DNA of 62,842 nucleotides from assembly GCA_026391295.1 (NCBI GenBank), contig JAPLDS010000050.1:1-62842 (forward strand), in the 5' to 3' direction. A program made the position numbers and the translations under genes. Position 1 is the stretch's first letter. The number at the start of each line of letters is the position of its first letter. A model generated the notes under the pieces. The model saw nothing but the letters and a program-made list of their open reading frames with translations, was not told the DNA's origin and did not search any database. This document shows positions 1-62,842 of this stretch, piece after piece. Source of the stretch: Bacteroidia bacterium (lineage in GTDB: Bacteria; Bacteroidota; Bacteroidia; Bacteroidales; Prolixibacteraceae).

Positions 1-1103
1 AAATTAAAAAAGCGCTGGAATGGATGATTGAACAAGATGGTACCGAAGATGGGATCATCAAAAAAAATCAACATAACACGCTCGATGCCCAATGGTTCGG
101 TCAGGTGGCGTGGATCTGTGGTCTTTATCTTGCTGCATTGCGTGCTGGCGAAGAGATGGCCAAGGAGATGAATGACGAGGTATTTGCAACCCGCTGTCGT
201 AAAATCTGGACTGTTGGTCGTGAAAATTTCGTGAGTAAGATGTGGAACGGAGAGTATTTTTATCAAGTTTCTGACCCAAAACATGCCGATGCCATAGGCT
301 CTTATGAAGGTTGCGAGATCGACCAAGTCTTAGGACAAGGTTGGGCGCATCAAGTTGGGTTAGGCGACGTTCTTCCGAAGCCAGAGACCCGAAAAGCATT
401 ACAAGCACTTTGGAAATACAACTTCACCCCTGATGTTGGCCCATTCCGTAAAGCCTACAAACCAGGTCGTTGGTATGCCATGAGTGGCGAGGCGGGAACA
501 ATTATGTGCAGCTGGCCTCGAGGCGAACAAAAAAGAGTCACCAAGGGAGTCGACTTCTACTTCAACGAATGTATGAATGGCTTTGAACATCAGCTAGCGG
601 GTCATATGATCTGGGAAAATATGGTGATGGAAGGGCTCGCCATCGAACGAGCGATCCACGATCGTTATCATGCCGCTCGCCGAAACCCATGGAATGAAGT
701 GGAATGTGGCGACCATTACGCTCGTTCTATGGCTAGCTATGGCGTCTATCTTGCAGCTTGTGGCTTCGAGGTGCATGGTCCGAAAGGACATATTGGCTTT
801 GCTCCAAAACTAACTCCCGAACATTTCAAAGCTGCTTTTACAACTGCATTAGGATGGGGAACATTCGAGCAAACAAATGAAAATAAACAACTTAAGGCAT
901 CGGTAAACCTTAAATATGGACATCTTCGATTAAAATCGATCTCCCTGGCAATCGGAAAAGACAGCAAACTGAATGCACTAAACGTGCGCTTAAATGGTCA
1001 GATCATTCAAGCCTCTATTAGTCAAGAAGGAGAAAAGATTACCATTCATCTTGGGTCTGAAGTCAAACTTGATCAAGGTGAGAAATTAGAGATCACCTGC
1101 TAA
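1..1103 (+). CDS. GH116-type beta-glycosidase, C-terminal part (5' end outside window)
   Basis: The reading frame is open to the left edge (frame begins at base 3), so the Met codon at 24 is almost certainly internal and the N-terminal part is missing. The visible part is the (alpha/alpha)6 catalytic domain of GH116 enzymes, the family of human GBA2 and bacterial beta-glucosidases and xylosidases. Seen: the HNTLD motif, whose Asp (codon at base 84) aligns from memory with the acid/base Asp in the TYD motif of GBA2, then GLYLAALRA, and near the C-terminus NPWNEVECGDHYARSMASYG, a strong family signature. The nucleophile Glu would lie upstream of the window. It ends 17 bases before the next gene, so it is probably in the same operon. 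It would remove beta-linked glucose, xylose or related residues from oligosaccharides. Linkage and sugar cannot be told from sequence. Confidence 0.85.
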   Translation, partial: IKKALEWMIEQDGTEDGIIKKNQHNTLDAQWFGQVAWICGLYLAALRAGEEMAKEMNDEVFATRCRKIWTVGRENFVSKMWNGEYFYQVSDPKHADAIGSYEGCEIDQVLGQGWAHQVGLGDVLPKPETRKALQALWKYNFTPDVGPFRKAYKPGRWYAMSGEAGTIMCSWPRGEQKRVTKGVDFYFNECMNGFEHQLAGHMIWENMVMEGLAIERAIHDRYHAARRNPWNEVECGDHYARSMASYGVYLAACGFEVHGPKGHIGFAPKLTPEHFKAAFTTALGWGTFEQTNENKQLKASVNLKYGHLRLKSISLAIGKDSKLNALNVRLNGQIIQASISQEGEKITIHLGSEVKLDQGEKLEITC

Positions 1104-1120
1104 TTATCAAAATAAAAACA

Positions 1121-3373
1121 ATGAAAATTCATTTCCTGATTATAAGTCTTGGCTTCATTTTGTTAAGTGGACTTAACACTTTTGGACAAAAAGATAAACT
1201 AGCTAAGTTTAATGTGGTATGGGATTCACCCAGTAAAAATTCGGCTGGATCAATGCCTATTGGCAATGGGGATATTGGGACCAATTTATGGGTTGAAGAG
1301 AATGGTGATCTTGTATTTTATATCAGCAAGACAGATGCTTGGGATGAAAATGATCGACTTTGTAAAATAGGCAAAGTGCGTGTCACTTTTGATCCTGCCT
1401 TATCTGTCAACGAAAGCTATCGGCAGACTTTAGATCTTCAGAAAGGAATTATTCTGATTCAAACAAAGCTCAAAGGAGAGCCTGCAAACATCCGTTTCTG
1501 GGTTGATGCCAATAATCCTGTCGTTCGATTCGAGGTAGAAGCAAAAACGCCTGTTACGTGTCAAGCCAAAGTCGAGCTATGGCGAACAGAAGAGCGACCT
1601 TTCGGAAAGGATGATGACAGTCATTCAGGAAGTGGACTTAACACATCAGATTTTAAACCGACCATTCTTGCAGACCAAGTTCTTAAAACATCCAATTCAC
1701 AGGTGACCTGGTTTCACCGAAATACCCGATCTATTTTCAACTTAATATTAAGTACACAGAATCTTGAATCGTTAAAAGATCAGTTTGCCGATCCACTATT
1801 AAACAATACGTTTGGAGCAAATATTAGTGGTAAAGGATTTATAAAACAAGATGATGTAACCCTTCGATCGGCTCAGCCAGTTAAACATCATGCATTTTCC
1901 ATTACAGTGCTCAAAACTAAATCAACGGCAGAAGAGTGGGTTTCTCAAATAAATAGTTTGGTCGAAAAAGATAATTCAAAAGACCTTAACTCCATCCGCA
2001 AAGCTCACGAAACATGGTGGAAAAACTTCTGGCAACGGAGTTGGATCTTTGTCGATGGAGCACCCGAAGCACAGATAGTTACCCAAGGCTATATCCTGCA
2101 GCGATTTATGAATGCCGCTTCAGGGCGTGGTGGATCTCCAATTAAATTCAATGGTTCAATATTTACCGTCGAGCCCAAACCAGGTGATTCGCCAACAACA
2201 GGGAATGCAGATCCTGACTGGCGCAGATGGGGAAGCAACTATTGGTTTCAAAATACTCGTCTTGCCTATTGGCCAATGTTAGCGGCTGGCGATTTTGAGA
2301 TGATGGAGCCTTGGTTTAAACTTTATAGCGATGCTTTACCTTTAAGTCGTGCTCGAGTAAAAACCTATTATGGATTCGAAAATTCAGCACAATTCCCTGA
2401 AACCATGTATTTCTGGGGATTACCAAACAACGGAGATTACGGGTGGAACAACAAAGTGCCAGAGCCTGCAAACAGCTATATCACAAGATATTGGAATGGA
2501 AGCTTAGAATTAATTGCCGTTATGCTTGATAAATATGACTATACGCAAGATGAGAAATTCGCTCAGAACACCCTTCTTCCACTCGCTGATCCACTGATTG
2601 CTTTCTTGGATAACTATTGGCAAAAGCGCGACGCAAAGGGAAAAATCATCTTCGATCCATCGCAGTCGCTGGAGACTTGGCATTCGGCCGTCAACCCATT
2701 ACCAGAGATTGCTGGATTTAAATATTTACTTCCTCGATTACTTGCGTTACCACAAAAATTAACCACCCAAGCACAACGCAGTCGCTGGACCAGAATTCTT
2801 CAGGAGCTACCGCCAGTTCCGACGGCTGAAGTTAAAGGAACTTTAAACCTCCGTCCAGCCGAAAAATTCTCTAGATACAGCAACTCTGAAAATACGGAGC
2901 TTTATGCTGTTTTTCCATATCGCTTGTATGGTGTTGGACAGCCGGATCTAGCCATGGCCCAGTCGACCTTCGGAAATCGGAAGACCCATCATAACAAAGG
3001 GTGGTGCCAAGATGGAATTCAAGCAGCATGCTTAGGGCTAAGAGATGAGGCGGCTAAATTGGTTTACGGTCGCGCAGCTCATTTAAATACAGATGCTCGA
3101 TTTCCAGCTATGTGGGGGCCAAATTTCGACTGGATACCCGATCAGGATCATGGGAACAACATCTTAACGAATCTACAGTTTATGGTTAGTCAGTCAGTTA
3201 ATGACAAAATATATCTTCTGCCAGCATGGCCTAAAAAATGGAATGTATCTTTCAAGTTACATGCATCTTATCAAACAACCATCGAGGGTGAATACCGAAA
3301 TGGGAAACTCAGTAACCTGAAGGTCACACCTAAATCACGCGCAAAAGATGTGGTTTTGAGCCTGCCAGAATAA
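1121..3373 (+). CDS. Secreted DUF5703 family putative glycoside hydrolase
   Basis: This 750-residue protein has a clear signal peptide (MKIHFLIISLGFILL, cleavage near FGQ at residue 23). It resembles the DUF5703 family: SMPIGNGDIGTNLWVEENGD near residue 44, followed by FYISKTDAW and a GKVRVTFDP strand. DUF5703 proteins sit in carbohydrate loci and look like relatives of GH95-type (alpha/alpha)6 hydrolases with an N-terminal beta-sandwich. Their activity is not firmly established as far as I know. The central part is rich in aromatic residues (WRRWGSNYWFQNTRLAYWPM), as expected of an (alpha/alpha)6 substrate cleft. The gene starts 17 bases after the GH116 gene. A more distant relative forms the N-terminal module of the 1405-residue protein at 5539. 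No substrate is assigned. Confidence 0.75.
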   Translation: MKIHFLIISLGFILLSGLNTFGQKDKLAKFNVVWDSPSKNSAGSMPIGNGDIGTNLWVEENGDLVFYISKTDAWDENDRLCKIGKVRVTFDPALSVNESYRQTLDLQKGIILIQTKLKGEPANIRFWVDANNPVVRFEVEAKTPVTCQAKVELWRTEERPFGKDDDSHSGSGLNTSDFKPTILADQVLKTSNSQVTWFHRNTRSIFNLILSTQNLESLKDQFADPLLNNTFGANISGKGFIKQDDVTLRSAQPVKHHAFSITVLKTKSTAEEWVSQINSLVEKDNSKDLNSIRKAHETWWKNFWQRSWIFVDGAPEAQIVTQGYILQRFMNAASGRGGSPIKFNGSIFTVEPKPGDSPTTGNADPDWRRWGSNYWFQNTRLAYWPMLAAGDFEMMEPWFKLYSDALPLSRARVKTYYGFENSAQFPETMYFWGLPNNGDYGWNNKVPEPANSYITRYWNGSLELIAVMLDKYDYTQDEKFAQNTLLPLADPLIAFLDNYWQKRDAKGKIIFDPSQSLETWHSAVNPLPEIAGFKYLLPRLLALPQKLTTQAQRSRWTRILQELPPVPTAEVKGTLNLRPAEKFSRYSNSENTELYAVFPYRLYGVGQPDLAMAQSTFGNRKTHHNKGWCQDGIQAACLGLRDEAAKLVYGRAAHLNTDARFPAMWGPNFDWIPDQDHGNNILTNLQFMVSQSVNDKIYLLPAWPKKWNVSFKLHASYQTTIEGEYRNGKLSNLKVTPKSRAKDVVLSLPE

Positions 3374-3464
3374 GACGGCAAAGAGAAATCAGAAGATAAA
3401 AGGCTACTCGCAAATTCAATAAAAGTTGAGCGGTATTGTCGCCTTAAAATTTAACACATTGAAC

Positions 3465-4643
3465 ATGAAAATACTGACCATAATCCTTATACTGCTATCC
3501 TTTTATGCCAACGCAGCAAGCGAAAAACTGATCATTGTCTCCCCTAGTGATTACCAGGTTGTACAGCGACATAATAAATGGGAAGGAAAGCTTCATGTGC
3601 AAGGAGAGACAACTGCATCTGCTAAAAAATGGCAATACCGTTTGGTGGGCAAATCAGTGACGGGAAAGAAAAGTCAAGGCTGGCATAATTTTCCATCTCC
3701 TGATACCAATGGAAAATTTGATTTTGAATTCAATGCGCCTGCAGGTGGATGGTATAAATTAGAATTGCGTGGCGTAACTGGATTAAAAACATTGGCTCAG
3801 GCGAGTGTTTTGCATGTTGGCATTGGAGAGGTCTTTATCATTGCTGGACAATCGAATGCAGGGAATCATGGTTCGGAGAAACAAAATACGAAAACTGGAA
3901 ATGTAAGTTCTTTCAGTGGTAAAGAGTGGCAACTTGCTGTCGATCCACAGCCAGGTTCAGATGGCGTAAATGGAAGCTTTATCCCTTCCTTCGGTGATGC
4001 GATGAACGAACGATTTGATGTACCTATCGGCATTACAGCTGTTGCAGCGGGCGGAACAAGCGTAAGACAATGGCTTCCCAAAGGTACACTGGTCAGCAAG
4101 CAACCTACAACTGGGGGGATGATCGCAACAGGTTCAGGAGAGTGGGAAAGCAAAGGGAATCTTTTCGACCGCATAACAAATCGCCTGGATTACTTTGGTC
4201 CACAGGGTGTTCGCGCCTTAATTTGGCATCAAGGAGAAAGCGATGCTGGTCAAGCGCGCTCGGGATACCCAGCAAACCGTCAGATCAGTGGGGACGAATA
4301 TTTCAAATATATGAGTCAACTTATACAAGCAGCAACAGATAAAGCTGGTTACAAGATGCCTTGGTTCACGGCTCAGACAACCTATCACAACGAAAAAGAT
4401 ACATCGGATGATGAATTTCGCTCTGCAATGAAAAAATTATGGGAAAAGGGATTATCCCTTGAAGGTCCGGACACCGATCAGCTTCGAGTAGAGTATCGTG
4501 ATGGAGTGCACTTCAATGACAAAGGACTTCAAAAACATGGTCAATTGTGGGCAGAGAAGGTTGGCGCATGGCTTGACAAGCTGATCTTATCAGAAAATGG
4601 AAATGAGGCAACTTTTACGAACAGTGGTAATCACGCTAAGTAA
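3465..4643 (+). CDS. Secreted SASA/SGNH-type carbohydrate O-acylesterase
   Basis: The start chosen is ATG at 3465 because it opens directly into a signal peptide (MKILTIILILLSFYANA). An in-frame TTG at 3426 would add 13 unlikely residues. The first ~110 mature residues look like a beta-sandwich. The esterase domain follows, with the block-I motif IIAGQSNAGNHG (nucleophile Ser130), a central WHQGESDAG motif, and a C-terminal DGVHFNDKG carrying the Asp-His pair. These are hallmarks of the sialate O-acetylesterase-like (SASA, formerly DUF303) branch of SGNH hydrolases, which remove acetyl groups from sugars or polysaccharides. It probably deacylates the locus substrate so that the exo-glycosidases can act. 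The exact ester is unknown; sialic acid need not be involved. Confidence 0.8.
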   Translation: MKILTIILILLSFYANAASEKLIIVSPSDYQVVQRHNKWEGKLHVQGETTASAKKWQYRLVGKSVTGKKSQGWHNFPSPDTNGKFDFEFNAPAGGWYKLELRGVTGLKTLAQASVLHVGIGEVFIIAGQSNAGNHGSEKQNTKTGNVSSFSGKEWQLAVDPQPGSDGVNGSFIPSFGDAMNERFDVPIGITAVAAGGTSVRQWLPKGTLVSKQPTTGGMIATGSGEWESKGNLFDRITNRLDYFGPQGVRALIWHQGESDAGQARSGYPANRQISGDEYFKYMSQLIQAATDKAGYKMPWFTAQTTYHNEKDTSDDEFRSAMKKLWEKGLSLEGPDTDQLRVEYRDGVHFNDKGLQKHGQLWAEKVGAWLDKLILSENGNEATFTNSGNHAK

Positions 4644-4648
4644 AGTCG

Positions 4649-4678
4649 TTGATTCCTTCAAGTTTTAGATTAATTTTG
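4649..4678 (+). promoter_or_regulatory. Bacteroidota-type promoter, TTG-N19-TAATTTTG
   Basis: TTG at 4649-4651 and TAATTTTG at 4671-4678 are separated by 19 bases and match the phylum consensus (TTTG at -33, TAnnTTTG at -7), lacking only the first T of the -33 box. It lies 24 bases upstream of the ATG at 4702, so the L,D-transpeptidase gene has its own promoter inside the carbohydrate locus. The GTG at 4678 overlaps the -7 box and cannot be the translation start. Confidence 0.65.
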
Positions 4679-4701
4679 TGCAATATTTTTCAGAATCATT
4701 T

Positions 4702-5448
4702 ATGAGATTATTGCTATTCATTGCCCCCCTATTATTTTTGTTTTCCATCCAGACATCTGCTTCATTTAGAGAGACTCAGCTTAACTACACCCGAATCCGC
4801 GAAGCCTATTCCTCGAAAGAAAAACTGGTTACTAAAACACTTGCCGACCACTCAATTTCACGCGATAGTCTGAGGATTAATCTGCTTGCCTATAAAACAG
4901 AGAAGAAAATTGAGTTGTGGGCAAAGAATAAGTCTGATTCAGTTTTTTCTCTAATCAAAGAGTTTCCAATCTGCGATATCTCTGGTGATATTGGTCCGAA
5001 GAGGCGCTACCGTGACCTGCAAGTTCCTGAAGGATTTTACCACATCTCTAAACTCAATCCATATAGCAAATACTACCTATCGATGGAGATCAACTATCCC
5101 AATGCATCAGACAGCATTAGGGGAGTTCGGGGTCATCTTGGTAATCAGATATACATTCATGGGGCGTGCATCTCATCGGGATGCCTAGCCATAACAGACG
5201 AGAAAATCAAAGAGTTATTTGTCTATTGCGTTGAAGCTTTCAATAGTGGACAGGAACAGATTGGATTCACCATATTCCCAGCTAGACTTACCGATGCTAA
5301 ATATGCTGTTTTAACCTCCAACTATCGAAAAAACAAGGATATCATTAGTTTATGGGCTGATCTTAAAAAATACTACGACCTCTACACCCAAAAGAAAGTG
5401 CAACCTAAAGTGAGTTTTCTTTCTGATGGAACACATGACGTAAAATAA
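4702..5448 (+). CDS. L,D-transpeptidase (YkuD fold, YafK-like), secreted
   Basis: Start ATG at 4702 is set by the promoter just upstream and by the hydrophobic leader MRLLLFIAPLLFLFSIQTSA; a GTG at 4678 was rejected. The catalytic motif is IHGACISSGCLAIT, with nucleophile Cys161 preceded by His153, close to the YafK type of murein L,D-transpeptidases. Upstream residues (LQVPEGFYHISKLNPYS) fit the family's substrate-binding strand. Such enzymes form or trim 3-3 peptide cross-links or attach proteins to peptidoglycan in the periplasm. It has no obvious role in glycan degradation, and its neighbours on both sides are glycoside hydrolases, so it is either a passenger or a genuine accessory, for example in envelope remodelling. 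Confidence 0.8.
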   Translation: MRLLLFIAPLLFLFSIQTSASFRETQLNYTRIREAYSSKEKLVTKTLADHSISRDSLRINLLAYKTEKKIELWAKNKSDSVFSLIKEFPICDISGDIGPKRRYRDLQVPEGFYHISKLNPYSKYYLSMEINYPNASDSIRGVRGHLGNQIYIHGACISSGCLAITDEKIKELFVYCVEAFNSGQEQIGFTIFPARLTDAKYAVLTSNYRKNKDIISLWADLKKYYDLYTQKKVQPKVSFLSDGTHDVK

Positions 5449-5487
5449 TCCAAGCTTTAATAAATATCGAATAAATCCATCCAAACC

Positions 5488-5514
5488 TGTATACTTTTAA
5501 GGTTTTCATGTGTC
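5488..5514 (+). repeat. 27-base intergenic element, copy A
   Basis: This stretch starts TGTATACTTTT and ends TTTCATGTGTC. It matches the element at 9813-9839 at 25 of 27 positions. It ends 24 bases before the ATG at 5539. A short inverted repeat AAACCT/AGGTTT (5483-5488 and 5500-5505) overlaps it. The placement suggests a shared promoter, operator or leader element for the two large multi-module enzymes. No other copy was seen by eye. Confidence 0.6.
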
Positions 5515-5538
5515 TTAAAGTAAACTTAAATCGAATAG

Positions 5539-8500
5539 ATGATTCATTGGACCAAACATATTTTGGGATGCATATTACTTGTATCCCTTGTAACCTTTAT
5601 AACCCCTTCTAGAGCAACTAGCCAAACTTCAACGAGTAACTCAACAAAAAACAAGCAAGTCTCAACTAAAAATACGGCAGAGAAGATTCAACAAGGCTCT
5701 TCTATGATCACCATGGACTATGCAGCATATCTTGCCCCAGTAGATCTAAATTACACCAAACCATCTCTTCCAATTGAAGGGATGCCAGTGGGAAATGGGA
5801 AGATGGGGTCCTTGGTTTGGATTGATCAATCGGGCTCCTCTATTCACCTGAACATTGGCAGAAACGATGTGTTCTACCGAGGTAGCGCAACCGCAACTTG
5901 GACTCAAGATACCCACCTTGACGGAAACTCAAAGGTTGGACATGTGGTCATCAATTTTCCTGAGAAACCGTTTGCAACTAAAGCGAATCAACATTTAGAC
6001 ACCTACAATGGCTACGAGCGAATTCAAGGCCAAGATGTTAGTGCTAAGATAGTGGCTTGGGAAGACAAAGATGTGTTCGCCATAGAAATCACCGACAATC
6101 GTCCTAATCCAAAGCCAATTGAGATTTCGCTAAATAGAGTTAGACCAGATACCATCCAAAATCTTTATAATTTTAAATCAACTTATTCCAATCAAAATAA
6201 TCAAATCTTACTTTATCAGATCGCAAGTGAGAAATGCAATACAGGAATAACCGAAAATGATTTCTACAACTCTTCCGCTTGTGTCTTGGCAATTCAAGGT
6301 AGAAAGGGGACTATAAAAGAGAATCAGTTTACTGTTGAAGCAGGAAAAGGAACGTTCACAGTCTATATTGGAAGTTCAGCGGGGATGAATTCTACTACCG
6401 ATGTCAAGAGTAGTGCTTCGGCACAAGTAGATGCAGCCATGAAATCTCACTTTGAGAATATCCTTTCGTCAAACCAAGAGAAATGGCACCAGTTTTGGCA
6501 AAAATCATTTATTTATCTCCCTCAGACCCACAACCAAACATTTGATAAAAGCCTTGATCAACATTGGCTTTACTACCTCTATTGCATGAATACCTGTGAG
6601 CGAGGCGATTATCCGATCAACGCAAACGGCGGTATTTTCAATGTGCAAGATGGGTATCAGATGTGGGGATCGATGTATTGGTGGTTTAATAGTTCGAGAC
6701 AAACACTTACCCCGGTTTTTGAGCAAGCCAACCACCCCGAATTAGCAGATCCCTATTTCAAAATGCTCTCCAGTCAGTTTGCGAAGAATAGTAAGGCTGC
6801 TGTTCAACAATGGGGAACCAGTAAAGATGCCGTCTATATCCAAGAGACATTTCCCTTCGATGGCCCTGAAATTTTACCAGATACGATCGCCCAAGATTTG
6901 CTAAATACGCTGGTTTATAAGAAAGAGCAGACGGAAAGACTTAAAAAGTTTGACGACAAACGTAGTGGCTGGGAGTCCCGATGGAGTATAGCGCACCGCA
7001 TTGGAGGCTATCACAGTCATCTTCTTTACAATACTGCAGAGGCTGCACAGTGGTATTGGGAACGTTACGAATACACCAAAGATCTAAATTGGTTACGCGA
7101 AAAGGCCTATCCCATGTTAAAAGGGACAGCTGAACTTTATCGCACACATCCATTAACTAAGAAGGAGGCCGATGGAAAATATCACACCAATAACCTAGGA
7201 TGGGCCGAAACATTCTGGGGTGGCCTGCGTGATGGTGTCAATGACCTAGCCTCCATACGAGGAATTTTCCCTGTGGCTATAAAGGCCGCAAAAATGCTAC
7301 ATGTCGATTCAGACTTAGTTCCGTTATGGCAAGAGATGCTCGACAATATAGCACCCTACCCAAATAGCTCAACACTTTACGCGGTTGGAGTCTTGCACAA
7401 AGCGGGAAAGGACGCCTATGCCATTGGTGCTAGACCAGATACCAAAGGGAAAGGTCCTGCAGGATCAGAACATGATCCACGGATGATGATGGTGAATATT
7501 TATGATATGGTGAACACCGAAACAAAACTTACCGATCCAGAATCGTGGCAGACAGCCATGAAAACCCTCGAAGGGCTCAAAGTGGCCGAGAGATTTGCTA
7601 ATAGCACCTATGAGGGGGAGATCCTAAGTCGATTTTACGGAGAAATGGCCAAAATGGGAAGCGTCGAATGGGTTAAGAAATGCCAAGATGCTTACCTAAA
7701 ATATTGGAATTCTATTCTTAACAGATATCCGAATCATATGCGTCGTTACGATGTGAATGAACAATCACTCGTAGTAGACTGGCAGCCTGAGGGGACGCTT
7801 ACCGAAGGATTATCAGCCTCTTTACTTCAATCAGGTGCCACATCGCCTGGAGGAGTGCCAATTTTGCGTGTTTTTCCAGCTTGGCCAAAAGAGCAAGATG
7901 CAAGTTTTAGTCTTAAAGCCAAAGGTGGATTCCTCGTTACCTCCAGTATAAAAAATAGAGAAGTCAACTTTATTGAAATAAATTCTACGCTTGGTGGATT
8001 TTGTACCATTCGCAATTATTGGGGAAATGGAAGTGTAGACCTTTATCGCAATAAAGTAAAAAGCGAAACGCTTACAGGCGATCTACTCGTCTTTAAGACA
8101 AATCAAGACGAAAATATCGTTCTCGTCAATAAAGGTGTCAACCCATCAAATGTCAAAGTGAACCTTAAACCAGCAAGCGAAAAAGTTGTAAACCTAGTTC
8201 CAAGTGTGCCTGGAAAATCTCCAAATTATTGGTGTTCGTGGTCGGCCCAAAGCTATATGTATGGACAAGGAGCACGAAAGATCGATTCGGTGCTTTACAA
8301 AGTTGAATCGGTGCCCAAATTCTCTTCTCTATATTTAAATGAGGAGGTTCTATTTGGAGGCAAAGGATGGCTTCAGAATTTTCATCAAAGAGTTAAAAAT
8401 GACCTATACGCGGTATTGGATGATGGCTGGGATATCCCAATCAACAAAGATTATGGCTATCGAAATTTCTCTAAATTAGATCCTACAAAATATCCCTCCT

Positions 8501-9756
8501 TTAAAGGGTCCATTGCAGAAAATTTGGTTCTCTTAAACAAAAAAACGATGGAGGCTGGCTGGCGTGGTATCGGACTTTGGTATAGGGCATACGAACCAGC
8601 TGTTGACAGTATGCGCAAGAAAAGTTTTAAAAGCGGGGAAGCTTATAAGACAACCTTTTGGACCGAGCGTTTAGAGTGGACAAAAAATGCAGGGATTAGC
8701 TATTGGAAAATGGATGGTGGAGGAGACGAAAAAGCCTATAAGATGATCACCAGCCTGGCGGAAAAAGTCGCACCGAACTTAATCATGGAACATGGAAATG
8801 CCTCTAAAGATGGTCCATTTAATGGTTACCCTGGAAGTGGAATGGTTGACACCGGCTATGTTCATGCAGGGCAAAGAATGCTTCAATATTCGGAGGTCAT
8901 GAGACTTCATGATCACTCGCCTCAGTTGGGGATTGCTACGATGCTCGATCGGATTTCAAGTATCCTAGCCATGGATAAATTAAAATCAACTAAGACAGGT
9001 TATTTAAATTGTGAAGACGAAGTTTATATAGCTGCCGTGCTTGGAGGCACAATGGGTATCATGCGTAGTCCGATGGTTGGCCTCCGTCCAGGCGACGACC
9101 CTGACATTTATCTAAAAGGTCCACGCCAAATCAAACGAAGGATGGACGAAGTTGTGCGAGCAGTTCGCTGGGAAAGAATTGCACCTGCTTTTGGTGCAAA
9201 AAACTTAGAAACCCATGTCGACACAAAAATTCTAACCGATACCTATAAATTTCCAGCAGGTGAATTCTGGACTAGCTGCGATGACTGGGATGCAACCTAT
9301 AAATCGGTTAACAAAATCGTTAACCAAGCTGCTCCAGCAAGAGTTTCACGCGGCATTTCCCTTCCAACGGTCAAGTGTGATGACGAGCCACCTTTTGTAA
9401 TTGCCTCACGGAATCCCAATGGAGCCATTAGTGTCGGAACACTTGGACGTATAGATGCTCAAAAGGGGTATTACTTTCCAAAAGCCGATGTAACCTTAGA
9501 TATCAAAATCAAAAGTGGCAAAATTGGCATCTTTGGATTTTACAAAACCCTTACGCTAAAATTTGAAAAGCCGTTGCAGAAATCGCAAATCTGGGCTCAA
9601 GACCTGACGGGTGATTACGCGATTGATATTACTTCAGAAGTGCAGCAAAAAGAAAATACAATTGTTATTCCAGGCGCAATAATTGAAAAAATCGGACTAT
9701 TAAATGCAACTGGTGGCGATCTTTCTGATCCCGCTATAGTTTTGGATATTAGATAG
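5539..9756 (+). CDS. Two-module secreted hydrolase: GH95/DUF5703-like module fused to clan GH-D-like module
   Basis: This is a 1405-residue protein with a signal peptide (about residues 1-28) and a short Ser/Thr/Asn/Lys-rich linker to about residue 55. Module A (about 65-900) begins with GMPVGNGKMGSLVWIDQSG, like the N-terminal domains of DUF5703 and GH95 proteins, and continues with an aromatic (alpha/alpha)6-like region. Module B (about 935-1400) resembles a TIM barrel of the alpha-galactosidase type (GH27/GH36, clan GH-D) plus a C-terminal beta-domain. Seen there: LDDGWD, GIGLWYRAY, and YWKMDGGGDE, whose Asp1059 sits where these families carry the nucleophile Asp (KxD). A candidate acid/base was not pinned down. 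It may remove two different alpha-linked sugars in sequence. The fusion is unusual and the family assignments are tentative. Element copy A lies just upstream. Confidence 0.65.
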   Translation: MIHWTKHILGCILLVSLVTFITPSRATSQTSTSNSTKNKQVSTKNTAEKIQQGSSMITMDYAAYLAPVDLNYTKPSLPIEGMPVGNGKMGSLVWIDQSGSSIHLNIGRNDVFYRGSATATWTQDTHLDGNSKVGHVVINFPEKPFATKANQHLDTYNGYERIQGQDVSAKIVAWEDKDVFAIEITDNRPNPKPIEISLNRVRPDTIQNLYNFKSTYSNQNNQILLYQIASEKCNTGITENDFYNSSACVLAIQGRKGTIKENQFTVEAGKGTFTVYIGSSAGMNSTTDVKSSASAQVDAAMKSHFENILSSNQEKWHQFWQKSFIYLPQTHNQTFDKSLDQHWLYYLYCMNTCERGDYPINANGGIFNVQDGYQMWGSMYWWFNSSRQTLTPVFEQANHPELADPYFKMLSSQFAKNSKAAVQQWGTSKDAVYIQETFPFDGPEILPDTIAQDLLNTLVYKKEQTERLKKFDDKRSGWESRWSIAHRIGGYHSHLLYNTAEAAQWYWERYEYTKDLNWLREKAYPMLKGTAELYRTHPLTKKEADGKYHTNNLGWAETFWGGLRDGVNDLASIRGIFPVAIKAAKMLHVDSDLVPLWQEMLDNIAPYPNSSTLYAVGVLHKAGKDAYAIGARPDTKGKGPAGSEHDPRMMMVNIYDMVNTETKLTDPESWQTAMKTLEGLKVAERFANSTYEGEILSRFYGEMAKMGSVEWVKKCQDAYLKYWNSILNRYPNHMRRYDVNEQSLVVDWQPEGTLTEGLSASLLQSGATSPGGVPILRVFPAWPKEQDASFSLKAKGGFLVTSSIKNREVNFIEINSTLGGFCTIRNYWGNGSVDLYRNKVKSETLTGDLLVFKTNQDENIVLVNKGVNPSNVKVNLKPASEKVVNLVPSVPGKSPNYWCSWSAQSYMYGQGARKIDSVLYKVESVPKFSSLYLNEEVLFGGKGWLQNFHQRVKNDLYAVLDDGWDIPINKDYGYRNFSKLDPTKYPSFKGSIAENLVLLNKKTMEAGWRGIGLWYRAYEPAVDSMRKKSFKSGEAYKTTFWTERLEWTKNAGISYWKMDGGGDEKAYKMITSLAEKVAPNLIMEHGNASKDGPFNGYPGSGMVDTGYVHAGQRMLQYSEVMRLHDHSPQLGIATMLDRISSILAMDKLKSTKTGYLNCEDEVYIAAVLGGTMGIMRSPMVGLRPGDDPDIYLKGPRQIKRRMDEVVRAVRWERIAPAFGAKNLETHVDTKILTDTYKFPAGEFWTSCDDWDATYKSVNKIVNQAAPARVSRGISLPTVKCDDEPPFVIASRNPNGAISVGTLGRIDAQKGYYFPKADVTLDIKIKSGKIGIFGFYKTLTLKFEKPLQKSQIWAQDLTGDYAIDITSEVQQKENTIVIPGAIIEKIGLLNATGGDLSDPAIVLDIR

Positions 9757-9785
9757 TCTAATTCAGAATAGCTTCTAAAGCATTT

Positions 9786-9832
9786 GAAACCCTAAAAAGA
9801 ATACTGAAAACATGTATACTTTTTAGGGTTTC
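9786..9832 (+). promoter_or_regulatory. Perfect 14-bp inverted repeat overlapping the repeated element
   Basis: GAAACCCTAAAAAG (9786-9799) and CTTTTTAGGGTTTC (9819-9832) are exact reverse complements around a 19-base loop. The right arm lies inside repeat copy B. It follows the stop at 9756 and could terminate transcription, but no T tract follows the hairpin on the + strand. An operator, RNA leader or bidirectional structure is equally possible. Confidence 0.6.
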
Positions 9833-9839
9833 ATGTGTC
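9813..9839 (+). repeat. 27-base intergenic element, copy B
   Basis: This is the second copy of the TGTATACTTTT...TTTCATGTGTC element, differing from copy A only at positions 12 and 16. It ends 34 bases before the ATG at 9874, the same arrangement as copy A. The shared position suggests co-regulation of the two adjacent multi-module genes. Confidence 0.6.
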
Positions 9840-9873
9840 ATAGATAGAATCACAACTCCTAAACTTAAGAATA

Positions 9874-12800
9874 ATGAGACTTACGATCAGTTTTTTGGCC
9901 GTTCTAGTATGCCTATTCATCGTTGAATCGCCACTATTTGCTGTAAATACGACTGTTTCAAATAAGCAAAACGATATAAAATCTTTGCCGCGGCCTACAA
10001 AGAACCAAGCCCAATGGCAAGATTATGAAATTGGGATATTCTATCATTATGATATGAATGCATTTATCCCAAATTGGAATCATCGTAAATATGACAACTT
10101 TCCAAAGCCAGAGATTTTTAATCCGACCAAGTTAAATGTTAACCAATGGATGGAAGTGGCTAAATCACTGGATGCTAAATATGCGGTACTTACAGCTACT
10201 CATGGCAGTGGATTTATGCTATGGCAGAGTGATGCTTATCCCTATGGGATGAAACAATCGCCTTATATGAATGGGAAAGGTGACATTGTAAAAGATTTCG
10301 TGACGGCCTGTCGTACTAATGGAGTTGCACCAGGTTTGTATTGCCATATGCGTGTGAATGGATGGTGGCAGGCTGACCATCCGGGAGTCGTCAATAGAGG
10401 TAAAGGGGGGAATCCCGAGCTTCAAGCCAAATATGCCGCGTCTAAAATCCAACAAGTCAAAGAGCTTTGGGGAAACTATGGTAAACTGGCCGAAATTTGG
10501 TTCGACGGTGGTCTACCCGATTCAACCGCAGGATTCAATGTTATGCCATACGCCAAGAAACTACAGCCGAATGCGATGATCTATGGTGGTGGCGAACCTA
10601 AAATAGAGACTATCCGCTGGGTTGGATGGGAAAAAGGCAAAGTTGGCTACCCTTGTTGGTCAACAGGTACGAATCCCTTCGACACAAAGCGCGGCTCTCC
10701 CGATGAAAAAGATTGGTGCCCCGGCGAAGCAGATGTAGACATACTCGGTGGCGATTGGATGTGGAGTCCAGAGGCAGATAAAAAACTTCTTACCGTTGAC
10801 CAGTTAATGGACATCTATTACAAGTCGGTAGGGCACAATTGCAACTTATTAATTAATGCTGCACCTGGCACTGATGGACTAATATCGCAAGCTCAACTCG
10901 ACCGATTTAAAGAATTCGGACAAGAGATAAAAAGACGATTTGGAAAGAGTGTGGCCGAGAAATCTGGAAAAGGAGATCTCCTAGAATTGAAACTCACGCA
11001 GTCACAAACCATCGACCACGTAATTCTGATGGAACAAATCACCAAAGGTGACCGCGTTCGCGAATATACGATCGAAGGGAAGAATGGAACAGAATGGAAA
11101 AAAATAGGAGGCGGAAGTTGCATTGGTCATAAGCGCATCGAACGATTTGATCCTGTTGAAGTCAGTGCGGTTCGACTAAAAATAAATAGGAGTGTTGGAA
11201 CTCCGCTGATTCGCAAATTTGCCATTTACAACACAACTGGTTCAGAAGTCAAACCCAAACAAGCGCCAGAGCAAGTGGTCACCACTGAATCGTTAAAAGG
11301 TGAAACACCAGAACAGCGTACTGAGCGGATGCGCTGGTTTACAGAGGGGCGTTTTGGGATGTTTATTCATTGGGGTGTCTATTCAGTGCCTGCCGGAGAA
11401 TACAATGAATTCAGAGGCGGTGGTGAATGGCTGCAAGATCAAGCTAAGATTCCAGCTTCAAAATACGAGTTATTCGCCAAAGACTTCAACCCCGTTAAAT
11501 TTGATGCGAAAGAGTGGGTTCGAATTGCGAAAGACGCTGGGATGAAATATATTGTCATCACAGCCAAACACCACGATGGATTTAGCATGTACCGTTCAGA
11601 CCTCACCAATTGGGGTATTAAATCAACACCTTTTCAGCGTGATCCATTGAAGGAATTAGCAATCGCCTGCAAAGAAGCGGATATGAAACTTTGTTTTTAC
11701 TACTCCATCATGGACTGGCATCATCCTGAATGGGCTGACAGAAAACCGTATAACGACCTCTACACCAATGTGCCAATCATGGATCGCTATACCGAATTTA
11801 TGAAAGGACAATTAAAAGAGTTACTTACTCGCTATGGTCCAATTGGAATTCTATGGTTCGATGGCGACTCTGAGAAACCATGGACTCAAGAAGCTGGCTA
11901 CGATCTCTATTATTATTTACGTTCGATTCAGCCCAATCTTATTGTAAACAATCGAGTAGCAAAAGCAGGCCAAGTGCCGACCTTACCTTGGGAGTCGTGC
12001 ATGACGATCAATGAGCATTGGGGTTTCGACAAATCAGATCACGACTGGAAAACACCTACGACCATCGTGCGAAATTTAGTCGACTGTGCTGGGAAAGGTG
12101 GAAACTATTTATTAAACGTGGGTCCTACCTCCGAAGGACTGATACCTCCCGAAAGTGTGGTCCGATTAAAAGAAGTTGGCGAATGGATGCGTCTCAATGG
12201 TGAAGCAGTCTATGGCACGCAGTCACCACATATCGATGGGCTGCCATCTAGCTGTCATGCAACCCAGAAAGGAGATAAAATCTATCTCCATCTATTCGAA
12301 TGGCCAGAAAAATTTATCATCCCAATGAAAAAAAATATCAAGAAGGCCTATTTTCTTCTTGACCCAAAACAAACCCCATTAGCTATTTCAACAGAATCCA
12401 ACTTCCTCTACCTAACCTTACCGAAGGAAAATCCTGGAAAGATAGCTACCGTGGTATGCCTCGAGATTGATACAAAAATTTCGACTACCACGGAAATTAA
12501 AACAGTCAAAGCTGATCTAAAAAAAGATCCTATTGTGGCGGGTACGATCTGGCGCTCCGAGCAACCAGCAGACTGTCCATTTGCACCAAGTAGTGAGTTA
12601 AGCTCATTTATTTTCACAGGTAAACATGCCGAGTATACGCATGCCGACACCTGGTATCCCTCTTGGGCTTCAGACGGGAATCTTTATTCCCCATGGACCG
12701 ATGGTAAAGTCAATGGACTAGGAGTTTTTTCCGGAGGTCGTGACGCTGCAACAGGTCAAGCGACGATTATTGGCGACGATCCTTTACAGTTAAAATTCAA

Positions 12801-13674
12801 AAATCAAGCGATTTACAAAAGCGATCCAAGCCCCTACGGCGGAAGATACCCTTGTGGATCATTATTCTACAATGGAGTGTGGTATTACGGAACTTATTGT
12901 TTGATCGACGGCGGGAAAGGGTTAAACTGGGATATCTTAGGTCCATTTGTTGGCTTTAGAACTTCCACTGATCAAGGAAAAAATTGGGTCCAGACACCAA
13001 ACACACCAGCCAAGCCAATCTTTCCAGAACCACAGATATTCAAAGGTCCAGTGCGATTTGGATCACCGCACTTTGTCGATTTTGGTAAAAACATGGAGCA
13101 CTCTCCAGATGGTAAAGCTTACCTTGTAGGACATGGTGCGACAAAAGACGACAAACAACCCCGCGATGCGAATGCCAGCTGGATCACAGGTGATAAAATC
13201 TTTATCACGCGCGTAAAACCTAGTATTCAGACGATTAACGATGGCTCGAAATACGAGTTTTTCGCGGGCAATAACGCGTCTGGCAAAGCAATCTGGACCA
13301 GTGATTTTAAGAAAATCAAACCAATTGCCACCTGGAATAACAACATGGGCTGTGTGACCATGACCTACAATGCCCCATTAAAAAAATACCTGATGTGCGT
13401 CACCGATGGTGGAACGACGATGTCGAAATACAACACCTATATCCTAGAGTCCTCTCAGATTACGGGTCCATGGAAAATGTTGAAGTACCTGAAGAACTTT
13501 GGAGAAGCAGCCTATTTTGTAAATATACCATCTAAGTTTATTAGTCCAGATGGACTAACGATGTGGCTCTGTTATTCAGCCAACTGGATGGATCAAAAAA
13601 ATAAACGCTACAAAGCAACTCCGGACGGAAGTGCCTATAGCATGTGTCTCCAAGAGATCAAACTACAGAAATAA
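9874..13674 (+). CDS. Tandem GH29 alpha-L-fucosidase-like protein with C-terminal beta-propeller-like domain
   Basis: This 1266-residue secreted protein (signal MRLTISFLAVLVCLFIVESPLFA) carries two separate GH29-like barrels. Module 1 (about 35-450) has IGIFYHYDMNAF, an ATHGSGF motif and EIWFDGG with presumed nucleophile Asp211, then a small beta-sandwich. Module 2 (about 480-870) has RFGMFIHWGVYSVPAGEY, AKHHDGFSMY and ILWFDGDSEKPW with Asp663. Residues from about 885 to the end look like a GH43- or DUF4185-like five-bladed propeller (DTWYPSWASDGNLYSPWTDG; FGSPHFVDFG; the repeated pattern FRTSTDQGKNW). Module 1 is the more divergent of the two barrels. Three potential active sites in one chain would let it strip adjacent sugars of a fucosylated branch. 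The propeller's activity is unknown. Repeat copy B lies immediately upstream. Confidence 0.8.
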   Translation: MRLTISFLAVLVCLFIVESPLFAVNTTVSNKQNDIKSLPRPTKNQAQWQDYEIGIFYHYDMNAFIPNWNHRKYDNFPKPEIFNPTKLNVNQWMEVAKSLDAKYAVLTATHGSGFMLWQSDAYPYGMKQSPYMNGKGDIVKDFVTACRTNGVAPGLYCHMRVNGWWQADHPGVVNRGKGGNPELQAKYAASKIQQVKELWGNYGKLAEIWFDGGLPDSTAGFNVMPYAKKLQPNAMIYGGGEPKIETIRWVGWEKGKVGYPCWSTGTNPFDTKRGSPDEKDWCPGEADVDILGGDWMWSPEADKKLLTVDQLMDIYYKSVGHNCNLLINAAPGTDGLISQAQLDRFKEFGQEIKRRFGKSVAEKSGKGDLLELKLTQSQTIDHVILMEQITKGDRVREYTIEGKNGTEWKKIGGGSCIGHKRIERFDPVEVSAVRLKINRSVGTPLIRKFAIYNTTGSEVKPKQAPEQVVTTESLKGETPEQRTERMRWFTEGRFGMFIHWGVYSVPAGEYNEFRGGGEWLQDQAKIPASKYELFAKDFNPVKFDAKEWVRIAKDAGMKYIVITAKHHDGFSMYRSDLTNWGIKSTPFQRDPLKELAIACKEADMKLCFYYSIMDWHHPEWADRKPYNDLYTNVPIMDRYTEFMKGQLKELLTRYGPIGILWFDGDSEKPWTQEAGYDLYYYLRSIQPNLIVNNRVAKAGQVPTLPWESCMTINEHWGFDKSDHDWKTPTTIVRNLVDCAGKGGNYLLNVGPTSEGLIPPESVVRLKEVGEWMRLNGEAVYGTQSPHIDGLPSSCHATQKGDKIYLHLFEWPEKFIIPMKKNIKKAYFLLDPKQTPLAISTESNFLYLTLPKENPGKIATVVCLEIDTKISTTTEIKTVKADLKKDPIVAGTIWRSEQPADCPFAPSSELSSFIFTGKHAEYTHADTWYPSWASDGNLYSPWTDGKVNGLGVFSGGRDAATGQATIIGDDPLQLKFKNQAIYKSDPSPYGGRYPCGSLFYNGVWYYGTYCLIDGGKGLNWDILGPFVGFRTSTDQGKNWVQTPNTPAKPIFPEPQIFKGPVRFGSPHFVDFGKNMEHSPDGKAYLVGHGATKDDKQPRDANASWITGDKIFITRVKPSIQTINDGSKYEFFAGNNASGKAIWTSDFKKIKPIATWNNNMGCVTMTYNAPLKKYLMCVTDGGTTMSKYNTYILESSQITGPWKMLKYLKNFGEAAYFVNIPSKFISPDGLTMWLCYSANWMDQKNKRYKATPDGSAYSMCLQEIKLQK

Positions 13675-13724
13675 AACGCCTTTAAAATCATAAAGACTTC
13701 TTGAATCGAACTAACGACTAGACC

Positions 13725-15843
13725 ATGATCAAACTAAACCGAACTAAAATAAGACATCTATTCCTAACGATCTTTTTTTTGGCTGCAACTTTCAATCTTG
13801 CCTTAGCGAAAAAGAATGAGATTCCTAAAATGCCCGCCTACCAATATCCTATTGAGGAGATTAATCCTACCAACGCAAATCATTGGAAATGGATGAAAGC
13901 ATTTTACAAAAACGAAATCTCTCAACCTCTGTTTCTAAACGAAACCGTGGAGCAAGCAACGTTGCGCGCGGCACATGTTAAGCCCTCCGCAGAAAAGCTC
14001 GCTTACCTCGACATGGAACTAATTACTTTTCCCCATTTTGGAATGTCTACATTTTCCGGACATGGACAAGGGACAGGTAAAGAAGATCCACGAAAGTTTA
14101 ATCCAGTAGCTTTTGACGCAAAAGAGTGGGTTAAATTTCATAAAGCCATCGGTGCTAAAATGATTGTTTTTGTCGCGAAACACCATGATGGCTATACACT
14201 GTGGCCTTCAAAATTAAACGATTATAACGTCCGAAACTCACCCTGGCGTGATGGCAAAGGCGATATGATCAAAGAGATTGCTGATGCCTGTAAAGAAGGT
14301 GGATTAAAACTCGGACTCTACATCTCTCTTTGGGATGAACACGATCCAAGATGCGATCATCCACGAAAAGGAGCAGATAAGATGACGCCGGAACAACGCA
14401 AAGCATACCAAGATTATGTCGAGCAGCAACTGATGGAGACCCTATTACCATATGGCGAGATTAGTGAACTATGGTTTGATGGTGCAGGGACCAATGGTGC
14501 AGAAGACTGGAATCGAATTTTCGAAAAATATTTTGCCTATGCTTCCTGAGTTACGGACACAAAGCTGGGTGCCTTATCACTTTGGACAGCTGATTAGCAA
14601 AAAACTTCCTACTGTAACCGATAATGTTGAAAATCTAAAAGGTCAAGACCTATTCTTCATCCCTCAAGAGGGAGATTTAGCGTTACTGAAAAAAGGTTGG
14701 CATTGGGACGGCGTAGGAGAACCGCGTTCACTGGAGATATTAGTTAACACCTACTATGCTTCTATCGGATCAGGTGCCAATCTTATTGTCAGTCCAGCCC
14801 CTGATCCAACAGGTGTTTTTAACAAACAGCAACTCGACCGCATGGTTGAACTACGTCAATGGATTACAAATTCGTTTAGTACCAATCTATTTAAAGATGC
14901 CAAAATAACTTTGACCGGTGGTCCCGCTAATTACAATGCCTCGAACTTATTCACAGAGGGGAATAAAAAGCCTTATATCACCAAAAATCAAACCAAAAGC
15001 CTTGTATTAACCGCTGAATTTAATGGGGAACAAACTTTTAACAACCTACTTATTCAGGAATATATCAACGAGGGACAGCGCATCTCTGCGTTTAAACTTG
15101 AGGCTTGGAAAAATGGAGCCTGGAAAGTTGTAACCGAAGGTCGAACAGTTGGCCACAAACGTATTCTGCCATTTAGTGAAATCACATCCGACAAAATTCG
15201 ATTCAGTGTAACCGAGGCTCGCGACATGCCGGCCTTGCGTTATATCGGACTTTACAAAGCTCTTCCCTACCGCGAAAAAGCTAAAGTCTATACCGAGGCC
15301 GACTATCAGCCAGCCTTGGCAGACAAACAGAATCTAAAACAAGGTTTAGCTTGGTCGTATTACGAAGATGCCAACAATGGCTTCCTCCCTTACCAAGAGA
15401 TCTTTACTTATCTGAATACAACGAAAGTAAAACCAGTTGCTACAGGATTCGATGTGAATCCGATGAAAGTGGTAAGATCAATCCTGAAGACTCAAAAAAG
15501 AAAGGAGCATTTTACGGTACGCTTCGAGGGTTATTTCAGGGCACCTGCACAAGCAGTATATACCTTTCAAGCAGGAGCAAACAACGGCTGTCGCATCTAT
15601 GTAGATGAAAAATCAGTAATTGAAAACGACGCATCGAGCGGACTTCCTACAGGAATTAAATCGGCTGATGTGCCATTACAAGCTGGCCTTCATAAGCTAA
15701 CAGTGCTCTATTATTTCGGCACGACAGGGCAGCCTAAACTAAACCTTGTAGTCGAATGGCCTGGAAATGCTGGAGGTGATGGATTTGGCTGGAATTCCTA
15801 CCAAAGACTTCTTCCATTACTTTGGAGCGAACCTTCTAAATAA
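13725..15843 (+). pseudogene. GH29 alpha-L-fucosidase with PA14 domain, interrupted by a one-base frameshift
   Basis: The first frame (13725-14549) gives a signal peptide, GMSTFSGHGQG, VAKHHDGYTLW and SELWFDGAGTNG (presumed nucleophile Asp252), then stops at 14549. A second frame carries on from about 14530 to 15843 with VPYHFGQ, SIGSGANLIVSPAPDPTG, an F5/8-like beta-sandwich and a PA14-like domain near the end (FRAPAQAVYTFQAGANNG, VVEWPG). Removing one A from the A5 run at 14524-14528 joins them naturally as DWNRIF-ENILPMLPELRT, giving about 705 residues. Both halves look well preserved, so this is a recent mutation, a homopolymer sequencing error or, less likely, programmed slippage. If intact it is an exo-alpha-L-fucosidase of the locus. 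The gene starts 51 bases after the tandem GH29 gene. Confidence 0.8.
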
Positions 15844-15894
15844 TTTTTTTTAATACCCAATTCATCAACAATCCGTTCTTAATAAAACTAAACC

Positions 15895-16596
15895 ATGAAA
15901 AAGTTAATTCTAATTCTATTTGCAATTTGTGTCATAGCAACAAATAAAAATGCCTTTGCGGGTAGCCCGACTCCAAGGAAAAAAGCCATTAGCGAAGGGA
16001 CCGAATGGAGCAATATGTGGATGGTATCCACCAACAATCACAGCTTACCTAGAGTGCTTATCATGGGCGACTCACACGTTGAACGTTACTACCAAGTAGT
16101 GAATAGTAAAATTGGGAAAAAAGCTCTATGCTGCAAGTTTACAACCTCAAGAAGTCTTGGCGATCCTAGTCTTATTGCTCAACTAAAAGCCCTATTTTTT
16201 AGCTATAAGTTCGATGTTATTTGCTTCAACAATGGTCTACATGGCACCGATTACACGGATGAACAATATAGTAAAGATATACCTGCCGTTTATAAATTAT
16301 TTAAAAAGCAAAATCGGAATGTCAAAATAATCTGGGTGAATACAACTGCCAGAAGAGTTGGACATCAATTGAAAGATTTCGACAAATTAAATGATGGTGT
16401 CATCAACCGCAATAAAGCAGTTGCCGAATTTACCGCATCTAAAAATATACCATTAGTTGATGTCTACACGCCATCATTCACGAATGTTGACTTGTACGAT
16501 ACCGATGGAATTCATTTCAGCAAGAAAGGTGTCGAAGAACAAGCAAGACTTATAACGGTGGAACTAGAGCGTGCCTTGACAGAAATCAAGAAATAA
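15895..16596 (+). CDS. Secreted SGNH/GDSL-type esterase
   Basis: This 233-residue protein has a signal peptide (MKKLILILFAICVIATNKNAFA). Block I is VLIMGDSHVERYY with nucleophile Ser60 (GDSH rather than GDSL), block III is FNNGLHG, and the C-terminal block V is DTDGIHFSKKG with the Asp and His of the triad. The domain is short, with no added modules. The family hydrolyses carboxylic esters, often acetyl groups on sugars. Lying between a fucosidase and an alpha-galactosidase, it is probably a carbohydrate esterase acting outside the cytoplasm. The gap of 21 bases to the next gene fits one operon. Confidence 0.75.
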   Translation: MKKLILILFAICVIATNKNAFAGSPTPRKKAISEGTEWSNMWMVSTNNHSLPRVLIMGDSHVERYYQVVNSKIGKKALCCKFTTSRSLGDPSLIAQLKALFFSYKFDVICFNNGLHGTDYTDEQYSKDIPAVYKLFKKQNRNVKIIWVNTTARRVGHQLKDFDKLNDGVINRNKAVAEFTASKNIPLVDVYTPSFTNVDLYDTDGIHFSKKGVEEQARLITVELERALTEIKK

Positions 16597-16617
16597 AAAT
16601 AATCTAACTATTCAACA

Positions 16618-18687
16618 ATGAACAAACGGACCCTATTGGTTGCCATCCTTTGCTGTTTAAATAGCGCAATGGGAGCATCCAAAAACACCAATCAGCAGAA
16701 GAAAAGCGAACAAGCTAATCAACCGATTACTCCAAAGGTTGAAGCCACTAAACAGGACGAAACTGTTATGTTAAGCTCGCTAGTTATGCACGAATCATTA
16801 TGCGAAAATAGACCACAAGCCAACAGGTCCGTGAGTGGCCAGCCGATGTATATAAGTGGTCAGAAATTCTTAAACGGATTAGGTACCCATGCTCGTTTTG
16901 TCCTATGGCTTGATCTTCAAGGTGGCACAAAACGATTTACATCGATGGTTGGAATCGATGACGAGGTGGTGCCTCGAATTGTGCGTGATGAGTTGCGAAG
17001 TGCCTTTTTAAAAGGATATGATGAATACAAAAAAATTAATGGCCATGTTATTTTCCAAATCTATGGGGATGGCATACTTCTTTGGAAAAGTCCTGTTATG
17101 CTAGCTGGAATGCCTGCAGAAAAGGTTGACGTAGATCTAACAGGGGTAAAAACCATGGTTATGGTTGTGAGTAGCACTGGTGATGCCCCCGAATTCGACC
17201 ATGCCGACTGGGCCGACGCACAGTTTACGGTTACTGGTGCAAAACCTACACCCATCGCACCACCTCGAGAAGAGCCCTATATCCTGACCCCTAAAAGCTC
17301 TCCTCAACCAAGAATCAATGGACCAAAAGTACTTGGCGTTCGGCCAGGATCTCCTTTCCTATACACCATTGCGGCATCAGGTGAGCGACCAATGAAATTT
17401 GAAGTCAAAAAATTACCGAAAGGATTAACCCTAGATTCAAAAACTGGACAAATTACTGGACAATTAAAAACAAAAGGCACTTACAATACCACCGTAATAG
17501 CAACAAATGCCTTGGGAACAACCGAACGGTCATTCAAGATTGTCAGTGGTGACACCTTAGCACTAACGCCTCCAATGGGATGGAATAGTTGGAATGTTTT
17601 TAGTCGAAGCGTAAACGAATCTCATGTACGAGCTGCTGCAGATGCAATGGTTAGCAGTGGTTTGATTAACCATGGGTGGGGCTATATCAATATCGACGAT
17701 TGCTGGCAGATCAAACACTCGGCCAAAGACACCATGTTAGTTGGAGTACCACGAGATAAAGATGGTATGATCAACACAAACAAGAAGTTTCCAGATATGA
17801 AGAAGCTTTGCGATTATATCCACAGCAAAGGTCTTAAAGCCGGCATCTACTCATCACCTGGGTTGTATACTTGTCAAGGTCATACTGGAAGCTTTCAGTA
17901 TGAAGAAAAAGATGCTCAGCGCTATGCCGACTGGGGTTTTGATTACCTAAAATACGACTGGTGTTATAACCAATATTCGACCAAAGATGTAAGCTTATAC
18001 GAGCAACGTATTCCTTGGACAACGATGTCAAAAGCATTGATCAAAACGAAACGCGATATTATATTCAGTCTAAGCGAGACCTTGGATGTATGGCCGTGGG
18101 CAAAAGAGACAGGTGCAAACGCTTGGCGGACAACCGGAGATATTACCGATTTATGGTCAAGCATTGATGGGATTGGATTTACACAAAATGGTCGCGAAAT
18201 TGTGGCTGGACCAGGTCATTGGAACGACTGTGATATGTTTGTGGTTGGCATGATGGGCGGAGGCAAGTCCCCTTCACGACTGACCTCCAACGAGCAATAT
18301 ACTCATATCAGCCTTTGGTGCCTACTTGCTTCTCCACTACTTATCGGCTGCGATATGACCAAACTAGATGACTTTACTTTAGGTCTATTAACCAACGATG
18401 AAGTGATTGAGGTGAATCAAGATCCTTTAGGAATACAAGCACACCGAATCACAAAGAATGAGAATGTGGAGGTCTGGGCAAAGAAAATGGAAGATGGCTC
18501 ATTGGCCGTCGGACTGTTTAACAGAGGTGAATTTACAAGTCAAGTAACGTTGAATTTAAGCGATCTTGGACTTTCAGGGAAGCACACCGTTCGTGATCTT
18601 TGGAGACAAAAAGATCTAGGCCAATTTGCAGAGACCTTTTCTAGTCCTGTAGCTAGACATGGTGCAACTTTAATACGTATCAAATAA
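16618..18687 (+). CDS. GH27 alpha-galactosidase with N-terminal NPCBM and Ig-like domains
   Basis: This 689-residue secreted protein has three parts. The first is an NPCBM-like domain (about 50-205; HESLCENRP, FLNGLGTHA, DHADWADAQF), a carbohydrate-binding fold often attached to GH27. The second is a putative-Ig domain (about 235-310; PRINGPKVLGVRPGSPFLY). The third is the GH27 barrel from TPPMGWNSWN. The nucleophile is Asp447 in YLKYDWCYNQ and the acid/base is Asp508 in WRTTGDITDLW; later motifs GPGHWNDCDM and LLASPLLIGCDM are typical. It should release terminal alpha-linked galactose, or possibly alpha-GalNAc. It lies among fucosidases, which suggests a galactose-fucose substrate. Confidence 0.93.
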   Translation: MNKRTLLVAILCCLNSAMGASKNTNQQKKSEQANQPITPKVEATKQDETVMLSSLVMHESLCENRPQANRSVSGQPMYISGQKFLNGLGTHARFVLWLDLQGGTKRFTSMVGIDDEVVPRIVRDELRSAFLKGYDEYKKINGHVIFQIYGDGILLWKSPVMLAGMPAEKVDVDLTGVKTMVMVVSSTGDAPEFDHADWADAQFTVTGAKPTPIAPPREEPYILTPKSSPQPRINGPKVLGVRPGSPFLYTIAASGERPMKFEVKKLPKGLTLDSKTGQITGQLKTKGTYNTTVIATNALGTTERSFKIVSGDTLALTPPMGWNSWNVFSRSVNESHVRAAADAMVSSGLINHGWGYINIDDCWQIKHSAKDTMLVGVPRDKDGMINTNKKFPDMKKLCDYIHSKGLKAGIYSSPGLYTCQGHTGSFQYEEKDAQRYADWGFDYLKYDWCYNQYSTKDVSLYEQRIPWTTMSKALIKTKRDIIFSLSETLDVWPWAKETGANAWRTTGDITDLWSSIDGIGFTQNGREIVAGPGHWNDCDMFVVGMMGGGKSPSRLTSNEQYTHISLWCLLASPLLIGCDMTKLDDFTLGLLTNDEVIEVNQDPLGIQAHRITKNENVEVWAKKMEDGSLAVGLFNRGEFTSQVTLNLSDLGLSGKHTVRDLWRQKDLGQFAETFSSPVARHGATLIRIK

Positions 18688-18721
18688 TAAGTAAAATATA
18701 TTTCAACTATTAACAAATCAG

Positions 18722-18751
18722 TTGTTTAAACCAAGATATTTTTACACTTTT
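18722..18751 (+). promoter_or_regulatory. Weak promoter candidate before the DUF1080 gene
   Basis: TTG at 18722-18724 precedes TACACTTTT (18743-18751) with 18 bases between. This is only an approximate match to the phylum pattern. It lies 30 bases before the ATG at 18781 in the only sizeable gap here (93 bases), so a separate start of transcription is plausible. Confidence 0.3.
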
Positions 18752-18780
18752 AGCATTACTAATCAATTAAACAAAAAACA

Positions 18781-19530
18781 ATGAACAATTCAAAAAACAA
18801 TCTTTACTCAAGTGTTATTTTATTCGCACTACTTTTCGTTTTGCCAACGGCAAATGTATTTTCTCAGAATGCTGAGAGCCAATTAAAAGAGCCCAAAATT
18901 ATCCAACCTGGAAAAAAAAACAAAGCACCTTCAGATGCGATTATCTTATTCGACAAAGGTTCATTAGATAACTTTGAAAGCATCAAAAATGGCGAGCCTG
19001 CTGGATGGAATGTTAGAGGTCGCAAGTTTACCGTTAATCCAAAGACAACAAGTATTCAAACCAAAGAGAAGTTTGGCGATTGCCAACTGCATGTTGAATG
19101 GAACTCCCCAATTAAAGATGTGAAAGCAGGAAAAACAGGTCAAGGATGCGGAAACTCAGGCGTTTATTTGATGGGTAAATACGAGGTTCAAGTTTTAAAT
19201 TCTTACATCAACACAACCTATTACGACGGTCAGGCTGGAGCCATTTACAAACAATATCCTCCATTAGTAAATGCATGCTTAAAACCAGGAAAATGGCAAG
19301 TTTACGACATTATCTTTTCGGCCCCACGATTTGAGGCAGGCAAGCAAAAAACTCCTGGCTATTTTACCGTTATACATAATGGCGTGTTAATCCAAAATCA
19401 TGTCGAAATAAAAGGAGCTACTCTAGCAGGAAATGGCAAAACAGCCATCAACGAGACCGAGTTACCACTGATGTTACAAAATCACGGCAACGAAGTTAGC
19501 TATCGTAATATCTGGGTAAGAAGACTTTAA
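18781..19530 (+). CDS. Secreted DUF1080 (3-keto-disaccharide hydrolase-like) protein
   Basis: The signal peptide runs to about residue 29 (LPTANVFSQ). One concanavalin-like beta-sandwich of the DUF1080 family follows: AIILFDKGSLDNFES, FGDCQLHVEWNSP, GQGCGNSGVYLMGKYEVQVLNS, then GKWQVYDIIFSAPRF. DUF1080 proteins act on, or are implicated in, cleavage of 3-keto-glycosides made by sugar dehydrogenases. A Tat-exported Gfo/Idh/MocA oxidoreductase three genes on (22304) is a natural partner. Bounded by a possible promoter upstream and a strong terminator downstream, it may form its own transcript. A second DUF1080 protein is at 53954. Direct carbohydrate binding without catalysis remains possible. 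Confidence 0.85.
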   Translation: MNNSKNNLYSSVILFALLFVLPTANVFSQNAESQLKEPKIIQPGKKNKAPSDAIILFDKGSLDNFESIKNGEPAGWNVRGRKFTVNPKTTSIQTKEKFGDCQLHVEWNSPIKDVKAGKTGQGCGNSGVYLMGKYEVQVLNSYINTTYYDGQAGAIYKQYPPLVNACLKPGKWQVYDIIFSAPRFEAGKQKTPGYFTVIHNGVLIQNHVEIKGATLAGNGKTAINETELPLMLQNHGNEVSYRNIWVRRL

Positions 19531-19579
19531 TCACATAGTTTTCAGGAACTCTCCTATAAATATGTTCCTAAAATCCAAA

Positions 19580-19621
19580 GGGAGATAGACGATGAGACTC
19601 AATGACCATCGTCTATCTCCC
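19580..19621 (+). terminator. Intrinsic terminator-like hairpin after the DUF1080 gene
   Basis: GGGAGATAGACGATG (19580-19594) pairs perfectly with CATCGTCTATCTCCC (19607-19621) around a 12-base loop. A short T-rich run (GATTTTT) follows a few bases later. The 15-bp stem is the strongest terminator-like structure in the locus and separates the DUF1080 gene from the SGNH gene at 19661. Confidence 0.75.
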
Positions 19622-19660
19622 AATTGATTTTTAATGGCAATAAATTAAACTATTCACCAA

Positions 19661-20785
19661 GTGAAAAAGCAGCTCACCTCCTTCGGCAGATTGGTTATTA
19701 TCTTAATCATTCTAATTCATACTACATTAAATAGTAACGCTCAGAAATCTAATCCAGAGGCTAAAATCAAATGGATAAATGCAAAGGATCTTTGTATCGA
19801 AGGCAAAGGATGGCCTGTGACAAATCAATTTTACGATCGGCTACCTTCCAATGCCAAAGGCGTTGTGCGCACCGCTGTTTGGGAGTTAAGTGAGAATTCA
19901 GCAGGGATGTGCATCCGTTTTTTTACAGATGCAACAGCTTTATCGGCCAGATGGACCCTTCGGAAACGAAAAATCGCCATGACCAATATGCCAGCCAGTG
20001 GAGTTAGTGGATTGGATCTTTATGTTCGATCAGAAAATAAATGGAAATGGCTGGGCGCTGCCCGTCCTGATGACACCATCACCAATACCAAAAGACTAAC
20101 CACCGGTTTATCAAAAGAGATGCGCGAATGCATGGTCTACCTGCCACTCTACAACGGAGTACAAAATCTTGAGATTGGCATTCCTGAAGGTGCGACCTGT
20201 ACACTTCCGCCAACTAGGCCAGCAGGAATGAAGCCTATTGTTTTTTATGGTACCTCCATCGTGCAGGGGTCAGCAGCATCAAGACCAGGAATGACCTATC
20301 CAGCTATGCTTTGTAGGCGTCTCGATCAGACGATGATCAACTTAGGATTCTCAGGCAACGCGATCTGCGAGCCCGAAGTTGCGAGTCTGCTTGCAGAGCT
20401 TGATCCGGCAGTTTACGTTCTTGATCCGCTTCCTAATATGGGAACGGAGATGGTTACGCAGAGTATGCCTAAACTCATCGAAAAAATTAGAGGTTCCCAT
20501 CCGAAAACACCCATTGTGTTAATCGAACATATCGACCTTGGAGATGCACCAGTCAACCCATCCCGCCGACCAGGCTATGTAGCTTCGAATAAAGAGCTGC
20601 GAAAGATTTATGAGCAGAGAATCAAAGGTGGAGATCACAAAATTTACTATGTTAGAGGAGAAAAACTTTTAGGGACCGATGGAGAAGGAACCGTAGATCG
20701 AGTGCACCCTTCAGACCTGGGATTTATGAGAATGACAGCAGTTATTGAACCTGTCTTAAAAAGAGCGTTACACGCTTCAAAGTAA
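19661..20785 (+). CDS. SGNH hydrolase with N-terminal GxDLY domain, copy 1
   Basis: This 374-residue secreted protein starts at a GTG (19661), supported by the leader that follows (LVIILIILIHTTLNSNA). The N-terminal beta-domain carries SGLDLYVR at 116-123, the mark of the GxDLY domain. The catalytic SGNH part has IVFYGTSIVQG with nucleophile Ser199, a NLGFSGNAICEPE block II and DRVHPSDLGF with the Asp/His pair. This domain pair is typical of carbohydrate esterases in glycan loci. It is followed 59 bases on by a sulfatase. The same SGNH-sulfatase order recurs at 30457-33082, and the two SGNH proteins look closely related along their whole length, so the pair was probably duplicated. Confidence 0.85.
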   Translation: MKKQLTSFGRLVIILIILIHTTLNSNAQKSNPEAKIKWINAKDLCIEGKGWPVTNQFYDRLPSNAKGVVRTAVWELSENSAGMCIRFFTDATALSARWTLRKRKIAMTNMPASGVSGLDLYVRSENKWKWLGAARPDDTITNTKRLTTGLSKEMRECMVYLPLYNGVQNLEIGIPEGATCTLPPTRPAGMKPIVFYGTSIVQGSAASRPGMTYPAMLCRRLDQTMINLGFSGNAICEPEVASLLAELDPAVYVLDPLPNMGTEMVTQSMPKLIEKIRGSHPKTPIVLIEHIDLGDAPVNPSRRPGYVASNKELRKIYEQRIKGGDHKIYYVRGEKLLGTDGEGTVDRVHPSDLGFMRMTAVIEPVLKRALHASK

Positions 20786-20844
20786 TAAAGCCAATCAAAA
20801 GCAATACGATCCAAACAAAATAGCTGATTTATAAAAATTCATAC

Positions 20845-22215
20845 ATGAAACAATTCATCAAGAAGGCAATCATAGCAAATGGACTATTTCTAAGTGCATT
20901 TATGCCACTTTCTGCAAAACACATCAAAGGGACAACTCCTAACATTATCGTTTTTTTAACCGATGATCAAGGTTATCAAGATGTGGGATGCTTCGGGTCG
21001 CCCTTGATAAAAACACCTAACCTTGATCGTATGGCTCAAGAAGGGATTCGATTTACGAATTTCTATTCTGCCGCTCCAGTCTGCTCCCCTTCAAGAGCTG
21101 CATTGCTTACTGGCTGCTACCCTCCAAGAGTTGGTGTTCCTCGTGTCGTTTGGCCGGATGATAAAATGGGACTCAATCCTAAAGAGGTTACCATTGCCGA
21201 AATGCTAAAAACAAAAGGGTACACTACCGCATGCGTTGGGAAATGGCATCTTGGAGACAAACCTGAATTCTTGCCTAACAACCAAGGCTTCGACAGCTAT
21301 CTGGGGATTCCATATAGCAATGATATGACGGTGAATGCAAAATTTAAGTGGGCTAATGATGCCATTTTCAGAGAAGGTGCGACACTAGAAAGTGTAAAAT
21401 CAGGCATCACCTTAAAAGAAAAAGTACCACTCATGCGCGATGGCATAGTTGTGGAATATCCTGTTGACCAAACGTTGCTAACTCAAAAATATACCCAAGA
21501 GGCTATACGAGTTATTAAAACAAATAAAGATAAACCCTTCTTTATTTATTTAGCTCATACCATGCCCCATATACCATTACATGCCTCTGAGAAATTCTAC
21601 GGCAAAAGTGCACGAGGACTTTATGGTGATGTGATTGAAGAGATCGACTGGAGTATGGGCGAGATCTTAAAAACATTAAAAGAGCTAAATATCGACGATA
21701 AGACCTTAGTGCTATTCACGTCCGATAATGGTCCTTGGAACCTGAAAAAAGGACAAGGCGGATCTGCTGCTCCCTTGCGTGGATTTAAATTTGAAACATT
21801 AGAAGGTGGAATGCGGGAGCCTATGATCGCACACTGGCCTGGTCATATTCCAGCAGGAACGGTCTGTAACGAGACAGCCTCAACAATAGATTTCTTGCCA
21901 ACCATCGCCTGGTTAACGAATGCCAAAAAACCAAAGACAACAATTGACGGAGAGAATATATGGCCTTTACTCTCTGCGAAAAATGGGGCTGAAACACCCC
22001 ACAAATTCTATTATTATTATTCTGGCACAGCACTACAAGCGGTTCGCAGTGGCGACTGGAAACTCCGATTGATAAAAGGGAAGGCAGAACTCTATAACCT
22101 AAGTAGTGATATATCAGAAAGCAAAAATAGTGCAGTAGAACATCCTGAAATCGTTAAAAAACTAACCATTCAAATAGCGAAATTCGACAAACAACTAAAA
22201 GCACATTTACACTAA
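20845..22215 (+). CDS. Family S1 sulfatase (CSPSR)
   Basis: This 456-residue secreted formylglycine sulfatase has a signal peptide of about 23 residues. Metal-binding residues are FLTDDQGYQD; the activation motif is VCSPSRAALLTG, with Cys80 to be converted to formylglycine; VGKWHLGD and TSDNGPW are further conserved active-site blocks. It removes sulfate esters from carbohydrates. The subfamily and the sulfate position cannot be judged by eye. It pairs with the SGNH esterase just upstream and resembles the sulfatase at 31598 in several stretches (GLNPxE, KWHLGD, GFDxYxGxPYSNDM). It needs a sulfatase-maturing enzyme, none of which is in the window. Confidence 0.93.
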   Translation: MKQFIKKAIIANGLFLSAFMPLSAKHIKGTTPNIIVFLTDDQGYQDVGCFGSPLIKTPNLDRMAQEGIRFTNFYSAAPVCSPSRAALLTGCYPPRVGVPRVVWPDDKMGLNPKEVTIAEMLKTKGYTTACVGKWHLGDKPEFLPNNQGFDSYLGIPYSNDMTVNAKFKWANDAIFREGATLESVKSGITLKEKVPLMRDGIVVEYPVDQTLLTQKYTQEAIRVIKTNKDKPFFIYLAHTMPHIPLHASEKFYGKSARGLYGDVIEEIDWSMGEILKTLKELNIDDKTLVLFTSDNGPWNLKKGQGGSAAPLRGFKFETLEGGMREPMIAHWPGHIPAGTVCNETASTIDFLPTIAWLTNAKKPKTTIDGENIWPLLSAKNGAETPHKFYYYYSGTALQAVRSGDWKLRLIKGKAELYNLSSDISESKNSAVEHPEIVKKLTIQIAKFDKQLKAHLH

Positions 22216-22303
22216 TCGCCCCTTGCTTTTAAATGCAACATATACTTAGTAATGGGCTTAATAAAAAATATTTATAACTAATTAATAATTAAAATTTACA
22301 ACA

Positions 22304-23659
22304 ATGGAAAACTTCTCAAGAAGATCATTTATGAAAACAGCCCTGGCGGCTGGAGCAGGGGCCATGATAATCCCCAATTTAATAAAATGCTCACCAAACA
22401 ACAGACTAAACTTTGCCGTTATTGGTGTTGGAGGAAGAGGTCAAGCTAGCTGGACCCAAGTTCCGGTAGAGAGTATTGTAGCCATGTGCGATGTTGATGA
22501 CCGTCAAGCAGCAAATGGCTATAAAGCTGTTCCAAATGCAAAGCGTTATAAGGACTTCAGAAAAATGTTTGATGAGATGCACCGTGATATCGATGCCGTA
22601 ATCATTGCAACACCTGACCACACGCATTTCCCTGCGGCAATGGCTGCGATGGAATTGGGCAAACACGTATTCGTAGAGAAGCCATTAGCGCACAATATCT
22701 GGCAGTTACGCGTGCTTAAAGCAGCGGCTAAGCATTACAACGTGGTTTCTCAGATGGGTAATCAAGGACATACTACCAACGGAATTAGATTGGTGAAAGA
22801 GTGGTATGAAGCAGGAGTACTTGGTCAGGTTAAGGAGGTTATTGCTTGGCAAGGAAAGATCAATTTCCAAAAAGATGGCTACTTTAAACCACCTACCTCA
22901 TTCCCTCCTCAAGTGGAAGAAGTTCCAAAAGAACTAGATTGGGATTTATGGCAAGGACCTACTGCGGCCCGCACTTTCAACAATGTTTATGCCCCTAGAA
23001 CCTGGAGAGGATTTTACGACCTAGGCAATGGTAAACTCGGCGATTGGGCTTGTCATACCCTAGATGCTCCATTCTGGGCACTAGACCTTGGTATGCCATA
23101 CAAGACAGAAGCGATCATTCCAAATCCAATGCCTGATCACAGCTTTGTTTCTGAAGAATCAGTGGTGACTTGGCATTTCGCAGCTCGTGGAGATAAAGCT
23201 CCAGTTACCATGAAATGGTATGAAGGTATTGAGCAACCAGCAATCAGACCAGAATGGGGTGTTGACAAAATACCTGATAATGGTATGATGATTATTGGAG
23301 ATAAGAAAACATTGATTACCGGTGGAAGACCGAATGATGCTCGATTATTAGTCCCTGAAGAGGAGATGAAAGAGTTCTTGAAAAATGCACCTGCTAAAAC
23401 CTACGCTAGAATAGAAGAAGAAAAACCTGTTCAGGAATGGGTTGCTGCAATCAAGAATCACACACTTCCCGGATCTAACTTCGATTACTCTGCGAGCTTA
23501 ACCGAAATGGTACAAGTGGGTATTCTAGCTCAACGATTTGGTGGAACAGTTAATTACGATGCCAAAAATATGAAGGCTATCGGTCGTCCAGAACTGGATG
23601 CTCACATCAAAGAACCGGTGCGTGAAGGTTGGGCTTATGGAAATAACATTAAGATCTAA
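22304..23659 (+). CDS. Tat-exported Gfo/Idh/MocA family oxidoreductase
   Basis: This 451-residue protein has a twin-arginine leader (SRRSFMKTALAAGAGAMIIPNL), fitting export of a folded protein with bound NAD(P). The Rossmann motif AVIGVGGRGQ is at about 38-47, IIATPDHTH and FVEKPLAHN follow (the Lys-Pro is the family hallmark), and the C-terminal half is an alpha/beta substrate domain (TWRGFYDLGNGKLGDWACHTLDAPFW). Related secreted proteins oxidise sugars, often at C3, or use NAD in glycosidase-like (GH109) reactions. With DUF1080 proteins nearby, it may make 3-keto-glycosides for non-hydrolytic or assisted cleavage. This role is inferred from context. A terminator follows at 23682. Confidence 0.85.
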   Translation: MENFSRRSFMKTALAAGAGAMIIPNLIKCSPNNRLNFAVIGVGGRGQASWTQVPVESIVAMCDVDDRQAANGYKAVPNAKRYKDFRKMFDEMHRDIDAVIIATPDHTHFPAAMAAMELGKHVFVEKPLAHNIWQLRVLKAAAKHYNVVSQMGNQGHTTNGIRLVKEWYEAGVLGQVKEVIAWQGKINFQKDGYFKPPTSFPPQVEEVPKELDWDLWQGPTAARTFNNVYAPRTWRGFYDLGNGKLGDWACHTLDAPFWALDLGMPYKTEAIIPNPMPDHSFVSEESVVTWHFAARGDKAPVTMKWYEGIEQPAIRPEWGVDKIPDNGMMIIGDKKTLITGGRPNDARLLVPEEEMKEFLKNAPAKTYARIEEEKPVQEWVAAIKNHTLPGSNFDYSASLTEMVQVGILAQRFGGTVNYDAKNMKAIGRPELDAHIKEPVREGWAYGNNIKI

Positions 23660-23681
23660 CTGAATTGAATCCATAAATCTT

Positions 23682-23730
23682 TTATCAGAATCTGAATCAG
23701 GCATTGCTTGAGACAGATTCTGATAATTTT
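23682..23730 (+). terminator. Intrinsic terminator after the oxidoreductase gene
   Basis: TTATCAGAATCTG (23682-23694) and CAGATTCTGATAA (23714-23726) form a perfect 13-bp stem with a 19-base loop, followed by TTTTC. It lies 23 bases past the stop codon. The rest of the 150-base gap (to 23809) shows no promoter I can support. Confidence 0.75.
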
Positions 23731-23809
23731 CTTAAACAAACAAATGCTGACCGCTCGATTAGCATGATGTTGAACAATCAATCAACTCGAAAGAATTAAA
23801 TTTCAATAG

Positions 23810-25552
23810 ATGAGACGTTTTCCCTTTAATCTAGGTAGCTTAATATTTATGCTTTGGGGGCTATTGATCTCAACCTCCTCTTCAGGATCTGGGAAAAGTC
23901 GGGAGACTAAAAAACCCAATATCATACTCATCATGGCAGACGATATGGGATTTTCCGATATTGGCTGTTACGGCAGCGAGATAAAAACGCCCAACCTCGA
24001 TGCGCTTGCCAAACATGGATTGCGTTATACTCAGTTTTACAATAGCGCAAGATGCTGCCCAACTAGAGCCTCATTGCTTACTGGATTATATCCTCACCAA
24101 ACAGGTATAGGTCACATGATGGACGACCGAGGAGAAGAGGGCTATCGGGGCGATCTAAATTCGAAAAGCTTAACGATAGCCGAAGTTCTGCGAACAGCAG
24201 GTTATTCAACCTATATGACTGGCAAATGGCATGTCACCCCATTTAACGCCAACGTAAAAAATCCAACTAAAGAAAATTGGCCTATCCAACGTGGATTCGA
24301 CCATTTCTTTGGAACCATTCATGGAGCAGGAAGTTATTACGATCCAAATTCCTTAACCTCAGAAAACACTTTAATTGCACCTGGCAAAGATTTTTATTAT
24401 ACACAGGCTATCAGCGATACAGCCGTAAAATACATTCAACAAAATAAAGCCGACAAACCATTTTTCATGTATGTCGCGTATACGGCAGCACATTGGCCGT
24501 TGCATGCTCTTCCAAAAGATATTGCAAAATATAAAGGAAAATATAACCAAGGATGGGACTCGCTGCGAAGTGAACGATATCGGAGGATGATTAAAATGGG
24601 CCTAATTAATCCAGCATGGCGCTTGTCAGAAGCCACACCCGCAGATGCTAAATGGAATAACGAAGCACTAAAAGAGTGGCAATCAGCTTGCATGGAAGTC
24701 TATGCAGCTATGATCGATCGAATGGACCAAGGCATTGGACAGATCGTGGCCGAACTTAAAAGAAAAAAGGAACTTGAAAATACGCTAATCCTCTATCTTC
24801 AAGATAATGGAGCCTGTTCGGAACAATGGGGATTCTGGAATAAAAAAGAGTACGAAGTAAATCCGGACACACTAAAACCCATGTCCGCTGATGAACTGCA
24901 ACCAAGAATGCAACCACTTCAAACCCGCGATGGAAAACCAGTACGGGCAAAAAAGGGGGTTTATCCTGGAGCGGCCGACACCTATATTGGGTATGATATT
25001 AGTTGGGCGAATGCCTCAAATACCCCTTTCCGAATGTTTAAACATTGGACAAATGAAGGGGGCATTGCTACACCACTAATTGCCTCATGGCCGGAAAAAA
25101 TAAAAAACAAGGGAGAGTTCAGAACACAACCTGGTCACCTGGTAGATATTATGGCAACCTGCGTTGAACTGTCGGGGGCCTCCTATCCTAAGATCTACAA
25201 GGGAAGAACAATCACTCCAATGTCGGGTATCAGCTTGGTTCCTTCCTTTAAAAATACAAATCTAACTCGTGATGCTATCTATTGGGAGCACGAAGGTAGC
25301 CGAGCGATTCGACAAGGAAAATGGAAACTAGTATCAAAGGCTGTTTTGAAAAATAGCCTTGCGTATGATAAAATAGAAAAACTTGAGCTTAAAGATTGGG
25401 AACTATTCGATATGGAGAATGATCGGACTGAAACAACCGACCTTTCGGCAGCGCATCCTGATATAGTTGATAGTCTAGCTCAGAAATGGTACCGCTGGGC
25501 CTTAGAGACTCAAGTAATTCCTAAGCCAAAACCGAAAAATAAATTACCTTAA
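23810..25552 (+). CDS. Family S1 sulfatase (CCPTR, arylsulfatase-A-like)
   Basis: This 580-residue secreted sulfatase has an N-terminal hydrophobic leader (LGSLIFMLWGLLIS). Active-site blocks are IMADDMGFSD, ARCCPTRASLLTG with formylglycine precursor Cys82, MTGKWHVTP and YLQDNGACSE. The size and the CCPTR motif resemble the larger S1 subfamily that includes arylsulfatase-type enzymes. It removes an O-sulfate from a sugar. The insert around residues 350-400 is rich in charged residues. It is first in the unit after the 23682 terminator and is followed 36 bases on by a GH20 enzyme, suggesting desulfation before hexosamine release. Confidence 0.92.
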   Translation: MRRFPFNLGSLIFMLWGLLISTSSSGSGKSRETKKPNIILIMADDMGFSDIGCYGSEIKTPNLDALAKHGLRYTQFYNSARCCPTRASLLTGLYPHQTGIGHMMDDRGEEGYRGDLNSKSLTIAEVLRTAGYSTYMTGKWHVTPFNANVKNPTKENWPIQRGFDHFFGTIHGAGSYYDPNSLTSENTLIAPGKDFYYTQAISDTAVKYIQQNKADKPFFMYVAYTAAHWPLHALPKDIAKYKGKYNQGWDSLRSERYRRMIKMGLINPAWRLSEATPADAKWNNEALKEWQSACMEVYAAMIDRMDQGIGQIVAELKRKKELENTLILYLQDNGACSEQWGFWNKKEYEVNPDTLKPMSADELQPRMQPLQTRDGKPVRAKKGVYPGAADTYIGYDISWANASNTPFRMFKHWTNEGGIATPLIASWPEKIKNKGEFRTQPGHLVDIMATCVELSGASYPKIYKGRTITPMSGISLVPSFKNTNLTRDAIYWEHEGSRAIRQGKWKLVSKAVLKNSLAYDKIEKLELKDWELFDMENDRTETTDLSAAHPDIVDSLAQKWYRWALETQVIPKPKPKNKLP

Positions 25553-25588
25553 TTTACCAAACCATAGACCTAGCTAACTCATATTCAA

Positions 25589-27466
25589 ATGAAACTATTT
25601 ACATCCATCTTTCTTCTCCTATTCAGCCTCTCGTTAGTAAGCTATGCCAAACAAGAGACAATTAATATTATTCCTCGGCCAGCAAGTTTAATCGTGCAAA
25701 AAGGTCATTTTAACCTCACTGCCCAGACTCCAATCTCAATCTCCGAATCCTTTGATGCAAAGTTTAAAGGCTATGTGCAGGAGAAAATAAAAAATGATCT
25801 AGGATTCTCAATTGTGGTTGGTCAAGGCAGTGCAAATCCATTAGCCCATGCAATTGTTTTTGAGCAAACAAATGATCCAAGTCTCGGCGATGAAGGATAT
25901 AGCTTAGTCATAACCCCCTCGAGCATAACTGGAAAAGCAAATACCTATGCTGGCATTTTTAATGCCTTTCAAACCTTGCGCCAGGTCATCCCATCTAATG
26001 CTTTAAAATTAAAAGAGCAGCAAATAAAACTCCCTTGTTTGACAATTCTCGATAAACCCCGATTTGAATGGCGCGGTTTACTTCTTGATCACTCACGCCA
26101 TTTTCAACCCAAAGAATTTATTCTGAAACAGCTTGATGAGATCTCGGCTTATAAGGTTAACAAGTTTCACTGGCATCTGACCGATGACCAAGGATGGCGA
26201 GTTGAAATCAAAAAATACCCTAATCTAATTACTAAAGGAGCTTGGCGTGCTGATCGCAGAGGAATCCATTGGTGGAGTCGTGAATTTGCCAAGCCAGATG
26301 AGCCAAAGCCAATCGGCGGGTTCTATTCTCAAGACGATATCAAAGAGATTGTTGAATATGCTAGAGTACGTAATATTGAGATTATCCCAGAGATTGATCT
26401 TCCTGGCCATTCAAAAGCCTTAAAGGCCGCTTATCCCTATTTATCATGCCGTCAAGATTTACTTTTTGAAGTTTCCACCGGAGGCCGCTCGCCAAATAAT
26501 ACCATTTGCGCTGGCAGAGAATCGACCTATGAATTTATTGATGGAGTGATCGAGGAGATCGCACAACTTTTCCCTTCGAAATATATCCACGTTGGAGGTG
26601 ATGAGTGTAATAAAAACGACTGGACCGTTTGCTCGGAATGTAACAAACGATTAAAAGAGAATCATCTTGAAAATTTTGAAGAACTGCAGAGTTACTTTAT
26701 CACTCGGATCAACCATCAGGTAACGCAACGTGGCAAAACGATGATTGGCTGGGATGAGATTATGAGTGGCAAAGGGACGCCAGGTGCGATCATCATGGCC
26801 TGGAGAAGAAATCGCTATTCGCCAGAAGTTGATGCTCCTCGTGCAGGCTACAAAACAATCCAAGCTTCATATACCGAATCCTACATCAACAATCACCAAG
26901 GACCAGCATACCTCGAGCCAGAAGCTCCAAGAGGGATCATTCCATTGAAAAAAGTTTATCAATACGAACCAATTCCTGCTGCACTTACAGAAAAAGAAGC
27001 GAGCCTAATCATGGGAACGCAAGTTTGCCTATGGGGTGAGTTCACCCCTAATCCAGAAATTAGCGAACTGATGCTATATCCAAGAGTTTTAGCCAACGCC
27101 GAAGTGGGCTGGACTAAACCAGAGTTAAAAGATTGGAAGAAGTTTGAAGTGGCTATTGAAGATAATTTCAAGCGGTTAGAACGAGATAAAATCAATTTCT
27201 CCAAAAGCACCTACAATCCATTGATCACGTTTGTGCCAGATACCATTTCAAAGACGGCTATCGTAGAGATAAAACCAGATATCGATCTTTATAATCTTCG
27301 CTATTCTGTCGACGGAACGGATCCTACTCCTCATTCAAAAAAATACAAAAAAGCCATCTTAGCTAATTTCAACACCGACATTAAAGCAGCCTTATTTACT
27401 AAAAAGGGTGAGCTTCAAGGGAGTATTGTTACGCAACGCATCGAGGTGATCAAGAAAAAGAAATAA
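25589..27466 (+). CDS. GH20 beta-N-acetylhexosaminidase, copy 1
   Basis: This 625-residue secreted enzyme has a signal peptide to about residue 21, a GH20b-type N-terminal domain (IIPRPASLIVQKG) and a barrel with FHWHLTDDQGWRVEIKKYP, IPEIDLPGHSKA and the catalytic Asp338-Glu339 pair in HVGGDECNKNDW. The last ~90 residues form a small beta-domain of the chitobiase C-terminal type (LRYSVDGTDPTPHSKKY). GH20 enzymes release terminal beta-GlcNAc or beta-GalNAc by substrate-assisted catalysis; some accept 6-sulfated sugars. With a sulfatase just upstream, the target may be a sulfated or formerly sulfated hexosamine. A relative with an additional domain is encoded at 39713-42001. Confidence 0.93.
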   Translation: MKLFTSIFLLLFSLSLVSYAKQETINIIPRPASLIVQKGHFNLTAQTPISISESFDAKFKGYVQEKIKNDLGFSIVVGQGSANPLAHAIVFEQTNDPSLGDEGYSLVITPSSITGKANTYAGIFNAFQTLRQVIPSNALKLKEQQIKLPCLTILDKPRFEWRGLLLDHSRHFQPKEFILKQLDEISAYKVNKFHWHLTDDQGWRVEIKKYPNLITKGAWRADRRGIHWWSREFAKPDEPKPIGGFYSQDDIKEIVEYARVRNIEIIPEIDLPGHSKALKAAYPYLSCRQDLLFEVSTGGRSPNNTICAGRESTYEFIDGVIEEIAQLFPSKYIHVGGDECNKNDWTVCSECNKRLKENHLENFEELQSYFITRINHQVTQRGKTMIGWDEIMSGKGTPGAIIMAWRRNRYSPEVDAPRAGYKTIQASYTESYINNHQGPAYLEPEAPRGIIPLKKVYQYEPIPAALTEKEASLIMGTQVCLWGEFTPNPEISELMLYPRVLANAEVGWTKPELKDWKKFEVAIEDNFKRLERDKINFSKSTYNPLITFVPDTISKTAIVEIKPDIDLYNLRYSVDGTDPTPHSKKYKKAILANFNTDIKAALFTKKGELQGSIVTQRIEVIKKKK

Positions 27467-27493
27467 AATACTATAAAGTACAAACAACAGATT

Positions 27494-30457
27494 ATGAATA
27501 AAATGTTCAGCCGATTTTACATATTTCTATTATTTTGTTCACTGGGACTAACAGCAATGGCTCAGGGTAATGGGGAGCTTGAGAAGGGGTTTAAAAATCC
27601 ACCTGGTCAGTCTCGGCCTGGCACCTTCTGGCATTGGATGTATGGAAACATCACCAAGGAGGGGATTACCAAAGACCTGGAAATGATGCATGAATTGGGG
27701 ATGGGTGAGGTTTCGCAATTCCACAATGCTTGGCAAAAAGACGACGGAAGAAGACCCGCAACGCCCAAAGGTCCAGTTCGATTTATGAGCAAAGAATACC
27801 GCGAGCTATTTCTCCATGCGGTAAAAGAGTGCGATCGATTAGGGATGACAATTGGGGCTCAGATCTGTGAAGGTTTTAGCCAGTCAGGAGGTCCTTGGAT
27901 CAAGCCAGAGAATGGAATGAGACAGATCAAGCTTCTCTCTTCGGCCGTTGATGTAAATAATCCACTAAAGAACAGCGTTCCAGAAAATACAATTGCTGTT
28001 ATTGCCTATCCAGTAACCCTATCTGACAAAAATAATCCCTTAAATCTATGGACCTTTAACCCGAATAGCGGGGTGGTTCTTGATGCTGACAGCTGTGTCA
28101 ATCTCACGAAATTAGTACAGCCTGATCGGACTATTTCTTGGAAACCTTCGAAGGGCACATGGACCATCTTCATCTACTCTCATGTTGTAAAAGGCATTAC
28201 CAATAATCCGGCATCACCAGAGGGAACGGGATTGGAATGTAATAAGCTTGATCACCATGCCGTAGATGTAATCCTCGACAATTATGTGGGCAAGTTAATT
28301 CAGGATGCCGGTCCGCTTGCAGGAAAAACATTCAATCATATTTTAATTGATAGCTGGGAATGCGGCATGCAATCGTACACTGAAGATTTTATCACTGAGT
28401 TTAAAAAACTCAAAGGCTATGATCCGATTCAGTATTTACCTGTACTGAATGGAATAACCGTGAAAAGCCAAGAGATTAGCAATCGGTTTTTATTCGATTA
28501 CCGAAGTACTTTGGGATATCTTGTTGGCAAAGAATATTACGGGTACATAGCTGATTATGCGCATAAAAAAGGGATGACTCTGCAAGCGGAATCACTTTAC
28601 GGTGGTCAGGGGATGCCAGGAAGTCCATTAACCCTTTACGGAGAGAGTGACGTGCCAATGAATGAGATCTGGATGGGTCGAAACATCAAGATGCGTGCGA
28701 TGACTAGCAGTGCAGCATCGGCTGCACATATATACGGAAAACGACTTGTTAAAGATGAATCATTTACTGTTGGTGGGGGGAGTGGCGACTTTTCGAATGT
28801 CCCTTCAACGATTAAGCCAATTGCCGATTTTAATTTTTGTAGAGGTACAAACTCACTTGTCTTGCACTGTTCGGTGCATCAGCCGGATGAAGATAAACCA
28901 GGATGGACGCATGGCTGGAATGGCGTTAATTTTCACCGAGGAAATACCTGGTGGTCAAAATCTAAATCATTTATCGACTATCTATCCCGGTGTCAATATC
29001 TTCTGCAACAAGGGCTTTTCGTGGCTGATGTCTGTCAATATGTGGGTGATGAAGACACCTTCAGCGATCACTATAATGAATTAGCGGTCAAAGACTTGCC
29101 GTTAGGCTATCGTGCTGACAACTGCGATGCGAGATCGCTGCTAAAGATGGAAGTTAAAAATGGACGAGTTGTTCTTCCCAACGGAATGTCATATGCGGTA
29201 CTTCTATTAGCCGAGAAACAAATCATGTCACCTGAGATCATTCATAAATTAGATTACTTGATCCGCAACGGGGCAACAGTAATTGGTCCAAAGCCGATTC
29301 AATCTCCTAGTCTCCAAAATTATCCAGAATGTGACCGTCAAGTAAAAGAGGGTGCCGATAAAATCTGGGGAGAGGGAAATTCAGAGAAAGTAAATCGGGT
29401 TTTGGGTAAAGGAAAAATCATTGCTGGTGAAACCCTCGGAAATGTTCTTCAGGAAAAAAAACTGGTCCCAGACTTTTCATTCACAACCAAAACAAATCAA
29501 CAAATCAACTTTATTCATCGAAAACTTCCTGGCACCGAGATCTACTTTATTTCGAATACGGGTAGTGCTTGCACGGCAGATTGCAATTTTCGGGTGTCGG
29601 GCAAAACACCACAAGCCTGGAATCCACTCACAGGTGAGATTTCGCAAATTGCAGTTTACGACAATCAAAAAGGATCCACGCGAATTCCCTTCTCTTTAGG
29701 AAGCGGAGAATCCAAGTTCATCATTTTTACAGATGGAGAAGCTGATCATATAAAGGAAATATCGCTTGCAGGCCAAGCTATATTTGCCCCGAATAAACCA
29801 TTGACAGAGTCTTTACCATTTTCATACAACGATTTCTCGAGAAGTTCGAAAAAAGGTTTTGAAATAGCGCCTAATAGTAAATTTGAGAATCTGAAATTAA
29901 AAATGAGTTCTGGTTTAGAACATACCGTATCGAATCAAAAATCGACTCAAGAGCTGAAGCTTTCAAAATCGTGGAGTGTAACTTTTGAAGAAAATAGAGG
30001 TGCACCGAAGGATATTACACTAGACAGCTTAATCTCTTGGACAAGTTATCCAGATAAAGGAATTAATTATTTCAGCGGCACCGGAACCTATAAAAAGGAG
30101 ATAGAACTAACGAATAGTTTCTTCAATAAAAATAAAAACATCCTACTAGATCTTGGGGAAGTTAAAGAACTTGCTCAAGTATCGATCAATGGAATTGCCA
30201 TCGCGACTCTTTGGCATGCCCCTTTTACTTTTGACATTACGGAATATGTTCATTCGGGTAAAAATCAGCTAGAGATCAACGTAACAAATACATGGGTAAA
30301 CCGACTAATTGGAGATAAGAATGTCCCTAAAGAGGAACAAATCTGTAAGCTCTATTCACCAGATCCAAAGTGGTTCAAGGCCGATTCGAAGCTTCCATTA
30401 TCTGGTTTACTAGGACCTGTGGTTATTAAAACAGAAAATAAAATACGCCTCAAATAA
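27494..30457 (+). CDS. GH106 alpha-L-rhamnosidase-like enzyme
   Basis: This 987-residue secreted protein opens its mature part with the GH106 signature: GTFWHWMYGNITKEGITKDLEMM, followed by GMGEVSQFHNAW and GAQICEGFSQSGGPWI. A long barrel region follows (HILIDSWECGMQSYTEDF; LQAESLYGGQG), then beta-domains. The C-terminal ~170 residues resemble a galactose-binding-like sandwich (GTYKKEIELT, VKELAQVSINGIA, LEINVTNTWVNRLIGD). Family members release alpha-L-rhamnose from complex glycans. The stop codon overlaps the next start (TAATG at 30455-30459), which suggests translational coupling with the SGNH esterase. Specificity beyond the family is inferred. Confidence 0.88.
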   Translation: MNKMFSRFYIFLLFCSLGLTAMAQGNGELEKGFKNPPGQSRPGTFWHWMYGNITKEGITKDLEMMHELGMGEVSQFHNAWQKDDGRRPATPKGPVRFMSKEYRELFLHAVKECDRLGMTIGAQICEGFSQSGGPWIKPENGMRQIKLLSSAVDVNNPLKNSVPENTIAVIAYPVTLSDKNNPLNLWTFNPNSGVVLDADSCVNLTKLVQPDRTISWKPSKGTWTIFIYSHVVKGITNNPASPEGTGLECNKLDHHAVDVILDNYVGKLIQDAGPLAGKTFNHILIDSWECGMQSYTEDFITEFKKLKGYDPIQYLPVLNGITVKSQEISNRFLFDYRSTLGYLVGKEYYGYIADYAHKKGMTLQAESLYGGQGMPGSPLTLYGESDVPMNEIWMGRNIKMRAMTSSAASAAHIYGKRLVKDESFTVGGGSGDFSNVPSTIKPIADFNFCRGTNSLVLHCSVHQPDEDKPGWTHGWNGVNFHRGNTWWSKSKSFIDYLSRCQYLLQQGLFVADVCQYVGDEDTFSDHYNELAVKDLPLGYRADNCDARSLLKMEVKNGRVVLPNGMSYAVLLLAEKQIMSPEIIHKLDYLIRNGATVIGPKPIQSPSLQNYPECDRQVKEGADKIWGEGNSEKVNRVLGKGKIIAGETLGNVLQEKKLVPDFSFTTKTNQQINFIHRKLPGTEIYFISNTGSACTADCNFRVSGKTPQAWNPLTGEISQIAVYDNQKGSTRIPFSLGSGESKFIIFTDGEADHIKEISLAGQAIFAPNKPLTESLPFSYNDFSRSSKKGFEIAPNSKFENLKLKMSSGLEHTVSNQKSTQELKLSKSWSVTFEENRGAPKDITLDSLISWTSYPDKGINYFSGTGTYKKEIELTNSFFNKNKNILLDLGEVKELAQVSINGIAIATLWHAPFTFDITEYVHSGKNQLEINVTNTWVNRLIGDKNVPKEEQICKLYSPDPKWFKADSKLPLSGLLGPVVIKTENKIRLK

Positions 30458-31572
30458 TGAAACAATCTGTAAAATTTAAGTGGTTCAGAATTCAATCCGT
30501 AGCGATTCTATTCATCCTTTTTAGCCTTAGTCTTAATGCTCAAAAAGCGGCTGTTAAATTACGATGGGTCGATGTAAAAGAGTTATGTGTTGAAGGGAAA
30601 GGGTGGACCGACACCAAACAATTTTACGATCGACTACCCGCCAAAGCCCAAGGTGTGGTGCGACCCTCAATCTGGGAACTTCAGCACGACGCAGCAGGGA
30701 TTGTGGTCCGATTTGTCACCAATGGGACCAGCATAGCAGCGCGTTGGACCTTAACGAAAAGCAAACTTAGCATACCGAATGTCTCGGCTAGCGGGGTTAG
30801 CGGACTAGATTTATATGTCCGCGAGAATGGCAAATGGGGTTGGTTTGGAGCAGCAAGACCTGATGAAATTACCAATGAAAAAAATCTAACGACAGGCTTA
30901 TCACCTAAAGATCGAGAGTGCATGCTCTACCTGCCGTTAAGAAATGGCATCGAAAAATTAGAGATCGGAATACCTGAAGATGCATCGTGCTCATTACCTC
31001 CAGAACGTCCCAAAGAGATGAAGCCAATCGTATTTTATGGCACCTCAATCGTGCAAGGGGCAGCAGCCTCTCGTCCCGGGATGACCTATCCAGCCTTAAT
31101 CTGCCGACATCTTGATCGTACTATGATTAATTTAGGATTTGCAGGAAATGCAGTCTGTGAACCAGAGATGGCCTCACTTTTAGCAGAACTCGATCCAGCA
31201 CTTTACATCATCGATCCGCTACCAAATATGAGTGCTCAGATGGTCAAAGAACGGACTGGCAAGCTAATTGCCACCATCCGTGAAACCCATCCAAAAACAC
31301 CCATCATAATGGTGGAAAATACGGAGATGGGTGATGCAAATACAAATCCAGCACGGAGAAATGGATACGCAGCTGCTAATCTTGAATTGCGTAAGATCTA
31401 TGAGCAGCGAATTAAAGAGGGAGACCGCAAATTGTATTATATTCATGGAGATAAGTTACTGGGAACCGATGGCGAAGGGACGGTGGATCGTGTTCATCCG
31501 ACAGACCTTGGTTTTATGCGAATGATAAAAATTATTGAGCCGGTAGTCAAACGAGCATTAAAAAGAAATTAA
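30457..31572 (+). CDS. SGNH hydrolase with GxDLY domain, copy 2
   Basis: This 371-residue secreted esterase is closely similar to the protein at 19661 across its whole length. Shared stretches include the leader-proximal WVDVKELCVEGKGW, SGLDLYVRENGKWGW, IVFYGTSIVQGAAASRPGMT, NLGFAGNAVCEPEMASLLAE and DRVHPTDLGFMRM. The ATG overlaps the last base of the GH106 stop codon, so the two are probably co-translated. The next gene (25 bases on) is a sulfatase, as in copy 1. It probably removes an acyl group from a sugar next to a sulfated or rhamnosylated position. The exact ester is unknown. Confidence 0.85.
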   Translation: MKQSVKFKWFRIQSVAILFILFSLSLNAQKAAVKLRWVDVKELCVEGKGWTDTKQFYDRLPAKAQGVVRPSIWELQHDAAGIVVRFVTNGTSIAARWTLTKSKLSIPNVSASGVSGLDLYVRENGKWGWFGAARPDEITNEKNLTTGLSPKDRECMLYLPLRNGIEKLEIGIPEDASCSLPPERPKEMKPIVFYGTSIVQGAAASRPGMTYPALICRHLDRTMINLGFAGNAVCEPEMASLLAELDPALYIIDPLPNMSAQMVKERTGKLIATIRETHPKTPIIMVENTEMGDANTNPARRNGYAAANLELRKIYEQRIKEGDRKLYYIHGDKLLGTDGEGTVDRVHPTDLGFMRMIKIIEPVVKRALKRN

Positions 31573-31597
31573 ATTCAACCTTTTTACCTAGCTAAAG

Positions 31598-33082
31598 ATG
31601 AAGAATATTTTAACTGGAATGAGTCTGATGATGTTAGGGTTCGCATCGAGCCCAGCTGAAGCACTTTCGCGTAAAGCGACACCAAATGTGGTGGTTATCT
31701 TGGCTGACGACATGGGCTATGGCGATCTAAATAGCTACGGCGCCACTCGTTATAACACACCAAATCTGGATAAATTAGCTTCCGAAGGAGTGCGTTTTAC
31801 CAATTTTTATGTCTCGCAAGCTGTCTGCAGCGCCTCAAGGGCAGCACTTCTAACCGGTTGTTATTCCAATAGAGTTGGTATCTCAGGTGCACTGATGCCA
31901 AAATCGAATATTGGGCTTAATCCAGACGAAGAGATCATCCCTGAGATTCTAAAAAAGAAAGGGTATGCTAGCGCGATTTATGGCAAATGGCATCTTGGCG
32001 ACAATCAAAAATTTCTTCCGCTACAGCAAGGGTTTGATGAATATTTTGGACTGCCCTATTCGAATGATATGTGGGGTTATACCATTAAAGGAGTCCATAA
32101 AAATACAAACTACCCCCCATTGATGCTTATCGACGGAAACAATCCGGTTCAAGAGATCAAAACCATGGACGAGCAGGCTCAGTTGACCACTAAATATACC
32201 GAGCATGCGGTGGCGTTTATCGAAAAGCACAAGAAACAACCATTCTTCCTCTATATGCCACAATCAATGCCACACGTGCCTATTGCTGCATCTGAAAAGT
32301 TCAAAGGAAAGAGTGAGCAAGGACTTTATGGGGATGTGATGATGGAGATCGACTGGTCTGTTGGCGAAGTGATGAAAGCACTTGAGAAAAATGGACTTAC
32401 AAAGAATACCTTAATCATCTTTACTTCCGACAATGGACCCTGGCTTTGTTTCGGCAACCATGCAGGATCAGCAGGAGGACTTCGGGAAGGTAAAGGAACT
32501 AGCTGGGATGGTGGACAAAAAGTACCCTGTATTATGAGATGGCCTGGGCAAATACCTGCAGGTACAGTCTGTAATCGGATTGCATCAACCATTGACATCT
32601 TGCCGACGCTGGCAACAATTACCAAAGCTCCAATGCCTACGAAGAAGATTGATGGAGTAAATATTTTACCGCTTATGACAGGTGATAAGGTGGCTAATCC
32701 TCGTGAAGTCTTCTTATACTTTTACCATGCAGGCTGGCTAGAAGGCGTTCGTAAAAACCAATGGAAACTTGTACTTCCGCATAAATCACAATCCTACGAA
32801 GGGGTAGTTCCTGGCAAAGATGGTTCAGGTGGCCCAACACGCCAAGCTGTTATGGTGCCATTAGCCCTTTATGACCTTCGAAGAGATCCGGGTGAACGTT
32901 ATGATGTGCAAGAGCAAAATCCAGAAGTGGTAACTGAACTTTTAAAGATTGCAGAAGATGCTCGCAAAGATTTAGGCGATGGGATTAAGGAGATCAAAGG
33001 TGAAAATGTCAGGGAGCCAGGGAAAGTAAAAGAAACAGCAGGTAAGACCGAAAAAGTAGCCATAAAACAAACTATTGACTAA
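31598..33082 (+). CDS. Family S1 sulfatase with CSASR activation motif
   Basis: This 494-residue secreted sulfatase has a signal peptide to about residue 24. Blocks are ILADDMGYGDLN, AVCSASRAALLTG (Cys77), YGKWHLGDNQ and TSDNGPWLC. The activation motif has Ala in place of the usual Pro (CxAxR), a variant that anaerobic sulfatase-maturing enzymes are known to accept, so it need not be inactive. It is related to the sulfatase at 20845 and likewise follows a GxDLY-SGNH esterase. The C-terminal ~35 residues are Lys/Glu-rich and look disordered. The stop is only 6 bases before the GH95 start. Confidence 0.9.
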   Translation: MKNILTGMSLMMLGFASSPAEALSRKATPNVVVILADDMGYGDLNSYGATRYNTPNLDKLASEGVRFTNFYVSQAVCSASRAALLTGCYSNRVGISGALMPKSNIGLNPDEEIIPEILKKKGYASAIYGKWHLGDNQKFLPLQQGFDEYFGLPYSNDMWGYTIKGVHKNTNYPPLMLIDGNNPVQEIKTMDEQAQLTTKYTEHAVAFIEKHKKQPFFLYMPQSMPHVPIAASEKFKGKSEQGLYGDVMMEIDWSVGEVMKALEKNGLTKNTLIIFTSDNGPWLCFGNHAGSAGGLREGKGTSWDGGQKVPCIMRWPGQIPAGTVCNRIASTIDILPTLATITKAPMPTKKIDGVNILPLMTGDKVANPREVFLYFYHAGWLEGVRKNQWKLVLPHKSQSYEGVVPGKDGSGGPTRQAVMVPLALYDLRRDPGERYDVQEQNPEVVTELLKIAEDARKDLGDGIKEIKGENVREPGKVKETAGKTEKVAIKQTID

Positions 33083-33088
33083 TTAAAA

Positions 33089-35677
33089 ATGAGAATAGCT
33101 GCGCTTCTATATCTTTTTCACCTATCCCTTTCATGCCTCGGTCAGGGTTCTAAACCTGTCTTATGGTATGACAAGCCGGCTAATGAATGGAACCAAGCCT
33201 TACCGCTCGGGAATGGAAGAATTGGGGCGATGGTTTATGGCGGAATTCAGCAGGAGCATCTTCAATTAAACGAAAATACGCTCTACTGCGGTGAACCCGA
33301 TCAGCATTTCACTCAGCCTGACGTAACGAAAAACTTCGATCAGGTGATGGAACTACTTCGAAAAGGGAGAAATTCAGAAGCTGATGCAATCATTCAAAAA
33401 ACATGGCTGGGGAAATCCAGGTCAAATTATGAGCCGTTAGGCGATCTATTTATTGAAGTTAATCAACTTCTTGGGGCCGTAAAATCTTATCGTCGAGAAC
33501 TCGACTTAGATCAAGGAATACTTAAGATTACCTATTCCATCGATCAGGTAAACTACACCCGTGAATATTTTGCCTCGAATCCAGCCAACATGCTGATTCT
33601 CCGGTTGACTGCATCAAAACCAGTATTATCCTTAGAGGCCAAATTATCATCTGTCCATCCAACAGCCAAGATGAATGTTAAAAATAACACCTTGGTCTTA
33701 ACAGGACAAGCACCCGGATATAGCTCTAATCGCACGCTTAAGCAACTCGAAAGCACCAACAGTCAATGGAAATACCCCGAATTATTTGATGCAAACGGCA
33801 CAAGAAAATCGGACAAACAAAACCTTTACGGAGCAGATATCAATGGCGACGGGATGTTTTTTGAATCGGTGCTTCAGGTAAACCAGACACAAGGGGAACT
33901 CTCCTATGCCAATAATGCCATTCAGATAAAAAACTGTAGCGAGGTAGTATTTCGCCTATCTGCGGCCACCAGCTTTAACGGATTTGATAAAAGTCCATCC
34001 AGAGAAGGGGCTAATCCAACAAAAATAAACCAAGAGATATTAGCACAATCTGCGAAGAAGTCCATTACTGATCTGAGATTAAATCACCTACGCGATTACC
34101 AATCGTTGTACCATAAGACTAGTTTAGAACTAAAGAGCGCTATAAAAAGCGACACCGTTCCAACCGATCGCAGAATTATAAATTTCGAAAAAGACAATGA
34201 TCCAAATCTAGTCACACTGCTGTTTCAATATGGGCGTTATCTAATGATCGCCGGCTCTAGAAAAGGGGGACAACCACTTAACCTTCAAGGCATTTGGAAT
34301 GAAAAAGTAAATCCGTCGTGGGCCAGTGGGTACACCACAAACATCAACACGGAGATGAATTATTGGCCTGCTGAAGTCACAAACCTAAGCGAATGTCAAG
34401 AGCCATTATTCCAGATGGTTAAAGAGATGGCTGTCAATGGTCGCATTACAGCAGCAACGATGTACCATCGCAGAGGGTGGGTTGCACATCATAACTCATC
34501 TATCTGGCGCGAGACATTTCCCAATGATGGTGGAGCGAGAGCCTCCTTTTGGAACATGTCACCAGGTTGGTTGCTAAGTCATTTCTGGGAACACTACCTC
34601 TTCACTGGAGACCAAAACTTTTTAAAAAATAGAGCCTATCCGCTTATGCGTGAATCGGCGATGTTTTATGCTGATTGGTTGATTGAGAATAAAGATGGAC
34701 AGCTTGTAACTGCAGCAGACAACTCCCCAGAGAACGAATTTGTACTTGAAGGTGGGAAAGAAGCAGCCGTTAGCTCAGGACCAACCATGGATATGACAAT
34801 CGTACGTGAACTATTCAGTCGCACCATTGAAGCGGCAACACTTCTAAACTGCGACCATGACTTAGTCCTTGAATTAAAGTCAAAACTCAGTCGATTAGCT
34901 CCCAATAAAATAGGTTCGAAAGGACAATTACAAGAGTGGCAAAATGACTACCTTGAAGCAGATGCTCACCATCGACATCAATCGCATCTATACGGATTGC
35001 ATCCTGGAAATCAAATCAATAAAGATGCAACGCCTGAACTTTTTCAAGCAGCTAAAACATCACTTTTATTGCGAGGTGATGCCTCCACAGGCTGGTCAAT
35101 GGGCTGGAGAATTAACTTATGGGCCAGACTTCTGGATGGCAATCACGCGTATCTGATCATGCAAAATCTTTTCAAACCGGTGGGATTCGGACCGGATAAT
35201 CATGCAGGTGGAGGGCTATATCCGAATATGTTTGATGCCCATCCTCCCTTTCAGATTGATGGGAATTTTGGATTTACCGCTGGAGTAGCAGAGATGCTAG
35301 TTCAAAGTCATGCCGGGTTGATACAGTTATTGCCTGCGCTACCTGATCTGTGGCCTTCAGGTGAATTAAAAGGGATAAAAGCTAGAGGGGGATTTGAAAT
35401 TGATCTAGCCTGGGAAAATAGGAAGCTTACTTCTGCAAAGATCACTTCACATCTTGGCGGAAACTGTAGAATTAGGACATCAAAGGCAGGTACGATACAA
35501 TCATCTGAGGTAACTGAAGCGAGCGGAGAAAATAAAAATCCATTCTTTAAGATTACAGATGCAGGAAAGCCACTTGTCAATTCAAATTTAAAACTTGAAG
35601 TAAGCCCAGAACAAACCTATTATACGTCTGACTTCCCCACAAAACCAGGGAAAAGTTATTCAATCACATTTAAATAA
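33089..35677 (+). CDS. GH95 alpha-L-fucosidase/galactosidase-type enzyme
   Basis: This 862-residue secreted protein has the classic GH95 layout. The N-terminal beta-sandwich begins [28 protein letters not shown]. The (alpha/alpha)6 domain carries [42 protein letters not shown] (545-551, with the presumed acid Glu548), [13 protein letters not shown] and [10 protein letters not shown] (Asp724). A C-terminal beta-domain follows. GH95 enzymes hydrolyse terminal alpha-1,2-L-fucose, and some prefer L-galactose, with inversion. It lies between two CxAxR-type sulfatases, which suggests desulfation exposes its substrate. It starts 6 bases after the preceding stop, in the same operon. Confidence 0.93.
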
Positions 35678-35692
35678 ACAACGCGATTTACA

Positions 35693-37195
35693 ATGAAACA
35701 ATTATTGAAAAAATTAGCCCTTGGAATTCCGCTACTTGCCTCTTTAGGAAGTTTCGGACAAGAGGTTTCGAAGTCTGCAAAACCAAATATCTTATTTATT
35801 TTGGCCGACGATCAAACATTTGAAACCTTAGGGGCTTTAAACAACCCTGAAATCCATACCCCAAACCTCGATAAACTAATTAAGCAAGGAACCTGCTTTA
35901 CCCAAGCCTACATCCAAGGATCATGGCAACCAGCTGTTTGCGCTGCCAGCAGAGCATCTTTAATTACAGGTAGTTATGTCTGGAAAGCTGCTCAGTACAC
36001 TGAGAAAGCAAATACCTTTGATAAAAATGCGCCGAAAAATATGCCAAAATATAAGGTGAAGAGAACCACTCCTGCAGGCTATTGGCCGACGTATATGAAA
36101 GCTGCTGGGTACGAAACATACATGGCAGGGAAATGGCATATTGAAAAGAAACCTGAGACACTTTTTGACCATCTTGGGACTGTTCGAGGAGGGATGCCTA
36201 CGCAATCGGAAGAGTGTTACGACAGAAAGTTTATCGAAAAAACACCAGATACCTGGAAGCCATATGACAAATCGTTTGGTGGCCATTGGGAAGGGGGGAA
36301 ACACTGGAGCGAAGTACTCTGCGATGAGACCTTAGGATTTTTAGACCAATCGAAAAAAAGCAAGAATCCGTTTTTCATGTATATCGCGTTTAGTGCGCCT
36401 CACGACCCACGTCAATCACCAAAGGAGTACGTGGATATGTATCCACTGGACAAAATCTCAATCCCAGCAAGTTATATGCCATCGTATCCCTATTGCGAAG
36501 AGATTGGAGCGGGAAAGAGCTTACGCGATGAGCGACTGGCTCCGTTCCCACGATCGGAATATGCTGTAAAAGTTACGCGTCAAGAGTATTATGCGATTGT
36601 AACTCACATGGATTATCAGATTGGACGAATCATTGCGGCGTTAAAAGCTACTGGCCAAGACAAAAATACCTACATCATCTTTGCTGCAGACAATGGACTA
36701 GCCGTTGGTGATCATGGGTTTATGGGGAAACAAAACATGTACGATCGCAGCATGAGAATTCCACTTATTATGGTTGGTCCACACATCAAAAAGAATTCGC
36801 AAGTTGATGAATTTGTATACCTACAAGATATCATGCCAACTGCAATTGATATTAGCAAAGCACAAAAGCCTGCGACCGTAGATTTTAATAGTCTATTGCC
36901 ACTTGCCACAGGCCAAACGACTAAGAGTGCTTACAAGGCCATTTACGGAACCTACATGGGAACTCAGCGAATGATTCGGACCAAACAATATAAGATGATG
37001 ATTTATCCGAAAGCTAATCTTGTTAGGCTATATAACATGGAGATTGATCCGTTCGAGATGAACGATCTTGCCGGTGATCCAAAATACAGACCTGTCATCG
37101 ATGAACTATTTACCAACTTTAAAAAACTCCAAAATGAGGTTGAAGATCCTTTGGATGTGACTTCGTATTACAACAACTTTTTTACTAAAAAGTAA
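35693..37195 (+). CDS. Family S1 sulfatase with CAASR activation motif
   Basis: This 500-residue secreted sulfatase has a leader ending near SFGQ. Active-site blocks are FILADDQTFET, QPAVCAASRASLITGSY (Cys83), MAGKWHIEKK and AADNGLAVGDHGFMGKQ. As at 31598, the Pro of the usual CxPxR motif is Ala. The GxxxDHGxxGKQxxYxxSxRIPLI segment groups it with the iduronate-2-sulfatase/heparan-type branch of S1, distinct from the other copies here. It lies 15 bases after GH95 and 8 bases before another sulfatase, a tight operon. Activity depends on an accepting maturase encoded elsewhere. Confidence 0.9.
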   Translation: MKQLLKKLALGIPLLASLGSFGQEVSKSAKPNILFILADDQTFETLGALNNPEIHTPNLDKLIKQGTCFTQAYIQGSWQPAVCAASRASLITGSYVWKAAQYTEKANTFDKNAPKNMPKYKVKRTTPAGYWPTYMKAAGYETYMAGKWHIEKKPETLFDHLGTVRGGMPTQSEECYDRKFIEKTPDTWKPYDKSFGGHWEGGKHWSEVLCDETLGFLDQSKKSKNPFFMYIAFSAPHDPRQSPKEYVDMYPLDKISIPASYMPSYPYCEEIGAGKSLRDERLAPFPRSEYAVKVTRQEYYAIVTHMDYQIGRIIAALKATGQDKNTYIIFAADNGLAVGDHGFMGKQNMYDRSMRIPLIMVGPHIKKNSQVDEFVYLQDIMPTAIDISKAQKPATVDFNSLLPLATGQTTKSAYKAIYGTYMGTQRMIRTKQYKMMIYPKANLVRLYNMEIDPFEMNDLAGDPKYRPVIDELFTNFKKLQNEVEDPLDVTSYYNNFFTKK

Positions 37196-37203
37196 ACTTA
37201 AGC

Positions 37204-38601
37204 ATGAAAATATTCCCGATTCTTCCACTCTTTCTGGGTGGACTGTTGGCACAAACAACACTATTTGCTCAACCTAAGATTGCGCAAAAACCCAATATCA
37301 TTTTATTGATGGCTGACGATCTGGGATGGGGAGATGTCGGTTTTAATGGCAACAAAATCATACGGACTCCAGCACTCAATCAGATGGCTTCCGACGGACT
37401 TGTTTTCGATCGCTTTTATGCGGGATCTGCGGTCTGCTCTCCTACCCGAGGAAGTTGCATCACTGGTCGTAATCCTTATCGTTATGGCATCTATTTTGCC
37501 AATGTTGGGATGATGAAAAAAGAGGAGATCACCATAGCGGAAGTTGCGAAGAACATCGGTTATAAGACCGCCCATTTTGGCAAATGGCACCTCGGAAGTC
37601 TATCCAAGACAATAAAAGATGGCCGTCGAGGAGGAAATGAGAATGTGTATAGTCCACCTTGGGAAAATGGTTTCGACACATGCTTTTCGACTGAGCAAGC
37701 GGTTCCAACCTGGGATCCAATGAAAGATCAATCCATTGCAGGCACAAGATACTGGACTGGATCAGAAAAAGCGGCAACAGAGAACCTCGAAGGAGACGAT
37801 TCGAGGGTGATGATGGATCGGGTGATCCCATTTATTCAAGATGCCTCAACAAAGAAAACTCCATTTCTTGCGGTTGTGTGGTTTCATGCTCCTCATGCAC
37901 CCGTGGTGGCTGGTCCAAAATATTTGGCCATGTATAAATCGGTTGACGAAAATAAACAGCATTACTATGGCTGCATCACCGCCATGGATGAGCAGATAGG
38001 CCGACTGCGACAGAAACTTAAAGAACTTAATTTGGCAGACAACACGCTGATCACTTTTTGTTCTGACAATGGTCCAGCCGGTGAAGGTGGTGGAACGAAA
38101 CAATATGCAGGTGAAAGGCAACAAGGTATCACTGGAGGTTTCCGAGGACGAAAAGGGGTCTTATACGAAGGAGGTCTTCGAGTTCCTGGAATCATAGTAT
38201 GGCCAAAAGAGATTAAAAATGGGCAACATACCAGCTTTCCTGCGGTAACCTCTGACTATTTCACTACGATCTTAGGGATCTGGGGACTTGACTTACCCAA
38301 ACGGCCCTATGATGGAGTTAATCTGATGCCAGTGCTTCAGGGGAAATCAGCAGAGCGTAGCGGATTTATCGGATTTCAAATTCCGAAGCAACAGTCTATT
38401 GTCAATCAGAAATACAAACTTATCACCAACGATCAAAAAACTTTCGAGCTCTACAATCTGCTAGAAGATCCCTATGAAAAAACTGATCTTGCGGCAAAAA
38501 ATCCACAGGTAGTTGAGCAGATGAAAGTCTCCCTATTCCAATGGCTCGAATCGTGCAAGAAAAGCAACAAAGGAGCCGATTATCACGACGATAAAGATTA
38601 A
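37204..38601 (+). CDS. Family S1 sulfatase (CSPTR)
   Basis: This 465-residue secreted sulfatase has a leader to about residue 22 (TTLFAQ). Blocks are LLMADDLGWGDVGFNGN, AVCSPTRGSCITGRNPYR (Cys78), FGKWHLGSLS and CSDNGPAGEGGG. The second half has YEGGLRVPGIIVWP, common among S1 sulfatases. It follows the CAASR sulfatase by 8 bases. The two differ strongly in sequence, so they probably act on different sulfate positions. Substrate is not assigned. Confidence 0.92.
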   Translation: MKIFPILPLFLGGLLAQTTLFAQPKIAQKPNIILLMADDLGWGDVGFNGNKIIRTPALNQMASDGLVFDRFYAGSAVCSPTRGSCITGRNPYRYGIYFANVGMMKKEEITIAEVAKNIGYKTAHFGKWHLGSLSKTIKDGRRGGNENVYSPPWENGFDTCFSTEQAVPTWDPMKDQSIAGTRYWTGSEKAATENLEGDDSRVMMDRVIPFIQDASTKKTPFLAVVWFHAPHAPVVAGPKYLAMYKSVDENKQHYYGCITAMDEQIGRLRQKLKELNLADNTLITFCSDNGPAGEGGGTKQYAGERQQGITGGFRGRKGVLYEGGLRVPGIIVWPKEIKNGQHTSFPAVTSDYFTTILGIWGLDLPKRPYDGVNLMPVLQGKSAERSGFIGFQIPKQQSIVNQKYKLITNDQKTFELYNLLEDPYEKTDLAAKNPQVVEQMKVSLFQWLESCKKSNKGADYHDDKD

Positions 38602-38628
38602 ATCAACCGATAAAATAACAATAAAGAA

Positions 38629-39780
38629 ATGGACAGAAGAAGTTTTATATCAGCCAGTGCACTAGCAGGAGCAGGTCTCTTGCTCACACCGACAACCCTT
38701 AGCGCCGCCCACCCCAAAGTGCCGAATTACCTCAAAGGAAATAAAAAGCTATACCATGAAAATCCGCGTAAAGCGGCAATCGAATGGTTTGGCCAGGCAC
38801 GCTATGGGATGTTTCTTCATTATGGATTATACTCCATAGTTGGCAGGCACGAATGGCTTCAGCAAAGAGAGACGATCCCTGTAGCAGAATATGCCAAGTT
38901 AAAGGAGCAGTTTACCGCCGATAAGTTCAATGCAGATTTCATTACCGATCTAGCCTTGGAAGCAGGTATGAAATACATCAATATCACCACGCGGCATCAC
39001 GATGGGTTTTGTTTATGGGATACAAAATATAGCGATTTCAAAAGCACTAACTCACCAGCTAAGCGGGATCTGGTAGCAGAATTATCGGAGCAGTGCAACA
39101 AAAAAGGATTAGCTCTATTTCTCTATTATTCACATGGTCGCGACTGGAAACACCCGCATGCTCCAAACAATGACGAGTGGAAAGGGGCGGCCAGACCAAG
39201 CTATAAACCGAATGATCCAACTTACAAATACGGAAAAGAGCACGATCTGAATATCTACCTTGACTTTGTGACGAATCAGGTAACTGAACTATTAGACAAC
39301 TACTCACCAATAGCCGGCATCTGGCTCGATGGTATCGCAACGCCTAAATCAGGCGACTATAAACTTTTTAAATGCCAAGAGCTTTACGATAAAATACATT
39401 CGAAACAACCACAGGTATTAGTCTCGTATAAACAAGGTTTACTGGGCACCGAAGACTTCCTAGCTCCAGAAAGAAGCTATAAATCGGGAGAAATACTAGC
39501 TAAGCCACTCGAGATCTGCGATCATCTACAGCGCAACGGCTGGGGATATGTATCTGCTGAAGATGGCAAGCACAAATCAAAAGAAGAGGTTATTGAGATG
39601 CTAAAAAAAGCAGCTAAATATCCTGCTAACTTGCTTCTTAACACAGGTCCACTGCCATCGGGTGAGATACATCCAGAAGATGTTAAAACACTCCGAGCAG
39701 CAGGGAAAGAGATCAAAGAAAAAGGGTGGAAAGCAATACGATTTCATCCAATAAAACCTTTGTTAGCTGACCTGAAATAA
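38629..39780 (+). CDS. GH29 alpha-L-fucosidase with Tat-like leader
   Basis: This 383-residue single-domain GH29 enzyme has MDRRSFISASALAGAGLLL at its N-terminus, a twin-arginine (RR-S-F) leader, unlike the Sec leaders of the other fucosidases here. The barrel has RYGMFLHYGLYSIVGRHEW, ITTRHHDGFCLW and IAGIWLDGI with presumed nucleophile Asp234. It ends soon after the barrel with no beta-domain, which is short for the family. Its last 68 bases overlap the 3' end of the GH20 gene on the other strand, so the C-terminal residues (after KEKGW) may be a recent extension. It would release alpha-L-fucose. Confidence 0.88.
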   Translation: MDRRSFISASALAGAGLLLTPTTLSAAHPKVPNYLKGNKKLYHENPRKAAIEWFGQARYGMFLHYGLYSIVGRHEWLQQRETIPVAEYAKLKEQFTADKFNADFITDLALEAGMKYINITTRHHDGFCLWDTKYSDFKSTNSPAKRDLVAELSEQCNKKGLALFLYYSHGRDWKHPHAPNNDEWKGAARPSYKPNDPTYKYGKEHDLNIYLDFVTNQVTELLDNYSPIAGIWLDGIATPKSGDYKLFKCQELYDKIHSKQPQVLVSYKQGLLGTEDFLAPERSYKSGEILAKPLEICDHLQRNGWGYVSAEDGKHKSKEEVIEMLKKAAKYPANLLLNTGPLPSGEIHPEDVKTLRAAGKEIKEKGWKAIRFHPIKPLLADLK

Positions 39781-42001
39781 TCGATTTGCCTTGAACCAAA
39801 CCAGGATTCTTGGCTACCAATCGAACATATCGAATCGGCTTACCAACTTTACCTGACATCTCGCCTTTCGCATTAAAGATCTTGCGATTTTCAGGTAAAG
39901 TTGGACTAGCATAGGTTGCAACAGTCTCATAATTTACCCCATCAGCAGAAACCATAAAAGAGGCGGTCTGCGGAAGGAAAAAACGTTTAAACGTAACCTC
40001 TTTAAAAGTTGTCGAAAGGTTATTGACTAGTTTAACCTTCCCTAAATCAATGCTAAAATCAAGATCTTTGGCTTCAAATTGAATCGAAGTCTCTAGCTGT
40101 CCATCGGTAAGTGAGGCAACATTAACATCCTTAAATGCCTCGCCACAATTAACTTTTAAAGCTATAGCCTGGTGCGATCGGTAGAAATTCGAATTCACAC
40201 GATCGGTCTTCCCGGCTTGATCAAAAACACAGGCCTTCACAGTGGTGGTTTTGTTAACAAACAAAGGCTTGTGATAAATCTTCGAACTCTTAGTAGGTGC
40301 GGTACCATCCAATGTGTAATAGATTGGCTCCTTCACCTCCTTGGTAAACGCTAAGCTGATCCCCTTCTTCTTAGGATTAAATTCGCGCTTTGACTCCACA
40401 ATATAGCTTCGTCGCTGACTATAGTTAATCTGATATTGGCGAAGAAGATTCTCATGGTTAGCTACACGATTGTAAAATCCCCACCAATCTTTATCAGGTT
40501 TCGACCAAATAATTTCGGATAATGCACATATACGAGGGAATAGCTGATATTCGATATGTTCGAATCGAGGAGTAAACTCACTCCACAAACAACCTTGAGC
40601 TCCTAAGATATGCTTTTGCTCCTTTTCAGTAAGACCACTTGGCATCGGATCATAATCATAAACTTTCATCAAGCTATTGCCACCTGGATTGCCAGGTGCA
40701 TGCTCGTCGCTATTCTGACCATCACTGAAATAGAGTGGCCAAGCTGTTGCATTCACCGCATCGTTACCAAGTTTAGCAGCTTCAACAGCACCACCGGAAC
40801 CACGCCAAGCCATCACAGTCGCATTAGGAGCTAAACCTCCTTCAATAATCTCATCCCAGCCAATTAATTTCTTGCCGCTTGCGTTGATAAATTTCTCCAT
40901 TCTGCGTATAAACCAACTCTGCAGTTCAGCTTCATTCTTTAGCCCTTCATCTTGAATTCTTTTCTGGCATTTTGGACATTTTTTCCATTTGTCTTTAAAG
41001 GCCTCATCGCCTCCAATGTGGATATATTGAGATGGAAAAAGTTCAAAGACCTCTTTTAACACATTCTGAAGAAAGATAAAGCTCTCCTCTTTCCCTGCAC
41101 AATAAATATCTGTTGTCACATGCCCTTCCTTGAACTCCTTGATGTCATTTGGAAAACAACAAAGTTCAGGATACGAATACATCGCTGCGAGTGAATGACC
41201 AGGCATCTCGATCTCAGGAATAATTGTGATGTGCTTCTTCAAAGCATAAGCCACAACCTCCTTGATCTCTTCTTGAGTATAAAATCCACCATAGGGTTTG
41301 CCATTATCGACATCTAATCCAATAGCTTGATTACGCACGAAGCCAACCTTTGCGCGCCAACCTCCAACAGTGGTAAGTCTCGGATATTTCTTAATCTCAA
41401 TACGCCATCCCTGATCTTCAGTAAGATGCCAATGAAAAGTATTCAACTTATACATCGCTAAGTAATCTAGATATTTTAAAACCTCATCTTTAGAGAAGAA
41501 ATGTCTTCCTACATCAAGATGCATCCCACGCCAATGAAAGCGAGGCTCGTCCTTTATCTCAAGGGCATGAATAGAAGCTGTCGATGGTTTATTCAAAGGC
41601 AAGACTTGACGTAGAGTCTGAATACCATAAAACAGACCGCTCGCCGAACGACCACGAATCTCAATTTGTTTACGGTCAACAATCAGTGCATAACCTTCGG
41701 CATTCACAATCGAAGGGTCCAGGACTAACCGAATACCACCTGTTGTTGAAGATAGATGCGCAATTTGCAATGAATAGCCCAGATGAAGATTCAGAATATC
41801 ATTCAGCTGATTCGCGACATTAATTAGTTCTGGATCTGACTGTAAAGTATAAATAAGGGTAGAACGATCGAGCTTAAACGTTCCAGCATGCTCAGCCAAG
41901 GAGGTGGGTTTTGGAATAATATCTTTGGGATTCTGAGCAAGTAAAGATGGCAATGCCAAAAGATAAAATGCTGCTAAAAGGGTAACTGTTTTGAAATTCA
42001 T
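39713..42001 (-). CDS. GH20 beta-N-acetylhexosaminidase, copy 2
   Basis: This 762-residue secreted enzyme has a signal peptide to about residue 22. It has a GH20b domain (IIPKPTSLAEHAG), a barrel with FHWHLTEDQGWRIEIKKYP, IPEIEMPGHSLA and catalytic Asp332-Glu333 in HIGGDEAFKD, and a chitobiase-type C-terminal domain (IYYTLDGTAPTKSSKIY). A further beta-sandwich like F5/8 follows from about residue 610 (LKVNCGEAFKDVNVASLTDG). It is longer than the copy at 25589 by that domain. It is the last gene of the minus-strand arm and overlaps the GH29 gene tail to tail by 68 bases. It should release terminal beta-GlcNAc or GalNAc. Confidence 0.93.
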   Translation of the reverse strand: MNFKTVTLLAAFYLLALPSLLAQNPKDIIPKPTSLAEHAGTFKLDRSTLIYTLQSDPELINVANQLNDILNLHLGYSLQIAHLSSTTGGIRLVLDPSIVNAEGYALIVDRKQIEIRGRSASGLFYGIQTLRQVLPLNKPSTASIHALEIKDEPRFHWRGMHLDVGRHFFSKDEVLKYLDYLAMYKLNTFHWHLTEDQGWRIEIKKYPRLTTVGGWRAKVGFVRNQAIGLDVDNGKPYGGFYTQEEIKEVVAYALKKHITIIPEIEMPGHSLAAMYSYPELCCFPNDIKEFKEGHVTTDIYCAGKEESFIFLQNVLKEVFELFPSQYIHIGGDEAFKDKWKKCPKCQKRIQDEGLKNEAELQSWFIRRMEKFINASGKKLIGWDEIIEGGLAPNATVMAWRGSGGAVEAAKLGNDAVNATAWPLYFSDGQNSDEHAPGNPGGNSLMKVYDYDPMPSGLTEKEQKHILGAQGCLWSEFTPRFEHIEYQLFPRICALSEIIWSKPDKDWWGFYNRVANHENLLRQYQINYSQRRSYIVESKREFNPKKKGISLAFTKEVKEPIYYTLDGTAPTKSSKIYHKPLFVNKTTTVKACVFDQAGKTDRVNSNFYRSHQAIALKVNCGEAFKDVNVASLTDGQLETSIQFEAKDLDFSIDLGKVKLVNNLSTTFKEVTFKRFFLPQTASFMVSADGVNYETVATYASPTLPENRKIFNAKGEMSGKVGKPIRYVRLVAKNPGLVQGKSIISGQLTKVLLDEIVLLSTLFL

Positions 42002-42011
42002 CGGTTTAATC

Positions 42012-42659
42012 TTACTTAATTTTTAATTGCTTTTTAATACTTGCTGTAATCTGTTTGGATAAACGCTCATATCCAGATGCATTATAATGCACATTATCCC
42101 TTCCCATGCCAAACTTAGGATGGACCTTATGGGATAGCTTATTTAGATCGTTGATCTGAACGTTATACTTTTTCATGACTTCCCGAGCCACCGCATTGTA
42201 TTTATCTTCATCCCCGGTAAATCGACCTTCTTCAATTGGCGGAACAAGGGTGGTAGTCACAAAAATCAGATGAGGTGAGGCTTTCTGCAGACGTTGAACT
42301 AAAAACTCCAGATTTTTTCGATAATCATCGAGAGTAGTTGAAAGTTTCCCACTAATCTTATCACGCCTACCTGTCACCTTTGAACCTGAACTTCGGTAAC
42401 AAAGATCCCATAAACCCCAATTGAAAACAATCAGATCCCAGTGCTGATCCCCTAACCACGACTCAATCTTTTTTATTCCAGTCGTTGTAGACTCCGAATT
42501 TCCTGGACTATGACTAACTATGGCTTTGTCGGTTAAATCCTTCACAACATAAGGGGTATAGCCCAATGAAATTGAATCTCCGATAATCAAAACTTTGGAT
42601 AATGGTTTTGTTGCACTACAACAGAGGACCATAAATGCGATAAGCGCCATATTTTTCAT
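42012..42659 (-). CDS. SGNH/GDSL-type esterase
   Basis: The start at 42659 (MKNMALIAFMVLCCSA) is preferred over 42686 because it gives a compact signal sequence and forms an ATGA overlap with the stop of the GH97 gene, a common coupling arrangement. Block I is VLIIGDSISLGY with Ser29, block III is FNWGLWDL, and the C-terminus has RDNVHYNASGYE with Asp and His. Its ~215 residues form one minimal SGNH domain. It is probably a periplasmic or surface carbohydrate deacylase acting with GH97 and GH20. The ester is unknown. Confidence 0.8.
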   Translation of the reverse strand: MKNMALIAFMVLCCSATKPLSKVLIIGDSISLGYTPYVVKDLTDKAIVSHSPGNSESTTTGIKKIESWLGDQHWDLIVFNWGLWDLCYRSSGSKVTGRRDKISGKLSTTLDDYRKNLEFLVQRLQKASPHLIFVTTTLVPPIEEGRFTGDEDKYNAVAREVMKKYNVQINDLNKLSHKVHPKFGMGRDNVHYNASGYERLSKQITASIKKQLKIK

Positions 42660-44557
42660 CTCATAATTTTTCGACAGATAAGACAAAATCCTCCTCCTGG
42701 AGCCATGACAGCCTTAAAAGTCATGGTGTTATCTGCTCGACTTTTCTCAATCGAGTAAGATAGTTTATTTGTAATATAATGAGCCTGCTCTCCATCTTTA
42801 AAAGAGGTTAATTGATAATCGCCTTTCCCCAAGAAAGAGAGCGGAATCTGCAAATTACGACCTTCTTCATTTGTATTTCCACCGATAAACCAGTCATTGC
42901 CTGACCGGCGAGCGACGACGATATAAGCTCCTGGAACACCCAAAAGAACCCGCGTCTCATCCCAGCTATTTGGCATCTGCTGGATAAAGCTAAACAGATC
43001 GCCTTTTTTTGAATATTCATCGCCGTTATCCGGAAGAACTAACAAAGGGGAGTAGTTGACAAAACACCGTGCCGTCTCTCCCACCACCGTGCTATTTAAC
43101 CCTTTCTTATCAACCTTCTGCCGATTTTGCAAGCCATCTAAATCATAAAATCCATTGGTCATATCTAGTGGTCCGGATAATCCATTGATAAATGGAGCGC
43201 TTACAGCTTTTGATGGACCAAATGATTTTCGGCTATCTTGTTGACCATGGCAATACTCTTTAGCTATTAGATTCGGCCAAGTACGCTCTTCGCCACCAGG
43301 ATGAATTGGGTTGTCATGGAAGGTTACTAGCATATGATATTTCGCGCACAGCTTGGTTATACTGCGTGTTGTATCGACAAACTGTTTCCGATTGGAAATC
43401 TCGCCCGCAAGGAAGCCATATTTAATCCCTTTAGCACCCCAGTTTTTATAAGTCTGCAAAACCTGTTCAAGATTCCAATTTGATTTCCCTCCTTTACCAT
43501 GTCGATCGACATAAAGCAAGACATCGACATTTTTTGCATTGGCATATTTTATGATTCCAGGCATATCGAGATCATCTCGAGGAAAGGCAGGACCATTTTC
43601 ACTGTACCAAGCCGCGTCAAACAACGTGTATGCCATGGCGTTTGCTGCCGCAAAGTCAATGAGGCGCTTATACGACGCCTCATTGATACCATAAACAAAT
43701 CCGTTTATGGTATCGCCATGATTCCGCCAATCCCACATCGATTTTCCCGGTTTTATCCACGAAGGATTCTTAATCTGACAGGGGTCATTGAGATTTACCA
43801 AGATATTGGATTCAATAAGTTTACCCGCCGTGGCCCCAATCTGAATAACTCGCCAGGGGGTCTTCATCGGTAATCGACAAGCCGACTTATCAATATCGAT
43901 ACTCATCGATATTTTGCCCATAGGATTAACTAAGTATGCCTCGCTAAAATCAAATAGGGATGCTTCATTCAGTGCAACCCAAGCTGATGGCGTCTCGACA
44001 AGCAAGGGAAGCTTACTAAATTTCATCTGGCTTAATGGCTTCGCTTCAAATTCAGAACCCTCAATGTTCCGGTCAATGCCCCGAACCGAAAAATCACTAC
44101 AGAAATTATATTCCGATAAGTCTTTGGTTACGTCAATCGCATCAATTTTACCTTGTATTGGAAGATTATAGCGAAATGCAACTCCATCATTAAATGCCCT
44201 AAAACAGATATTAAATTTTAAACCTTTATCCGTTTGAATATGAAAGACAGACTGATTATAGTGATTTAAAATTTGACTAAACTTTCCAAATAATGGTTTC
44301 CAAGACTCCTGAAAAGTTGAATTCACCACCTTCACAATTTGTCCTTTATGAAACGAGAGAGCGGTAGATTCTAATCCTAATGCAGATTGCTTAATGATCT
44401 CACTTCCGTTATAAGATAACTCATAACAGATCGAATTTCCTGTCTCCTTTATCACCAAATGGATCTTTCGATCGGGAGAATAGAGGTCATAGACCGCCGA
44501 AGCCATCCCATGAAAAGAGCAAACAATAAAGAAGAGTCCTAGAAATAGTCGTCGCAT
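42656..44557 (-). CDS. GH97 family protein of divergent active-site type
   Basis: This 633-residue secreted protein has the GH97 layout. The N-terminal beta-sandwich (YDLYSPDRKIHLVIKETGN; FRAFNDGVAFRYNL) leads into a barrel with SMWDWRNHGDTING, FDAAWYSENG and GIKYGFLAGE, followed by a C-terminal beta-domain. At the position where retaining GH97 enzymes carry the nucleophile Asp (KxDF) this protein has Gly (KYGF), as in the inverting SusB-like group. However, the later stretches read TFHDNPIHPGGEERTWPN and AKEYCHGQQ, where from memory inverting members have HDE and E-x5-E. Two expected acidic residues therefore appear as Asn and Gln. It may belong to a distinct GH97 subgroup, so substrate and even catalysis are uncertain. 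Confidence 0.82.
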   Translation of the reverse strand: MRRLFLGLFFIVCSFHGMASAVYDLYSPDRKIHLVIKETGNSICYELSYNGSEIIKQSALGLESTALSFHKGQIVKVVNSTFQESWKPLFGKFSQILNHYNQSVFHIQTDKGLKFNICFRAFNDGVAFRYNLPIQGKIDAIDVTKDLSEYNFCSDFSVRGIDRNIEGSEFEAKPLSQMKFSKLPLLVETPSAWVALNEASLFDFSEAYLVNPMGKISMSIDIDKSACRLPMKTPWRVIQIGATAGKLIESNILVNLNDPCQIKNPSWIKPGKSMWDWRNHGDTINGFVYGINEASYKRLIDFAAANAMAYTLFDAAWYSENGPAFPRDDLDMPGIIKYANAKNVDVLLYVDRHGKGGKSNWNLEQVLQTYKNWGAKGIKYGFLAGEISNRKQFVDTTRSITKLCAKYHMLVTFHDNPIHPGGEERTWPNLIAKEYCHGQQDSRKSFGPSKAVSAPFINGLSGPLDMTNGFYDLDGLQNRQKVDKKGLNSTVVGETARCFVNYSPLLVLPDNGDEYSKKGDLFSFIQQMPNSWDETRVLLGVPGAYIVVARRSGNDWFIGGNTNEEGRNLQIPLSFLGKGDYQLTSFKDGEQAHYITNKLSYSIEKSRADNTMTFKAVMAPGGGFCLICRKIMR

Positions 44558-44587
44558 CCTTAAAATAAATTGGATATAAAATCTTGA

Positions 44588-46183
44588 TTAATCAGTGGTC
44601 TGTTCACTTTTCCACCAGTTTGCATTGGGCTGAAAATCTTTCGACAACAACAGCAACCGTTTTTTCTCCACATTATTCAATAGTTCGGTGTGCTGCTTTT
44701 CCCTCAACGCTTCAGCCTTAACTGAATCATACAATGGATCAGGAGTAGGCATCTTTGCTTTGACCTCAACCAACCATTTGTCAAGTTTAGACCGCAGATC
44801 TTTTACCTGGTTTGGATATTTAGCATTCAATGGCTGTGATTCCGATTCATCCATCTTTAGATTATAAAGCTCATTACGACCATCCTCATGGTAGTAAATA
44901 AGTTTCCAGTCACCAGCTAAAATCGTTGAAGAAGGCTCCCCACCTTGGTTTCCATAATGGGGATAGTGCCAGTAGAGCATTCGTTGATCTATGTCATTCC
45001 CTTTCAACAAGGGCATTAGACTAACGCCATCCTTTTGTTTCTGCAACGACTGCGGCAGTCCAGCATACTCCAAAATAGTTGGAAAGAAATCAATCCCCAT
45101 TACTGGAACATCACAAATTTTATTCTTTACCTCTTGACCAGTCTTAATGAGTAGCGGCACGCGCGTACCAGCCTCCCATTGACGACCTTTACCGCCTCTG
45201 AGCGGTAAGTTCGAAGTAGAAAAGTCATCTCCAGAAGAAACACCACCATTATCAGAGGTAAAAATAACGAGTGTATTTTTATCAATTCTTAGATCTTTTA
45301 GTTGCTGAAGAACGAGGCCTATGGCCTCATCCATCTGTTGCACAAGTCCAGCATAAACTGGATTATCCTGAATTTGTCGAACCGGCAACGTGCGATCAAT
45401 AATAAACCCAGTCTGAGCGAATCCTTGCTTTTCAGCCTTATCTTTAAAGTATTTCCATCTCGGCTGGGAAGTTTGAATTGGCGCATGGACGGCATAAAAA
45501 GAGAGGTAAGCCAAGAATGGTTGATGGGCATCTTTTGTTACTTGAGTTTTTATAAATCCGGCTGTCTCCATCGCTAATCTCTTTGAAAGATCCTCTCCAT
45601 TTGGACCATCGGAGAGTTTTGGATTATTGTAAGGAGAAAAATATCCTCCAGCTGGCGAACCAGCCTCATAGGCACCTTTATTTATATCGAAGCCATGATC
45701 TTCTGGATACGACCCTTTATTACCAAGATGCCACTTACCCGCAAAGAAAGTTTTGTACCCTTGCTGACGCAGCACTTCAGCAAATGTAACTGAGCTCGAG
45801 GCTAGATTACGGGCATAGTCAGGTGGTAACATCTTACTGAATCGATTCATCTTTCGCCATTCAACACCTGAACCTGGACCCACAAAATTAGTGACATCAT
45901 GACGAGGGGTATACTGCCCCGTTAAGATCGTTGCTCGAGATGGACTGCATACCGAACAAGCAGAATAGGCATGGGTAAACCGAACACCTTCCTGTGCCAA
46001 TCTATCTAGATTGGGAGTCTCATAATAGGTACTGCCCGAACAGCTCATATCTTTCCAGCCATAATCATCAGCCAGAATAAAAAGAATATTAGGCTTCTGA
46101 ACTTTTGAAACCTTCGCATAAATCGGGGCAAAGGTCATCAGACCAGCAATTGTGAGTGACCCAAATAGAGAGATTCTGTTCAT
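44588..46183 (-). CDS. Family S1 sulfatase (CSPSR)
   Basis: This 531-residue secreted sulfatase has a leader to about residue 24. Blocks are FILADDYGWKDMSCSGS, CSVCSPSRATILTGQYTPRHD (Cys79), FAGKWHLGNKG and TSDNGGVSS. DYGWKD and YTPRHD are typical of one S1 subgroup common in marine and gut Bacteroidota. The C-terminus has a Lys-rich helical tail ending in KSEQTTD. It lies 15 bases after the neighbouring sulfatase gene in the same orientation and 30 bases before GH97. It removes a sugar O-sulfate of unknown position. Confidence 0.92.
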   Translation of the reverse strand: MNRISLFGSLTIAGLMTFAPIYAKVSKVQKPNILFILADDYGWKDMSCSGSTYYETPNLDRLAQEGVRFTHAYSACSVCSPSRATILTGQYTPRHDVTNFVGPGSGVEWRKMNRFSKMLPPDYARNLASSSVTFAEVLRQQGYKTFFAGKWHLGNKGSYPEDHGFDINKGAYEAGSPAGGYFSPYNNPKLSDGPNGEDLSKRLAMETAGFIKTQVTKDAHQPFLAYLSFYAVHAPIQTSQPRWKYFKDKAEKQGFAQTGFIIDRTLPVRQIQDNPVYAGLVQQMDEAIGLVLQQLKDLRIDKNTLVIFTSDNGGVSSGDDFSTSNLPLRGGKGRQWEAGTRVPLLIKTGQEVKNKICDVPVMGIDFFPTILEYAGLPQSLQKQKDGVSLMPLLKGNDIDQRMLYWHYPHYGNQGGEPSSTILAGDWKLIYYHEDGRNELYNLKMDESESQPLNAKYPNQVKDLRSKLDKWLVEVKAKMPTPDPLYDSVKAEALREKQHTELLNNVEKKRLLLLSKDFQPNANWWKSEQTTD

Positions 46184-46198
46184 GAGATATGTCGTTAA

Positions 46199-47704
46199 TT
46201 ACAATACAATTTCTTTCCCATCATTCTTCTGAGGAACACCAGGCGTGCTTCTGCCATCTCGAATATATTTCTTCATTAATGCTGTTAGTTCCGCAACAAC
46301 AGCAGGAAATTCTGCATAAAGATTTTTAGCCTCACCGGGATCAGATTTTAGATTGTAAAGTTGAACCGGGGGAAGCGAATTATAATTGGGCTCATTCGAT
46401 TTTGGTGAGCTCCAGCCACCAGAGCCAGCAGAGAATAATAACTTCCATTCACCCTTTCGAATCGTAAAAGCACCATCAATCGAGTGATGAACCGTCGCTT
46501 CACGAATCGCTGGCTGAGGATTGGGATTCAGCAATAATGGCATTAGATTATAGCTATCCTCACCTTCATTATCTTTAAGTTTATAACCCGTTACGTTCGC
46601 GAAGGTGGCCATAAAATCATTTAAACAGACCGTTTGATCGACTTGATGTGTTTTGATTCTTGCAGGCCATCTGACCACACATGGAATTCTATGTCCACCA
46701 TCAAACAGATCTGCTTTATGACCTCTAAAGATATAACTTGGATTGTGACCTTTTGCTTTTAACTCGCCGAAATTTGCCGAAGGACTACAACCATTATCAG
46801 AGGTAAAGACGACAATTGTATTCTCGCTAATTCCCGCTTTTTCAACAGCACTTAATACCTTTCCTAACATCGCATCAACCATTAGCACGAAATCACCATA
46901 CGCATTTAGTCCCGATTTACCTTGAAACTCTGCACTCGGCAAGATCGGCGTATGCGGAGCTGTTAAGGGGAGATAGAGAAAAAATGGAGACTTACTTTTT
47001 GATTTTTCCGTAATGTAGTTCTCCGCACGACTTATGATATTGGGTAGCGTCTGCTCATGAACAAAATCGGAAGCCGTTGGACCTTTGCGCCAAACTTTCA
47101 TCCCAGAATTTTGAGTGATCCTATTTGGAAGCGCTGTAGGCTTATCGTTTTCCACATAAACATAGGGATCCATGTCTAATGAGCCCGAAATACCGTAGAA
47201 ATAATCAAATCCCAAAGTTGTTGGACCATCCTTGATTGGCATCGCATAATTGATGCTGTCTTTTCCCTTCTCAATATTATTCCAAGTCCAACCTAAGTGC
47301 CATTTCCCAATACAAGCAGTCTGATAATCTTCTTCCTTTAAAAAAGAAGCCATCGTCCTTCTATTCTTTGGAATAAGTGGTTTGCTGTAACCCATTAATA
47401 CCCCAGCCTTCAGCGTAGAGCGCCAATTATAACGTCCAGTAAGAATTCCATAGCGGGTAGGCGTACAGACCGCGGAGCTTGAATGAGCATCAGTAAACGA
47501 TACCCCCTGACTGACAAGCCGATCGATATTGACCGTCTTGATTTTCGAATTCTCATTTAAAGCCGACACGTCGCCATACCCTAAATCGTCAGCAAGAATG
47601 AAGATAATATTGGGTTTCTTAACCTCCTTAGAAATTGCAGGCATGCAAGCCAAGGCAACTCCAAATAGGGATAAAAAAATCTTCGGTAGGTAGTTCTTAT
47701 TCAT
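46199..47704 (-). CDS. Family S1 sulfatase (CTPTR)
   Basis: This 501-residue secreted sulfatase has a leader to about residue 25. Blocks are FILADDLGYGDVSALN, AVCTPTRYGILTGRYNWRS (Cys80), CIGKWHLGWTW and TSDNGCSPSANF. CTPTRYGILTGRYNWR is typical of an arylsulfatase-like S1 subgroup that acts on sulfated carbohydrates. It lies between the GH63-like gene (24 bases) and another sulfatase (15 bases), in the minus-strand operon. The two neighbouring sulfatases differ in subgroup, suggesting different sulfate positions. Confidence 0.92.
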   Translation of the reverse strand: MNKNYLPKIFLSLFGVALACMPAISKEVKKPNIIFILADDLGYGDVSALNENSKIKTVNIDRLVSQGVSFTDAHSSSAVCTPTRYGILTGRYNWRSTLKAGVLMGYSKPLIPKNRRTMASFLKEEDYQTACIGKWHLGWTWNNIEKGKDSINYAMPIKDGPTTLGFDYFYGISGSLDMDPYVYVENDKPTALPNRITQNSGMKVWRKGPTASDFVHEQTLPNIISRAENYITEKSKSKSPFFLYLPLTAPHTPILPSAEFQGKSGLNAYGDFVLMVDAMLGKVLSAVEKAGISENTIVVFTSDNGCSPSANFGELKAKGHNPSYIFRGHKADLFDGGHRIPCVVRWPARIKTHQVDQTVCLNDFMATFANVTGYKLKDNEGEDSYNLMPLLLNPNPQPAIREATVHHSIDGAFTIRKGEWKLLFSAGSGGWSSPKSNEPNYNSLPPVQLYNLKSDPGEAKNLYAEFPAVVAELTALMKKYIRDGRSTPGVPQKNDGKEIVL

Positions 47705-47728
47705 GATTTATAATTTTTCATCTTTAAT

Positions 47729-49648
47729 TTATTTCTTAGAGTTCTCTTTTAAGGAAGGAACAGGATCCATATACCCCTCTTCAATAAACGACATAAAACC
47801 TAATAAAGCTCCCCAGTGGTAAAATGGATCGGCACTTGGTTTATCGTCACCGCGTCCTGTGGTGCTGTTGTAATTCTCAAAAACCGCCCGATTCTCATTC
47901 CACGATTTCATCAATAAATTCATGGACTTTTGAACTAAATCTTTTCGTGCTTCCGGAAGATTGTAATTTCTCATTCCGAGATAAACCAAGAAATTCATTG
48001 GAGCCCATACCCGACCTCTCCAATAGCTGTTGTCCTTGTAAGCTGAATCATCGCGAGAGATAGAAGGGATAACATATTCACCATAGAACTTAGCTGGATT
48101 AAAATAAAAGTTCTTCATCATGATCTCAGCCTGTTGCTGTGTGCAGACCTTCGCTAACATCGGATAGAAATTATTGGGAGCAATGCGATGTGATTTCTCG
48201 CCCGTATCGAGGCGTTTATTTAAAAAGACCCCCTCCTTTTCATCCCACATAGTTGCTAATCGTTTTGCATAAAGCTTAGAACGATTGTGAAGCTCTTTCA
48301 CATCTGACTTTTTTCCTAGAGCATCAGCAATCTTAGCTAAAGCATCACAGTCCATCACATAATAACTCATCAAGCTAACATCGGCTAGATCCATCGTGTG
48401 TGTGACCGGGTTAAAGGGGATATCATCATACAAGGGTGAGTTATCCAACGATTCATATTTAGCCGCTTGGATGTTGTGCTTGTCAATAGTGCGCAGACTA
48501 TCTGGCACATTGTTAGATCCAAAAGCTAAATATCCCTTCACATCGCGAGCCTTAGGCCACCAGCGATTCCAGGTCAATAGCTCATCATAGACCTCATCTA
48601 ACAGCCATTTTTCCTTATATTTCTTATAAATCTCATAGATCACATAACTGCCAACAGGTGGTTGTGATCGATCCCAAGAGGTCACACCAAATGGAGCTTG
48701 ATAATTAGGGATGAAACCATCGGGAGTAATCGCCTTAGTGATCTCGATCGCATTGGCATAAGCAAGCTCTTTGTTAAACATCGAACACATATAACTCGCG
48801 AAATACGTATCCCAATCAAATAATACAAAGCCGCCCCAGCTATGGTTCCAAAAGCGGCTCACAGGTGTGATAGCGCGATTGTTTGGTGCATCATAAATCG
48901 TGTTCCAAGCCAAAATCGTCTGCATAGCCTTAAAGGCCTCTGACAATTTACCATAACTATCCATCCGCTTCTGCTGCACGGCTCTACTTTTTGCTATGGT
49001 GTTTTTTAGCTCAGTTAAAGTCCGAGTCTTACCCGTGTAAATCCCCACCTCGTGCGAAAGAGGCACTGTAAGATGAGGATTGTAGCTCACCACATAGCCA
49101 TCCTTGATTGGGTCTTCAGTAAGGTGAACAGTAATCGTTCGAGCAGCAAATTTTCCGACTAAGCTATTCGCCTCAACACCGATTAGTCCTTCGCGATCCC
49201 AAGGCAATCCAGCCTCTACGATTAATTGATTCTTTCCTGGCTTAACCGGTGTGACTAAGATAAGCTGATCATCGCCATCCACGGCACTTTGAATCTCTAG
49301 AACCTCGTCTTTAAATTTAACCTCTACACTGGTGTAACTGCCATCATCAGAGCGCAAACCTGGACGAACCTCCTCTGGGCGAGGAAGCGATTTTGAACCC
49401 TTATACATCTCTCTGAGAAAACCAGTCTCCCATAACCCAGGACGAGCCACACAGAGATTAATCGAGAAACCCTCCGGTAATAGCACATGTGAGGTAAAGC
49501 TATGATTATACCAGGTATTCCATCCCGTACATAAACGCTTTTGCAAATCGCGGTACTCTGGTGTTCTAATCGCACGAGAAACAGGTTGTGAAAATCCTAC
49601 GCTGAAAAAAACAACGATAAATGCAAACAAGAATCCTACCTTTTTCAT
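47729..49648 (-). CDS. GH63-like (trehalase/mannosylglycerate hydrolase clan) glycosidase
   Basis: The start at 49648 (MKKVGFLFAFIVVFFSVGFS) is chosen because it begins directly with a signal peptide; an earlier ATG at 49681 would add 11 residues. After an N-terminal beta-domain, the (alpha/alpha)6 part has FNHSWGGFVLFDWDTYFASYM, DGFIPNYQAPFGVTSWDRSQPP, WNRWWPKARD and NSYWRGRVWAPMNFLVYLGM, as in GH63 and its GH37-like relatives. The Asp of DWDTYF and the Glu of FYGEYVIP are likely near the active site. Family members cleave alpha-glucosyl or alpha-mannosyl linkages. Which one is attacked here is not clear. Confidence 0.8.
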   Translation of the reverse strand: MKKVGFLFAFIVVFFSVGFSQPVSRAIRTPEYRDLQKRLCTGWNTWYNHSFTSHVLLPEGFSINLCVARPGLWETGFLREMYKGSKSLPRPEEVRPGLRSDDGSYTSVEVKFKDEVLEIQSAVDGDDQLILVTPVKPGKNQLIVEAGLPWDREGLIGVEANSLVGKFAARTITVHLTEDPIKDGYVVSYNPHLTVPLSHEVGIYTGKTRTLTELKNTIAKSRAVQQKRMDSYGKLSEAFKAMQTILAWNTIYDAPNNRAITPVSRFWNHSWGGFVLFDWDTYFASYMCSMFNKELAYANAIEITKAITPDGFIPNYQAPFGVTSWDRSQPPVGSYVIYEIYKKYKEKWLLDEVYDELLTWNRWWPKARDVKGYLAFGSNNVPDSLRTIDKHNIQAAKYESLDNSPLYDDIPFNPVTHTMDLADVSLMSYYVMDCDALAKIADALGKKSDVKELHNRSKLYAKRLATMWDEKEGVFLNKRLDTGEKSHRIAPNNFYPMLAKVCTQQQAEIMMKNFYFNPAKFYGEYVIPSISRDDSAYKDNSYWRGRVWAPMNFLVYLGMRNYNLPEARKDLVQKSMNLLMKSWNENRAVFENYNSTTGRGDDKPSADPFYHWGALLGFMSFIEEGYMDPVPSLKENSKK

Positions 49649-49684
49649 CTTTAAGGTTTCTAAGTATGACATTAAATGCATCGG

Positions 49685-52372
49685 TTATTTAACCGTAATA
49701 ACTTCCCTTAATCGAATATCTTTAGACGAAGATCCAATTAGCAATCTAAATTCACCCGGCTCAACAACCCTCTTTAAGTTGGTATTTAGCAAGGATAACA
49801 TCTTCGGTGTGATGGTAAACGAGAGCGATTTTTCTTCTCCAACCTTTAGATGTACACGCTGAAAATCCTTTAAAGCAATGATCGGTTGAGATACAGATGC
49901 CAGAACATCTCGAATATATAACTGCACAACCTCATCGCCATCATATTTTCCGGTATTTTTTATTTTGAAGGTAGCCCGAAGTGATTCATTGGCCTTGATC
50001 GTGGTCTTATCTAAAGCTAAATTCGAATACTCAAAAGAGGTATAGCTCAATCCATATCCAAACGGGAATAAAGGCTGACCAGTAAGATTATTATAATCAT
50101 CACCCCTTCCAGTAGGCTTGTGATTGTAGACTAACGGCAACTGAGCCTCACTGATTGGATATGTTATCGGGGTACGACCGGATGGAGAAGTGATGCCCAT
50201 TAAAACTTTAGCCACAGCATTTCCACCCTCTTCACCTGGATACCAAACCGATACAATACCATCTACCTGATCCATCCAATTAGACATGGTAATCGCGCTA
50301 CCACCAACTAACAGAACAACAACCGGTTTACCAGTCTTGGCCACTTCCTTGATTAGCTCCTCTTGATTGCCAGGCAATGAAAGCATGGCCCGATCTGAAA
50401 ATTCACCCTCGTTGATACCCGCAACCACAATAGCCATATCAGACTTACGCGCCAGCTCAACAGCTTTAGCAATATTTTCCTTTAAAACAGACTCTTTATT
50501 AAATGCATCCCAGACTAATCGAAGCCTTGCATTACCTGCGGTCTCGTGATATTCAAGACGAATATCGATCTCTTTATCTTTCACAAAAGAATAACTCACC
50601 GTGTGCGTTCCGAAAGACTTTTTCGTCCAATTATCAATCACCAATTGGTTATCAAAATAAAGTCGATATCCATCGTTCCCCCTTAATCCAATGTTAACAC
50701 TTCCCGTAAATGTAGCTTTAAATTTTCCATTCCAACGAATAGAAAACCAGTCGTAGGGAATCTTTGGATTTGGAGAGAATAAGGTCCACCCAAAGGCTAT
50801 TGCTGCATCTGTGCGTGAGAGAACCGGCTGACCCTCAAAATAGGGATTGCTAAAATACTCTCCTTTCAGCCCTTTTGACTGCGTTCCATCAGCTGTGTTA
50901 TAGAAACATTCGGCAGGGACAACAGAAAATGAATCCATCTTACGAACACTCCCCGGTTCATAGGCAATTTTCACAGAACCATCAGTAATCTTCTTTAACC
51001 CATCTAGGATCGAAACGTTATTCACCCCTGGACCACTATATCCACCAAGTCGTGCATCAACAGCATCAGGACCTAATAAAGCTATTGACTTAATATCTGC
51101 AGAAATAGGTAATCTATTTTTTTCGTTTTTCAATAACACAAGTGATTCCTCAGCTGCCTTAAGAGCCAACGCACGATGAGAAGGGTGGTTATTCCAAATG
51201 GTTGCTTGAGCAGGATCGACATAAGGGTTTTCAAATAGGCCAAGTTCAAATTTAGCCCGTAAAATGCGTCGGACAGCATTGTCGATAGCCTTTTGTGAGA
51301 TTCGACCCTCTTCAAAAGGTTTCCAAAATAATGGATAGTGATCAAATGAACCTTGAAAGAATACGTCTAATCCACCCTCAACAGCATTCTTTGCAGCTTC
51401 GGCATAATCGGCAGAAGTAAAATGAAGCACATTCGCTCCACCTGTGGCTCCAGCATCAGAGATGACAAAACCTTTGAAGCCCCATTCACCCTTGAGTTTT
51501 TTGTTAAGTAACCAATTATTAGAGGTACAAGGAGCGCCATTTAAGGAGTTATAAGAAGTCATGACCGATCGTGAACCAGCATTTAAGAATGCCGCTTTAA
51601 ATGGGGCTAAAACTCCCTCTTCAAGCGCCATCTCACTGGAATGAATCGGATAGCTATCGCGACCCCCATCACCAACATTCGCAACAAAATGTTTTGGCGT
51701 AGTGATCACCCCATTCTTTTCAAACTGACGCATGTAGGCAACCCCAATGGCTGAACTTAAGTAGGGATCTTCGCCATAGGTCTCTTCTGTACGACCCCAT
51801 CTGACGTCAGTAGCTAGATTAATTACCGGAGATAAAATATCTCGCAATCCACGTGACTTAACCTCTTTTGCAACAGCTTCACCAATTTGGGTCATCAATA
51901 AAGTATCGAAAGTTGCGGCTAAAGCGATTGATTGCGGAAAGGCTGTCGCACCTTCGCGAACTAATCCATGCAATGCCTCATCAACGGGAATCATCGGAAT
52001 ACCCAAACGTGTCTCCTTAACCAAAAACTCTTGAATATGGTTGATCAGCTTGGCAGTCTCAGCAGCATTTGCTCCAGCATCATAACTTAACATCTGACCA
52101 GCAGCGCTTTCCGACTGCGCATGAGCAGCTACCTGAAAGCCAAATATGCCATCTTTGTAGCGCTCTTTACCATCCGATAAATCGCCTGGGATTAAGAACA
52201 TCTGCCAAAACTTCTCTTTCAACGTCATTCGAGAAAGCAAATCTTCAACCCGCTTTTCGATCGGAAGCTTTGAATTTTTATAGGGTAATACCGCTTGTGC
52301 AAAAGTTGATTTAGCACAAAGCAGGAAACAAAAAATAGTGAGTAGCGCAACTACTCGAAGAATTAATCTCAT
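49685..52372 (-). CDS. GH3 beta-glycosidase with inserted PA14 domain
   Basis: This 895-residue secreted enzyme has a signal peptide (residues 1-25). Its GH3 N-terminal barrel has RMTLKEKFWQMFL, VDEALHGLVREGATAFP, TYGEDPYLSS, TPKHFVANVGDGG and GFVISDAGATGG with presumed nucleophile Asp306 (SDA instead of the usual SDW). The second domain contains a PA14 insertion (about 500-600; LRGNDGYRLYFDNQLVIDNW), typical of the beta-glucosidase BglX/KLM type, and a Fn3-like C-terminus. It would release beta-linked glucose, xylose or related sugars. The PA14 insertion usually shapes the substrate pocket. It follows the esterase gene by 40 bases. Confidence 0.92.
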   Translation of the reverse strand: MRLILRVVALLTIFCFLLCAKSTFAQAVLPYKNSKLPIEKRVEDLLSRMTLKEKFWQMFLIPGDLSDGKERYKDGIFGFQVAAHAQSESAAGQMLSYDAGANAAETAKLINHIQEFLVKETRLGIPMIPVDEALHGLVREGATAFPQSIALAATFDTLLMTQIGEAVAKEVKSRGLRDILSPVINLATDVRWGRTEETYGEDPYLSSAIGVAYMRQFEKNGVITTPKHFVANVGDGGRDSYPIHSSEMALEEGVLAPFKAAFLNAGSRSVMTSYNSLNGAPCTSNNWLLNKKLKGEWGFKGFVISDAGATGGANVLHFTSADYAEAAKNAVEGGLDVFFQGSFDHYPLFWKPFEEGRISQKAIDNAVRRILRAKFELGLFENPYVDPAQATIWNNHPSHRALALKAAEESLVLLKNEKNRLPISADIKSIALLGPDAVDARLGGYSGPGVNNVSILDGLKKITDGSVKIAYEPGSVRKMDSFSVVPAECFYNTADGTQSKGLKGEYFSNPYFEGQPVLSRTDAAIAFGWTLFSPNPKIPYDWFSIRWNGKFKATFTGSVNIGLRGNDGYRLYFDNQLVIDNWTKKSFGTHTVSYSFVKDKEIDIRLEYHETAGNARLRLVWDAFNKESVLKENIAKAVELARKSDMAIVVAGINEGEFSDRAMLSLPGNQEELIKEVAKTGKPVVVLLVGGSAITMSNWMDQVDGIVSVWYPGEEGGNAVAKVLMGITSPSGRTPITYPISEAQLPLVYNHKPTGRGDDYNNLTGQPLFPFGYGLSYTSFEYSNLALDKTTIKANESLRATFKIKNTGKYDGDEVVQLYIRDVLASVSQPIIALKDFQRVHLKVGEEKSLSFTITPKMLSLLNTNLKRVVEPGEFRLLIGSSSKDIRLREVITVK

Positions 52373-52412
52373 GATAAATTAAGCTTTCAGGAAAGTAAAG
52401 TATGTAAATTAT

Positions 52413-53918
52413 TTACCAGCTATCGGTCCGAAATGGACTAGCCGGAAGGTGTTCTTGGTTGTATAGATTGCAATCTGGATAATCGGCCCAAGCATAACGA
52501 ACCGCCACTGGAAGACTAACTTTATCGGATGAGAGCTCTACTTTATTCTTTACAAGAATCCCAGATGCCGGATGAAAAATCTGATCTGCTCCAGCTATTT
52601 CAAACCCTTTTAGGTCTCCATTGGCGGCAACTAATCCTGTTCCAACATGAGAAAAAGTCAGCACTGACTTGCTATTTTTCACTTTCATAGACTTTAATAG
52701 TGGACCTTGGCTAACTATGTTTTTGTGATAAGCTACATCTAATGCTTGCAAGGCGAGTCGATATCCAACATCTTGTTTATTTGAAGGATGAATATCAGTC
52801 TTATGGCCCACATCAATGGTAACGGCCATGCCTGTTTTCTTATCGGCAAGATAGGTCTTCAACATCGCCTCCCGCATAAGTGGCCAAAATCCACTCGACT
52901 GAAAGTTTGGCAATTGAACAAAGAGAAAAGGAAAGTTCCCTTGGTTCCATGCAGCTCTCCAATCTTGAATTAGGGTTGGAAGGTATGTACGATAATCTGT
53001 GGCACTTTGTTGTGAACGGCTATTTGCCTCTCCTTGATACCAGATCACCCCTTTAATACCAAGATGCGTCAAGGGATATGTCATGTAATTAAACAAAGCT
53101 CCGGGAGCAGAAGGAACTTTTCTCGATGGTCTAGGCGGCTCAGGGATTTCGATGTTTGGAGTTCCCTTTGCAATGGCTTCTTGAGCCACTTTAAGTGATT
53201 TAGCGTAACCAATCAGTCCATTCGCATCATCCTTAGGAGCGTTAGTGAGGTAGGTTTCAATTTCTTTTCGACCAAAAGCCAAGTTGCCAAGAGCCTTTTG
53301 ACTGATCCAACCTTCAATGCGAGTCGCGCTCCAGCCAATATCAATTAGGCCTATCGGCACATTTAATTGTTTTTCTAATTCACGTCCAAAGAAATAGCCA
53401 ACACCCGAAAACATAACAACCGTTGTTGGATCACAGACGCTCCATTCTCCTTTAACATTTGTTCTTGTACTATCAGCATTTGCCTGATGATCGACGGTAA
53501 ACAAACGAAGGTTTGGATGATTCGCATTTTCAATCTCTTTTTTCGCATTGTTAGATCTTTTAACAGGAAGCTCCATGTTCGATTGACCAGCGCAAACCCA
53601 GATATCACCGATAAGGACATTTGTTATACTAAGCTGATTATCGCCATTGACTTGGAGCGTATAGGGGCCACCAGCCTTCATCGACTTTAATTTAATCTCC
53701 CACATCCCAGTACCATCGGCTGACGTTTCACCGCTGTTTGAACCGAGAGAAACATGAACCTTTTCATTTGGACTAGCTTGTCCCCAAACGGAGATTTTCA
53801 TCCCTCGTTGTAAGACCATGTTATTCGTAAAAAAATTTGGGAGAGAGACCTTTGCTGACGCATCAATACAGAGTACGGCAAGCAGAAATAGAAAAACTAT
53901 TCGAGATAAATAAATCAT
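52413..53918 (-). CDS. Sialate-O-acetylesterase-like secreted esterase (SASA)
   Basis: This 501-residue protein has a signal peptide to about residue 22. The N-terminal beta-sandwich (FFTNNMVLQRGMKISVWGQASPNE) is typical of the 9-O-acetylesterase family. The catalytic domain has DIWVCAGQSNMELPVK with nucleophile Ser113, a PIGLIDIGWSATRIEGW stretch, and KGVIWYQGEANS. The C-terminal AVTIDVGHKTDIHPSNKQDVG carries the conserved Asp/His. It removes O-acetyl groups from sugars; sialic acid is only the namesake substrate. It is different in architecture from the SASA-type enzyme at 3465. It lies 35 bases after the DUF1080 gene. Confidence 0.88.
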   Translation of the reverse strand: MIYLSRIVFLFLLAVLCIDASAKVSLPNFFTNNMVLQRGMKISVWGQASPNEKVHVSLGSNSGETSADGTGMWEIKLKSMKAGGPYTLQVNGDNQLSITNVLIGDIWVCAGQSNMELPVKRSNNAKKEIENANHPNLRLFTVDHQANADSTRTNVKGEWSVCDPTTVVMFSGVGYFFGRELEKQLNVPIGLIDIGWSATRIEGWISQKALGNLAFGRKEIETYLTNAPKDDANGLIGYAKSLKVAQEAIAKGTPNIEIPEPPRPSRKVPSAPGALFNYMTYPLTHLGIKGVIWYQGEANSRSQQSATDYRTYLPTLIQDWRAAWNQGNFPFLFVQLPNFQSSGFWPLMREAMLKTYLADKKTGMAVTIDVGHKTDIHPSNKQDVGYRLALQALDVAYHKNIVSQGPLLKSMKVKNSKSVLTFSHVGTGLVAANGDLKGFEIAGADQIFHPASGILVKNKVELSSDKVSLPVAVRYAWADYPDCNLYNQEHLPASPFRTDSW

Positions 53919-53953
53919 AAAATATAGGTTAGGGTTATATTCTTAGGCAAGCA

Positions 53954-54757
53954 CTACTTCACATTCTGAGCGTCAAGGTCTAAAAGTTCGACTTTACGAA
54001 AATCTATTGGATGACTCTCCGACTGCAACGAAATTGTCCCTTTACTGAGCAATATATTGCCATTGGCAGGAAGAAGATTCGCATAATATTTCTCAGTCGG
54101 ATCAAGCTGAGGCTTGGTATACTTTAATACCGTTTTGCCTTCCATGGTATGACGAATTAACGAATCGCCTTGAACTTCGACTTCAGCCGTTACCCATTGG
54201 TCGCCATGATAGGTTTTGGAAATTGAATTGGTGCAATGGGTCGTCCATAATGAACCAGTTAAAACAATGTTTGTTCCGGGGGTACAAACGTTAAGGGTCG
54301 ACCGCTCATCTTTCCCGTTTCCACCCAAAAGTTGAACCTCAATAGAAACCGGGAAATCTTGATCTAGCTCTATACTTTCGGGGCTCTGACCATGTAACAT
54401 GATGCCGCTATTGCGATAAGCCCACCCTGGACCACCAGTTAATTGATCTCCAACAAACCGATATTCTACCCTAATTTTATAATGAGAATAGGCTTTTTTA
54501 TAAAAGATATGACCGAAATGACCATCAAATTTCTCATACTGATCATACCGAACTTTCAATAAACCATCTTCAACACGGAAGGTATTCTTGAAATTCTCGT
54601 TTAGAGGGGAACCTTTAATTTTGATTTTCCAATCGCTAAGATCTTTCCCATTAAACAATTGAATCCAATTTTCCTTCTTTGTATTAGACTGACTACAAGA
54701 GACTAATACCAAAAGAACAGCTCCAAGACAAAGGGTAGTTAGGCTTAAATTTTTCAT
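53954..54757 (-). CDS. DUF1080 lipoprotein, first gene of the minus-strand arm
   Basis: The start at 54757 (MKNLSLTTLCLGAVLLVLVSC) gives a lipoprotein signal with the lipobox Cys; an upstream ATG at 54808 would add 17 residues. The DUF1080 beta-sandwich has WIQLFNGKDLSDWKIKIKG, HIFYKKAYSHYKIRVEYRF, YRNSGIMLHGQSPE and GDQWVTAEVEVQGD. It would sit on the outer or inner membrane surface, unlike the soluble relative at 18781. The family is linked to cleavage of 3-keto-glycosides. As the promoter-proximal gene it is expected to be well expressed. The partner oxidoreductase is on the other arm at 22304. Confidence 0.85.
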   Translation of the reverse strand: MKNLSLTTLCLGAVLLVLVSCSQSNTKKENWIQLFNGKDLSDWKIKIKGSPLNENFKNTFRVEDGLLKVRYDQYEKFDGHFGHIFYKKAYSHYKIRVEYRFVGDQLTGGPGWAYRNSGIMLHGQSPESIELDQDFPVSIEVQLLGGNGKDERSTLNVCTPGTNIVLTGSLWTTHCTNSISKTYHGDQWVTAEVEVQGDSLIRHTMEGKTVLKYTKPQLDPTEKYYANLLPANGNILLSKGTISLQSESHPIDFRKVELLDLDAQNVK

Positions 54758-54863
54758 CGTTAGGTTTTGAAGGTTGCATAAAAAGTTTAGACAAAAAAAC
54801 AATTTCAATCACCACGAGTAAAGATGACTCATTTTGATGAAAATGTCAAGCATTGCAAGGCTT

Positions 54864-54894
54864 CAAATGTAAAAGAATACCCCGAACTATCAAA
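54864..54894 (-). promoter_or_regulatory. Promoter of the minus-strand arm, TTTG-N19-TACATTTG
   Basis: On the minus strand TTTG (54894-54891), a 19-base spacer and TACATTTG (54871-54864) match the Bacteroidota consensus exactly. It lies downstream of the pfkA terminator and about 107 bases before the ATG at 54757, leaving a leader of about 100 bases. This is the best promoter match in the window and probably drives the nine genes down to 39713. Confidence 0.8.
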
Positions 54895-54907
54895 AGAATT
54901 CAGGGTC

Positions 54908-54941
54908 AAAAAACGAGAATTATGGTAAATTAACGTTCTCG
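54908..54941 (-). terminator. Intrinsic terminator of pfkA
   Basis: On the minus strand CGAGAA (54941-54936) and TTCTCG (54919-54914) form a stem, followed directly by TTTTTT (54913-54908). It lies 26 bases past the pfkA stop and just before the promoter of the degradation genes. With that promoter it fills the 209-base gap 54758-54966. Confidence 0.75.
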
Positions 54942-54966
54942 ACTAAAACGAAAGAAACAGAACGAC

Positions 54967-55989
54967 CTACGATGATAAAATCCGAATTGAATCATATAAT
55001 TTCCGATTCATCTCTTTGTCTTGTTTGATGGCTTTGTTGAATGGGACTAATGAAATCTCATCATTCTCAATTCCAACCATCACACTTTGTTGATCATCAA
55101 GTAATGTTTCAACAGCAGCAAGGCCTAATCGGCTTGCCAAAATGCGATCGGAAGCCGTTGGTGCTCCTCCACGCTGGATATGACCAAGAACAGTCACCCG
55201 CACATCATACTGGGGATAGTCCTTCTCAACTTGCCGAGCAATACTAAAAGCACCACCAGCCTTTTCGCCTTCAGCAACCAATACAATAGATGAATTTTTA
55301 TTACGTCGGTAACCCGATTTTATCAGGCTTTCCAACGTTGTAAGATCGGTATCAGTCTCTGGAATAAGAACGGCCTCAGCACCAGATGCAATTCCACCAT
55401 TTAGAGCAAGAAATCCAGCATCACGACCCATCACCTCAATAAAGAATAGACGCTCGTGCGCCGTTGCAGTATCGCGAATTTTATCTACTGCTTCTATAAT
55501 CGTGTTTAAGGCAGTATCGTAGCCAACGGTATAGTCTGTGCCAAAAAGATCATTGTCTATCGTTCCTGGAATACCCACTATTGGCACACCAAACTCCTTT
55601 GCAAAAATACTCGCGCCAGTAAAAGTGCCATCCCCACCAATAACAATCAAAGCATCGATTTGTGCATTTTTAAGATTCTCATAGGCTTTTTGTCGACCTT
55701 CGTAGGTACGAAACTCAATGCTTCGAGCAGTCTTTAACATCGTGCCTCCTAACTGAATGATATTACTCACATCGCCAGACTCCAGCGATCTTAAATTGTT
55801 CTCTATCAATCCCTTGTAGCCATGGAATATTCCAACAACTTCCCGACCATAAAAAATAGCCGTCCGAGCCACGGCTCTAACAGCTGCATTCATTCCAGGG
55901 GCATCGCCTCCAGAGGTTAAGACTCCAATCCTTTTTATCGGACTGTCGTCGTAATCATGTGGCATAGGGATACTATTTTTTGTATTCAT
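54967..55989 (-). CDS. pfkA: 6-phosphofructokinase
   Basis: The start at 55989 is chosen because the -7 box at 56010-56017 covers the longer GTG start at 56010. The protein (340 residues) is a canonical ATP-dependent phosphofructokinase: [19 protein letters not shown] binds ATP phosphate, [10 protein letters not shown] continues the nucleotide site, and [18 protein letters not shown] carries the catalytic TIDND motif. [12 protein letters not shown] and [14 protein letters not shown] are sugar- and effector-site segments. It phosphorylates fructose 6-phosphate in cytoplasmic glycolysis. The GGDGT Gly favours ATP rather than pyrophosphate. It is the first housekeeping gene beside the degradation locus. 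Confidence 0.96.
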
Positions 55990-56009
55990 AAGTTCTATTT
56001 TAATAATCA

Positions 56010-56017
56010 CAAAATTA
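56010..56017 (-). promoter_or_regulatory. Candidate -7 box of pfkA (TAATTTTG)
   Basis: TAATTTTG on the minus strand matches the TAnnTTTG consensus and lies 21 bases before the ATG at 55989. No good TTG was found 19-20 bases upstream, so the -33 box is degenerate or absent. It argues against translation from 56010. Confidence 0.5.
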
Positions 56018-56067
56018 ACAGAGAAACATGAAGTATTGGTACCTTATCATTAAATTAACTTCAAATT

Positions 56068-56928
56068 TCAGCTAACTAACCCCTCAACATGATGGGCTAC
56101 GTCTTCTAAAAGCTTCTTTGGGGTGGAGGTCGCACCACAAACCCCAACTGATTGAACACCCTTAAACCAAGCGAGGTCAACCTCCTCAAACCCACCTATA
56201 AACTTGCTATTCGAATTAGCCTCTTGACACATCTCAAATAGCAATTTCCCATTGGAACTTTTTTTCCCACTTACAAAGAGTATAAGTTCATGCTTGACTG
56301 CAAAATCACGTATGCCAGGAATACGATTTGATACTTGTCTACAAATAGTATCGTTCACCTGCACAAATGTTCCGACAGCTCGCTTCTTAATCTCCTTCTC
56401 TAAGACCTGAAATCCATCTAGATCTTTAGTCGTTTGAGAATAAAGCGAAATAGGATGAGAAAAATTAATCTTCTCAAGTTCAGCTGAGTGCTCAACAACA
56501 ATCGCATTTCCAGCCGTCTGTCCCACAAGACCATTAACCTCAGCATGCCCTAGTTTGCCATAGATAACTACTTGCACCGGCTCGGGTATAATCGTTAAAT
56601 AATCTTTGCGAATCCGTTCTTGTAACTTCAAGACAATAGGACAGGTGGCATCAATAAGTTTGATATTATTCTTTACTGCATATTCATACGTGGAGGGTGG
56701 CTCGCCATGCGCACGGATTAGAACAGTCTCATCGTGCAAGGTAAAATAACGATCGTGATCTATCGTGGTAAGCCCTAATTTATCAAGACGTTCTACTTCA
56801 ACCTCGTTGTGGACGATATCGCCAAGACTATAAAGCGAACCCGACTGCTGAAGCATCTCTTCAGCCTTTTTGACTGCCTTTTCTACGCCAAAGCAAAATC
56901 CCGAATTTTTATCGATAGCGACGATCAT
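56068..56928 (-). CDS. ispH: 4-hydroxy-3-methylbut-2-enyl diphosphate reductase
   Basis: This 286-residue cytoplasmic iron-sulfur enzyme performs the last step of the MEP isoprenoid pathway, giving IPP and DMAPP. The three cluster-binding cysteines are Cys12 (SGFCFGVEKA), Cys96 (DATCPIV) and Cys196 (NDTICRQVSNR). RAHGEPP and GHAEVNG carry conserved His residues of the substrate pocket, and the C-terminal VGVCGATSTP is typical. The start follows from its MIVAIDKNSGFCFGV beginning, which matches family length. It lies 11 bases after cmk, and the two are probably co-transcribed. Confidence 0.96.
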   Translation of the reverse strand: MIVAIDKNSGFCFGVEKAVKKAEEMLQQSGSLYSLGDIVHNEVEVERLDKLGLTTIDHDRYFTLHDETVLIRAHGEPPSTYEYAVKNNIKLIDATCPIVLKLQERIRKDYLTIIPEPVQVVIYGKLGHAEVNGLVGQTAGNAIVVEHSAELEKINFSHPISLYSQTTKDLDGFQVLEKEIKKRAVGTFVQVNDTICRQVSNRIPGIRDFAVKHELILFVSGKKSSNGKLLFEMCQEANSNSKFIGGFEEVDLAWFKGVQSVGVCGATSTPKKLLEDVAHHVEGLVS

Positions 56929-56939
56929 GTAGTTGAGTT

Positions 56940-57632
56940 TTAAATGTCACTGACTTTATCAAAAATCCATGCGAGCTGCTCTTCCCGAGTCATCAAGCTG
57001 TTATCCAGAATGATAGCATCGCCTGCCTTTCTTAAGGGACTCACCTCTCGAGACTCATCATACCGATCACGCTCAATAATATTAGTCATGATCTCTTCAA
57101 AACTAACCTCTTCACCCTTCGCTACAAGCTCATCATAACGCCTTTGTGCTCGAACTTTTGGATCAGCGGTCATAAAGATTTTTAAATCCGCATTCGGGAA
57201 TACGACCGTTCCAATATCACGACCATCCATCACAATACCTTTCGATTTTCCCATCTCATGTTGAAGCGAGACTAGCAAATGCCGAACCTCGGCTACGGCA
57301 GCTATCGGACTAACGTTTTGCGATACTTGAAGCAAGCGAATCTCTTCGGCCACGTTCTCCTCATTCAACCAAATATCGTTCTGACCCGTTAACGGATTCC
57401 ACTTAAAATAAACTTTTATATTTTCGAGATTAGCCAGCAACCTAGGCAAATCAACAATACCATCAACAATAATTTGATTACGCAAGCAATAGAGCGCAAC
57501 GGCCCGATACATCGCACCACTATCGATAAAGATATAATTCAGCTCGTGCGCAATCTGCCGAGCTACGGTACTCTTCCCGCAGGACGAATGCCCATCGATT
57601 GCTATGATTAATTTCCTCACTTTATCTGACAT
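56940..57632 (-). CDS. cmk: Cytidylate kinase
   Basis: This 230-residue cytoplasmic kinase phosphorylates CMP and dCMP. The P-loop GHSSCGKST is at residues 14-22, IDSGAMYRAVALYCL is the NMP-binding site, VMDGRDIGTVVFP follows, and KVRAQRRYDEL is the lid region. Length is normal. It is upstream of ispH in the same direction with an 11-base gap, a pairing seen elsewhere in this phylum. A TATCTTTG -7 box lies 21 bases before its start. Confidence 0.96.
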   Translation of the reverse strand: MSDKVRKLIIAIDGHSSCGKSTVARQIAHELNYIFIDSGAMYRAVALYCLRNQIIVDGIVDLPRLLANLENIKVYFKWNPLTGQNDIWLNEENVAEEIRLLQVSQNVSPIAAVAEVRHLLVSLQHEMGKSKGIVMDGRDIGTVVFPNADLKIFMTADPKVRAQRRYDELVAKGEEVSFEEIMTNIIERDRYDESREVSPLRKAGDAIILDNSLMTREEQLAWIFDKVSDI

Positions 57633-57652
57633 TATTCTGATTTGATTAGAAA

Positions 57653-57660
57653 CAAAGATA
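57653..57660 (-). promoter_or_regulatory. Candidate -7 box of cmk-ispH (TATCTTTG)
   Basis: TATCTTTG on the minus strand fits TAnnTTTG exactly and is 21 bases from the cmk ATG at 57632. The -33 position holds only TTA. It is the likely promoter of the cmk-ispH pair. Confidence 0.5.
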
Positions 57661-57716
57661 CTGATTAGACGTTAACTAAGTAAAAAGAACAATATAATGT
57701 CGTAATTATTTATTCT

Positions 57717-57808
57717 CTTTTTGGACCTACCCCTCTCAAGGAGGGGGGCAAGGCCTAGATTGCTGGCCAAAAGTCTCCCCAATGGGGAGATTTAGAGGGG
57801 TCAAAAAG
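57717..57808. repeat. Imperfect palindromic intergenic repeat, about 92 bases
   Basis: The outer arms pair as CTTTTTGGACCTACCCCTCT-like sequence (57717-57736) with AGAGGGGTCAAAAAG (57794-57808). Inside are TCTCCCC/GGGGAGA (57774-57780, 57784-57790) and two GGCC blocks (57753-57756, 57766-57769 approximately). Such G/C-rich palindromes with the 'gagatttagaggggt' arm occur widely between genes in Bacteroidota and are probably small non-autonomous elements. It may also terminate the ykgJ-like transcript. It occupies most of the gap 57633-57827. Confidence 0.7.
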
Positions 57809-57827
57809 TAGAAAAATGAACTCTTCT

Positions 57828-58319
57828 CTAAAGATCTTTCTTCTTTAATTGTTCCACCACCTCATAAACAATTGGACATAATTCGCGGTTATGCATAGTC
57901 AGATCGAGAAGTTGATAAAATCGACGACGATCGGTATGCGGATATTCACGACATGCTTTTGGCCGATATTCGTAGATCATGCAGTAATTGTCAGAACCCA
58001 AAAATGGACAAGGAGTTTCATTAAATACATAGAAATTATCTTCGTCCATGTGAAGGTATTTAGCAATAAAATCGACCTCTTTCATCTTCTGCTTATGGGC
58101 AATACGCTCAATATCTTTAGGTGTAACGATCGGGCTGATGGTCTTGCAGCAATTGGCACACAACAGGCAATTAATCTTCTCAGACACCTGATCGTGAAGC
58201 CGATGGGTGATATCGTCAAGCTGCTTTGGCTTTTTGCGCTTAAGTTTGTTGAAAAAGACAATCGTCTCTTCTTGGTTCTGCCTTGCAAGGGCTTTTACAT
58301 TTTTACTATCTGCCTCCAT
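57828..58319 (-). CDS. YkgJ-family cysteine-cluster protein
   Basis: The start at 58319 (MEADSKNVKALARQ) is the first ATG; a TTG at 58346 is possible but less likely. The protein (~163 residues) has the CLLCANCCKTISP cluster, then CPFLGSDNYCMIYEYRPKACREYP, and a last Cys in RELCPIVYE. This is the CxxCxxCC...C...C pattern of the YkgJ family, presumed to bind zinc or an iron-sulfur centre. Its function is not known. It is cytoplasmic, with no membrane segment. It begins in the final codons of the disrupted EamA gene (14-base overlap), so the two were probably co-translated. Confidence 0.85.
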   Translation of the reverse strand: MEADSKNVKALARQNQEETIVFFNKLKRKKPKQLDDITHRLHDQVSEKINCLLCANCCKTISPIVTPKDIERIAHKQKMKEVDFIAKYLHMDEDNFYVFNETPCPFLGSDNYCMIYEYRPKACREYPHTDRRRFYQLLDLTMHNRELCPIVYEVVEQLKKKDL

Positions 58320-59207
58320 CTTGTTGAATTGATACCAATCTGGCAATAAATGATTTCATTTTTATTTGAGCAATAAATAATCCGGCAATAACCACGGAGA
58401 TGCCGATCACTTTGCGAAACCCTAGCGGTTCTCCAAGCAAATAACGGGAATAAGATTGATGAATAAATTGGCATTATTCATCCCTATCTTTTTTAAACTA
58501 TAGGTATAAAGAATAAAAGAGAAGCAAGAAGCAAAAAGGGCCAGTTCGGCAATTGCTAAAAACGCATCTGGATTAAATGGGGTGCTAACACTTGTTTTAA
58601 ACTCAAAGATAAGCCACAAGGGGAGGAATAGAATAATACCAATCAGATTCTGAACTGTAATGATCGTGGTGACGTTGTATTTAATCGCCAAATCTTTCAA
58701 GATTACCGTATAAGAGATTGCTGAGAAGACAGCCAAAAACTCTAGAGCAATCCCTAAAGGGGAGACGATAAAATTAACGGAATCATCAAATACGACAATC
58801 CCTACACCAATAAAACTAAGCACAATTCCAAGAAAGATCCGACCAGAAAGTTTCTCCCCATGAAAACGGGAGGCTGCAATTGGAGAAAACAAGGGGATTG
58901 TTGCAATGATGATCGCCCCCATGGTGCTGGAGACATATTTTAATCCGAAACTCTCACCTAAAAAATAGAGAAACGGTTCAAAAAAGGCGAGAAGAAAAAA
59001 AATGCGATAATCTTTCGGCTTAATCTTGGCTAAATTTCCACTGACAAAGCCATAAGCCAGCATAATTAATGACGCGATGATCAATCGAAAAAAGACAGTT
59101 GTCAATGGTCCATAAGCAACATAAGCCTCTTTGACCCATACAAATGAGAGTGACCAAAAGACCATTGCCATAAACAATGCACCATAAACTATCCACTTAC
59201 GCCCCAT
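58306..59207 (-). pseudogene. EamA/DMT-family transporter broken near the 3' end
   Basis: The main frame (59207-58422) gives 261 residues with about nine membrane helices of the drug/metabolite transporter family: WSLSFVWVKEAY, FRLIIASLIML, a second EamA repeat, and then NLFINLIPVICLENR and a stop. A second frame, open from about 58440 to 58306, reads LGEPLGFRKVIGISVVIAGLFIAQIKM, the expected last helix. Roughly 20-25 bases between NLIPV and LGEPLG appear missing, a deletion that also shifts the frame. Expected function is export or import of a small metabolite, but the last helix is lost, so the protein may be inactive. It overlaps the ykgJ-like start. Confidence 0.8.
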
Positions 59208-59253
59208 ACAACATCTATAAGACGTAAAAATAGCAATAATTCACAGACCAATT

Positions 59254-60738
59254 CTATAGGCAATTCGAAACAATCGCCTGCTGTTTTTTATTTGCTAATG
59301 GGAGTGTAAAAGAGAAGGTAGAACCTTTGTTCTCGATGGAGTTAACTTTGAATTCCCCACCGTTTTTTTCAATAAATTGCTTACAAAGGTGTAGTCCGAG
59401 ACCAGTGCTTTTCTCACCCTTGGTCCCCAGACGTTTATTCTTTGAGGTCAAAATAAAAAGATTTTCCCGAAAGTGTTCCGGCATGCCAATACCTGTATCT
59501 TCAACAAAAATTTCTATTTTTCGTTGTTTAAGGGGCTTGCAATAAACGAATACTTTACCCTGATCAGGTGTAAACTTAATAGCATTTGAATAGAGGTTTC
59601 GAAATATGGATTGGAGCATATCTTGATCAGCATACACTTGGATCTCTTCCGGTATATCCAGTTGAAATTCAATGAATTTAGCCTTGGCCGATTCCTCCAT
59701 TATAGACTTGGTCTTGAAACATAAACTATGAAGATTAATAGGCACTGGATTAAAATCGACTAAATTTAAATCCATCTTTGCCCATTCTAACAAACTTTCT
59801 AATAAATTAAAGGTGTTACGCGCGGCAAGGCTCATCTCGGCAATCATTTGTTTCTTCTCGCCGTCAGGCAATTCATAGGTACTATCGGCTAAAATCTCAG
59901 TAAGCGCCATAAATCCCCCCAATGGACCCCTCAGATCATGAGCAATAATCGCAAAGAACTTATCCCGCGCGACGATTAATTTATTTACCTCTTCATTCTT
60001 TTCGAGGATGGCCTTCGACCTTAATACCCGATCTGCAATATCTAATAATCGCGAAATAATGGCTGGTTTTCCATTGTGAAAGGTATAACTACTCACAACC
60101 TCCACGTCAAATAAAGCGGCATCTAGCCGAACACATTTAACTTCCAATGGCATAGAAACAGGCCGAGGCCCCTCTAAATGATTTATTTGCTGCTGGATTT
60201 TTCGATAATAATCTCCATAGAATCTTAAGGCAAGGGGGGTATTTAGCAAATCACCCGGCTGAGAAGCCTTAAAATAATCGAGTGCCGTATTATTCGCATA
60301 AAGGATAACGCCATCTTGATGAATTAAAATGGCAAACCCAATATTTTCCAGAACTTGATAGTATTGCACATCCTTCATTTTACTCTCGAGATTTTTAGCC
60401 TCTAGGATGGTCCTGAACGCAACCTTATCTCGCTGCAATTCTAATTCCTTTCTTGATTTCTTCAGTTCAATTGTGGTGGCTAACGCCATCTCAGCTAACC
60501 CAATTCGTACTTTATTCTTACTTAACAGTTCGGCAGAATACCTAAACTGCTCAGCAATTTGAATTCGAATTTCAGCATTGGCTGCATGTAAATCAGTCTC
60601 GCTAAAATCAAGTTTTTGTCTCAATTTTTGAATCTCATCATTTAATTGAGCAAGCTCCAAAATCGTCTTGTCTCCTTCTGATAATTGATAGTTTTCAACT
60701 AAAATACGATTCTTTTTTTTCATTTTACCCCCCCCCAT
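59254..60738 (-). CDS. Cytoplasmic PAS-domain sensor histidine kinase
   Basis: This 494-residue protein has an N-terminal coiled coil (about 25-125; LNDEIQKLRQKL, ELKKSRKELELQ), a PAS domain (about 128-240; FAILIHQDGVILYANNTALDYF), a HisKA domain with His267 in IIAHDLRGPLGG and an HATPase domain (NLYSNAIKFTPDQG, EDTGIGMPEHF, STGLGLHLCKQF). No membrane helix is seen, so it senses an internal signal. No response regulator is adjacent. Start choice is uncertain: ATG at 60738 lies in a G9 tract and ATG at 60723 follows it in frame. Confidence 0.9.
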   Translation of the reverse strand: MGGGKMKKKNRILVENYQLSEGDKTILELAQLNDEIQKLRQKLDFSETDLHAANAEIRIQIAEQFRYSAELLSKNKVRIGLAEMALATTIELKKSRKELELQRDKVAFRTILEAKNLESKMKDVQYYQVLENIGFAILIHQDGVILYANNTALDYFKASQPGDLLNTPLALRFYGDYYRKIQQQINHLEGPRPVSMPLEVKCVRLDAALFDVEVVSSYTFHNGKPAIISRLLDIADRVLRSKAILEKNEEVNKLIVARDKFFAIIAHDLRGPLGGFMALTEILADSTYELPDGEKKQMIAEMSLAARNTFNLLESLLEWAKMDLNLVDFNPVPINLHSLCFKTKSIMEESAKAKFIEFQLDIPEEIQVYADQDMLQSIFRNLYSNAIKFTPDQGKVFVYCKPLKQRKIEIFVEDTGIGMPEHFRENLFILTSKNKRLGTKGEKSTGLGLHLCKQFIEKNGGEFKVNSIENKGSTFSFTLPLANKKQQAIVSNCL

Positions 60739-60745
60739 TTTTCAT
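60728..60745 (-). repeat. G9 tract at the histidine-kinase start, with overlapping mini-ORF
   Basis: Nine consecutive C bases on the + strand (60728-60736) give a G9 run on the coding strand, starting with the G of the ATG at 60738. An upstream ATG at 60745 opens a six-codon frame, MKNGGG, that stops at the end of the tract. A one-base change in tract length would alter the relation of these starts. Confidence 0.6.
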
Positions 60746-60852
60746 AAAACATATTATACTAATTGAGAGCTAGCTATGCTTGAGAACATTAAACAAATTT
60801 CTACTCAAGTTAAGCAATATAATCGACATTTATTATCATACTTTAACAAAGT

Positions 60853-61488
60853 TTAATCCAGTGTTAAATAGATTATTTTCTTGGCTTGAAAATAGCTCTC
60901 CATAAAAAAATCGGAAATTTCATACACTTTAATCCGCCCATCGAGATTGGCCAATTCATCCTCGAAGCTGCCTCCCTTTAAATAGAGAATTCCATTCAAA
61001 TTCTTTGATAGCATTTTAAAATCAAAATTCTTTTGGACTAATCCAACAAAGATTGGAAACTCCTTAACAGCACGAGAGACCACAAAATCAAATTGCTCAA
61101 AATAATCTTCAATCTTACCATGTACCGCGCAGGCGTTTTTCAATCCAATGGAATCAATGACCGACTGCACCACTTTAATCCGTTTTTGCATCGAATCGAT
61201 TAGCGTAAAGTTGCATTCAGGAAACAAGATAGCCAATGGAATCCCTGGGAAGCCACCTCCGGTCCCGACATCCAGAATCGTTGATCCAGGAGAAAAGGAT
61301 ATAACCTTAGCTATGGCCAGGGAGTGCAAAACCTGATGCTCATAAAATGTCTCGAAGTCTCTTTCTGGAAAAACCTTGATTAGGCTAGTCCAATACTGAT
61401 ATTGAGGCGATAATAAATTAAATTTTAAAATTTGATCTTCCGTTAACTGAGGAAAATATTTTAGTACAATCTCTAATTTTTGTGTCAT
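60853..61488 (-). CDS. rsmG: 16S rRNA (guanine-527-N7)-methyltransferase
   Basis: The start at 61488 (MTQKLEIVLKYFP) gives the usual length of about 211 residues; a start at 61536 would run into the sigma-factor gene. The SAM-binding motif is ILDVGTGGGFPGIPLAILFP, followed by LIDSMQKRIKVV and a FDFVVSRAVKEFP segment, all standard for RsmG (GidB). It methylates the 530 loop of 16S rRNA. It begins 11 bases after the stop of the sigma-factor gene in the same direction, so the two are probably co-transcribed. Confidence 0.94.
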   Translation of the reverse strand: MTQKLEIVLKYFPQLTEDQILKFNLLSPQYQYWTSLIKVFPERDFETFYEHQVLHSLAIAKVISFSPGSTILDVGTGGGFPGIPLAILFPECNFTLIDSMQKRIKVVQSVIDSIGLKNACAVHGKIEDYFEQFDFVVSRAVKEFPIFVGLVQKNFDFKMLSKNLNGILYLKGGSFEDELANLDGRIKVYEISDFFMESYFQAKKIIYLTLD

Positions 61489-61498
61489 TCTATTGTTC

Positions 61499-62095
61499 TT
61501 AGGACCAAGTAATATTATTCTTAACAAGCTTCTCATGAAGCAATTTTCGCGACCGACATAAGCGAACTTTTATTGTTCCAATAGGCAGTTGTAATTCGGA
61601 GGCCATCTCCGGATAGGTGTATTCTTTAAAATAGCGCATCTCAAGAGGTATTCGATATTTGGCATGGAGTCCAGCAATTAATTTTCGAAGAATAAATGCC
61701 TTCTCCTGCTTAATATAGACCTCCTCTGGATTGGCGGAATCACTTTGGGCTCCCAAATCAGCGAGCTGAGTAGCAGATTCAACCGAGACAAATAGTTGAT
61801 CAGTGAATTTCTTCCGTCGCAGATAATCAATGGCGTGGTTATGGGCAATGCGATAGAGCCACGAACTAAAGGAATATTTCGGATTGTATTGTGCAATATT
61901 TACAAAAACCTTGGTAAAGGTCTCCTGAGTTAGCAATTCGGCATCTGCATTGATCCGAACAATAGGGAGAATTAGCCCGTGTATTGACTGGACATAACAC
62001 CTCATAAGTTGCTCAAAGGCACCGGAGTCTCCGGCGGCTATCTCATCGAGCAGGTGCTGATCGCGGGTTGCAGTATCAGATCGGTTTATAGGCAT
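61499..62095 (-). CDS. ECF-type sigma-70 family RNA polymerase sigma factor
   Basis: The start at 62095 (MPINRSDTATRDQ) is chosen because the promoter at 62222-62251 lies inside the longer frame, which begins at 62251. The protein (~198 residues) has a region 2 with FEQLMRCYVQSIHG, AELLTQETFTKVFVNI and FSSWLYRIAHNHAIDYLRRKK, and a region 4 with YRIPLEMRYFKEYTYPEMASELQLPIGTIKVRLCRSRKLL, a helix-turn-helix. Spacing between regions and overall length fit ECF sigma factors. No anti-sigma gene is adjacent; the next gene is rsmG. Target genes are unknown. Confidence 0.9.
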   Translation of the reverse strand: MPINRSDTATRDQHLLDEIAAGDSGAFEQLMRCYVQSIHGLILPIVRINADAELLTQETFTKVFVNIAQYNPKYSFSSWLYRIAHNHAIDYLRRKKFTDQLFVSVESATQLADLGAQSDSANPEEVYIKQEKAFILRKLIAGLHAKYRIPLEMRYFKEYTYPEMASELQLPIGTIKVRLCRSRKLLHEKLVKNNITWS

Positions 62096-62141
62096 CCCTT
62101 TTAGGATAAATGGATATACCTGCAAATTAGAGCTCTTTACC

Positions 62142-62271
62142 GATTGATTCGGACAATAGTCGGGTATTTCCGTTTTTATCCGTTTAACATCGGATAAACA
62201 CGAATAATGACCCTTCCAAAACAAAAATATTTTTGTATATTCGTAGTCCAATGCTTTTATAAATCAATCGG
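62142..62271. promoter_or_regulatory. 10-bp inverted repeat flanking the sigma-factor promoter
   Basis: CCGATTGATT (62142-62151) and AATCAATCGG (62262-62271) are exact reverse complements with the promoter between them. A further hairpin TTTATCCG/CGGATAAA (62175-62182, 62191-62198) lies in the leader. These fill the 227-base gap before the zinc-ribbon gene. They could be operator or RNA structures. Confidence 0.45.
62222..62251 (-). promoter_or_regulatory. Promoter of sigma factor-rsmG, TTG-N19-TATTTTTG
   Basis: On the minus strand TTG (62251-62249), a 19-base spacer and TATTTTTG (62229-62222) fit the phylum consensus. It leaves a leader of about 120 bases before the ATG at 62095. The -7 box sits in the palindrome CAAAAATATTTTTG, which also reads TATTTTTG on the + strand, so it may serve the divergent gene too. 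Confidence 0.7.
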
Positions 62272-62322
62272 GTAAGGTTCTAGGGGGAACTAAATTGTTA
62301 TCCTTTATAAAAATTAAAGTCT

Positions 62323-62688
62323 ATGGAAAGTCGTAAATGTCTTGAATGCTTTGAGCAACTCAGAGGTCGATCCGATCAGAAATTTTGCAGCGACCAATGT
62401 CGTAGTGCATACAATAACAAACAGTTTCTTGAGTCGCATACGGTAATCAACTCGATAAACAGAATCCTTAAAAAAAACTACATTATCCTTTCCACACTCA
62501 ATTCTACGGGAAAGATAACAACCTCCAAAAATGAATTAACACAAAAAGGATATCGTTTCGATTACTTCACGTATACCAATACTACCCGAACCAATAAAAT
62601 TAACTTTTATTGCTACGACCAAGGGTTTAGAGAACTAGAAAACAATAAGATAACACTGGTAAAAAATTCGCCAAACGCTCCTCACTAA
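62323..62688 (+). CDS. Small zinc-ribbon protein of unknown function
   Basis: This 121-residue cytoplasmic protein has an N-terminal treble-cleft-like zinc site: KCLECFEQLRGRSDQKFCSDQCRSAYNN, two CxxC/CxxxC pairs spaced 14 residues apart. The rest is basic and polar with no recognised domain (KKNYIILSTLNS, KGYRFDYFTY). Similar short proteins are common as hypotheticals in Bacteroidota. A role in nucleic-acid binding is possible but only inferred. It is divergent from the sigma-factor gene, 227 bases away. Confidence 0.75.
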   Translation: MESRKCLECFEQLRGRSDQKFCSDQCRSAYNNKQFLESHTVINSINRILKKNYIILSTLNSTGKITTSKNELTQKGYRFDYFTYTNTTRTNKINFYCYDQGFRELENNKITLVKNSPNAPH

Positions 62689-62730
62689 GAGGCAGCTTTG
62701 ATTTATTACATAGGGAGAAAAGGGCTTCTT

Positions 62731-62808
62731 GGTTTAATGGTCAGACCAAATAAACCCGCAAGTGGGATCTGAACTGGACTAGGATGGGGATGAAAACTAC
62801 TTTCAGAT
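62731..62808. other. Nested inverted repeats at the window edge, possible structured RNA
   Basis: Within 62689-62842 there is no gene I can support. Four short pairings are seen: GGTTTA/TAAACC (62731-62736, 62751-62756) enclosing TGGT/ACCA (62738-62741, 62745-62748), the compact CCCGCAAGTGGG, and ATCTGAA/TTCAGAT (62767-62773, 62802-62808). This clustering could reflect an RNA gene or a leader continuing beyond the edge, or a terminator for the zinc-ribbon gene. No known RNA family was recognised. Confidence 0.3.
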
Positions 62809-62842
62809 AAATAGGCTGAAGGGTGGTTACCTCCGACGGAAT

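Follow-up and report, generated by a model that had tools for sequence, protein, structure and literature searches.

Organization of the fused gene and its neighborhood

The window analyzed here is a 62,842-nucleotide stretch of contig C9 from a 2.9-Mb Bacteroidota MAG (G000). It contains an uninterrupted open reading frame encoding a 1405-residue chain, as originally predicted, with the following features:

5539–9756, + strand: whole fused gene, ATG start, 1405 aa
5680–8157, + strand: N module, residues 48–873 (approximately 48–870), related to GH95 and GH139 by Pfam, PDB profile, published GH139 structures (PMC12282258), conservation, and hhalign
6688–6690, + strand: codon of N384, candidate base of the N module
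7207–7209, + strand: codon of E557, candidate acid of the N module
8119–8193, + strand: junction and linker, residues ~861–885, placed by comparison with standalone N proteins (L002, L207, L208) and standalone C proteins
8194–9753, + strand: C module, residues 886–1405, GH27-like TIM barrel and C-terminal beta domain (AlphaFold, Foldseek, hhalign)
8713–8715, + strand: codon of D1059, candidate nucleophile of the C module
8911–8913, + strand: codon of D1125, candidate acid/base of the C module

By inspection, one probable Sec signal peptide, MIHWTKHILGCILLVSLVTFITPSRA, is located at the N-terminus, and no second signal peptide was found inside the 1405-aa protein. The chain is shown by these comparisons to be an in-frame fusion of two complete modules with conserved candidate catalytic residues, predicted to be secreted, and the proposal that it combines two unrelated catalytic folds is supported. 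The fused form was found only in three genomes of one genus, G000, G089 (95–96% identical over the C half), and G080 (~65–70%).

The gene lies in a glycan degradation cluster that includes at least seven sulfatases, several GH29 domains, a GH95, a GH139-like protein, a GH106, a GH27, a GH97, two GH20, a GH3, and GDSL and SASA esterases. GH29 matches numbered 16 in the genome of the window and 5–30 in genomes of the same genus. Elsewhere, the immediate same-strand neighbors of genes from the C-module family are most commonly sulfatases (12/97), followed by GH43 and GH97. Similar gene sets of Verrucomicrobiota have been interpreted as equipment for degrading sulfated methyl-pentose glycans (PMC8857213).

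The next gene (9874–13674) is also a fusion, composed of a weak GH29 match, a strong GH29 match, and a C-terminal DUF4185 match under the cut-off, and is kept in G089 (94%) and G080 (72%). Downstream, a GH29 gene part (13725–14549) and a PA14 gene part (14452–15843) lie in different frames in the window, whereas a single frame holds both in G089 and G080; the copy in the window seems to carry a frameshift near 14450–14550, due either to mutation or to assembly error.

The C module and its family

The C half had no family match by sequence in Pfam, NCBIfam, or PDB; a weak Pfam match to MHCassoc_trimer was rejected as chance since it was under the cut-off and scattered. A scan of GTDB genomes nevertheless revealed a real and widespread family, far beyond chance, with 125 relatives confirmed and 80 kept, in Bacteroidota, Verrucomicrobiota, Kiritimatiellota, Planctomycetota, Acidobacteriota, Bacillota, and Pseudomonadota, including the cultured genera Bacteroides, Parabacteroides, Draconibacterium, and Maribellus. 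No relatives of the C half were found in plasmids. Conservation begins near residue 886, with the motif NLVPxxPxxxPNYWCxW, and the first barrel strand (~897–899) falls inside the conserved domain, so that the module boundary first proposed, at residue 930, was cut too late.

The AlphaFold model of the C half, built with the 80-sequence alignment (pLDDT 89.5, pTM 0.93), is a TIM barrel followed by a beta domain. Its top Foldseek match is a GH27 beta-L-arabinopyranosidase (E 2e-8), with the next, unrelated entry at 4e-5, and an alpha-galactosidase ranks first in a viral library. The fit to GH27 is modest, with TM-scores of 0.40–0.49 and an aligned rmsd of about 10 Å. The hhalign comparison of the family gave 88% for GH27, 21% for GH36, 1.3% for GH97, and 0.2% for GH29, pairing KMDGG (residues 1057–1061, with D1059 in the middle) with the KYD nucleophile motif of GH27 and RLHD with the GH27 acid/base region. 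In the model, D1059 comes after strand 4 and D1125 after strand 6, the positions at which GH27 enzymes carry the Asp nucleophile and the Asp acid/base, respectively (PMC1249566); the corresponding pairs in the GH27 enzyme OsAPSE are K224/D226 and R278/D282 (PMC12137362). The C module was thus shown by sequence or structure comparison to be a complete GH27-like barrel, in which D1059 and D1125 take the places of the nucleophile and the acid/base of GH27. The predicted barrel with its paired carboxylates, whose absence would have spoken against the original prediction, is therefore present, and the clan GH-D-like assignment with KMDGG as candidate nucleophile is borne out, with KxD at strand 4 and GH27 as the nearest family.

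All 80 sequences share W901, D961, W964, W1014, K1057, D1059, E1084, R1122, and D1125. At the position that follows the invariant D961 (fusion residue 962, alignment A3), 50 of the 80 have D, 28 have H, and two have V, a split that may mark sub-groups acting on different sugars.

GH27, a clan GH-D family of alpha-galactosidases and beta-L-arabinopyranosidases, shares with the C module the fold, the KxD at strand 4, the R..D at strand 6, and the C-terminal beta domain. In contrast to GH27, the C module has no Melibiase_2 match in Pfam, and its identity to the best structure is ~10%. None of the 80 family members scored above the cut-off of the Melibiase_2 (GH27) or Melibiase (GH36) models, and a single sub-threshold Melibiase match was detected (E 0.034). 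Since these sequence models miss the family, clan GH-D-like is used here as a working assignment that stops short of GH27 membership. On present comparisons, the family appears nearest to GH27 and lies outside every family of the libraries searched, which agrees with the idea of a new family as far as those libraries reach, although it may already carry a CAZy number.

A GH27-like fold with its residues kept could also serve a transglycosylase, or a glycosidase acting on sugars that are not of galacto type, with only the specificity having moved. The distance of the family from all GH27 and GH36 models is in favor of such a shift, as is the variable position after D961, by which substrate contacts differ within the family. 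However, the invariant D961, K1057, D1059, E1084, R1122, and D1125 resemble the active sites of GH27 enzymes in their pattern (PMC12137362), and we consider a shifted specificity unlikely, while still deserving consideration. A retaining glycosidase that removes a galacto-configured sugar is the preferred reading of the C module.

The N module

Two Pfam models matched the N module above their cut-offs, DUF5703_N on residues 80–227 (E 1.1e-9, 38.8 bits, cut-off 26.7) and Glyco_hydro_95_cat on residues 502–608 (E 3.5e-10, 39.8 bits, cut-off 27), while Glyco_hydro_95_C on residues 777–860 (23.3, cut-off 27.6) and the N-terminal GH95 domain Glyco_hyd_65N_2 (13.9, cut-off 27.7) stayed under theirs. 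A profile built from eight relatives matched 9HYQ (E 3.6e-26) and 9HMB (1.3e-17) in the PDB, followed by GH95 structures at 3.8e-13 and weaker. Both 9HYQ and 9HMB are GH139 structures, and the solved DUF5703 proteins belong to GH139 (PMC12282258). The hhalign probability was 100% for the GH139-like set and the GH95 set alike. An AlphaFold model of the N module from three window sequences (pLDDT 34) was discarded.

In BT0984 (GH139), the base is N412 and the acid is E561, with N423 and E566 as the AfcA counterparts (PMC12282258). The GH139 pair aligns to N384 and E557 of the fusion in HMMER and hhalign alignments, and neither residue varies across ten fused and standalone sequences. The residue partners of the base, Q411 in GH139 and N421 in GH95, are absent: F383 occupies the aligned position of Q411, which is conserved in >99% of GH139. 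The position of the base-activating acid is ambiguous, with D747 as a candidate in a stretch of uncertain alignment.

The best solved relative of the N module is thus the GH139 2-O-methyl-alpha-L-fucosidase (BT0984; PDB 9HYQ/9HMB; DUF5703), which has the Asn base and Glu acid in common with it but differs in Q411 and in W683, for which no equivalent was found in the fusion; no fusion partner is described for GH139. The GH95 alpha-L-fucosidase/alpha-L-galactosidase (AfcA) type also shares the Asn base and Glu acid, together with a catalytic-domain model above the cut-off, whereas its N- and C-terminal models fall under theirs, N421 is not conserved, and the identity is ~17%. As Q411 of GH139 is missing, the N module is filed as related to both families and a member of neither, and is best seen as a putative (alpha/alpha)6 third branch beside GH95 and GH139, which sharpens the GH95/DUF5703-like assignment proposed earlier.

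It is improbable that the N module has lost its catalytic activity and acts as a scaffold that binds or positions the glycan for an active C module. Such a role has been proposed for a GH139 homologue that lacks the catalytic acid and is inactive (PMC12282258), and F383 in place of Q411, together with the uncertain base-activating acid, would be compatible with it. However, all ten sequences retain both the Asn base and the Glu acid, and dN against G080 is equal in the two halves (0.23 for the N half and 0.21–0.22 for the C half, with dS saturated). For the C part, the comparison of G000 with G089 gave a dN of 0.022 and a dS of 0.33. Both halves are under purifying selection, and an active N module remains the preferred reading.

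Distribution and origin of the fusion

Three independent assemblies (G000, G089, and G080) span the junction in frame, and no further fusion was detected among 295 genomes of the order or among 396 of the phylum at E 1e-40. The linker spans the natural end of the standalone N proteins to the conserved start (NLVP) of the standalone C proteins. Standalone C proteins are secreted, ~510–600 aa long, and have their own signal peptides; standalone N proteins are also secreted and ~830–870 aa long. Separate action of the two enzymes, either through cleavage of the secreted chain or because the fusion is a misassembly, is very unlikely. In its favor, the nearest outside relatives are two separate genes, and contig ends break the fused gene in G089 and G080; these breaks, however, lie away from the junction, whose coverage in frame in three separate assemblies rules out an assembly error.

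A C relative occurs in 15 of 140 genomes of the family of the window organism. In a tree made with a quick method, the fused C halves grouped with three Verrucomicrobial sequences (SH-aLRT 99), apart from those of their own family, a position that suggests transfer. The same three Verrucomicrobia MAGs carry an N orthologue, 58–60% identical over nearly the whole module in two of them and 61% identical in the third, where the copy is cut by a contig end; no N-half relatives were found in viral contigs. In all three MAGs, the N gene is located at a contig 3′ end and the C gene near a contig 5′ start, in the same direction. In one of them, G433, a tandem repeat is shared by the two contig ends; it is dispersed in the genome (147 matches), and its best non-self match is the end of the C contig. 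Given the facing contig ends and the common repeat, the N and C genes are likely adjacent in these MAGs. Relatives of the GH139-like, GH106, and GH29 genes of the window also lie beside the C gene in two of the Verrucomicrobial loci (L059 and L063).

The repeats in G433 (L063 1–250 and the 3′ end of L208) are tandem and intergenic, with a unit of about 126 bases and at least 147 matches, and contigs break there. The Verrucomicrobial L059, L060, and L063 genes were ruled out as contig-cut fusions by their own starts and signal peptides, and an 827-aa frame in L115 was rejected as a fusion, its upstream part looking like non-coding read-through. A chimaeric frame at the contig end of L059 (8300–9098), with an unrelated N-terminus and two separate fragments of an N-module relative followed by repeats, is a misassembly or a pseudogene.

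The fusion joins the natural C-terminus of the N protein to the mature start of the C protein by a short linker, as expected if a stop codon, spacer, and second signal peptide were lost. Such a loss between neighboring genes probably gave rise to the fused gene, the parental pair belonging to a cluster that Verrucomicrobiota also have.

Proposed function

The fused protein is probably a secreted bifunctional exo-glycosidase. The N module would be inverting and may take off a terminal sugar of the alpha-L-fucose type, which could be 2-O-methylated, or alpha-L-galactose. The C module would be retaining and may remove alpha-D-galactopyranose or beta-L-arabinopyranose. The gene context points to a sulfated, fucose/rhamnose-rich glycan as the target, from which neighboring sugars would be stripped, and the tether may hold together two enzymes that each unmask the substrate of the other on one branch. 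The earlier idea of a two-sugar enzyme is retained for its two exo-glycosidase modules, with the sugars themselves only putative; processivity is unsupported, as both modules resemble exo-acting enzymes.

More tentatively, and at somewhat less than even confidence, we propose that the C module represents a new family within clan GH-D, frequent among Bacteroidota of gut and aquatic habitats and found in several other phyla, and at the same time that the protein would be the first natural chimaera to join an inverting GH95/GH139-type module to a retaining GH-D-type one, with two terminal sugars of different chemistry removed in succession from a single branch. AgaSK of Ruminococcus gnavus, a GH36 alpha-galactosidase joined to a sucrose kinase (PMC7688924), is likewise a clan GH-D glycosidase naturally linked to a second catalytic domain, but its partner is a kinase instead of a second glycosidase, and it belongs to GH36 and is not GH27-like. 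No paper on the C family or on the fusion layout was found in the literature search, in line with the original remark that no described enzyme of this layout was known. What is new is the fusion layout and, more so, a clan GH-D-like family unlisted in the libraries searched, for which a CAZy number may exist.

As no Pfam or NCBIfam model covers the C family, a candidate glycosidase that often lies beside sulfatases is invisible to routine annotation. The locus also provides a clear case in which one phylum has a single fused gene where another has two genes that are probably neighbors. The fusion to a fucosidase-type enzyme gives a direct hint to the natural substrate of the C family and makes its function testable.
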